Shown here one piece after another: positions 1 to 36,195 of a stretch of DNA of 36,195 bases. Position 1 is the stretch's first letter; each line of letters starts with the position of its first letter. The position numbers and the translations under genes are program-made. The stretch lies in assembly GCF_002287235.1 (NCBI RefSeq), contig NZ_LMVP01000257.1, positions 1 through 36,195 of the forward strand. Reading direction: 5' to 3'. This DNA comes from Methanosarcina spelaei. GTDB taxonomy: Archaea > Halobacteriota > Methanosarcinia > Methanosarcinales > Methanosarcinaceae. The notes under the pieces are model-generated. The model did not search any database, had not been told where the DNA came from, and saw nothing but the letters and a program-made list of their open reading frames with translations.

Positions 1-1
1 T

Positions 2-21
2 CCCCAACCTAAAGGTTGGGG
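2..21. repeat. Perfect GC-rich hairpin, possible IS200/IS605-type element end
   Basis: An 8-bp perfect inverted repeat (CCCCAACC / GGTTGGGG) closes on a TAAA loop at the very left edge. Hairpins of this kind lie near the right end of IS200/IS605-family elements, just after tnpB. The body of any such element would lie outside the window, so this is an inference. It could equally be a terminator for a gene to the left. Confidence 0.35.
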
Positions 22-75
22 TATTCGTGACCCTCTGCGCTCCCTTGTAATAAAATCAAACTGTAGGTAGTTACC

Positions 76-145
76 TTATCAAAAAATGGAACGTATTTGG
101 ATCTCTCACTCTGCTTTGCAGAGATACTAAGTAACTTTTTGATAA
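76..145. repeat. Nested inverted repeat
   Basis: A 10-bp perfect inverted repeat (TTATCAAAAA at 76-85, TTTTTGATAA at 136-145) encloses a second one (ATCTCT at 101-106, AGAGAT at 120-125). The whole can fold into a long two-part hairpin. It has no coding potential. It may be part of the mobile-element end at the left edge or a separate cruciform. The rest of 146-350 shows nothing I can name. Confidence 0.4.
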
Positions 146-353
146 AGTTTCCTTAACCTCTAAGTAACCGAAATCCTACTTTCGATTTTTTGTTTGATAT
201 TCAGTCATTGTACTAAGAAGTGACAATTTAGATATTTTCAAATCAAGAAGAAATGGGGCTAACTTTGCTTCCAACAAGAAGACAAGTGCGCTTGAGGCCT
301 TCAAAATCTTTAAACGATAAATTGATGTTAACTTTTAAACAAAATAAGTATTC

Positions 354-363
354 AAATTTATAG
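354..363 (+). promoter_or_regulatory. Probable TATA box of the nuclease-like gene
   Basis: The AT-rich box AAATTTATAG lies about 45-54 nt before the ATG at 408. Archaeal transcription starts roughly 25 nt after the box, which would give a leader of about 20 nt. That leader contains a strong ribosome binding site (AGGAGGAG, 396-403). Confidence 0.4.
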
Positions 364-407
364 GGATCGCAAAAACTGTAATTATACTATTTCATAGGAG
401 GAGATGT

Positions 408-1139
408 ATGCCCGAGACTAAAAAAATTGAAAAAGTTAATGTCACTGACAACCAGAGTGAACTTAATAAGAAAAGTGTTGAAACAAAAGAAGTTAATGGA
501 AGATTCGATGCTCGTTCTAAAGAGTACGTTCAAAATAATGAAAGAAAAGGATTTAAATATGGAGCATCAGGCGATGGTTTAAAGAAAGAAGTTACTTCAG
601 AACGCCAACTTGAAAATAAAGAACAGGATTTGAAACAGGAATCAGAAAAGCAACTTGGAAATAAATCTGAAAAATTAAAGAAAGAAGTCACTCCAGAACG
701 CCAACTTGAAAATAAAGCTGAAAAAGCTGAAAAGACACGACCGGGTTGGAGTAATGATCAACAGAAGTATTTGCGACAAGTAGCTAAAATGAGTAGAGAA
801 GAAGCACAAAAACTCGGAATTCCTTCTAATATACATGGCTATTTGGTAAATGAGCGGGATCGGGCAAACAAAATGGCAAGATTGATCCGGAAAGAAGGTA
901 GCGTAGAAGCTGTGAAAAAGAAAATTCCAAATATAGAAACGACAAACAAAGGACTTCGTTCTCCTTTTAAAGGACAATATGATGTTGGACACAAGAAAGC
1001 GCATGTAATGGGTGGTTCGAACAAACTTGAAAATCTCAGATTTGAACTTGCTAGTGATAACCGAGCAAAGGGGCCGAGGGAGAGAATAGTTAACAACAAA
1101 ATAAAAGCAAGAAAAGAAGTGAATGATCCAGAAAACTGA
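408..1139 (+). CDS. Nuclease-like protein with HNH/toxin-type C-terminal domain
   Basis: A 243-residue, very basic and charged protein. Residues 1-120 are low-complexity Lys/Glu-rich sequence with an imperfect internal repeat (LKKEVTSERQLENK and LKKEVTPERQLENK). The last 60 residues look folded and carry a DVGHKKAHVMGG segment, then an ENLRFE stretch and SDNRAKG. This spacing of His, Gly-Gly, Asn and Asn-Arg is typical of HNH/endonuclease VII-like nucleases and of the GH-type nuclease domains at the C-terminus of polymorphic toxins. There is no signal peptide. The start has a strong ribosome binding site 4 nt upstream and a TATA box at a sensible distance. The gene stands alone, with no obvious immunity gene. 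The nuclease assignment rests on motif appearance only; a nucleic-acid-binding protein without catalysis is the alternative. Confidence 0.5.
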   Translation: MPETKKIEKVNVTDNQSELNKKSVETKEVNGRFDARSKEYVQNNERKGFKYGASGDGLKKEVTSERQLENKEQDLKQESEKQLGNKSEKLKKEVTPERQLENKAEKAEKTRPGWSNDQQKYLRQVAKMSREEAQKLGIPSNIHGYLVNERDRANKMARLIRKEGSVEAVKKKIPNIETTNKGLRSPFKGQYDVGHKKAHVMGGSNKLENLRFELASDNRAKGPRERIVNNKIKARKEVNDPEN

Positions 1140-1159
1140 GAAAGAAGAAACTGATCAAA

Positions 1160-1237
1160 ATGAACAGTTTAACTGAGAAAGAGAAGAGAATGTATCCAGA
1201 AAGAGCATTATGTGACCCGTTAAATGAGCATCCCTAA
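1160..1237 (+). CDS. Possible 25-residue small ORF (weak)
   Basis: A short ORF begins 20 nt after the nuclease-like gene, with an AAGAAGAAA purine tract in front, and ends in the loop of the following hairpin. The peptide is charged (it starts MNSLTEKEKRMYPERAL) and I recognise no family. Its place directly behind a nuclease-like gene is where an immunity gene would sit, but 25 residues is too short for known immunity proteins. Chance is the likelier explanation. Confidence 0.15.
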   Translation: MNSLTEKEKRMYPERALCDPLNEHP

Positions 1238-1251
1238 ATCTGCTCATTTTT
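1222..1251 (+). terminator. Hairpin with T-tract after the nuclease-like gene
   Basis: A 9-bp perfect stem (AAATGAGCA / TGCTCATTT) with a 10-nt loop is followed directly by a run of T. It lies about 80 nt after the stop codon of the nuclease-like gene. Archaea terminate mainly at T-runs, so the T-tract is the functional part expected. Confidence 0.55.
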
Positions 1252-2236
1252 GCCTTAGCATAAAGACAAAGAGATAATACTGGATCATTTACTTGTGTGT
1301 GAACATGCTTGTATACTATAATAGTTCATAAGTATAATAATTTTAGAATTTTTCCTGTTATCCAGTGACCTTATTATCTCAGCAAAACTAGTACCACGAA
1401 AATTTAGTTATGGAGCATAAAACTTGGATAGTTATTCATAACAAATAGGCAAAAGCAAGCTTCTTTGAGTAAAGAGATTCAAAGCTTATTCAGGCGATCC
1501 ATAATTACGTTTTCTCGGCACTAGTGTGATGGAAACTTAATTATGATACGTTAAATACATAGACAACTCTTCATACGTAGTCCCTTTCTGAATTATAATG
1601 ATTCATAACTAAATTTCTTAGACACCAGCAATTTATCTCTTCATTCGTCTGTACGTTTATGCCTGTCTCTACCTTTAAAATCTGTAACTAAAAGTTGCAA
1701 TCGTTTTGATTCTGCTATTTACACTATTAATATTCCGTTCTTTTATTACTCCTATTTTTTAGTCGTTTCTTTTATAATAAATCCTACATTCGGCAGCAAG
1801 CACATTCCAACATCTAAATATTCTTAATTGTTATTTTTTGTAGGTTAAGTTAAAAAACAGCATCTTGCGGATTATCTATCTAGCATGATTTGTCTTTTAT
1901 CTCATATATTATAAATATATATTAATTATGTTATGGTTAACATTTAGTAATTTTTGATTTAAATTAAATATCAAAAGTTCTAAAAAAAACGATATCAATA
2001 GAAAAATTGAATGGATTTTTATGTCGACCTGCCGAAAGCAGGATAAATAGTTGAATAGCTGAATTTTAAAATAAACATTTTTTATAGCTATTTATCAAGA
2101 TATACTCTCAATAAAAGAACTCTTGGAGCAAATAGGCAAGTTTAATAATTATAAATTAAATTATAACTTTGTTAAAACTTAAGATTATAATTGTTTACAA
2201 GTTAATTGCTTTTAGTAAACTAGAAGGATTATTAAA
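1252..2236. other. AT-rich stretch without a recognisable gene
   Basis: Nearly 1 kb with stops in all frames. I see no RNA gene, no clear repeat and no gene fragment that I can name. The last 100 bases are very AT-rich (around 2148-2200) and probably hold the promoter of the chaperone cluster, but several boxes qualify and I cannot choose one. Confidence 0.5.
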
Positions 2237-2454
2237 ATGGTTGACAGCTATACAAATATACAAACTTATACGACTAAAAAGATTTTAATTTTCTCAGCAG
2301 TATTTATTTTCTTAGCAACATCGCTTCTTTTCTCAACTTGAGTTGCACCGGTTGGTGCTATTGTAGTAGTGTAATAGCTTTGTCAACTATTTTAGGCACT
2401 TTATGGGCACATAGTCTGTATTTACAGATGTCCTTTTGCAGTGGAAATCACTGA
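2237..2454 (+). pseudogene. Broken small membrane-protein gene heading the chaperone cluster
   Basis: From the ATG at 2237 (AAGGAT 8-13 nt upstream) a frame runs for 34 codons, ending in a hydrophobic helix (KILIFSAVFIFLATSLLFS) before an in-frame TGA. The same frame continues with hydrophobic VAPVGAIVVV, then stops. Shifting by one base continues the pattern with VIALSTILGTLWAHSLYL and ends at TGA 2452-2454. Read together this is a protein of about 70 residues with two membrane helices, broken by one nonsense codon (TGA where TGG would give Trp) and one frameshift. The fragment ends 19 bp before the GrpE-like gene, so it was probably the first gene of the operon. The family is unknown. The 34-residue single-helix peptide might still be made. 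Confidence 0.5.
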
Positions 2455-2473
2455 GATACAAGGAGATTAAGAG

Positions 2474-3235
2474 ATGGGCAATAATGACAAGGAAGAGCCT
2501 CCTACTGGTCAAATAATGGTAGATGATGTATTTCCTGAAAATATAAAAGATGAAGTTGCCGATATAGTTACAAGCAACGAAGAAATCGAAGAGAGTTTGA
2601 TACTTGATGAGCCTCTCAATGGACCGAATGTCGAAAAGTGTACTGAAGAGGAACTCGAAAAAGCTGAAAATCTAAGCATCAGTAATAATGATATTTTGCA
2701 AAATATTACTGCCCTTTCGGCTAAAATAGACTCCCTTAATCAGCTCTTTTCCGAAAAAATACCGGATATGGAATATAAGGGAAAAATTATCGATCAAATG
2801 CATAAAGAGCTTCAGAAGTATAAGGATGACATTTACTCACAGGTTCTCAGACAAGTTCTTCTTGACATTATTGAAGTTAGAGACAGTATTTTGAGAATAA
2901 CCGATTTTTATCTCAAGAAGCCTGCAGGAGAACAGGATATTCCCAACGAAACTTTTGCAGGATATGCTCTTGACATTCAAGATATATTAGAGAAGAATGG
3001 CGTTGAAATATACGAAAGCAGCCCTGGAGATTCTTTTTCGCCGGTAAAACAGCGAGTAATTAAGAAGATTGTTACTGGAAACAGTGAACTACATGGTAAA
3101 GTTGCCGAGTCTTTAAGCTGTGGCTATGACTATAACGGAAGGACTATTTCTACAGAAAAAATTGCTGTTTATTATTATGAAGAGCCAGCCGAAATAATAA
3201 CAGAAGACAATACGGAGATGGTACAAAATGGCTAA
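2474..3235 (+). CDS. GrpE-like nucleotide exchange factor
   Basis: A 253-residue protein. Residues 1-70 are acidic and probably disordered. A coiled-coil region follows (about 75-125: LSAKIDSLNQLFSEKI and QMHKELQKYKDDIYSQ), then a helical part. The C-terminus matches the GrpE beta-domain pattern: GVEIYESSPGDSFSP, a spacer, then a CGYDYNGRTI segment and a closing hydrophobic strand. GrpE dimers release ADP from DnaK-type Hsp70s in the cytoplasm. The start has AAGGAGAT 7 nt upstream. The gene overlaps the next one, an Hsp70, by 8 bp, so the two are translationally coupled and the partner is clear. It is longer and more divergent than housekeeping GrpE, so it looks like a dedicated paralogue. 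The GrpE fold assignment is firm; activity on both Hsp70s of the cluster is inferred. Confidence 0.8.
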   Translation: MGNNDKEEPPTGQIMVDDVFPENIKDEVADIVTSNEEIEESLILDEPLNGPNVEKCTEEELEKAENLSISNNDILQNITALSAKIDSLNQLFSEKIPDMEYKGKIIDQMHKELQKYKDDIYSQVLRQVLLDIIEVRDSILRITDFYLKKPAGEQDIPNETFAGYALDIQDILEKNGVEIYESSPGDSFSPVKQRVIKKIVTGNSELHGKVAESLSCGYDYNGRTISTEKIAVYYYEEPAEIITEDNTEMVQNG

Positions 3236-4859
3236 ATATGTCTATGGAATTGATCTTGGTACGACATATTCATGTATTGCGTATGTTGACGAAAGTGGAA
3301 GGGCAAATGTTATTAAAAATTTAGAAGGAACAAATACCACCCCTTCTGTTGTTAATTTTGCAAGTCCCAATCAAGTTGTCGTAGGACAGGTGGCAAAGGA
3401 GACTGCCGTTATTGACCCTAAGAATACTGTATCACTAGTAAAAACATTGATGGGTAAAAGTAACTTTGCTATAAATTACAACCATGAAGATAAATCTCCT
3501 GAAGAAGTGTCGGCCTACATCTTGAGGAAGCTTGCAGAAGATGCGGCAAAGGAAATTGATGCAGAAGTAAAGGATGTAGTAATTACATGTCCTGCTTATT
3601 TTGGTACTGCTGAAAGAACAGCAACAAAGAATGCAGGAATAATTGCTGGCCTCAATGTGCTGGAGATTATTAGTGAGCCGGTTGCTGCAGCAATTTACTA
3701 TGGGTGCACTAAAGAACCTGAAGAAAAAACTATTCTTGTATATGATCTGGGGGGAGGAACTTTTGATGTTACTATCATGAGTATTAACTCCGAAAAAATT
3801 GAGATTATATGTTCTGACGGGGACCATGATTTAGGCGGAAAAGATTGGGACAGTGCAACCATGCGTTACCTTGCAGATGAATTTGCTTCTCAAAAATCAT
3901 ACAATGGGGATCTTGATGAATACGCACAGCAGGATCTTCGTTTGAAAGCTGAAAAAGCAAAACAGCAACTTTCTGCGAAAGAAAAAACTCCTGTTATAGT
4001 TGAGGCAGCTGGAGAAAGGGCAAGAATTGATTTTTCAAGAGAAAAATTCGATGAGATTACTTCTTCACTGTTAAATTCCACTATTACTAAGACTGATGCT
4101 GCTATTGCTGTGGCAGAACAACGCGGTTTTAAAGTAGATGAAATTCTTTTGGTTGGCGGTTCTACGAGAATGCCACAGGTAACCAGGGTGTTGGAGGAAA
4201 AATACCGCATAAAGCCTAAGATTCTTGAACCGGATGAAGCTGTTGCTAAAGGGGCTGCAATTAACGCTGTTAATGTTTACATCAACAACCAACCAACTTT
4301 GTCCAAATGGAATGAAGACAATAAAGGCAGTGTGACTTCCGATTCCGTTTTAGATCCATCTAATAGTGTTGAACAATTATCTGTTGACCCAGCGATGATG
4401 AGCATAGGTGGAAAAAAGCGTGCGATTGTTGTGGCTACAACTAAAAGTTTTGCTGTAGAAGCGATTGTAAATGAGGAGCCAAAATGTTGTAATATGATTA
4501 TCAAAAACAATTCTATGCCTGATGGTGTCATAACTGTTTCCCAGACATTTGGAACAGCCATTGCAAACCAGGAAACAGCCGAAATCGTTGTCTATGAAAG
4601 CGATTTCATGGACGAGTATTTTGATATTGATAAAGATTACGTAATTGGTACAGCGACCTTAGAATTACCGGACAACCTTCCTTCTGGTGCGCCAATTGAG
4701 ATAATATTAAGCCTTAATAGTGAAGGCATTTTGGAAGTCACTGGTAAAGATCTGAAAAGCAACAAAGAAATTCATGCAACTATGCAGTCAAAAAATATCA
4801 TGACCAGTGAAGAAGTTGAGGATTTAAGAAAAAAATCACAGCAAATGGTCTTGATGTAA
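3228..4859 (+). CDS. Hsp70 (DnaK-like) lacking the C-terminal lid
   Basis: A 543-residue Hsp70, against about 610-640 for usual DnaK. The ATPase domain is complete: phosphate-1 motif IDLGTTYS near residue 8, phosphate-2 motif VYDLGGGTFD at 171-180, and adenosine motif VGGSTR at 309-314. A low-complexity linker (about 350-395) joins it to a beta-sandwich substrate-binding domain (about 400-520). The chain ends at 543 after one short helix, so the alpha-helical lid that closes over bound peptide is missing. The linker has no clear conserved DnaK hydrophobic motif (VLLL-type), which could alter coupling between the domains. The gene overlaps the GrpE-like gene and lies upstream of a second Hsp70. 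It probably binds and releases client proteins in an ATP-dependent way with faster exchange than canonical DnaK, which is an inference from the missing lid. Confidence 0.9.
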   Translation: MAKYVYGIDLGTTYSCIAYVDESGRANVIKNLEGTNTTPSVVNFASPNQVVVGQVAKETAVIDPKNTVSLVKTLMGKSNFAINYNHEDKSPEEVSAYILRKLAEDAAKEIDAEVKDVVITCPAYFGTAERTATKNAGIIAGLNVLEIISEPVAAAIYYGCTKEPEEKTILVYDLGGGTFDVTIMSINSEKIEIICSDGDHDLGGKDWDSATMRYLADEFASQKSYNGDLDEYAQQDLRLKAEKAKQQLSAKEKTPVIVEAAGERARIDFSREKFDEITSSLLNSTITKTDAAIAVAEQRGFKVDEILLVGGSTRMPQVTRVLEEKYRIKPKILEPDEAVAKGAAINAVNVYINNQPTLSKWNEDNKGSVTSDSVLDPSNSVEQLSVDPAMMSIGGKKRAIVVATTKSFAVEAIVNEEPKCCNMIIKNNSMPDGVITVSQTFGTAIANQETAEIVVYESDFMDEYFDIDKDYVIGTATLELPDNLPSGAPIEIILSLNSEGILEVTGKDLKSNKEIHATMQSKNIMTSEEVEDLRKKSQQMVLM

Positions 4860-4887
4860 TTACATTTTATCAGCTACAATACTTATT

Positions 4888-5016
4888 GGGCTTATCCTAA
4901 AACTCAAAATCATTTTTTTTCAATTTCAAATTTGAAAAATCAATCGAATTTATGATCATGAAAGCAGTTTTTAAATTTCCATATTTAATTATAAAATCGG
5001 TTTAAGATGAGCTCAT
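4888..5016. mobile_element. Degenerate MITE-like element between the two Hsp70 genes
   Basis: The left part (GGGCTTATCCTAAAACTC, from 4888) and the right part (GGTTTAAGATGAGCTCA, ending near 5015) are imperfect inverted repeats. They resemble the cleaner 18-bp terminal repeats of the element at 35966-36067. The interior is AT-rich and noncoding. It fills most of the 193-bp gap separating the two Hsp70 genes, so it may have been inserted into an operon that was once tighter. Confidence 0.45.
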
Positions 5017-5052
5017 TGAGTTTGCAAGCTAATTTAGTTTGGAGGAATAAAA

Positions 5053-7167
5053 GTGGGTATTATAGTCGGAATTGACTTAGGTACAACTTTTAGTGCTGTT
5101 GCATGTATAGATAAGCAAACTGGAAAACCAGAAGTTATAAAAAATTGTTTTGGCAGTGTTATCACTCCTTCAGTTTTGTGTTTCGAGCCTGATGGGAATA
5201 TTTTGTATGGCCAAGACGCTAAAAATATGCAAGCGATGGGCGATACCAATACCGTTGCGTTTTTTAAACGTAGCATGGGTAAAGATATGTTTTCTGTAGA
5301 GATTAATGGAAAAACATATAATGCAACGGATTTCTCGGCCAAGCTTCTTGAAAAGATCAAGGAAGAAGCCGAATCACAAATCGGGGAGAAAATTGATGCT
5401 GCTGTTATAACTGTTCCTGCTTATTTTACTCATAAAGAGCGTGAAGCCACTATTGAAGCTGGCAAAAGAGCAGGGCTAGATGTCCTTTCAATTATTAATG
5501 AGCCTACTGCAGCGGCAATCGCATATGGCTTGAATGGCAAAGATGCAGAGCAAACTGTACTGATATATGACCTTGGGGGTGGTACATTCGATGTTACCAT
5601 TGCCCGTATCAATAAAGACGAAATTGATATCCTTGGTAGTGATGGCAACCATGAACTTGGTGGCAAAGATTGGGATGATTGTATAGCAAGATACCTGGTA
5701 GCTGAATTCCAAGAACGATATGGAATAGACTTAAGCGAGGATAGAGAAATGGTTGCCTCTTTATTGGTAACTGCTGAGAATGTAAAGAGGCAGCTAACAG
5801 CAAAAGACACTGTAAGAGTGCCCATTACCTATCAAAGTATTAAAGCTAATATTGAAATTACAGAAGACTTGTTTGAATCTATTTCACAATTTTTGTTAGG
5901 AACAACTAAAGAATTAACGGAAGGTTTAATCACTTCCCTCAATTTATCATGGAACAATATCGATGGTGTAATTCTTGTTGGCGGCTCCACAAGAATGAGA
6001 ATGGTTCATAAGTATGTTGAGAACATGTCTGGTAAACAGCCTCTTTCGGGTGTTAACGTGGACGAAGCTGTAGCTCTTGGAGCAGCAATCAAAGCCAATA
6101 CTGATGAGAAAGTGAATGTAGTTCCTTTGCTTGGCGGGTTAATGCATCGTCAAAAAACAAACAAACTGTGCATACAAGGCGCTAAAGCTGTGTTTGATGT
6201 TACAGCTCATTCTCTTGGAATGATATCTATTAGTCCTGATGGAGAAAAATACATTAACAGCATAATTATTAAGAAAAATAGTAAAGTTCCAGCAGAGAAT
6301 ACAAAATCATTTAAGTTTAAGACAAGAACTAAAAATAACGAACTTGAAGTATATATTTTGCAAGGTGAATTTGAAAGACCTTTAGATAATACGATTATCA
6401 ATAAATATGTAATAACAGACATCGAAAGAGTTTCCTCATCTACTTCTTTTATTGATGTAACATATCAATACACCTCTAATGGCGTTGTTGAAGTATCAGC
6501 GGTTCAACAAGAAAATCATAAAAAACTGCCAATTAGAATTGAGCCAATACCTGAAGATATGGATTGGACTGACAGGTCACCAAAAGATCAAGCTGGTAAC
6601 GTAGAGGCTCCGAGTGTTGAGATCATTTTAGCAGTTGATTTATCTGGAAGCATGTATGGCGAGCCAATTGAAAAAGCACAGCAAGCAATGCATGATTTTG
6701 TAGCCAAATTAGAAGAAGGTAACACCAAAATTGGCATTCTTGCATTTGCCAATAAAGTCAAATGTGTATTGCCGCTTGATGCCGATTTTTATAATGTTGA
6801 TAATGTAATATCAAAATTAAGTAGTGTGAAAGTAGGTATTGGAAATTCTGCAGAACCATTTACAACTGCTTTAACCCTGTTAAAAGGAAACCTTTCTGAA
6901 AATGAGAGCGAAGTATGCTACATTATTGTGCTTACTGATGGTGAGTGGTACCATCAGAAACGGGCAATAAGCGCAGCTAAGAAGTGTCATGAAGCAGGCA
7001 TAGAAATAATTGCATTGGGATTTGGAAAAGCAGACTATGAGTTTCTAAAACAAATTGCATCTGTAGATGAATTTGCTTCTATAACAAGTTTGACTGAACT
7101 ATCCGGTTCATTCTCTAAGATTGCTCAAGCAATCAGCGATTATGCGACTGGTTTGAAAGTAATGTAA
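5053..7167 (+). CDS. Hsp70-VWA fusion protein
   Basis: A 704-residue protein. Residues 1-350 are an Hsp70 ATPase domain with IDLGTTFS near residue 7, IYDLGGGTFD at 171-180 and VGGSTR at 309-314. Residues about 375-510 resemble an Hsp70 substrate-binding beta-sandwich (DVTAHSLGMISI, then ELEVYILQGEF). In place of the helical lid there is a VWA domain (about 522-700) with an intact metal-ion-dependent adhesion site: DLSGS at 529-533, Thr at 604/605, and Asp 629 in VLTDGEW. VWA domains bind protein partners through a metal ion held at this site. The start codon is GTG, chosen because GGAGG lies 8 nt upstream and because it gives the normal Hsp70 N-terminus. The next gene follows after 24 bp, so the two are probably cotranscribed. 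Both folds are clear; the client and the reason for the fusion are unknown. Confidence 0.9.
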   Translation: MGIIVGIDLGTTFSAVACIDKQTGKPEVIKNCFGSVITPSVLCFEPDGNILYGQDAKNMQAMGDTNTVAFFKRSMGKDMFSVEINGKTYNATDFSAKLLEKIKEEAESQIGEKIDAAVITVPAYFTHKEREATIEAGKRAGLDVLSIINEPTAAAIAYGLNGKDAEQTVLIYDLGGGTFDVTIARINKDEIDILGSDGNHELGGKDWDDCIARYLVAEFQERYGIDLSEDREMVASLLVTAENVKRQLTAKDTVRVPITYQSIKANIEITEDLFESISQFLLGTTKELTEGLITSLNLSWNNIDGVILVGGSTRMRMVHKYVENMSGKQPLSGVNVDEAVALGAAIKANTDEKVNVVPLLGGLMHRQKTNKLCIQGAKAVFDVTAHSLGMISISPDGEKYINSIIIKKNSKVPAENTKSFKFKTRTKNNELEVYILQGEFERPLDNTIINKYVITDIERVSSSTSFIDVTYQYTSNGVVEVSAVQQENHKKLPIRIEPIPEDMDWTDRSPKDQAGNVEAPSVEIILAVDLSGSMYGEPIEKAQQAMHDFVAKLEEGNTKIGILAFANKVKCVLPLDADFYNVDNVISKLSSVKVGIGNSAEPFTTALTLLKGNLSENESEVCYIIVLTDGEWYHQKRAISAAKKCHEAGIEIIALGFGKADYEFLKQIASVDEFASITSLTELSGSFSKIAQAISDYATGLKVM

Positions 7168-7191
7168 TTATAGAGTAAAGGTAGTGCTTTC

Positions 7192-9966
7192 ATGAACGAT
7201 AACTGTTATTTGTTATTAGAGCTAGAGTTTGACCCTCCCGTGAAGGATCAAGCTGTTATAGATCAGAGAATTGAAGAAAAGGCTAAATTTTGGTCTACTA
7301 ATTCGAACCATTTTAAAAAAGGCGCAGAATACAAGACGTATCTTGAGATGCTCCCCGAGATAAAAAGGATAATGAGCGATCCTGTTAAGCGTAAAGAGGA
7401 AGCTGATTCTGCGTGCAGTATTGTATATAGTCCAATAGATCAAGATATAAAAATACTTGGTGCAACTGGGGAAATTGCCGAAGACATAATCGAAAATTAT
7501 GCAAATACAAAAAAGACACCTGTGAACGTGGTTAAAAAAAGAGTTTCTGCTCTTGGAATAAAAATTATCCAGAAGTTTGATTTCCAGATAACTTATGACA
7601 AGTATTATAAAAATAAACCTAAGAATGCTGAAACATTTGATGGCATGAAGACTTACCTTAAGCCATTTAATAAAGATGATTTTTACGCCTTCTTAAACCC
7701 CGGTACCATGCAGAACATGGACAAACTGCCATGTGATAAGCTCAAACAATTAGCGCAGGAAAAAAAGAAAAAAGAATTCTATAAAAACGATACTTACAGT
7801 AGTGCTGGTAAAAAAGTCTGTGAAGCCTGTGAACTGGCTTTCAAGGACGAAAGCAGTAAAACGATTTATGACGACTACTTAGCATGGTGTAAAAGAAGAA
7901 GTATTTTAGATAACGCAAAAGAAATTGCAAAGATCACAGACAAAAAAATGTCTGATGACCAAGGTGATATTTACATTGGGAAATTAACTGAGCTGCTTAA
8001 GGATAGAACACTGGCGGAAAATATTTTTATTTCCTTCTGTAAAATTGAGAAAATTGAATACAATCCAGATTTATATAATCCAGGCAAGAAAGAAGAGAAA
8101 GCAAGGAAAGAAGCTGAAGAGAAAGCAAGGAAAGAAGCTGAAGAGAAAGCAAGGAAAGAAGCTGAAGAGAAAGCAAGGAAAGAAGCTCAAGAGAAAGCAA
8201 GAGAAGAAGCTGAAAAGAAAGCAAGGGAAGAAGCTGAAAAGAAAGCAAAACATGATGCACTAAAAAAGTTAGCTATCGGGGCAATTCTATGTTTTCTGGC
8301 ACTAGGTGGAATTGCACTGATGAGCGGGAACGATGGAAGTCAATCTGAAGATCCACAAGCACCATATCAAACAATAGGCGATAGAGTAAATGGTACGAGT
8401 TCAGTTATAAATGGTTCAGAACAACCAGTACTCCCGGATGCCGACTTTTGGTCAGATATAACTTCCGGAGAAGCACCACTAAAGGTACAGTTTTTTGACG
8501 GGAGCACCGGCTCACCAACCTCCTGGAACTGGAACTTCGGGGATGGAGTTACTTCAACCAAGCAAAATCCAATACATACCTATACAACAGATGGAACTTA
8601 CACTGTGAAAGAGACTATAACCAATGAAATAGGTGAGGACCCCGAAATAAAAGAGAGTTATATCACTGTTACAGCTCCTGCAGAGACTCCAACTGCTGTT
8701 GTTCCAGTTCCTGATTTTTCTGCATCCGTAACTTCCGGAGAAGCACCTCTGACAGTCTCTTTTACTGATGAAAGCTCAGGATCTCCTACCGAATGGCAAT
8801 GGAATTTTGGAGACAGTCCTGATATCTTGACCGAGTATAATCCAACGCATACCTATACAAAAGCTGGAACTTATACAGTAACAGAGACTGTAACCAATGA
8901 AGCAGGTAAGGATACGGAAACAAAAACAAATTATATCACTATTACAGCTCCTCTGCAAACTCCAGATGCTGATTTTTCTGCATCCGTAACTTCAGGAGAA
9001 GCACCTCTGACAGTCTCTTTTACTGATGACAGCTCAGGATCACCAAATGCATGGCAATGGAATTTTGGAGACAGTTCTGATATCTTGACCAAGTATAATC
9101 CAACGCATACCTTTACAAAAGCTGGAACTTATACAGTAACAGAGACTGTAACCAATGAAGCAGGTAAGGATACGGAAACAAAAACAAATTATATCACTGT
9201 TACAGCTCCTGAAAGTACTGACATTTCATCCCAGTCTACAGAAACTGCTATACCTGATACTGCATCTCAATCCACAGTAATTGCTCCAGTTCCTGATTTT
9301 TCTGCTTCCGTAACTTCAGGAGAAGCGCCTCTGACAGTTACTTTTATTGACGAAAGTACAGGGTCACCAAATGAATGGAAATGGAACTTTGGAGACGGAT
9401 CTCCGATAATAGACGGAACTACTTCAGCTTATAAGAATCCGACGCATACCTATGTAAAAGCTGGAATTTATGATGTGAAAGAGACAGCAATTAATTCAGC
9501 TGGTAAAAACACAAAGACAAAATCAAGTTATATCACTGTTACAGCCTCTGAAAGTACTGACACAGCATCCGATAACACAGGGACTTCAGGTACTGGCACA
9601 GAATCCAATAACATAGAGACTGGTTCAAGCACTGCCACTTTGTCTCGATCCACAGAAACTGGTTCAGATACTAGTACAGCAACAGATATCACAAGTCTTC
9701 CCACCAAATCTGAAGTATTAACATTTGTAAATGATTATAAAGGGGGAAGCGACTTTATAGAAACTGTTTCAGGAGATTCGGAATCTTATCATCCTGAGTG
9801 GAAATGGGATATATGGCAAGATCAGTACGGAAATATATTGATAAGCTTCTACTACTACCAAAATAATTCCAAAGGATATGAAAGCACCTATTTTGACAGC
9901 GAAGGAAACATAATTTCAACAAAGGATTTGGAGTTAACATTGGTGGATAGTTACAAAGGATCTTAA
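7192..9966 (+). CDS. Membrane co-chaperone-like protein: J-like domains, coiled coil, TM helix, four PKD domains
   Basis: A 924-residue protein. Residues 1-75 follow the outline of a J-domain (start NCYLLLELEFDPP, end EIKRIMSDPVKRKEEAD), but the HPD tripeptide that stimulates Hsp70 is absent. A second J-like stretch lies around 165-235 (it ends FKDESSKTIYDDYLAW). Residues 298-350 are an eight-residue repeat, EKARKEAE, forming a charged helix. One membrane helix follows (about 358-380, LAIGAILCFLALGGIAL). Four PKD domains come next (about 417-497, 505-587, 589-673, 699-786), each with the W-NFGDG-type core. A Ser/Thr-rich stretch and a C-terminal domain of about 85 residues end the protein. 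There is no N-terminal signal, so the J-like part should be cytoplasmic and the PKD part outside. It sits 24 bp after the Hsp70-VWA gene and probably brings the Hsp70s to the membrane. Without HPD it may recruit rather than activate. Confidence 0.75.
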   Translation: MNDNCYLLLELEFDPPVKDQAVIDQRIEEKAKFWSTNSNHFKKGAEYKTYLEMLPEIKRIMSDPVKRKEEADSACSIVYSPIDQDIKILGATGEIAEDIIENYANTKKTPVNVVKKRVSALGIKIIQKFDFQITYDKYYKNKPKNAETFDGMKTYLKPFNKDDFYAFLNPGTMQNMDKLPCDKLKQLAQEKKKKEFYKNDTYSSAGKKVCEACELAFKDESSKTIYDDYLAWCKRRSILDNAKEIAKITDKKMSDDQGDIYIGKLTELLKDRTLAENIFISFCKIEKIEYNPDLYNPGKKEEKARKEAEEKARKEAEEKARKEAEEKARKEAQEKAREEAEKKAREEAEKKAKHDALKKLAIGAILCFLALGGIALMSGNDGSQSEDPQAPYQTIGDRVNGTSSVINGSEQPVLPDADFWSDITSGEAPLKVQFFDGSTGSPTSWNWNFGDGVTSTKQNPIHTYTTDGTYTVKETITNEIGEDPEIKESYITVTAPAETPTAVVPVPDFSASVTSGEAPLTVSFTDESSGSPTEWQWNFGDSPDILTEYNPTHTYTKAGTYTVTETVTNEAGKDTETKTNYITITAPLQTPDADFSASVTSGEAPLTVSFTDDSSGSPNAWQWNFGDSSDILTKYNPTHTFTKAGTYTVTETVTNEAGKDTETKTNYITVTAPESTDISSQSTETAIPDTASQSTVIAPVPDFSASVTSGEAPLTVTFIDESTGSPNEWKWNFGDGSPIIDGTTSAYKNPTHTYVKAGIYDVKETAINSAGKNTKTKSSYITVTASESTDTASDNTGTSGTGTESNNIETGSSTATLSRSTETGSDTSTATDITSLPTKSEVLTFVNDYKGGSDFIETVSGDSESYHPEWKWDIWQDQYGNILISFYYYQNNSKGYESTYFDSEGNIISTKDLELTLVDSYKGS
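8083..8254 (+). repeat. 24-bp in-frame tandem repeat coding for EKARKEAE
   Basis: About seven copies of a 24-bp unit (GAGAAAGCAAGGAAAGAAGCTGAA) lie inside the membrane co-chaperone-like gene. They encode a charged eight-residue repeat expected to form a rigid single helix just before the membrane span. Copy number could change by slippage without breaking the frame. Confidence 0.85.
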
Positions 9967-9996
9967 AGGGATATTCAAAATGAAATATCTCTTTTT
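9965..9996 (+). terminator. Terminator of the chaperone cluster
   Basis: An 11-bp stem (AAAGGGATATT / AATATCTCTTT, with one G-T pair) and an 8-nt loop is followed by TT, then ACTTTTTT. It begins at the stop codon of the PKD protein and closes the chaperone cluster. The remaining 9997-10350 holds no gene I can identify. Confidence 0.65.
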
Positions 9997-10350
9997 ACTT
10001 TTTTGTTTGTTCAGCAGGATAGCTTCCAGAAAGCGTTGACCTACGGTTTCAATTCTTGTTTTAATGGATTTCTTCGGGAATGAGTAAGACATCCATCACA
10101 AATAACATCATACTCAACACCCATCCACACTATCGAACTTATAGGTATGCTCAGTAAACAGGATTTGGAACTTGCAAACTTGTGAAACCCCTTTTGAGTC
10201 AAAACAGTTGGTGTACCTTATGGGCAAAAGCAGAAGAACTACGCATGTCTAACGAGACTTAGAGGTTGTTATATAAGATCAGATATGAAAGCAGGAGGTC
10301 TGGCAAAAGATTTCCTGATATCTTAAGGATCTGAACAGAATTAAAGGGAT

Positions 10351-11112
10351 TCACATTTCTCCGTAAAACCGCTGGTAATCTTCCATTGCCTTCTTCGCCT
10401 GAGCAGGAAATTCTTTTTTCATATATTCTATGAATTCATCCAGTGATTGGATTTCCTTGAGGATTTCAAGCATACAGGCGGCAAATTTTCTTGATTCCAA
10501 ACTTCCTTTTCGGAGTTCAAAAGAGAGGCAGAGAGATTCTTTTGGAAAATACTTCCTTCGAATCCAGGGAGAAACCGAACCAAGGAGCACTCCTTCTTTT
10601 AGAATGCTGTAAGAAGGAACTCCTATAAGTTCTAACCTGTTCTTTCCTGCCAGTTTTTCAAGATTTTTGCTTGAATAAGAATGAAGCTCAACGTAAATTT
10701 CGGGCTTTAACTCTTCAATTGCCCTGACAATCTTTTTTCCGATACCAGGATAGTAGTCCGGGTTCAGGGTTGAAATGTACTTTCCGCAGTCTACAAGTGG
10801 GATCAGGGCCAGAGTGCCGATTTTTGGAGGTTTTATTCTCTTCAGAAGTACGGTCGTATCTTTCCATTCATCTCCATGGAGACCTGCAACAAAGAGACGA
10901 ACCGGTCTTCCGTGGCCGTAAATTCTCATCCCGAAATCCGAATAAAAATCCGGCTGTACTTCTTTGCTTTTGTGATTGCCGGATAAAGAATTTCCGAAAC
11001 TCTCTTTTTCGTTTGAGTTTACTTTTCCTTTTGAATTTTCTATTATTTCGGAATTCTCTGTTGTTCCAGAATTCTCTACTGTTCCGGAATTCTCTACTCT
11101 GTCAGTATTCAT
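10351..11112 (-). CDS. DUF2119 protein with M14/AstE-like metal-site residues
   Basis: A 253-residue protein of the archaeal DUF2119 family, whose function is not established. With the start chosen here, residues 1-60 are low complexity (ENSGTVENSGTTENSE) and the folded domain starts near 61. It contains GLHGDEW (His79, Glu82), a LNPDYYPG segment, VELHSYS (His144) and SFELRKG (Glu199). The HxxE...H...E order and the NPD segment are those of zinc carboxypeptidase M14 and succinylglutamate desuccinylase/aspartoacylase (AstE) enzymes. The start at 11112 was preferred over upstream ATGs because it lies 13 nt after the stop of the upstream methyltransferase gene and has a GAGGT site that overlaps that stop. 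Upstream starts would overlap the neighbour by up to 161 bp. It is cotranscribed with the methyltransferase. A metal-dependent hydrolase is inferred. Confidence 0.7.
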   Translation of the reverse strand: MNTDRVENSGTVENSGTTENSEIIENSKGKVNSNEKESFGNSLSGNHKSKEVQPDFYSDFGMRIYGHGRPVRLFVAGLHGDEWKDTTVLLKRIKPPKIGTLALIPLVDCGKYISTLNPDYYPGIGKKIVRAIEELKPEIYVELHSYSSKNLEKLAGKNRLELIGVPSYSILKEGVLLGSVSPWIRRKYFPKESLCLSFELRKGSLESRKFAACMLEILKEIQSLDEFIEYMKKEFPAQAKKAMEDYQRFYGEM

Positions 11113-11125
11113 CTGTTTTGAGACC

Positions 11126-11872
11126 TCAGAACTCTTTTTCTTCTGACTGACCTTCTGACTGACCTTCTGACTGATCTTCTGGCTTATCTTCTGTGAGCGG
11201 ATCTCCATCTTCAGACAGGAGTTTTCTTGCAACCACATAAATTTCCTGTTTTTTGGGATTGATGACCTGCTGAATTTCAAGCCCAAGGTTCTCGATTTTA
11301 CTCAGGATCGGTTTTGGGTTCTTCTTTTTTGAGATTTTGATAATCTGAAGCATCTTTCCCCCGGTTTTCAGCAGAGGGAGGACTCTCGAAAGAGCCTTGA
11401 TTGAGTCCTCAGGTTCCAGGGTCATGTCCGAAAGAATAACATCTACAGGCTCTTCTGAGAGCGAATTTAGAGGTACGGTGAAGACGTCTCCGAATATTAT
11501 CTCAACATTTTCCTTTTCATATGCGATTTTTCCAAGTTCGCTCCTGAAATCCTTGCTGAATTCTACACCTTTCACGTAGCCTGCAATTTCCGAGGCAAAA
11601 AGAAGAAAGCCACCTGCGCTGGATCCAAGGTCAAGCACTTTATCTCCAGGCTTAAGAATTCCGCTTTCCTCCTGAATAAGCTTGAGTTTGAAATAGCCCT
11701 GAGGCTGGTCCAGACCCTCATTAACCTCAATTATATCATCAGTAGACACGTCTCTGGAGGCCTTTGTTACCGCCACGCCGTTAACTTTAACATTTCCTGC
11801 AAGGATAGCCGTCTTAGCTCGTCCCCTTGACTTGAAATGTCCCATATCTACAAGGTATGCATCCAGTCTCAT
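11126..11872 (-). CDS. TlyA/FtsJ-type S4-domain RNA methyltransferase
   Basis: A 248-residue protein. Residues 1-60 are an S4 RNA-binding domain (MRLDAYLVDMGHFKSRGRAK). From about 60 there is an FtsJ/RrmJ-type Rossmann methyltransferase with SAM motif I VLDLGSSAGGF (Asp81) and a DVILSDM motif. Family members methylate ribose in ribosomal RNA (TlyA: 16S and 23S rRNA). The C-terminal 25 residues are a low-complexity acidic tail with EGQSEGQSE repeats, encoded by a 12-bp tandem repeat. The start at 11872 gives the normal S4 start, and a TATA box at 11897-11904 places the transcription start within a few bases of this ATG. A longer frame runs to 11962, but it would read through that promoter. The DUF2119 gene follows closely. 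The RNA target cannot be told from the sequence. Confidence 0.8.
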   Translation of the reverse strand: MRLDAYLVDMGHFKSRGRAKTAILAGNVKVNGVAVTKASRDVSTDDIIEVNEGLDQPQGYFKLKLIQEESGILKPGDKVLDLGSSAGGFLLFASEIAGYVKGVEFSKDFRSELGKIAYEKENVEIIFGDVFTVPLNSLSEEPVDVILSDMTLEPEDSIKALSRVLPLLKTGGKMLQIIKISKKKNPKPILSKIENLGLEIQQVINPKKQEIYVVARKLLSEDGDPLTEDKPEDQSEGQSEGQSEEKEF

Positions 11873-11896
11873 GGGGCATTGTATCGGCAGAGCCTG

Positions 11897-11904
11897 TATA
11901 TATA
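11897..11904 (-). promoter_or_regulatory. TATA box of the tlyA-like/DUF2119 operon
   Basis: The box TATATATA is centred about 28 nt before the ATG at 11872. Archaeal transcription begins about 25 nt downstream, so the message should be leaderless or nearly so. No ribosome binding site precedes the ATG, which fits. Confidence 0.6.
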
Positions 11905-11946
11905 GGTAGCAAGTAGGTGTGCAGGAAAACACAAAAGGTACTTTCA

Positions 11947-12045
11947 TGTGTTTATAAGGCACTTTAACGTGTTATAAGGCACTTTAACGTGTTATAAGGC
12001 ATTTTAACGTGTTATAAGGCATTTTAACGTGTTATAAGGCATCCT
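11947..12045. repeat. 20-bp tandem repeat, about five copies
   Basis: Unit ACGTGTTATAAGGCACTTTA with small variations (CACTTT or CATTTT; the last copy is degenerate). It lies in the divergent region between the tlyA-like operon and the large hypothetical gene, upstream of both promoters. It has no coding potential. Confidence 0.85.
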
Positions 12046-12082
12046 CAAGTATTATTATAATTGACAGAAAATTGGAACAGGT

Positions 12083-12097
12083 CTTAAATAAATATTA
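12083..12097 (+). promoter_or_regulatory. Probable TATA box for the 12188 gene
   Basis: The AT-rich run CTTAAATAAATATTA lies about 45 nt before the leader ORF at 12138 and is the best TATA candidate in this region. Transcription would start near 12118-12122, leaving a leader of about 65-70 nt before the ATG at 12188. Confidence 0.4.
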
Positions 12098-12137
12098 CAA
12101 AGATAAAAAAGATACGCATCCACCGCATAAACATAAT

Positions 12138-12191
12138 ATGGTGAACACAATGAATGGGGAAAAACTCTCTAAGGTGGGTGGCGTGGGATGA
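12138..12191 (+). CDS. Possible 17-residue leader peptide overlapping the next start
   Basis: An ORF of 17 codons (MVNTMNGEKLSKVGGVG) ends at TGA 12189-12191, overlapping the ATG of the next gene in an ATGA arrangement. This overlap is typical of translationally coupled genes. It might be a genuine leader peptide, or the first exon-like piece of a frameshifted longer N-terminus. No family can be assigned. Confidence 0.3.
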   Translation: MVNTMNGEKLSKVGGVG

Positions 12192-14059
12192 CGTTTACCC
12201 AGTATTCCGATATTTATGTCGCGGTAAGGGATACCGGTATCACTCGTATCCTTTCCCATGTTATGGCACAGCGGCCATCGCTCTTTAACTATGGGTCGAC
12301 TCTTCCTGTAACTGGGCCCTGGCCAATCTGCTTGGACATTCGCACAGTGCCACAGGTAGTACAGGCAAACAATCCATTGATAACCGTGATGAACCCTTTA
12401 CCTGTTATCCAGACTCCAATTACTCTTGACTATATCATCCAGTTAACTAAAGGAACTGTAGACTTTTTCCCTGGAAGCGCTTTGAGTCTTCCAGTAGAAA
12501 TGAATTCTCCTCTCAGAAACCAGCAGTTTGCGGTCAACTTTGATGTATGTGCCGGCCTCATCTGCCAGTCCGGAAAAAGCATTTTACCTCTTACTAGCAG
12601 CATAACGAAAGAAGATACCATCGACATAACGAAAGAAGATACCATCGACATAACGAAAGAAGATACCAGCAACATAACGAAAGAAGATACCAGCAACATA
12701 AAGAAGGAAAAGGAAAGTATCGAATGCGTTTGTCTAAATCTCTTTGCGACCGGTGGTTGCGAGATCGTTGGCGTGCCAGGGAAGCAAAATATATCGATGA
12801 AGATATCCGGCATAGAGATCCCTGAACTTAAATCCGACAGCCTGGAGAAGATAATTAAGTGTTATTCTCTCTTCACCTTGAACCAGGGAATTCTACCCAA
12901 GATAACAGATGCAATCTCAGCACTCGTTTTCAATGCCATCAGTCTTCCTAAAAGCCTGGGTAGCCTTACTTTCTCGGCATCAACTGCAGTCCCCTATAAT
13001 CCGGCTGTAGAAGATAATCAGTTAAAACTTTTTGTCAACCTAGAAAATATTGCGCTCGACCTGCCTCCTTTAGGGCCATCTTCCTCTGAAAACGAGTCTC
13101 CTGAAACCGTCACAAGGACAAGTAGATTGAGAAGTAGAAAAGGAGCCTTTGACTTCAGTGCTGCTATTTCCGCAGACGCATTCGAAAGAATCTTCACTGC
13201 CGTTGTAAAGGAGTTCCGATTCTTAAAATCAGGAACTGATAACTATAGCTCGTTTTCAGTTAACTATGATGTGATGGCGCATCTGGAAGGCGGTTCAGTG
13301 GAGACAAGGGACGACGGTATAATTGTGATCAAGGAATTGAATGTCATATGGGACAAATTCAAACTCAATATCGGGATAGATATCCCCAAAATTTCTGTGG
13401 GGGGCGGTGAGGTTTGTGTAAATCCACCGTATCCTTCCTGCAAAGTCCCGATCGTGGGATGCAAGAAGTGCGTAACTCTCCCCTCATACAGTTTCTTCAG
13501 CGGCAGTCCGGACATTACCGTTCCAGTAGATTTAAGTGGGATTATCACCTCGGAGCTGGTCTTCAATACGCAGTTAGAGACATTCTATGGAATCGGCTCA
13601 GGGACGCCAAACCGGTGGCAGATTGCTTTCGTTCCGACCCTGCCTTCCGATCTCTACATTACCAATATCGCCGATAGTGTAGGAGATCTCTTCAGAAGCC
13701 GCATGAAGCACGCGATCGACGATCTTCTTAGCTCTTCAAAAGCGCCTGAACCGGCGATCAAACTTGTATCTGAGATTCTGGGTGGGATTGACAACATCAT
13801 GCGGAATATAATTAATATTCCGGACGATATCGGAAAATGGTTCATTGATATGATCCAGCACATCGGAATCGTCAGAACTTTACTTAACGATCTTTATGAC
13901 TACCTTACCTTCAAGATTCCGGCAGCGTTCGAGATCGAAGATCCTTTCCAGGTTCTTAAACCTGCCAGTAACATGATACCGGTGAAGATTCCAATTGAAT
14001 TTATCAGGGTTAGTGTGAACTCCCATGAGATCACGATTGAAGGGGATGTGGGAGATTGA
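12188..14059 (+). CDS. Large protein of unknown function with a repeat insert
   Basis: A 623-residue protein that I do not recognise. It has no signal peptide or clear membrane helix. The N-terminus (SDIYVAVRDTGITRILSHVM) and later parts are amphipathic beta/helix patterns with many Pro, Ile and Leu. Residues about 137-172 are a tandem insert, DITKEDT/NITKEDTS, encoded by 24-bp repeats, which splits an otherwise ordinary sequence and is probably a surface loop. A Cys-rich stretch lies near 418-435 (VCVNPPYPSCKVPIVGC, then KKC), and there are Cys pairs near 124-130 and 180. The alternation of long hydrophobic strands could fit a lipid-binding or pore-type fold, but this is a guess. The start has a G-rich stretch and overlaps a possible leader peptide. 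It stands alone, divergent from the tlyA-like operon. Confidence 0.7.
   Translation: MTFTQYSDIYVAVRDTGITRILSHVMAQRPSLFNYGSTLPVTGPWPICLDIRTVPQVVQANNPLITVMNPLPVIQTPITLDYIIQLTKGTVDFFPGSALSLPVEMNSPLRNQQFAVNFDVCAGLICQSGKSILPLTSSITKEDTIDITKEDTIDITKEDTSNITKEDTSNIKKEKESIECVCLNLFATGGCEIVGVPGKQNISMKISGIEIPELKSDSLEKIIKCYSLFTLNQGILPKITDAISALVFNAISLPKSLGSLTFSASTAVPYNPAVEDNQLKLFVNLENIALDLPPLGPSSSENESPETVTRTSRLRSRKGAFDFSAAISADAFERIFTAVVKEFRFLKSGTDNYSSFSVNYDVMAHLEGGSVETRDDGIIVIKELNVIWDKFKLNIGIDIPKISVGGGEVCVNPPYPSCKVPIVGCKKCVTLPSYSFFSGSPDITVPVDLSGIITSELVFNTQLETFYGIGSGTPNRWQIAFVPTLPSDLYITNIADSVGDLFRSRMKHAIDDLLSSSKAPEPAIKLVSEILGGIDNIMRNIINIPDDIGKWFIDMIQHIGIVRTLLNDLYDYLTFKIPAAFEIEDPFQVLKPASNMIPVKIPIEFIRVSVNSHEITIEGDVGD
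12597..12705 (+). repeat. 24-bp in-frame tandem repeat coding for DITKEDTI/NITKEDTS
   Basis: About four and a half copies of a 24-bp unit (ACATAACGAAAGAAGATACC plus 4 more bases) lie inside the large hypothetical gene. The length is a multiple of three, so copy-number change keeps the frame. Confidence 0.9.
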
Positions 14060-14340
14060 TCCTGAGATTGACACCTGGCAAATCCATGTCAGGGCTGATA
14101 CTTTTCACCTGCTTTCATGAATTTGACCACATACGACAATGTAGAGAGAGCATGACGATGTAGAGCAGGCGCAGGCAGAATATCTAAATTATACAAAGCC
14201 TTAATATTTATTGTAAAGAAATAGATATATTTTTAAATAACAATTTTTATTTATTTGTCACCTGAAGCTTCTATTCAGCTTTCTATTTCAGTAAAGAGCA
14301 TTTGCTATGAGTTAAGTGTGAAGTGCTATTTATAAAAATA
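14060..14340. other. Noncoding gap
   Basis: Between the large hypothetical gene and the 21-bp repeat. It has AT-rich segments (14190-14260) but no gene, RNA or clear terminator hairpin that I can identify. Confidence 0.4.
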
Positions 14341-14508
14341 TATGGCGCTGTCTAAAAAAACTATGGTGATGTCTAAAAAAACTATGGTGATGTCTAAAAA
14401 AACTATGGTGATGTCTAAAAAAACTATGGTGATGTCTAAAAAAACTATGGTGATGTCTAAAAAAACTATGGTGATGTCTAAAAAAACTATGGTGATGTTT
14501 AGAAAAAC
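14341..14508. repeat. 21-bp tandem repeat, eight copies plus decayed copies
   Basis: Unit TATGGTGATGTCTAAAAAAAC, copies 1-7 nearly perfect, copy 8 with changes. More decayed copies follow to about 14582. Because 21 is a multiple of three, both strands stay open (MVMSKKT repeats on plus). I regard this as a minisatellite and not a gene, since the open frame is a by-product of the repeat. A TATA-like run (TATTTATAAAAATATA) sits just upstream. Confidence 0.85.
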
Positions 14509-14679
14509 CCATAGTGATGCTTAAAAAAGTATGTAGTGAAATATAGAGAATTCTGAAAAATATACAGTGATGTTTAGAAAAATAATCTTTGTATGAGTTT
14601 ACTGTATTAATTTTAGTTAACTAGCCTCTACAACTTACGCTTTAGCACGCCTGCTTTATCCTTCAAATCTGGTGAGATA

Positions 14680-15660
14680 GTGTATCAAAAAATGCTTCAA
14701 AAATTTACGGCCCTGTTTCCCCTCTGGGCGGTTCTTCTATCGGTCGTGGCATATTTTTATCCTGAATATTTTGCTCCTCATCAGGGGCTTATCGTACCTT
14801 TTCTAAGCCTTATTATGCTCGGGATGGGAATCACCCTCTCTGTGGACAGTTTCCTTGCAGTATTGAAAAGGCCTTCGGTAGTCCTCCTGGGCACCTTAAT
14901 GCAGTACACTATTATGCCGCTTGCAGCCTGGATAGTTTGCCAGGTTCTGAAACTTCCACCTGATCTGGCTGCTGGCGTGATTTTGCTGGGCTGCTGTCCT
15001 GGTGGCACGGCTTCGAATGTGATCTCGTATTTAGCAAAAGCCGATGTGGCCCTTTCAATAGTACTTACCTCGGTTTCTACCCTGATTGCTTTTCTAGCAA
15101 CACCTTTCCTTACCTGGGTTTTTATAGGCCAGACTGTAGATGTTGACGTAATGGGCATGCTCGTAAGCGTTGTAAATGTGGTAATCGTGCCTGTGGTACT
15201 CGGGCTTGCAATTAACTACTTCTTTGAGAAAAGGATAAACGCAGTACGTGAGGTCTTTCCGGCAATCTCAGCCGCAGCCATAGTAATTATCATCGCGGTA
15301 ATTATAGGGACAAACAGCGCGAACCTTGGAAAAAGCGGCCCTCTGGTTCTGCTTGCAGTGATCTTACATAACGGGCTTGGCCTCGCAGGCGGTTATGGGG
15401 TTTCAAAGGCTCTACGTTTCAGCGAAACCGAAGCAAGAACTATTGCAATCGAGGTCGGGATGCAGAATTCCGGCCTGAGCGTCGCTCTTGCAATAAAGCA
15501 TTTCACAGCAACAGCAGCGCTTCCAGGCGCGATTTTCAGTATATGGCACAACCTGTCCGGAGCTTTTCTTGCAGGGCACTGGTCAAAACAAAGTGTATCC
15601 GTTCATGATAAAAGTAAGATGCCTTCCAAAAAAGGCATTAATAGTAAGAAATTGGGGTAA
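14680..15660 (+). CDS. BASS-family (bile acid:sodium symporter-like) transporter
   Basis: A 326-residue membrane protein with about nine or ten hydrophobic helices. It carries family features: GMGITLSVDSF in an early helix, GCCPGGTASNVISYLAKAD in the first core motif and EVGMQNSGLSVALA in the second. These correspond to the crossed discontinuous helices that bind sodium. BASS proteins import organic acids with sodium; members near this one (YocS/PanS-like) are linked to small acids such as pantoate or 2-oxoacids, but the substrate cannot be read from the sequence. The GTG start at 14680 sits very close to GGTGAG (14671-14676); ATG at 14692 is an alternative that costs four residues. The gene is flanked by unrelated genes and closes with a strong hairpin. 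Confidence 0.85.
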   Translation: MYQKMLQKFTALFPLWAVLLSVVAYFYPEYFAPHQGLIVPFLSLIMLGMGITLSVDSFLAVLKRPSVVLLGTLMQYTIMPLAAWIVCQVLKLPPDLAAGVILLGCCPGGTASNVISYLAKADVALSIVLTSVSTLIAFLATPFLTWVFIGQTVDVDVMGMLVSVVNVVIVPVVLGLAINYFFEKRINAVREVFPAISAAAIVIIIAVIIGTNSANLGKSGPLVLLAVILHNGLGLAGGYGVSKALRFSETEARTIAIEVGMQNSGLSVALAIKHFTATAALPGAIFSIWHNLSGAFLAGHWSKQSVSVHDKSKMPSKKGINSKKLG

Positions 15661-15694
15661 AATCCTTTGGATTTTACAAAAAGAGGTTGGAAAG

Positions 15695-15740
15695 CAGGAA
15701 AAATCCGGTGATCTCGCACAAGTTTCCCGGATTTTTCCTG
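15695..15740 (+). terminator. Perfect 14-bp hairpin after the BASS transporter gene
   Basis: CAGGAAAAATCCGG (15695-15708) pairs without mismatch with CCGGATTTTTCCTG (15727-15740) across an 18-nt loop. Short T-runs follow at 15751 and beyond. It sits 35 nt after the stop codon. It is probably a 3'-end structure that stops transcription or protects the mRNA. Confidence 0.6.
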
Positions 15741-15920
15741 TATTCATCTAATTTTTCCATTTTTATCTATTTCATAATTTCTTCTCTTTCTCTTCAGAAT
15801 TTCTTTTTTCTTTCACAGTTACCATGCTGAACAATTTTTCATTCCTGCGATTCTATTTTCGTCTCTCGACTTTCCAGGCCACTTATTATACAAAAGTTTT
15901 AAAACTTTGAAAGTAGGTTA

Positions 15921-16141
15921 GCTTATTGTTTCCCTTAGCTTATTGTTTCCCTTAGCTTATTGTTTCCCTTAGCTTATTGTTTCCCTTAGCTTATTGTTTC
16001 CCTTAGCTTATTGTTTCCCTTAGCTTATTGTTTCCCTTAGCTTATTGTTTCCCTTAGCTTATTGTTTCCCTTAGCTTATTGTTTCCCTTAGCTTATTGTT
16101 TCCCTTAGCTTATTGTTTCCTTTGGTTTATTGTTTCCTACT
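15921..16141. repeat. 17-bp tandem repeat, 13 copies
   Basis: Unit GCTTATTGTTTCCCTTA. Eleven consecutive copies from 15921 to 16107 are identical, and two degenerate copies follow to 16141. There are no unrelated spacers, so it is not a CRISPR array. It has no coding role because 17 is not a multiple of three. The identity of the copies shows recent expansion. Confidence 0.95.
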
Positions 16142-16496
16142 CAGTTCCAAGCCAGTTGTATAATATTAAAAATCACATCAAAAATCACAATTTTAGAACT
16201 AAGGCTAATTTTAGTATAAGTAGTTTAAAATAATTATGGGAATAATTATGTTCTATAACAGGAGTAATAGGACTTGTGGATGGTTGCGGTATAGCGAGCT
16301 TACAGTTAAAAAATAATGTTATCGAAGCAGGAATTTTGTAGTTTACTTGATCACAACATCTATTCGGTGTGATTCTTTACCAGATATGTGTCCTATATTG
16401 TAAGATGAAGGATTCCTAAAAAGTTCAAATAAGCGTTTTTGAAGCTGTACTTTAAGGATCAGAATCCGTAGTAGTTGAGGGTAGGGTTGAAGGGGC
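16142..16496. other. Gap holding the upstream region of the M13 peptidase gene
   Basis: No gene found. AT-rich boxes near 16200-16240 (TTTAAAATAATTA) may serve as promoter of the peptidase gene, which would leave a leader of over 200 nt; the true start site cannot be fixed from the sequence. Confidence 0.35.
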
Positions 16497-18581
16497 ATGA
16501 ATAGGAAGGGAGTGATAAGTCTGTTCACTTTTGGTATCGTACTAGTTAACGCTTTAACCGTTGTAGCTTTTGGTTCTTCCGAAACCTTGAGGAGTAACAT
16601 GAGCACTTCAGAAAAGGAAAAAGCTTTCGACCCAGGAAGCATGAATCTCTCAGTAAAACCTGGAGACGACTTCTATGAGTATTCTGAGGGAGCCTGGATA
16701 AAAAGCCATCCTGTGCCCCCGGACAAAACCCGATACGGAGAGTTCGAGATAGTAAAGGACAGGACTTATAACCGTGTTAAAGGAATAGTGGAGAGTGCAG
16801 CCAATAATACCTCAGCTCCTGATGGAAGCCTCGAGCAGAAAATTGGCAAGTTCTACAGTATGGGAATGGATAATGCTACTCTGGAAAAGCAGCGCCTTGA
16901 CCCAATTAAAGGCGAGCTGAAGATGATAGACAATATCTCCGGTGCCTCCGATCTCCAGACCGTTTCGACGCAAATGATGGAGTACGGCCTGGACCCTTTC
17001 TTCTCAATGTATGCCGCACCTGACAAGAAGAACAGCAAGACCATGATTGCTACCCTTAGTCAGGGAGGGTTGGGCCTTCCGGATAGGGATTTCTATTTCA
17101 GGCAGGACAACGAATCTATTAAGATCAGAGAACAGTATTTGACTCATGTTACAAGGATGTTCGTCCTCCTTGGTGATAGTCCGGAAATCGCTGAGAGTAA
17201 TGCCAGGACCGTGATGAGGATAGAGACCAGGCTGGCCAATGCATCCTTTACCAACGTTGATAACCACGATGAAGTCAAAACGTATAATAAGATGAGTCTT
17301 GAGGAACTTCAGAGCTTTGCTCCAGGCATTAACTGGTCCTGTCTCTTTGGCTCTCTGGTTTGTCCTGATGTAACTGAGGTCAATGTCAGAAATCCTTCAT
17401 TTTTTAAAGAGCTAAGCATCGCCCTTCAGGACGAGAGTATAGCTGACTGGAAGACCTTCCTGCGCTGGAAGTTGATTTTAGGGACGTCTCCTTACCTTAG
17501 CTCAGATGTAGAGCAGGAACATTTTGATTTTTTTGGGAGAAAACTCAATGGCCAGCAGGAAATGAAGCCACGCTGGAAGAGAGTTATTGATGCGGAAAAC
17601 GAGGCCATAGGCGAGGCTGTAGGCCGTGTCTATGCGGATAGATATTTTGATCCCGATTCCAGGGCCAGGATGCAGGAAATGGTATTCAACCTGAAGAAGG
17701 CCTTTGGAGAGAGACTTCAAAACCTTACATGGATGGAGCCTGAAACCAGGAAAGAAGCTTTCAAAAAGCTTGAAGCTCTGGATGTACAGGTAGGCTATCC
17801 TGATGAATGGCTGAACTATTCGGAGCTTGAAGTTAAAAACGACTCATATGTCATGAATGTCCTCAGGGCTTCTAAATTCAAGTTCTATCACGGTCCAGAT
17901 GGTCTGGATAGAATAGGCCAGCCTGTAAATCGCAAACTGTGGGAAATGAACCCCCAGGAAACTAATGCCTATGCGGACTACAATAAAATAATCATAGTCT
18001 TCCCGGCAGGTATTCTTCAGCCGCCTTTCTTCAATAAGGATGCCGATGACGCTGTCAACTATGGTGCCATAGGTTCTGTTATAGGACACGAGATGACTCA
18101 CCACTTCGACAGCCAGGGAAGGAAGTTCGATGCAAGTGGAAATTTGACGGATTGGTGGACAACGCAAGACGCCGATAACTTCAATAAAAATACGGAGGTT
18201 CTGGTGGACGAATATAACAGGTTTGAGGTTCTACCCGGCCTGTACGTCAACGGTAACCTGACTCTGCCTGAGAACGTAGCAGATTTCGGCGGATTGACTG
18301 TGGCCTACCACGCCTATAAGCTCTCATTAAAAGAAGAGCCGGAAACAATCGACGGATTCACTGGAGACCAGAGATTCTTTTTAAGCTTCACCCAGATCTG
18401 GAGGGAATCGAACACGAATGAGTCCTTGAGGACGCTGGTATTGACTGACACGCACTCACCAGCCAGGTTCAGGGTCAATGGTGTAGTCTTCAACGTGCCT
18501 GAGTTTTACAGGGTTTTCCCGAACGTAAAACCCTCGGATAAACTATACAGACCAGAAATAGAGAGGCCGGTGATCTGGTAA
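16497..18581 (+). CDS. Secreted M13 family (neprilysin/PepO-like) zinc metallopeptidase
   Basis: A 694-residue protein, the normal length for M13. Residues 1-27 form a signal peptide or anchor (VISLFTFGIVLVNALTVVAF). The mature N-terminal domain opens with the M13 pattern PGDDFYEYSEGAWIK. The catalytic domain contains HEMTH (HExxH, 531-535) with zinc ligands His531 and His535 and catalytic Glu532, and ENVAD (ExxxD, 592-596) with the third ligand Glu592. A substrate-binding segment reads NAYADYNKIIIVFPAG (NAYY-like, with Ala in place of the second Tyr). The C-terminus ends with the typical conserved Trp (RPVIW). M13 enzymes cut oligopeptides outside the cell or in the cell wall space. The start follows GAAGGGG closely. 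The gene is isolated. Such enzymes are common in bacteria and patchy in archaea, so transfer is likely. Confidence 0.93.
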   Translation: MNRKGVISLFTFGIVLVNALTVVAFGSSETLRSNMSTSEKEKAFDPGSMNLSVKPGDDFYEYSEGAWIKSHPVPPDKTRYGEFEIVKDRTYNRVKGIVESAANNTSAPDGSLEQKIGKFYSMGMDNATLEKQRLDPIKGELKMIDNISGASDLQTVSTQMMEYGLDPFFSMYAAPDKKNSKTMIATLSQGGLGLPDRDFYFRQDNESIKIREQYLTHVTRMFVLLGDSPEIAESNARTVMRIETRLANASFTNVDNHDEVKTYNKMSLEELQSFAPGINWSCLFGSLVCPDVTEVNVRNPSFFKELSIALQDESIADWKTFLRWKLILGTSPYLSSDVEQEHFDFFGRKLNGQQEMKPRWKRVIDAENEAIGEAVGRVYADRYFDPDSRARMQEMVFNLKKAFGERLQNLTWMEPETRKEAFKKLEALDVQVGYPDEWLNYSELEVKNDSYVMNVLRASKFKFYHGPDGLDRIGQPVNRKLWEMNPQETNAYADYNKIIIVFPAGILQPPFFNKDADDAVNYGAIGSVIGHEMTHHFDSQGRKFDASGNLTDWWTTQDADNFNKNTEVLVDEYNRFEVLPGLYVNGNLTLPENVADFGGLTVAYHAYKLSLKEEPETIDGFTGDQRFFLSFTQIWRESNTNESLRTLVLTDTHSPARFRVNGVVFNVPEFYRVFPNVKPSDKLYRPEIERPVIW

Positions 18582-18605
18582 AAGGTCCACAAAAAAGCCT
18601 TTTTT
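18580..18605 (+). terminator. Hairpin with T-tract at the M13 gene stop
   Basis: AAAAGG (18580-18585) pairs with CCTTTT (18598-18603), followed by more T. The stem is short, but the T-run and its place directly at the stop codon support termination. The rest of the gap to 18842 is without genes; one solo copy of a MITE-like end (GGTTCTGGGATGAGCTA) lies at about 18699. Confidence 0.45.
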
Positions 18606-18842
18606 CTGATGGCGAAGTACAGCGCCTATGAAAAGTCATGAACCCTAGCGACGGCAGTACCTGTTTGAGCTCTGCTCTCCTTTGATGCGGAAGTAAATTG
18701 GTTCTGGGATGAGCTAACTACTTCTGCTCAAACTTCTGAAACCTAAGCGTCCAGGTTTATTATTTCCTTTAACTGAACCTGGAGAGGTGACACGAAAGTA
18801 TCTCGTTGTTTGAATAGGGATGTGCTATCGTAACTTTCGTTG

Positions 18843-19373
18843 TTAAAACTTATTTTGCCCAAATTCTTTTATTAACCAGTGTAGAGTCAAAATTACTATT
18901 ATCCCCATACCCAGGATTTCAGGGGTGGAAGAACGCGAGATATGAAATGTAAACGAGTTTTCGAACAGTCTTGTCAAGTATTCAATTCCGTTGAAATCCA
19001 CTTGATTTTTGGGGAATTGCAGTCCCAGGAGGGGCCAGAGCAGAGTTTTGGGAGTTTTCCACATTTGATCTTCCATGAGGTGAAAGAAAGAGCCTGAGGC
19101 AAGGCTAAGAACCTTAATATCTTTTTTCTTTTCGTACAGATATAAACCTAACAGGAATAGGGGAAGAACGAATAACAGAGTGTGACATATAATACGTCCG
19201 TTTGCAAAGGTAGAAGCAAAGATAATCATTCCTAGAGGTTTGTCGATTAAGTCGGGCAAAAGAGCTCCAATGACTAAGTATTTCGGATCTATAACGGTCT
19301 TTAACCGAGGTCTGAAAATCCCAATTACGAAGAATATCCCCAATGTAACCCCAATATGTCCAAAAAGAAGCAT
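18843..19373 (-). CDS. YdjM/DUF457-like membrane-bound metal-dependent hydrolase
   Basis: A 176-residue protein with four or five membrane helices. It shows the His/Asp layout of the YdjM (LexA-regulated, metal-dependent hydrolase) family: His6 in LFGHIG, Asp41 and Asp44 in LPDLIDKP, His64 in the third helix, and His98 and Asp102 in FFHLMED. These residues lie near the membrane face and would bind a metal. The physiological substrate is not known for the family. The ATG at 19373 is supported by a TATA box 24-36 nt upstream, which would make a leaderless message. The gene stands alone and faces away from uvrA. The 531-bp frame is complete. Confidence 0.75.
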   Translation of the reverse strand: MLLFGHIGVTLGIFFVIGIFRPRLKTVIDPKYLVIGALLPDLIDKPLGMIIFASTFANGRIICHTLLFVLPLFLLGLYLYEKKKDIKVLSLASGSFFHLMEDQMWKTPKTLLWPLLGLQFPKNQVDFNGIEYLTRLFENSFTFHISRSSTPEILGMGIIVILTLHWLIKEFGQNKF

Positions 19374-19396
19374 CGTAAATCAACAAGACTTCTGCA

Positions 19397-19409
19397 ATAT
19401 ATAAATATA
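19397..19409 (-). promoter_or_regulatory. TATA box of the YdjM-like gene
   Basis: ATATATAAATATA is centred about 30 nt before the ATG at 19373. The spacing implies transcription starting at or within a few bases of the start codon; no ribosome binding site is present. Confidence 0.55.
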
Positions 19410-20289
19410 GTTGGGGTCAACAAAAATTTTTAAAAAGTACCGTGTTTCGTTTAGAATCATTCTTTAAATATACATATTATACATCTAATCCACTTATACG
19501 TTAATAATTAGTAAATATCGCTAATAAATTTACACACTGATAATTGAAAGACGCCTGTTAATAGACTAATAAATAGACTGATATATTGATAACTATAAAG
19601 AATGTGAATGCAGCCACAGCATTAATTCAGTAAAAATTTATACAAATCTACTAAAATATTCTAAAGTAGATAATTATTTATATGATAGGCATAATCTAGC
19701 CATCCGTTGTATTATTAAAGGTTCAAATATAGCTCTTCTTGCAGTCTATTGACCTTTTTCCTCCTTCTTTTTTGGGGATGAATTCCTGGCTTAACAGGTT
19801 TATTCACGCTGGCTTGTAGAGAAAATGATTATTCTGGACTGAAAGTATTGAAGACAAACAGACTTAAAATTGAACGTAAGAATGCTATACAATTCAATAT
19901 CCGTAAACATAATCTACTAAGTATAGACTCTAAAAATCGATTGTTTACTGCTTAATACTTTCATTACGCTATATCATTCTATTAATAAAAAGTCTGCATT
20001 TTGCTGTATGTATTGAAAAACGGGGTAGTATGAATCCTAAAACCGTCGTATGCCATAGGAGTGAAATCAACCTTGGGTAATTATCACTACTTATTTATAA
20101 TAATACATGGAATTATCTGCCTGTGAAAAATGGCTTGACAAGTAAACTTCAGCTTTAAACTTTTCAAAAAAATTCCTTTAAAATCATAAATCCATTTATT
20201 CCTGGATTTTTAGAGATCTAACTTCAAAATCCAGACTTTACTCTAAAATTTACTCTAATATGAAATCCAGACTTTATTCTGGCCTTAAA
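19410..20289. other. Noncoding AT-rich gap before uvrA
   Basis: About 880 bases with stops in all frames. I see no tRNA or other RNA gene. Near 20220-20290 there are two copies of an AAATCCAGACTTTA(C/T)TCT sequence, an imperfect direct repeat about 40 bp apart. The uvrA promoter should lie here, but I cannot single out a box. Confidence 0.4.
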
Positions 20290-20396
20290 TTCTCATTTAA
20301 CGAACTTCATCTAACCAATTTTCATCTAACGAATTTCATCCAAAAAATTCTCATCTAACGAATTTCATCCAATCAATTCTCATCTAACCGATTCAA
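20290..20396. repeat. Imperfect tandem repeat just upstream of uvrA
   Basis: Three and a half copies of a unit of about 28 bp built from CTCATCTAACGAATTTCATC and a variable spacer. The array ends 27 nt before the uvrA start and therefore lies in its 5' untranslated region or promoter. Confidence 0.7.
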
Positions 20397-20422
20397 CTGG
20401 ACAAAAACCCGAGAGAAGGAAA

Positions 20423-23400
20423 ATGAAAAATATTGTTATTAAAGGGGCACGGGAACATAACCTGAAAAACATCACGGTGGAACTCCCGCGGGACAAACTA
20501 ATTGTTATTACAGGGGTATCAGGCTCAGGGAAATCCACCCTGGCTTTTGACACGGTTTATGCCGAAGGGCAGCGGCGCTATGTGGAGTCACTCTCAGCTT
20601 ATGCACGGCAGTTCCTCGGGCTTATGAACAAGCCGGATGTTGACAGCATTGAGGGGTTATCTCCGGCAATTTCAATTGAGCAGAAAACGACCTCGAAAAA
20701 TCCCAGGAGTACGGTTGGGACAGTCACTGAAATTTATGACTACATGAGGCTGCTTTTTGCAAGGGTAGGCACACCTTACTGCCCTACTCACAACATAAAA
20801 ATCGAGTCGCAGTCCCCTGAAAGGATTGCGGACAGCCTGAACAGGGAATGTGAGGGCATGATTACAATTCTCGCGCCTGTAGTCCGGCAGAAAAAAGGAA
20901 CATACCAGCAGCTTTTCAGGGAACTTAACAGCGAAGGTTTCGCCCGCATGAGGGTAAACGGTGAGATTCACAGGACTGACGACGAAATTACCCTTGACCG
21001 TTACAAAAAGCATGATATTGAAGTCGTTATTGACCGTCTGGACCCCTCAGAGGATCGTTCCAGACTTGTCGAGGCCTGTGAAAATGCCCTCCAGAAAGCA
21101 GACGGGCTCTTAATTGCGGTTGATTCGGAAGGAAAAGACCACCTTTATTCCTCAAACATGGCATGTCCGGTCTGCGGCATGGCTTTTGAAGAACTTCAGC
21201 CCAGGATGTTTTCCTTCAACAGTCCTTTCGGGGCCTGTGAAGCCTGTAACGGGCTCGGGATCAAGATGGAGTTCGACCCTGACCTCATTATTCCGGATAA
21301 AAAGCTCTGCCTCGCAGACGGAGCTGTCGCTCTGTATAGGAATTACCTGGACAGTTATCGGAGCCAGCATCTGGCAGCTGTGGCAAAGCATTTTGGTTTT
21401 GATATTTTTACTCCAATTGAGGCTCTCACAGATGAGCAGTATAATGCGCTTATGTACGGCTCGGACGAACTCATGCAGTTCAGCATGAGCATGAAAAACG
21501 GGGACGCTCACTGGTCTCATAAAGGAACATGGGAAGGGCTGCTTCCGCAATCCGAGAGGCTATACAGCCAGACAAAATCCGAATATCGCCGAAAAGAACT
21601 TGAAAAATTCATGCAGGTCAAATCCTGCCCGAAATGCGAAGGTAAGCGTCTCAAGGAAAAAGTGCTTGCAGTAAAGCTCGGTGGAAAGTCTATTGTAGAT
21701 GTAACAAATCTCTCAATTCTGGAATGCATTCGATTTTTTGAAAATGCGGAACTCTCGGAAAAGGAAAGAGAGATCGCAAAGCAGGTCTTAAAGGAAATCC
21801 GCTCAAGGCTTGGCTTTTTAGAGCATGTAGGGCTCGGTTATCTTACCCTTTCGAGAGGTGCAGGCACTCTCTCAGGCGGAGAAGCCCAGCGAATCCGGTT
21901 GGCTACCCAGATTGGCTCAAACCTTATGGGCGTGCTCTATGTGCTCGACGAACCTTCGATAGGGCTGCACCAGAGAGACAACGAACGGCTTATCCAGACT
22001 CTTCAGACCTTGCGGGACCTTGGAAACACCCTGATAGTCGTGGAACATGATGAGGATACTATTAGGGCTGCGGACTATGTGCTCGATGTAGGTCCGGGTG
22101 CAGGCGTGCATGGTGGTTATGTAGTAGCCGAAGGCACACCTGAAGAGATCGAAAAAAATCCGGAATCCCTTACAGGCCAGTACCTCTCAGGAGAAAAACA
22201 GATAAATCCGCCTGCTCTTCGCCGGCGTAGTGACGCATTCATAAGGCTTAAAGGATGCAGGGCGAACAACCTGAAGGACATAGACGTGAATATTCCCATA
22301 GGGGTCCTGACCGTAGTTACAGGTGTTTCAGGTTCAGGAAAGTCCACGTTAGTTTACGATACCCTGTACAAAGCTTTGACAAAGAAAATAAACAAATCAA
22401 GTGTAACACCAGGGGACTATGACGAGCTGGTTTTCGATTCAGAAATCGACAAGGTAATCGTTATTGACCAGAGCCCTATTGGCAGGACTCCTCGCTCGAA
22501 CCCTGCTACTTATACCAAGGTTTTTGATTCCATAAGGCAGGCTTTTGCCGATACTAAAGAAGCCAAGATCCGGGGATATAAAAACGGACGTTTCTCCTTC
22601 AACGTAAAAGGAGGGCGTTGTGAAGCCTGCCAGGGAGACGGGCTGATAAAAATCGAAATGAATTTCCTGCCTGATGTTTACATTGAATGTGAGGAATGCA
22701 AGGGCACACGCTACAACCGGGAAACCCGAGAGGTAAAATACAGGGGTAAGTCGATTGCAGAAGTCCTGGATATGACCGTTGAAGAGGCTGCCGAACATTT
22801 TGAGAATATTCCTGGAATCAAAAACAAACTCGACACTTTAACAAGAGTCGGGCTGGGCTATATCAAACTAGGCCAGAGCTCAACAACGCTTTCAGGCGGG
22901 GAAGCCCAGAGGATCAAACTGACAAGGGAACTCTCCAAAAAATGTACCGGAAAAACGATTTACCTCCTTGATGAGCCCACAACCGGGCTTCATTTCCATG
23001 ACGTTAAAAAACTTGTAGCAGTTCTCAACAGGCTTGTTGCAAAAGGAAACACTGTGGCTGTGATAGAGCATAACCTGGATGTAATTAAATCCGCAGACTA
23101 TATCATCGACCTTGGTCCCGAAGGCGGGAACGCAGGCGGAGAAATTATTGCCGAAGGAACCCCGGAGGAAGTGTCCACGGTTCAGGGGAGCCACACTGCC
23201 CGTTTCCTTGCTCCCAAGCTTTCAGCGTCATATCTTGGTATGTCGGGAGAAGAGTCCATAGAGGCTGTTTTCGAAGAAGGAGAGGAATTTGAGGCCAACT
23301 CTGATGAAGTTGAAGACGATATGTACGGGGATTCCGAAGACTTTGAGGAAGATTCTGAAGAAGACTTTGAAGAAGACTCTGAAAACTCCAGAGATTTCAA

Positions 23401-23449
23401 GCATAACAAACACAGGACAGATAAAGCACTTGGAGAGCAGTTTATTTAA
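20423..23449 (+). CDS. uvrA: Excinuclease ABC subunit A
   Basis: UvrA recognises distorted DNA with UvrB and starts nucleotide excision repair. The 1008-residue protein has two ABC ATPase modules: Walker [10 protein letters not shown] at 31-39 and again at 634-642, and signature LSGGEAQR at 483-490 and 823-830. Zinc-binding cysteines are present in both modules (CPVCG with CEACNG, and CEACQG with CEECKG). The last 70 residues are a highly acidic tail ([18 protein letters not shown]), an addition to the usual length of about 940. The start has GAGAAGGAAA just before it. uvrC follows after 52 bp and uvrB after that, all on one strand. Archaeal UvrABC is generally regarded as acquired from bacteria. 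All key residues are present, so it should be active. Confidence 0.98.
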
Positions 23450-23501
23450 AACGAGTTTAAGCTCCCTTTAAAGACTTGAAACTTGAACAAGAGGTTTAAA
23501 A

Positions 23502-25061
23502 ATGATTGACCTGGAGGCTCTTCCTCACCTACCTGGCTGTTACCTTTTCAAGAATGAAGAGGGGACTGTGATTTACGTGGGCAAGGCAAAGGACCTCAAA
23601 AAGCGGGTAAGCAGCTACTTCCAGAAAAGAGATCACGACCCAAAAACAGCTAGCCTTATGGAAGCTGTAAGGGGCCTTGATTTTATTGTCACGAACACGG
23701 AAGTAGAGGCTTTCCTTCTGGAAAACACCCTTATTAAGAAACACTGGCCAAGGTACAATATTCTTCTAAAGGACTCAAAGCGATATGCCTGCATTCACTT
23801 AACAGAAGAAAAGTTTCCAAGGATCAGGCTTGCCCGGAAAAGGATAGACAGTGGAAATTTTTTTGGGCCGTTTGTCTCGGCAAAGGAAAGAGATTACATT
23901 TTTGAGGTTGTAAGAAAGACCTTTCAGCTCCGGACCTGCAAACAGATGCCGAAACGGGCCTGTCTCAGATACCATATAGCGGCATGTAGCGGGCCCTGCA
24001 TAGGTGCAATTTCCACGGAAGACTATGCCGAGAAAGTTAAAAAAGCTGCTTCTGTTCTTAAAGGCAATATCAAAGAGCTCATAGAATCCATGGAAACAGA
24101 GATGAAGGAACTGGCATCAAGACAGCAATTCGAGCAAGCCATATCTCTAAGGGATGAGATTGCAGCCCTTGAATACCTTCAGGAAAAACAAAACATGGAG
24201 AGGCAGAAAAAGCATAACGAGGACATCCTGAACTATATTGTCAGGGATGATACAGTTTATCTCATGCTCTTCAAGGTTTACAAAGGCACGCTTGAGGATA
24301 AGCAGGACTATGTTTTTGCCTTCGGGGAAAATTTCCTGGAGGAATTCCTGGTGCAATATTATTCCGAGAACGAGCCGCCTGAAGAACTTATCCTGCCCGA
24401 ATCGCTTGAAGAGTCATTTGTTGATTTCCTCTCTCATGTCAAGGGAACAAAAGTTAAAGTCACGGTTCCGAAACAGGGAGAGAAAAAAGAACTTCTCGAC
24501 CTTGTTCTGAAAAATGTTGAGATTGGCTTTTTCGGAGACCGGAAAAAGCTTGAAGCCCTGCAGAGTAAATTATCCCTTCCAAAACTTCCTAATGTCATAG
24601 AATGTTTTGATATTTCCCATCTCTCAGGCACGGCTACGGTCGGTTCAATGGTTCAGTTCCGTGGGGGTAGACCCGATAAACACAATTATCGCCGCTTCAA
24701 GATCGAGAGCGTTGAAGGGATTGATGACTTCGCTTCCATTGCCGAGGTTGTACGCAGGCGTTATTCCCGCTTGATTGAGGACAAACACGACCTGCCTGAC
24801 TTGATCATTATAGATGGAGGAAAAGGGCAGCTCTCTTCAGCTTTTCAGGAACTCAGGAAGCTCAAAATCAGGGTTCCTCTTATCTCGATAGCAAAAAGGG
24901 AAGAAGAAATCTATGTGCCTGGAATTAAGTCCCCTCTTCCCATCAAAAAAAATGAGAAAGCCTCACTTTTTGTCCAGGAAATCCGGGACGAAGCTCACAG
25001 GTTCGCAATTACCTACAACCGTTTGCTGAGGCAAAAATCAATGATTCCTAAAAATGATTGA
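23502..25061 (+). CDS. uvrC: Excinuclease ABC subunit C (short form)
   Basis: UvrC makes both cuts around a lesion marked by UvrB. The 519-residue protein has an N-terminal GIY-YIG nuclease (about 10-90, GCYLFKNEEGTVIYVGKAK) for the 3' cut, a Cys cluster typical of UvrC (CKQMPKRACLRYHIAACSGPC), a UVR domain (about 195-235) that contacts UvrB, and the RNase H-like nuclease for the 5' cut, with Asp370 in CFDISH and Asp438 in IIIDGGKGQ. Bacterial UvrC is about 600 residues and ends in a double helix-hairpin-helix domain; this protein stops at about the end of the nuclease (RRLLRQKS-type ending) and lacks it. The start has AGAGGT 10-15 nt upstream. The lack of the DNA-binding tail may alter the 5' incision on some substrates. 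Confidence 0.97.
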   Translation: MIDLEALPHLPGCYLFKNEEGTVIYVGKAKDLKKRVSSYFQKRDHDPKTASLMEAVRGLDFIVTNTEVEAFLLENTLIKKHWPRYNILLKDSKRYACIHLTEEKFPRIRLARKRIDSGNFFGPFVSAKERDYIFEVVRKTFQLRTCKQMPKRACLRYHIAACSGPCIGAISTEDYAEKVKKAASVLKGNIKELIESMETEMKELASRQQFEQAISLRDEIAALEYLQEKQNMERQKKHNEDILNYIVRDDTVYLMLFKVYKGTLEDKQDYVFAFGENFLEEFLVQYYSENEPPEELILPESLEESFVDFLSHVKGTKVKVTVPKQGEKKELLDLVLKNVEIGFFGDRKKLEALQSKLSLPKLPNVIECFDISHLSGTATVGSMVQFRGGRPDKHNYRRFKIESVEGIDDFASIAEVVRRRYSRLIEDKHDLPDLIIIDGGKGQLSSAFQELRKLKIRVPLISIAKREEEIYVPGIKSPLPIKKNEKASLFVQEIRDEAHRFAITYNRLLRQKSMIPKND

Positions 25062-25142
25062 TCCAAAAATTCCAGAGTCAAAAAGATCGATTCTAAAAAT
25101 CTCAATTGCAAAAAAATCCCAAATTGCAAAAATGTCAATTCC

Positions 25143-25214
25143 AAAAACGTCAATTTCAAAACGTCAATTCCAAAACGTCAATTCCAAAACGTCAATTCCA
25201 AAACGTCAATTCCA
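25143..25214. repeat. 14-bp tandem repeat between uvrC and uvrB
   Basis: Unit AAAACGTCAATTCC, about five copies, the last four nearly identical; looser A-rich relatives extend back to the uvrC stop. It fills most of the 263-bp gap between uvrC and uvrB. The short frame running through it is a product of the repeat and not a gene. Confidence 0.85.
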
Positions 25215-25324
25215 AAAATCCCATATTCCTGAAAATTGTTGACTCCTGAAAATCATTAATTGGTTACTGATACTGTTGATATATGTCCATCTTTAAATCT
25301 CCATAATTTTAAGGTCTTGATTCT

Positions 25325-27337
25325 ATGAATTCTTCTGATCAAACATCACAGCCATCGTCTCAAAAAGTATTTGAAACACTACGAGATTCCCGATACTGGA
25401 ACAGCCCTCAGTTCAAGCTGGTTTCCGATTTCGAACCCAAGGGTTCCCAGCCGCAGGCAATCGAAAAACTTGTGGAGGGGCTCAAAAAAGGGGAGCAACA
25501 CCAGACCCTGCTTGGGGTAACAGGGTCAGGAAAAACCTATACTGTTGCAAACGTTATAAACCAGATCAAAAAACCGACCCTTGTTATTGCTCATAATAAA
25601 ACCCTTGCCGCCCAACTTTATAATGAGTTCATGGAGTTCTTCCCTGAAAACAGGGTAGAGTATTTTGTTTCTTATTACGATTATTATCAGCCAGAGTCCT
25701 ATCTTCCTACCAAGGACCAGTATATTGAAAAGGATGCCCAGATTAACCCGAAAATCGAGCAGATGCGTCTTGCTGCTACTGCTTCCCTGATGTCTCGCCA
25801 TGATGTTATTGTAGTTGCATCCGTGTCCTGCATCTACGGTCTTGGCAATCCTGAAAATTTCCAGAAAATGGGGTTTGAATTAAAGGTGGGAGATAAGGTT
25901 CAGAGAAAAGAGATCCTGCAAAAACTTGTTGAAATCCTGTTCGAGCGGAATGATCTTGAGCTCATGCCAGGACGCTTCAGGGTAAAAGGGGACACAATTG
26001 ACATTATTCCCGGATATTTTGATAATATTATCCGGATTGAACTATTCGGAGACGAGATAGACAGGATTTCCGAGGTGGACAAACAGGCCGGACAGAGAAC
26101 AGAAGACATGGATTATTTCTTTGTTTATCCTGCCAGGCACTATGTAATTCCTGAGGAAGAGCAGAAAAGTGCAATCCAGTCCATTTTCAAAGAGCTCGAA
26201 GAACACCTTCCTGAGCTTGGGCTTCTTGAATCTCACAGGTTGAAGCAGCGCACGCTTTATGATATGGAAATGATTCAGGAAACCGGTAGCTGTAAAGGTA
26301 TTGAAAATTATTCGCGGCACTTTGACCACAGACAACCAGGAGAACAGCCCTTCTGCCTGCTTGACTATTTCCCTGAGGATTTTCTGCTTGTCATTGATGA
26401 GAGCCACCAGACTATCCCGCAGCTTCACGGCATGTACAATGGGGACCGCTCAAGAAAGAAGAGCCTTGTAGATTATGGGTTCAGGCTTCCGAGTGCCTAC
26501 GATAACAGGCCTCTGAAGTTCGATGAATTCGAGAAATACATGAAAAACGTGATTTTTGTTTCGGCAACTCCGGCAGACTATGAACGCGAGCATTCAGCCC
26601 AGATTGTGGAACAGATCATCCGCCCTACAGGGCTTGTTGACCCTGAGATTGAAATTCGTCCCCTCGAAGGACAGGTCAGGGATGTTATGCAGGAGATCAG
26701 GAAAATTGTGGAAAGGGGAGACCGCGCCCTTGTGACTACCCTGACAAAGAAGCTTGCGGAAGAACTTACCGAATACCTTGCCAGAAACGAAATCAAAGCT
26801 CGCTACCTGCATTCGGACATTAAAACCATAGAACGGACCGAAATAATTCGCGAACTTCGCCTTGGAAAATTCGATGTCCTTGTAGGGATTAACCTGCTCA
26901 GGGAAGGTCTCGATATTCCGGAAGTAGGTTTCATTGGCATCCTGGATGCGGATAAGGAAGGTTTCCTGAGAAACTCAAAAAGCCTGATTCAGATCATAGG
27001 CCGTGCTGCACGGAACGCCAGCTCGAAGGTTGTCCTGTATGCCGACAATATGACCGATTCCATCAAAAGTGCCGTTAATGAGACAGAGCGCCGCCGCTCC
27101 ATGCAGATTGCCTATAATACGGAACACGGAATCGTTCCGACAACTATCAGGAAACCCATTAGAGAAAAAGTCGTGGATATCACCGACACCAAACACATCC
27201 CTAAAACCGATATTCCCAATATGATTATCGAACTGGAAACCGAAATGAGGGAAGCTGCCGACAGGCTGGACTTCGAACGGGCAATCCAGGTAAGGGAAAT
27301 GATGAAGAAGCTGGAAAAAGAGATAAAAGTAGTCTGA
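25325..27337 (+). CDS. uvrB: Excinuclease ABC subunit B
   Basis: UvrB is the DNA-damage-verifying helicase-like subunit that is loaded by UvrA and recruits UvrC. The 670-residue protein is of normal length. It has Walker A GVTGSGKT from residue 64, the beta-hairpin region with Tyr residues (YFVSYYDYYQPESYLP) that clamps the strand, the Walker B/DExH-like motif IDESH (Asp358), and helicase motifs V and VI (GINLLREGLDIPEV and QIIGRAARN). It ends with a UVR domain (about 634-668, LDFERAIQVREMMKKLEKE) that binds UvrC. The gene follows uvrC after a 263-bp gap holding a tandem repeat, so it may have its own promoter (no clear box). A weak AAGGT lies 9-13 nt before the start. Confidence 0.98.
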   Translation: MNSSDQTSQPSSQKVFETLRDSRYWNSPQFKLVSDFEPKGSQPQAIEKLVEGLKKGEQHQTLLGVTGSGKTYTVANVINQIKKPTLVIAHNKTLAAQLYNEFMEFFPENRVEYFVSYYDYYQPESYLPTKDQYIEKDAQINPKIEQMRLAATASLMSRHDVIVVASVSCIYGLGNPENFQKMGFELKVGDKVQRKEILQKLVEILFERNDLELMPGRFRVKGDTIDIIPGYFDNIIRIELFGDEIDRISEVDKQAGQRTEDMDYFFVYPARHYVIPEEEQKSAIQSIFKELEEHLPELGLLESHRLKQRTLYDMEMIQETGSCKGIENYSRHFDHRQPGEQPFCLLDYFPEDFLLVIDESHQTIPQLHGMYNGDRSRKKSLVDYGFRLPSAYDNRPLKFDEFEKYMKNVIFVSATPADYEREHSAQIVEQIIRPTGLVDPEIEIRPLEGQVRDVMQEIRKIVERGDRALVTTLTKKLAEELTEYLARNEIKARYLHSDIKTIERTEIIRELRLGKFDVLVGINLLREGLDIPEVGFIGILDADKEGFLRNSKSLIQIIGRAARNASSKVVLYADNMTDSIKSAVNETERRRSMQIAYNTEHGIVPTTIRKPIREKVVDITDTKHIPKTDIPNMIIELETEMREAADRLDFERAIQVREMMKKLEKEIKVV

Positions 27338-27532
27338 GAGGAGAGTGACTTGAGGGGAAAAATAGCTTAAAAGGAAAGTAGATTGAGGGGATTTTACTAA
27401 ATGTTGCATCGAAAGTAAAAACAGATTTTGCACAAAAATTGCTCAAGTCATTAGAGTTTAGTTAAGCCATCCAATGGCAGCTAAGCAGTTTCTGGTCTGG
27501 TATACGAAGTGGCAGCGTAAACCGTTATTATT

Positions 27533-28300
27533 TTACATCTTTTTCCCAATATAAAATACATATCCATAGTACTGTTTGTATTTTGAATACAAGTCTGCCT
27601 CACGCCTCATAAATGCAATCATATCCTCAACGGTTTTATTTCCCGCATGTTTTTTCAAGAATTCCTCTTGCCTTGCTTTTTGCGGAATAAAATAATTGTC
27701 TATCCAACAATTTTCAGGTAGCGTAAATGCGGCAACAGGAATATAACCTGTTTTTTGCATGATGGAAATATTATGCCCTATTGTGCCAATTTCAGGAACT
27801 GCGTCCAACCACCACTTCTCAATTTCAGTGGGGCGTTTATCGGTAAACCATGACTCATATGTTACGGCAATATAACCATCTTTTTTGAGGAAGCTTTTCC
27901 AGTGATTCAAGCCTTTTTCAAAACCTATATTGGCAATAGCCCCCTCAGACCATATAAGATCAAATTCGTCATTCTGAAACGGCAAATTATCCATTGAACC
28001 GACAATGCCTTTTACCCTGTTCTGCAAACCAAGTTTTCCGGCTGTTGCATTAAGTTTATCAATCGAGCCGGCGTAAAGGTCGAGGGCGGTGATGGTTGCT
28101 TCTGTATTTTGTGCCAGAACTATTGTTTGAAAGCCTGTGCCGCAGCCTAAATCGGCAATTTTTGTTTTGTTTGAAAGATTTCCGATAAAACTTAATGCCC
28201 TGATGGTTTCTTCGGGGCTGCCGGGTCCCTGCCGTTCAAGCTCTGTGAAAAATTCATTGATGAGGTCAAAATCAAATTCGTGGATTGTTATTTCTTCCAT
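27533..28300 (-). CDS. Class I SAM-dependent methyltransferase
   Basis: A 255-residue protein with a complete Rossmann methyltransferase core: motif [13 protein letters not shown] near residue 45, an acidic motif II ([12 protein letters not shown]), motif III region GSMDNLPF and motif [12 protein letters not shown]. The C-terminal half has aromatic and charged residues ([13 protein letters not shown]) and probably fixes the substrate. The family is of the UbiE/small-molecule type; the substrate is unknown. The start at 28300 was chosen over an ATG two codons earlier (28306) because AAGGAG ends 7 nt before the later ATG but only 1 nt before the earlier one. It converges with uvrB and stands alone on the minus strand. 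Confidence 0.8.
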
Positions 28301-28306
28301 TGTCAT

Positions 28307-29226
28307 GCTCCTTATCTTCTAATCATACCTTTGGCTTTTTCTGCCTTAAAGATTTTTGCTAATTTTTTACGATTTTATTTGACAGATGATTCTCTTTCTC
28401 TTGATGGTTATTTTTATGATTTTTGACCAAATTCTTGGTATAAAATTCGACAGATAGCATGAATCTCAGATAAAATATAGACATTATCTAAAAAAGTCAG
28501 GTGCCAAAAGTGATAAAATATGGCTAAAATCTCTATAAATTTACCTTATAGTGATTGTGAAGCTGGAAAATCAGAGTTAATTTTACAAAATTTATGAACA
28601 CTGTCAATTGATTATTGACAAAAAAATTGAAGCTTGTCAGTAAATTTATTTTATACCGTCAAACTAAGGTTTTATAGGATTATATGATAAATTACCAATA
28701 GAAAGTACTTTTTCAAGTCATAGTGCTTTTATGCTAAAAAATGGGATTATTCTCCGGTTTTCTATTGAATATTTAGTAGATGGTTAGATGAAGGGCTGCA
28801 GTAAGAAAATCATATTTCTGCAATTCAATATATTATTTTTGCCTTTGTGCGCTAATTTTCCGGGAATGAAGTGGATTAACTTTCCTAATTGTGATGATTC
28901 ACACTAATTTTGGATTAAAACCGGATTTTTTGCACCACAACTTCAAAAATATATATTAACATAAATTTAGAAAGATAAATAACAAATTATTAATATTCAT
29001 ATTTTAATACAATATAGGAAGTTACTTTTTAAAAATACTGGGACAAAATACCCTGGAGTTCTGGCAGTATGCCGATTTTCTGTAAAATCATACATTTAAA
29101 AAGTTAATGAGTCAAAATTCTATATCGTAAATTTATTTCCATCGCCGTGTACGAAAATTTAATTTAAAATTTACAGCAAATTCGTGATACTGTCAAACTT
29201 TATAAGATTGAACTATAAATTCGGGA
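28307..29226. other. AT-rich gap with one palindrome
   Basis: About 900 bases without a gene or RNA that I can recognise. One perfect inverted repeat, TGTCAAT/ATTGACA (28602-28608 and 28614-28620), could be a protein-binding site. The stretch before 29227 contains TATA-like runs (for example 28950-28990) that may serve the lectin-like gene. Confidence 0.4.
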
Positions 29227-29919
29227 ATGTATAGGATGAAAGGACAAATCAAAAACACATTGGTTATTTTGCTTGCAATCTTATTTGCATTGACACTATC
29301 AGGTGCAATAGCAGGTGCTGATCCTGTTTCAACTGCTGACGACGTTGCGCCACAAAATTTTTCTCCAGTCTGGAGCAAGTGGGAAGATCTGGGTGGCGAA
29401 CTTACTGACGGTGTAGCTGTCTCTTCCTGGGCACCCGGTCGGTTGGACTGTTTCTCAGTTGGAACTGATCGGACACTGCAGCATAAATCGTTTGATGGCT
29501 CCTGGCATGACTGGGAAGATCTGGGCGGTGAACTGTACTCTGCCCCTGCAGCCGTTTCGTCCGATTCACGTCGTATCGATGTTTTCGCTTTAGGTAAAGA
29601 CAAATCTATGCAGCATAAGTCATTTAATGACACCTGGTATGACTGGGAAAGTCTAGGTGGAGAATTTACTGACGGTGTAGCTACCTCCTCCTGGGCACCT
29701 TATCGGTTGGATTGTTTCGCAGTTGGAGGGGATTATAATGCACTGAAGCATAAATGGTATGACGGTTCCTGGCATGAATGGATCTGTAGAGGCGGAGAAT
29801 TGTATTCTGCTCCTGCAGCCGTCTCGTGGGAGTCACAACGTATCGATATTTTCGCTATAGGTGAAAATAAAACTATGCAGCATAAGTGGTATCATCTGCA
29901 ACTCAATCAATCGAATTAA
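29227..29919 (+). CDS. Secreted PLL/DUF346-type lectin-like beta-propeller repeat protein
   Basis: A 230-residue protein with a signal peptide (residues 1-32, TLVILLAILFALTLSGAIAG). The mature part has four repeats of about 48 residues around W-x-x-WEDLGGEL. They alternate in two types: A (TDGVAVSSWAPGRLDCFSVG) and B (YSAPAAVSSDSRRIDVFALG), giving ABAB. This is the pattern of the PLL/DUF346 beta-propeller family, whose studied members bind fucose or related sugars with seven blades. Four repeats are too few for a closed seven-bladed ring, so the protein may pair with itself, or be cut short. The stop lies 7 bp before a transposon-like end at 29926, which supports possible truncation. The protein should be outside the cell. 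An alternative start is the ATG at 29236. Confidence 0.75.
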   Translation: MYRMKGQIKNTLVILLAILFALTLSGAIAGADPVSTADDVAPQNFSPVWSKWEDLGGELTDGVAVSSWAPGRLDCFSVGTDRTLQHKSFDGSWHDWEDLGGELYSAPAAVSSDSRRIDVFALGKDKSMQHKSFNDTWYDWESLGGEFTDGVATSSWAPYRLDCFAVGGDYNALKHKWYDGSWHEWICRGGELYSAPAAVSWESQRIDIFAIGENKTMQHKWYHLQLNQSN

Positions 29920-29925
29920 TTATAG

Positions 29926-30153
29926 TAACTATTCAGCTATCCAAACGTATTAGTTACAGTAACTATTCAGCCTATCCAAACATGTCTATGGATATTGATT
30001 TTAGTGAAAGCGAGGAATCCAAGAAATAACCTGCGGAAAAGGAAGAAATGCAGTCAATTGCCAACAAATTAAGAAAATCAATTTACAGAAATTTGTTGAT
30101 TGAATTTTAATAAAGATGGTTATAGATTCTGTTTCACATAGGCTGAATAGTTA
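29926..30153. mobile_element. MITE-like relic with 16-bp inverted ends
   Basis: The sequence TAACTATTCAGCCTAT (29960-29975) is repeated exactly in inverted form (30138-30153). A further direct copy of the left end, with one base missing, lies at about 29926-29949. The interior carries one reading frame of about 40 codons with a single stop (starting MDIDFSESEESKK, ending YRNLLIEF), which may be the joined start and end of a transposase. This fits a deletion derivative of an insertion sequence with a duplicated left end. Confidence 0.55.
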
Positions 30154-30201
30154 TATTATATATTTCATTATGATTCTAATATCCAAATTTGATATCTAAA
30201 A

Positions 30202-30269
30202 TCAACTGAATATAATACTCAACTGAATATAATACTCAACTGAATATAATACTCAACTGAATATAATAT
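30202..30269. repeat. 17-bp tandem repeat, four copies
   Basis: Unit TCAACTGAATATAATAC, four copies in a row, the last differing at the end. It is noncoding and has no spacers. Confidence 0.9.
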
Positions 30270-30809
30270 GAGCACTTAGTTTTATTTACCAGAGTAAATA
30301 TGTTATAATGCTCAAATGAACAGGGTTTACAGGTAGATAGCTCTTAATCAGGTCAATTAGACTATTCTTATTGTTTTGTAAATGGGGGATTCCTGAGACT
30401 CTTCAAGAAGCATGAGTTCCTGCCTGGACTGCGAATTATTGACTGAGTAAATAATGCATTTTCCTTTTTTACGATAAATCTGTGACAACAAAACCTTATC
30501 GGAAAGACTGGATATACGGTTTTCAAGCCCACTATCAGCAGTAAATTTTCAGATTTCATGATTTCCGGCTATTGATTTTCAATTTATAATGGATTTATTG
30601 AGCTTTTATGCAGGTAGTAAAAGAACTGTATGGTACATTTAGGGGCCAAAAACTATATTATACAATTTTCGCTAGTGCCACTTAGTTTTTGGAAAAGGTG
30701 CTGCTCATGTTCAGGGTCCGAGTTCGGATTAGTTCTCTTAACGAGAATTATTTTGTTCCCGTTCCCAGATTTTTTCTGATGAAATATTATCAACTCCACT
30801 CAAATCTGG
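30270..30809. other. Gap without a supported gene
   Basis: Short open stretches exist on both strands but none has a convincing start or family. On the plus strand the translation around 30370-30560 hints at a decayed gene (pieces such as GFLRLFKKHEFLPGL) with several stops; it might be a transposase remnant, but I cannot assign it. Confidence 0.3.
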
Positions 30810-31253
30810 TTAACCATCAAAATTATGGACGACTATTTTTAAAAGCTCTAAAAACAGTTTTTTCTGTTCCGCTGTCATTCCTTGTACAATTCTATTCTCT
30901 GTCTCACTAAAAACCGAATTAAACGTAGCGATCAACTCTCTCCCTTTTAAGGTAAGAGATAATTCTTTAGCTCTATCATCAGATGCACTCCTTATTCTCT
31001 CAATAAATCCTTTTTTTTCAAGTCCACGCAATAAGTTTGAAACTGAAGCGCCAGTAATACCCATATACGACTCAATATCTTTTTGATAAACAGTAATTCC
31101 TTCTTCTTGTTTTTCACCAATAAAACCAACAACTCTTGCTTGTTGATTAGTTATATCATACTGCGTCAGGTTACTATCGACCTGCATCATAATTTTATAA
31201 ACTGAATTTCTTAAATAAAAATGATAAGGATATTTATGATCATCTGTTGTCAT
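30810..31253 (-). CDS. MarR-family transcriptional regulator
   Basis: A 147-residue protein with the MarR winged-helix layout: N-terminal dimer helix (YPYHFYLRNSVYKIM), DNA-recognition helix region (YQKDIESYMGITGASVSNLL), the wing with the typical DDRAKELSLTLKG segment, and a C-terminal dimer helix. MarR proteins are dimers that repress a nearby gene until a small ligand binds. The start at 31253 was chosen over a longer frame (31286) because GGAGGT lies 6 nt before it. It is encoded 57 bp after the MFS pump on the same strand, so the two form an operon and the regulator probably controls itself as well as the pump. The likely operator is the repeat array before the pump gene. Confidence 0.85.
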   Translation of the reverse strand: MTTDDHKYPYHFYLRNSVYKIMMQVDSNLTQYDITNQQARVVGFIGEKQEEGITVYQKDIESYMGITGASVSNLLRGLEKKGFIERIRSASDDRAKELSLTLKGRELIATFNSVFSETENRIVQGMTAEQKKLFLELLKIVVHNFDG

Positions 31254-31309
31254 TTCTAACCTCCATAATGAAAAATCTATGGTCATGTTTTGTTAATAAG
31301 TGTTTTTCG

Positions 31310-32704
31310 TTAATGTTGTGCTTCACCTCTTTTTTGAGGGAGAAAACGTACAATTGCGAAACATGCTGCCATCGCCACAATAATTAATATCAAACTTAGC
31401 AGCATCGAATAAACAAATCCTTCCGACTTGGTTGATAAAAAAAATACAGAAGTTACAGCTGCAATTCCTATACCTCCCGATAATTGCTGGACAGCACTCA
31501 AAGAACCGCTGGCGCTACCAGCTTCATCTGGAGAAATATCGCCAATGGCGAAATCAAATAATGTTCCAATACAAAAGCCCATACCAAATCCAATTATAAA
31601 GATTGATGGAAAAAGGCTCCATAGAGTAATCGTAACTGCTTGATTAACTAAAACGTAGAAGAGAAACAACCCCACAGCTGTTGTAAAAAGCCCAATCGAA
31701 ATGACTTCTCTTCCTAACTTATTGATAAGCTTAGGCACTATTATTGATGATATGATCACTCCAATTGCTAAAGGGCTCATTTCAAGAGAAGCTTCAAATG
31801 GAGATGCTCCCAAGCCTAATTGTAGGAAAATAGAAATTATATAATTAAGACCGCTTACAACAGCAAAATATACTAAACCAAGAGTAAGCCCGGCTGTGAA
31901 ACCTCGATTTTTTAATAACGAAGGTTTGATTAAGGGATGTGTTTCCGTCGTTTGTCGCCAAGCAAAAAGACAAAGGAATAATGCGCCCATTCCAATCGAA
32001 AACAGGGAAATTGCACTCCAACCATTATTCGAACCCTCAATTAATCCATACAGTAAAAAGAACATCAAACCTCCGAGAAATCCTGATCCAAGAAAATCTA
32101 AATTAATGGAACGATCTCCGTTATTCTTTGGAAGAACTTGGTATGCGATGATAAAACCTATAACTCCGAGAAAAACATTAATCAGAAATATTGAACGCCA
32201 GCCTGTATGTAAAATATCTGCTTTAATCAAGAAACCAGCAAAAATTGGACCAAGCACTATAGATATACTTATAACAGGTCCAAAAAAAGCGAAAGCTTTA
32301 GTAAGCATGTCACGTGGAAAATTTTCAACCATTATTGCCATACCTTGAGGGATCATCATCGCTCCAAATGCTCCCTGAGCAAGTCTGGAAATGATGATCA
32401 TCATTGGATTAATAGAAAGACCACAACTCAAAGAAGAAACTGTGAAACCTGCCATGCCTATTAAGAAAAGTTTCCGCTGTCCATACTTGTCACCCAACCG
32501 TCCTCCGATAATTAAAAATACTCCCATTGCGAGCGCGTAGGCTGCTCCTAGCCATTGCATTAGCATTTGGCCGCCATGTAGTGTTTGTGAGATTGAAGGG
32601 GCCGCGATATTAGTCACCGTTGAATCTAACATATCCATAACATCAGCAACCAATATAACAGCAAGAATTATCCAAAGTATTTTATTTCCATTGTTTTTAT
32701 CCAT
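31310..32704 (-). CDS. MFS multidrug efflux transporter, DHA2 (EmrB/QacA) family
   Basis: A 464-residue protein with about 14 hydrophobic helices, as in the DHA2 drug:proton antiporter family. It carries MFS motif A (GGRLGDKYGQRK) between helices 2 and 3, and an antiporter motif C-like segment (ISIVLGPIFAGF) in helix 5. The first helix has the family segment DMLDSTVTNIAAPSI, with an acidic residue (Asp) typical of DHA2 pumps. These use the proton gradient to expel lipophilic compounds. The start has AGGTGA 7 nt upstream. A MarR regulator follows in the same operon. A regular TTAG/CTAA array overlaps the promoter. Such pumps are typical of Firmicutes and this one may be acquired; the substrate is unknown. 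Confidence 0.9.
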   Translation of the reverse strand: MDKNNGNKILWIILAVILVADVMDMLDSTVTNIAAPSISQTLHGGQMLMQWLGAAYALAMGVFLIIGGRLGDKYGQRKLFLIGMAGFTVSSLSCGLSINPMMIIISRLAQGAFGAMMIPQGMAIMVENFPRDMLTKAFAFFGPVISISIVLGPIFAGFLIKADILHTGWRSIFLINVFLGVIGFIIAYQVLPKNNGDRSINLDFLGSGFLGGLMFFLLYGLIEGSNNGWSAISLFSIGMGALFLCLFAWRQTTETHPLIKPSLLKNRGFTAGLTLGLVYFAVVSGLNYIISIFLQLGLGASPFEASLEMSPLAIGVIISSIIVPKLINKLGREVISIGLFTTAVGLFLFYVLVNQAVTITLWSLFPSIFIIGFGMGFCIGTLFDFAIGDISPDEAGSASGSLSAVQQLSGGIGIAAVTSVFFLSTKSEGFVYSMLLSLILIIVAMAACFAIVRFLPQKRGEAQH

Positions 32705-32706
32705 TG

Positions 32707-32748
32707 TTAGTCACCTAATAGTTAGGTATCTAACATTTAGATATTTAA
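32707..32748 (-). promoter_or_regulatory. Operator-like TTAG/CTAA array over the MFS-MarR promoter
   Basis: Half-sites TTAG (32707), CTAA (32715), TTAG (32722), CTAA (32730), TTAG (32737) and a degenerate TTAA (32745) alternate at spacings of 8, 7, 8, 7 and 8 bp. Each neighbouring pair forms an inverted repeat, for example GTTAGGTATCTAAC at 32721-32734. The array lies between the start codon and a TATA-like TATTAAATA (about 32743-32751), so bound protein would block transcription. The MarR protein of the same operon is the natural candidate to bind it. Confidence 0.6.
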
Positions 32749-33083
32749 TATTTCCGATCGCTAGATGTTTTTATATATCCTACCAAAAATGTGTATTAAG
32801 AAATCCAAAGGTAATCATATTACATCTGACTCAGGAAAAGCCTTGGCTCAGAGGAATACAGAGCCAACATACGAGGCTATTTTGAGAGGTACAGGTTTCC
32901 ACGGTAGACTTTTCGTGATTATTAATTCTACACTTTTGTTTCCAGTCCAATTATATTATTCCTTTTTAACTCTCTTCTATCAACTTATCCAAAGTTTCTT
33001 GATTGCGTTTTTCAACCAATATTACATAAAGGTGCCGCAGTATTAATGAGTTTGATTAAAAATTAGCAATGTGAAGTGATAAA
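32749..33083. other. Gap between the efflux operon and the gene relics
   Basis: It holds open frames on the plus strand (for example from 32765), but none has a ribosome binding site or a family I can name. It is probably noncoding or further decayed DNA linked to the relics at 33084-33745. Confidence 0.3.
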
Positions 33084-33489
33084 ATGGAACAAAAATACAG
33101 TCCGGTTGAAAACTATTTTGCAAAGAAGAAGAAATTCTTTGGTGATGGCGATAGTAATGCTAAAAAGGCTTTTTTCCTGCTTGAAGGTATTGCAATAAGG
33201 TCATGACAAGTGCAGAGAAATATTATGCTGAAAAAGGTGAGGACAATAGTCTTCAGGATAAGGTGAGTAGATTGTTCACACAAAGAATGACATACAGGAT
33301 CTATATCCTGGTTTCAAATGCCTGTGACGAAATGGCAGTAAATGCAATGTGCAACTGTTTAGGGACGAAGGGGTAGAGCACAAACAACTAATGGTTCAGT
33401 CTGATTACTACCTGCAAAATGATAAAAAAGTTAAAATGCCAGTAGAAGACGTAAACACTGCATTTTCACTGGGCTTATGGCAAAAATAG
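33084..33489 (+). pseudogene. Decayed C-terminal fragment of a Cas8b/Csh1 (TM1802)-like CRISPR protein
   Basis: Three plus-strand frames together give one continuous protein-like sequence broken by two frameshifts. Frame one (33084-33203) reads VENYFAKKKKFFGDGDSNAK, then KAFFLLEG. Frame two continues with SAEKYYAEKGEDNSLQDKVS, then RLFTQRMTYR. Frame three gives GVEHKQLMVQSDYYLQ, then VEDVNTAFSLGLWQK and a stop at 33487-33489. The order of a short helix, an AFFLLG-like hydrophobic motif, a charged middle and a closing ...AFSLGLW resembles the C-terminal part of Cas8b/Csh1-type proteins of type I-B CRISPR systems. This family match is from memory of the pattern and is tentative. No CRISPR array or other cas gene lies nearby. 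Its last base abuts the next relic. Confidence 0.4.
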
Positions 33490-33745
33490 GGGTAATGATC
33501 AGCAGCATTTTGTTTTGATGGGCAGTCATGATGCTCCCCATTCCATTACCAGTGCCGGCGGATGTATATAAATTCACAAGTAAGGGTTTGTTTATCGCCT
33601 GCGAGAACCTATCGGCCATCGCGACAACCGATGCTTCCTGCAGGCCAATTACATATCAAATATTTTTCTGAATATACGTTGGAAACGGCTGTTCAGTAGA
33701 TCCTAGGTTTCCGAAAATAAGTCACCTTAGTTCTCCCAGTGACAA
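33490..33745 (-). pseudogene. N-terminal fragment of a benzoylformate-decarboxylase-like ThDP enzyme
   Basis: Read on the minus strand, the translation gives LGELR, a stop, LIFGNLGSTEQPFPTYIQKN, a stop (33656-33658), then YVIGLQEASVVAMADRFSQ and LVNLYTSAGTGNGMGSIMTA up to HQNKMLLIIT, where similarity ends at about 33491. This follows the N-terminal domain of benzoylformate decarboxylase-type thiamine diphosphate enzymes (FGNPGSTE, LQEA, the catalytic-site Gly-rich stretch AGTGNAMG). Both stops could be CGA to TGA changes of Arg codons. All later domains are missing. The cut end lies within 2 bp of the end of the Cas8b-like relic. It is a dead remnant. Confidence 0.75.
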
Positions 33746-33783
33746 GGGTCCCTACTTGATTCCGAGCGAGACGTCATGAGACG

Positions 33784-33918
33784 TCATAATAGTGTTGTAG
33801 CCCCTGTGTAGTGGCTAAAAATTGCACCTTTGCAGGGACCGAGGAAACGCTTGCAGCATTTGGCGAGATTGTCTGGAACAATTCCATCACAAAACGGTTT
33901 TGTGGCTGTGATAGTCAT
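33784..33918 (-). CDS. Possible 44-residue Cys-rich small protein
   Basis: A short frame, MTITATKPFCDGIVPDNLAK followed by CCKRFLGPCKG, with four cysteines. An AGGAAGGT site lies 6 nt before its ATG, and it begins 48 nt after the hydrolase stop on the same strand. It may be a small protein made with the hydrolase, or a tail of decayed sequence. The site has a direct repeat GAGACGTCAT (twice, about 33769-33788) at its end. I do not recognise a family. Confidence 0.3.
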   Translation of the reverse strand: MTITATKPFCDGIVPDNLAKCCKRFLGPCKGAIFSHYTGATTLL

Positions 33919-33965
33919 TTTTTTACCTTCCTTTACTTTTCCAGAGCCAGAATATTGCTTTTTTA

Positions 33966-34775
33966 TTATTTGACGGTCGCAACGCACTTTCTATCCCGAG
34001 CATGCGATGCAGCTTCTTCGATCAGAGCTGCAACTTCCTTCGGCCTGGAGATGTAGACCGAGTGGCTGGCACCTGGGACTTCGACAGTCTGGCTGTTACC
34101 CCGTGCAGCATACCACCTTTCAAGGTCGGGGTTGATTGTTCTGTCTTTTGTCGGCACCAACATCCAGCTCGGTTTACTTCTCCATGCAGGTGTGGTAATG
34201 GCTGTTTTAAAATTGGCATCGGCGATCAGCACCTGCGAACGCGCCATGAAAGCGGCTTGCTCTGCAGGTAGGTCGGCTGCGAAATACTCATGAAACTGCG
34301 CGGGGTCAAGGTAGTCAAAACCATCTACTGTCTTTTTTATAGCGGTAGACTTACTAAGATCACTTGGGAAGAGCTTTCCGTCAATAGCCTCACTCTCTCC
34401 AGCATCTGGCATATGAGCCGCAATATATACCAAACCGACAACCGACGGATCATTTCCTGCTTCCGTAATTACGGACCCTCCATAGCTGTGACCGACAAGA
34501 ATGCACGGTCCGTCTTGTAGAGCAAGGACGTGCTTCGTAGCGTTGACATCTTCCTGGAATGAAGTCTCGGGCTCCTGGACGATGCTGACGTTGTAGCCAT
34601 CCCTGACAAGAATGTCATAAACTCCTTTCCAGCCGGAACCATCTACCCAGGCGCCATGAACCAGAACAATATTCTTGACGTGATGATCTTCGTTCTGCGC
34701 AGCGTGCACACAGCAGGTCAACAGCAACAATATGATGCATAGATACTGAACGTGGCGCTTGATATTGTTTATCAT
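33966..34775 (-). CDS. Secreted alpha/beta hydrolase
   Basis: A 269-residue protein with a signal peptide (about residues 1-26, YLCIILLLLTCCVHA). The fold starts at NIVLVHGAWVDGSGW, with the oxyanion-hole HGAW. The nucleophile elbow is GHSYGG with Ser97. The C-terminal part has an acidic loop (VPTKDRTINPD) and the catalytic His in PGASHSVYISRP. This matches the AB-hydrolase type found widely in bacteria, often named esterase or salicylate-esterase-like; the substrate is unknown. Base use looks richer in G and C than its neighbours, suggesting transfer from a bacterium. The start has GGAAGGT 8 nt upstream. It stands apart from other genes, except for a possible small ORF just downstream. Confidence 0.85.
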   Translation of the reverse strand: MINNIKRHVQYLCIILLLLTCCVHAAQNEDHHVKNIVLVHGAWVDGSGWKGVYDILVRDGYNVSIVQEPETSFQEDVNATKHVLALQDGPCILVGHSYGGSVITEAGNDPSVVGLVYIAAHMPDAGESEAIDGKLFPSDLSKSTAIKKTVDGFDYLDPAQFHEYFAADLPAEQAAFMARSQVLIADANFKTAITTPAWRSKPSWMLVPTKDRTINPDLERWYAARGNSQTVEVPGASHSVYISRPKEVAALIEEAASHARDRKCVATVK

Positions 34776-35085
34776 ACTGATTACCTTCCTTTCGTCTTTT
34801 ATGAGTCAATCTGTGACTTTTAAATTGCCGAAGTTAACACTAATTACGCTTGCAATTGACTGTAATCAATCAAAAACTCAGAAAAAAAGTCCCGATTTCA
34901 GAGATTTTATGTAGATATTAATATTTAAATAATATAATACATAATGAACTTTAAATAAGGAACAAACATTAATTGAATTAAGGTGCCAAAATTAATAACA
35001 TAACTTCAGAAGTCGAAAAATCGTATAGTGTTGCTTATTTTACCAAAAGTTTGTCGTAATAGTGTTACAATAATTAAGACATAAC
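34776..35085. other. Gap between the hydrolase and the Fe-S protein
   Basis: About 310 bases of AT-rich DNA. A TATA-like run near 34917-34940 may drive the hydrolase gene, but the distance to its ATG would be large. No gene or RNA is seen. Confidence 0.35.
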
Positions 35086-35847
35086 CTATAATTTTCCGCC
35101 ATAAGATCTAACATGCTTCCAGGCTTTATGGTGATTGGCAAAAAGATTTTCATCTACGTATATTGAATTATTTTCCCTATTATATACTACTCTATCATTT
35201 CCTACTGGACACACCTTGATACATATACCACACGGTGAAATGTGACGCTTGTTTAATTCAGCGCTATAAGAGGAACAGGCTTTTTTATCTGTCAATCCGC
35301 TGGGATAATTTTCCTTATTAAGAGCGTTTGATGGACACATTTTTACACAACGCATACAGCGAGTGCAAAGTTCAGTCTCCAATATCGGATCCGGAGGAAG
35401 CTCGGCTGTGGACAGAATTGAACCAAAGCGGACTCTGGGGCCATATTGAGGCGTAATAATAGTGTTATTTACCCCAAAAGTGCCCAATCCAGCGAGTAAA
35501 GCAGCATGTCTATGAGAAAAGAAGGCAATGGGATTTTCCAGGAGTACCTGAATGCTTCCGTACCCATCTCTAGGTATGAAAATAGACGGGTATCCTCTCT
35601 CGGTCAGGAAGTTAGCAAGTCTATATGTGTACTGATCCAGTAAGGTGTTTACAGTATTGTACAATTCGCGGTAGTATAAAGAGGGGGAAGTTTCCAACAC
35701 CGGTAGGGGTACCGGCAATCCGATAACTATCACTGATTTTGCTTCAGGATATATTGACTGAGGATAGAATTCTTCAGGCATCCACGGTAAAAAAGGAGGG
35801 TTATTCCATCTCTCAACACCGGCAACCCCAACCACGGGTATATCCAT
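35086..35847 (-). CDS. QueG-like protein with two [4Fe-4S] clusters
   Basis: A 253-residue protein. Residues 1-150 match the N-terminal half of epoxyqueuosine reductase/reductive-dehalogenase-like proteins (it starts DIPVVGVAGVERW; AKSVIVIGLPVP; later AALLAGLGTFGVNNTIITPQ). A ferredoxin-type region follows with CTRCMRCVKMCP (Cys161, 164, 167, 171) and CGICIKVCP (Cys206, 209, 213) plus Cys191, enough for two [4Fe-4S] clusters. It lacks the C-terminal HEAT-like part of bacterial QueG, so the reaction is uncertain; an electron-transfer reductase is likely. No ribosome binding site precedes the ATG at 35847. The frame stays open upstream to about 35905, encoding TTENLKKALLQKCES, which looks like the missing N-terminal helix, but the only ATG there (35898-35900) is in another frame. 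The start may be frameshifted. Confidence 0.75.
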   Translation of the reverse strand: MDIPVVGVAGVERWNNPPFLPWMPEEFYPQSIYPEAKSVIVIGLPVPLPVLETSPSLYYRELYNTVNTLLDQYTYRLANFLTERGYPSIFIPRDGYGSIQVLLENPIAFFSHRHAALLAGLGTFGVNNTIITPQYGPRVRFGSILSTAELPPDPILETELCTRCMRCVKMCPSNALNKENYPSGLTDKKACSSYSAELNKRHISPCGICIKVCPVGNDRVVYNRENNSIYVDENLFANHHKAWKHVRSYGGKL

Positions 35848-35965
35848 ACTTTCGCATTTCTGCAGGAGGGCTTTTTTCAGATTTTCAGTCGTAGATTCAT
35901 CCCTTCTTTATAATTCATTGTTGTTACAGGGAGATATTTTCACCTATTTATTTGAACGTTTTCAC

Positions 35966-36067
35966 TGAGCCTATCCCAAAACCTTGAATTTTGAATAATC
36001 ACTCTAATTTTTAATATGAAAATTGTATGATATATTTGGGAATGATATTGGTTTTGGGATGAGCTCA
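35966..36067. mobile_element. MITE-like element with 18-bp terminal inverted repeats
   Basis: The left end TGAGCCTATCCCAAAACC (35966-35983) matches the inverse of the right end GGTTTTGGGATGAGCTCA (36050-36067) at 16 of 18 positions. The interior of about 66 bp is AT-rich and noncoding. Related but decayed ends occur at 4888-5016 and a single one near 18699. This is a small non-autonomous element; the IS that moved it is not in the window. Confidence 0.65.
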
Positions 36068-36150
36068 CTAATTAATACATCCAGGACTTCCCAAAAAGAA
36101 GAAATGGATTTAATTAACTTCAGTACTTCGCTAAAAAATCTCTTCCTCAT
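36004..36150 (-). CDS. Possible truncated small ORF running into the MITE-like element
   Basis: A minus-strand frame of 48 codons starts at 36150 with a GGGGAGA site 5 nt upstream (it begins MRKRFFSEVLKLIKSI). Its second half lies inside the MITE-like element, whose end reads ELIPKP in this frame. The first 30 residues may be the start of a gene cut off by the insertion. No family is recognised and the ORF may be chance. Confidence 0.2.
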   Translation of the reverse strand: MRKRFFSEVLKLIKSISSFWEVLDVLISELIPKPISFPNISYNFHIKN

Positions 36151-36195
36151 GTATTCTCCCCATCGATTTACCTAAGACACTCCACCATTAACCTA

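Follow-up and report, generated by a model that had tools for sequence, protein, structure and literature searches.

A conserved Hsp70-VWA fusion in Methanosarcina and its relation to predicted GAP1-N2 operons

Current models of how Hsp70 chaperones hold their clients give the C-terminal lid a central role. In Methanosarcina spelaei, one gene encodes an Hsp70 in which a VWA domain stands where the lid should be, raising the questions of whether such a fusion is genuine, where it comes from and what an Hsp70 might do with a module of this kind. The stretch of DNA analyzed here, referred to as the window, comprises 36,195 nucleotides and is an entire contig (NZ_LMVP01000257.1) of a 5.09-Mb Methanosarcina genome. 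Protein domains, conserved residues, a predicted structure, related loci and gene neighborhoods were compared, and the resulting picture was set against chaperone and conflict systems described in the literature.

Architecture of the Hsp70-VWA protein

The gene, its domains and its predicted metal site (MIDAS) are located as follows.

5053..7167 (+): Hsp70-VWA fusion, 704 aa; GTG start behind GGAGG, TAA stop
5053..6102 (+): nucleotide-binding domain (NBD), residues 1–350; D8, K72, P122, R130, E150, D173, T178 and D180 conserved
6187..6552 (+): substrate-binding beta-domain (SBD-beta), residues 379–500; model pLDDT mostly >85; D382 invariant
6616..7140 (+): VWA domain, residues 522–696, in the position of the SBD-alpha lid; PF00092, E = 2.4e-20
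6637..6651 (+): predicted MIDAS motif 1, D529-L-S531-G-S533; D, S and S invariant in 21/21 sequences
6844..6846 (+): predicted MIDAS middle position, Asn598; Thr in about half of the family
6937..6939 (+): predicted MIDAS Asp629 (LTDGEW); invariant in 21/21 sequences

In the Pfam scan this open reading frame matched HSP70 (E = 9e-114) and VWA (E = 2.4e-20), bearing out the coordinates, frame and two-part architecture given in a preliminary description of the locus. Copies with 95–96% identity occur in the same operon of two further Methanosarcina genomes, one of them a two-contig assembly, which rules out an assembly artefact; identity to the copy in the same-genus genome G101 is 96%. Pyrrolysine read-through into the next gene was also ruled out, because the stop codon is TAA.

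An AlphaFold model of the protein was obtained (pLDDT 85.5, pTM 0.69, 21 sequences), in which the placement of the VWA domain relative to the rest is unreliable. Residues 1–499 of the model fit ATP-state BiP and DnaK at 2.0–2.2 Å (Z about 48–49) and, as modeled, consist of the NBD and SBD-beta with the SBD-alpha lid absent. The DnaK/BiP match is confined to these residues and the VWA domain starts at about residue 522, so the earlier placement of this domain in the lid position stands. A short linker, of low confidence at residues 515–517, precedes the VWA region, where strands and helices alternate. No solved structure combining Hsp70 and VWA was present among the listed structural matches, and the comparison barely covered the VWA part.

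Conservation of nine residues (D8, K72, P122, R130, E150, D173, T178, D180 and D382) extends to every aligned relative that covers them. From what is known of DnaK, we take these to serve ATP hydrolysis, the proline switch (P122/R130) and the linker aspartate (D382). The three ATPase motifs first reported as intact are indeed so, with D8, K72, E150, D173, T178 and D180 kept in every relative covering these positions. D382 aligns with the Asp of the LLLD linker of DnaK; the corresponding linker reads AVFD in the fusion and xI[RQ]D in many of its relatives. Canonical DnaK shares the NBD and SBD-beta fold and about 40% identity with the fusion but carries an SBD-alpha lid and the LLLD linker, and the change from LLLD to AVFD may alter NBD–SBD coupling. 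The SBD core LQGE is present in the fusion and missing from the second Hsp70 of the operon. Judged by sequence and model, the fusion belongs to the Hsp70 family in having an NBD with catalytic residues and an SBD-beta, without the lid, and its peptide binding is putative.

The metal site called for a partial correction. It had been described as complete, with DLSGS, Thr604/605 and Asp629 as its elements. DLSGS (529–533) and D629 are invariant in all 21 aligned sequences, whereas Thr604 and Thr605 both occupy variable positions and were rejected as metal ligands. The middle position is instead residue 598, within a G[T/N]xxxP pattern, where the 21 sequences contain ten Asn, ten Thr and one Gly; two unrelated control VWAs in the alignment have Thr in the corresponding loop. 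Compared with a VWA domain carrying a complete DxSxS...T...D MIDAS, the fusion thus has DxSxS and the distal Asp and lacks the middle Thr, so that its predicted metal site is DxSxS...N...D, a T-to-N variant in this branch. This replacement may affect metal affinity.

Operon partners, distribution and descent

The genes flanking the fusion that bear on its function are listed below.

408..1139 (+): 243-aa protein, possible HNH/EndoVII-type nuclease
2474..3235 (+): GrpE-like nucleotide exchange factor; PF01025, E = 2.3e-10; overlapped by 8 bases by the next gene
3228..4859 (+): partner Hsp70, 543 aa; PF00012, E = 3e-105; NBD motifs intact, SBD-beta diverged, lid absent
7192..9966 (+): J-like membrane protein, 924 aa; four PKD domains, PKD_4 E = 1e-65

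The 924-aa protein is composed of an HPD-less J-like domain (residues 1–78), a helical region, a charged coiled coil, one predicted transmembrane (TM) helix at about residues 360–380 (hydropathy maximum 2.36 at residue 360) and the four PKD domains. For a model of residues 1–318, J domains took each of the 17 best-ranked places in the structural comparison (Z up to 7.9 over 69/70 residues); in Foldseek by itself, the match was not significant. The HPD motif was absent from the J region of this protein and of its relatives, two of which read HPT, and the usual ATPase stimulation may therefore not occur. Zinc ribbons and FN3-like parts characterize the bacterial J-like relatives examined, in which no comparable TM peak was seen. 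With its J-like domain, coiled coil, TM helix and PKD region, the protein at 7192–9966 is a possible membrane-spanning Hsp70 tether. Elsewhere in the window, uvrA, uvrC and uvrB are clustered at 20423–27337 in this archaeal genome, and a 623-aa protein at 12188–14059 gave no Pfam match at all.

Hsp70-VWA is present in only 3 of 112 Methanosarcinaceae genomes, and a full-length fusion with 49% identity was found in a genome of the phylum sample (G329). Scanning genome contigs yielded at least 20 loci with the whole SBD and VWA stretch, at least 19 of them outside Methanosarcina; altogether, fusion loci beyond the window number at least 23, including Methanosarcina and another methanogen family. 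Among the matches listed, the taxa include Clostridia, Treponema, Lentisphaerota, Aminicenantes, Thiotrichaceae, Methanoplasma and others. Of 341 Clostridia genomes sampled, three contained the fusion and 16 had GAP1-N2 above the cut-off; two of the three fusion-bearing genomes also have GAP1-N2, and in the remaining one, G641, a GAP1-like gene falls short of the Pfam threshold. The preliminary description had proposed a domain-architecture search and regarded a widespread, already characterized fusion as counting against its reading: the fusion proved widespread, and no experimental characterization of it was found. The viral contigs contained no relative and the plasmids no full-length one, and the J-like N-terminus likewise drew a blank in plasmids; a viral or plasmid origin was rejected on this basis, with the reservation that these collections may lack one.

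In the phylogenetic tree, Hsp70-VWA proteins form one clade (100/100), separate from DnaK, which constitutes a third group, and from the partner Hsp70s. The latter cluster together, with a base that is weakly supported owing to one long row (L107) and reaches 100/99 without it. The fusion arose once. In the Hsp70-VWA and partner subtrees alike, Methanosarcina pairs with Ruminococcus flavefaciens (68% identical) as its sister, and a member of the Lachnospiraceae comes next. This branching indicates a transfer in which the donor was of Clostridia type; the Methanosarcina version is derived and was probably acquired from a Ruminococcus-like bacterium. Among the three Methanosarcina copies, dN/dS is 0.16–0.18 over the whole gene and 0.13–0.23 over the VWA part, with 0.12 for the partner Hsp70. 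Hsp70-VWA, including its VWA domain, is under purifying selection, and the lid swap has been kept across large evolutionary distances.

Outside Methanosarcina, the usual operon reads GTPase, GrpE, Hsp70, Hsp70-VWA, J/FN3 protein, GTPase and GAP1. The order in G329 is TM-GTPase, GrpE, Hsp70, Hsp70-VWA, J/ZnR protein, GTPase (PF19993) and GAP1 (PF20013, E = 1e-24), and this plan is seen again in bacteria. Nearly every locus with flanking sequence has a J-like gene downstream of the fusion, and DO-GTPases, GrpE and a partner Hsp70 occur at most fusion loci. A GAP1-like gene is found at 15 of the 21 loci outside Methanosarcina, three of the remaining six being cut by a contig end.

These operons, with a predicted role in defence or competition, correspond to the "GAP1-N2 GTPase-centric conflict systems" with an HSP70/GrpE theme, predicted from genomics in Kaur 2020 (PMC7159879), whose main text names HSP70, GrpE, a second HSP70 without a peptide-binding domain and DnaJ-FNIII, and makes no mention of an HSP70-vWA fusion. 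The two share GrpE, Hsp70 and a J-like/FNIII protein, together with DO-GTPases and GAP1 in the non-Methanosarcina relatives; GAP1 and DO-GTPase were each found in G329 and in R. flavefaciens. The non-Methanosarcina fusion operons and the predicted GAP1-N2 systems are the same system, and the fusion very probably descends from a component of such GAP1-N2/Hsp70 operons. An NBD-only Hsp70 of 375 aa (L146, 12845–13972, - strand), which shares its operon with an Hsp70-VWA gene, matches the "HSP70 sans peptide-binding domain" of Kaur 2020. No experiments on GAP1-N2 systems were found in the searchable literature, where the prediction by Kaur is the only in-depth treatment found.

The Methanosarcina form and its variable gene slot

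Relative to the GAP1-N2 systems described in PMC7159879, the Methanosarcina locus lacks the GTPases and GAP1, and PKD replaces FNIII. GAP1 with the N2 domain was not found in the source genome, and DO-GTPase (PF19993) was absent from four Methanosarcina genomes. The locus does conform to the theme of GrpE, Hsp70 and a J-like repeat protein (theme 2), the repeats being PKD rather than FNIII.

A HerA-type ATPase of 1045–1053 aa (PF01935, E = 8e-16) lies upstream of the operon in G077, G101 and G104, and in G000 it is found at the end of contig C528. Across the genus, this ATPase occurs in 5 of 31 genomes, four with the operon plus G100, in which it is interrupted and no Hsp70 operon was found. 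At the G100 locus (L147, contig 149, 5282–8425), the ATPase is split into two ORFs with one in-frame TAG counted, for which pyrrolysine or decay is possible.

Between HerA and GrpE lies a variable gene. In G077 it encodes a colicin-DNase/WHH nuclease (PF12639/PF14414), in G104 a long repeat protein ending in YDLGH...DNRGRG, and in the window and G101 a 243-aa protein with a similar end. The 243-aa protein has a charged, repeat-rich N-terminus and a C-terminal stretch YDVGHKKAHVMGG...LRFELASDNRAKG, and its C-terminus shows weak similarity to the G104 protein of the same slot (E = 0.005); it gave no Pfam match and no useful PHROGs match, and no immunity ORF was recognized between 1139 and 2474 of the window. 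In R. flavefaciens, GAP1 is followed by HerA, a transglutaminase-like protein, another gene, a WHH nuclease and a SUKH immunity protein. HerA follows GAP1 in one member of the Lachnospiraceae too, where a second HerA–WHH–SUKH trio lies downstream of MoxR, DUF5682 and VWA_CoxE. The HerA/WHH/SUKH set stands behind both Hsp70-VWA/GAP1-N2 and MoxR-VWA operons (L122, 11924–18074; L124, 2198–14696), as though it served ATPase-VWA systems as an interchangeable effector module. Outside Methanosarcina, 15 genomes were reached via loci, and strong HerA relatives turned up in just three of them, one without the fusion at its locus, so the effector link applies to one part of the family.

G104 has kept GrpE, Hsp70, J-PKD and HerA, yet its Hsp70-VWA gene is deleted, indicating that the remainder can persist without the fusion. 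A deletion scar is visible at L039 (9839–10182), where the last ~60 bases of Hsp70-VWA precede the J-PKD gene. A suspected frame-shift in the J gene of G101 was rejected, the ORF being interrupted by a run of N.

Possible function and significance

The operon context, comprising GrpE, a lid-less Hsp70, a J-like protein, HerA and a nuclease-like gene, is more telling on function than the fusion alone. We give about an even chance to the reading that the protein is a dedicated, non-housekeeping Hsp70, with an ATP-driven NBD and SBD-beta body and a VWA adaptor that replaces the lid and grips a partner. Through its metal site, the VWA domain would hold a peptide, extended or acidic, belonging to one particular partner. 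As ATP is bound, hydrolyzed and, with the help of GrpE, exchanged, SBD-beta would shift and take the VWA domain along with it, so that the gripped partner would be held, remodeled or released. In doing so, the fusion would cooperate with the second lid-less Hsp70, GrpE and the J-like protein, which in Methanosarcina is predicted to be membrane-anchored with its PKD domains outside. The ancestral setting is very probably the predicted GAP1-N2 GTPase-centric conflict system, from which the Methanosarcina form has dropped the GTPases and GAP1.

The fusion may be viewed as an analogue of a MoxR ATPase and its VWA co-chaperone, with an Hsp70 motor and both halves in one chain. In studied MoxR-VWA pairs, according to PMC7159879, the VWA protein captures a substrate peptide and the ATPase cycle changes and releases the substrate. 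The MoxR-vWA ternary systems and pairs of the RavA-ViaA type likewise combine an ATPase chaperone with a vWA adaptor, and in the bacteria examined the HerA–WHH–SUKH trio adjoins both kinds. Their motor, however, is a hexameric AAA+ with a separate adaptor, whereas the fusion has an Hsp70 motor of the actin-type fold with the adaptor fused to it; the resemblance is one of working mode only, not of membership. The original suggestion, that the VWA domain may select the client or bind a partner in an ATP-controlled way, agrees with this analogy and with the gene context. We put at just under an even chance the proposal that the domain grips a partner in a metal-dependent manner and in step with ATP. 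Because a HerA/FtsK-type ATPase and a variable nuclease-like gene adjoin the Methanosarcina operon, this effector module would be the likely client or regulated partner, although control of effectors by the fusion is a tentative proposal that we regard as somewhat doubtful. A more elaborate version, in which the lid is a metal-dependent clamp that, with the HerA-type ATPase and the membrane J-like protein, would hold, arm or deliver variable nuclease effectors, is quite unlikely.

CoCoNuT systems offer a further comparison. Their Hsp70-like protein CnuD combines HEAT repeats with degenerate ATPase motifs and has McrBC partners, and HerA-superfamily ATPases near VWA proteins were noted earlier in these systems (PMC11090510). 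CnuD shares an Hsp70-like NBD/SBD with the fusion and belongs to systems that also have VWA proteins and HerA-superfamily ATPases; its ATPase motifs are degenerate (PMC11090510), unlike the intact ATPase residues of Hsp70-VWA. With these active-site residues intact and no McrB/DUF2357 among the window proteins scanned, CoCoNuT membership was rejected.

Alternatively, the VWA domain could be a scaffold that docks the fusion permanently on another component (the partner Hsp70, the J-like protein, a GTPase or GAP1), its metal site being structural. Such a role, which we consider unlikely, would accord with the nearly constant partner set and with the variable middle MIDAS residue, a variation not obviously compatible with a finely tuned metal switch. 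Yet the invariance of D, S, S and D across several phyla exceeds what a mere scaffold needs, and Methanosarcina kept the metal residues after losing the GTPases and GAP1, which leaves only Hsp70, GrpE, J or the effector as the dock. The grouping of GrpE, Hsp70 and a J-like protein, with catalytic residues intact, would also suit an additional set of general chaperones, paralogous to DnaK/GrpE/DnaJ and used under stress, in which the VWA domain is a minor add-on. This is very improbable, given that the source genome already has a canonical 617-aa DnaK beside DnaJ-like and GrpE-like genes, that so few Methanosarcinaceae carry the fusion, that the J-like protein lacks HPD and neither Hsp70 has a lid, and that the neighbors are those of conflict systems.

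A remaining account, specific to Methanosarcina, sees a decaying remnant: a GAP1-N2 system gained by horizontal transfer that is disappearing after the loss of its core. The missing GAP1 and DO-GTPases, the Hsp70-VWA deletion in G104 and the interrupted HerA without an Hsp70 operon in G100 all lean that way. Against it, the low dN/dS of both Hsp70 genes, the four intact window genes and a J gene equipped with its own TM and PKD region make decay improbable. The partner-gripping, dedicated Hsp70 remains our preferred reading.

The fusion is real, conserved and widespread, and its surrounding system is known from prediction alone. In the searchable literature, neither the exchange of the lid for a VWA domain nor the Methanosarcina form, free of GTPases and next to a HerA/nuclease module, appears to have been described. 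A natural family with this swap makes it possible to test directly whether a foreign adaptor can be driven by Hsp70 allostery, and it provides a tractable entry point into GAP1-N2 systems. It also joins Hsp70 and MoxR systems under one scheme, an ATPase plus a VWA domain, and, if true, a metal-clamp lid on Hsp70 would constitute a new class of chaperone motor.
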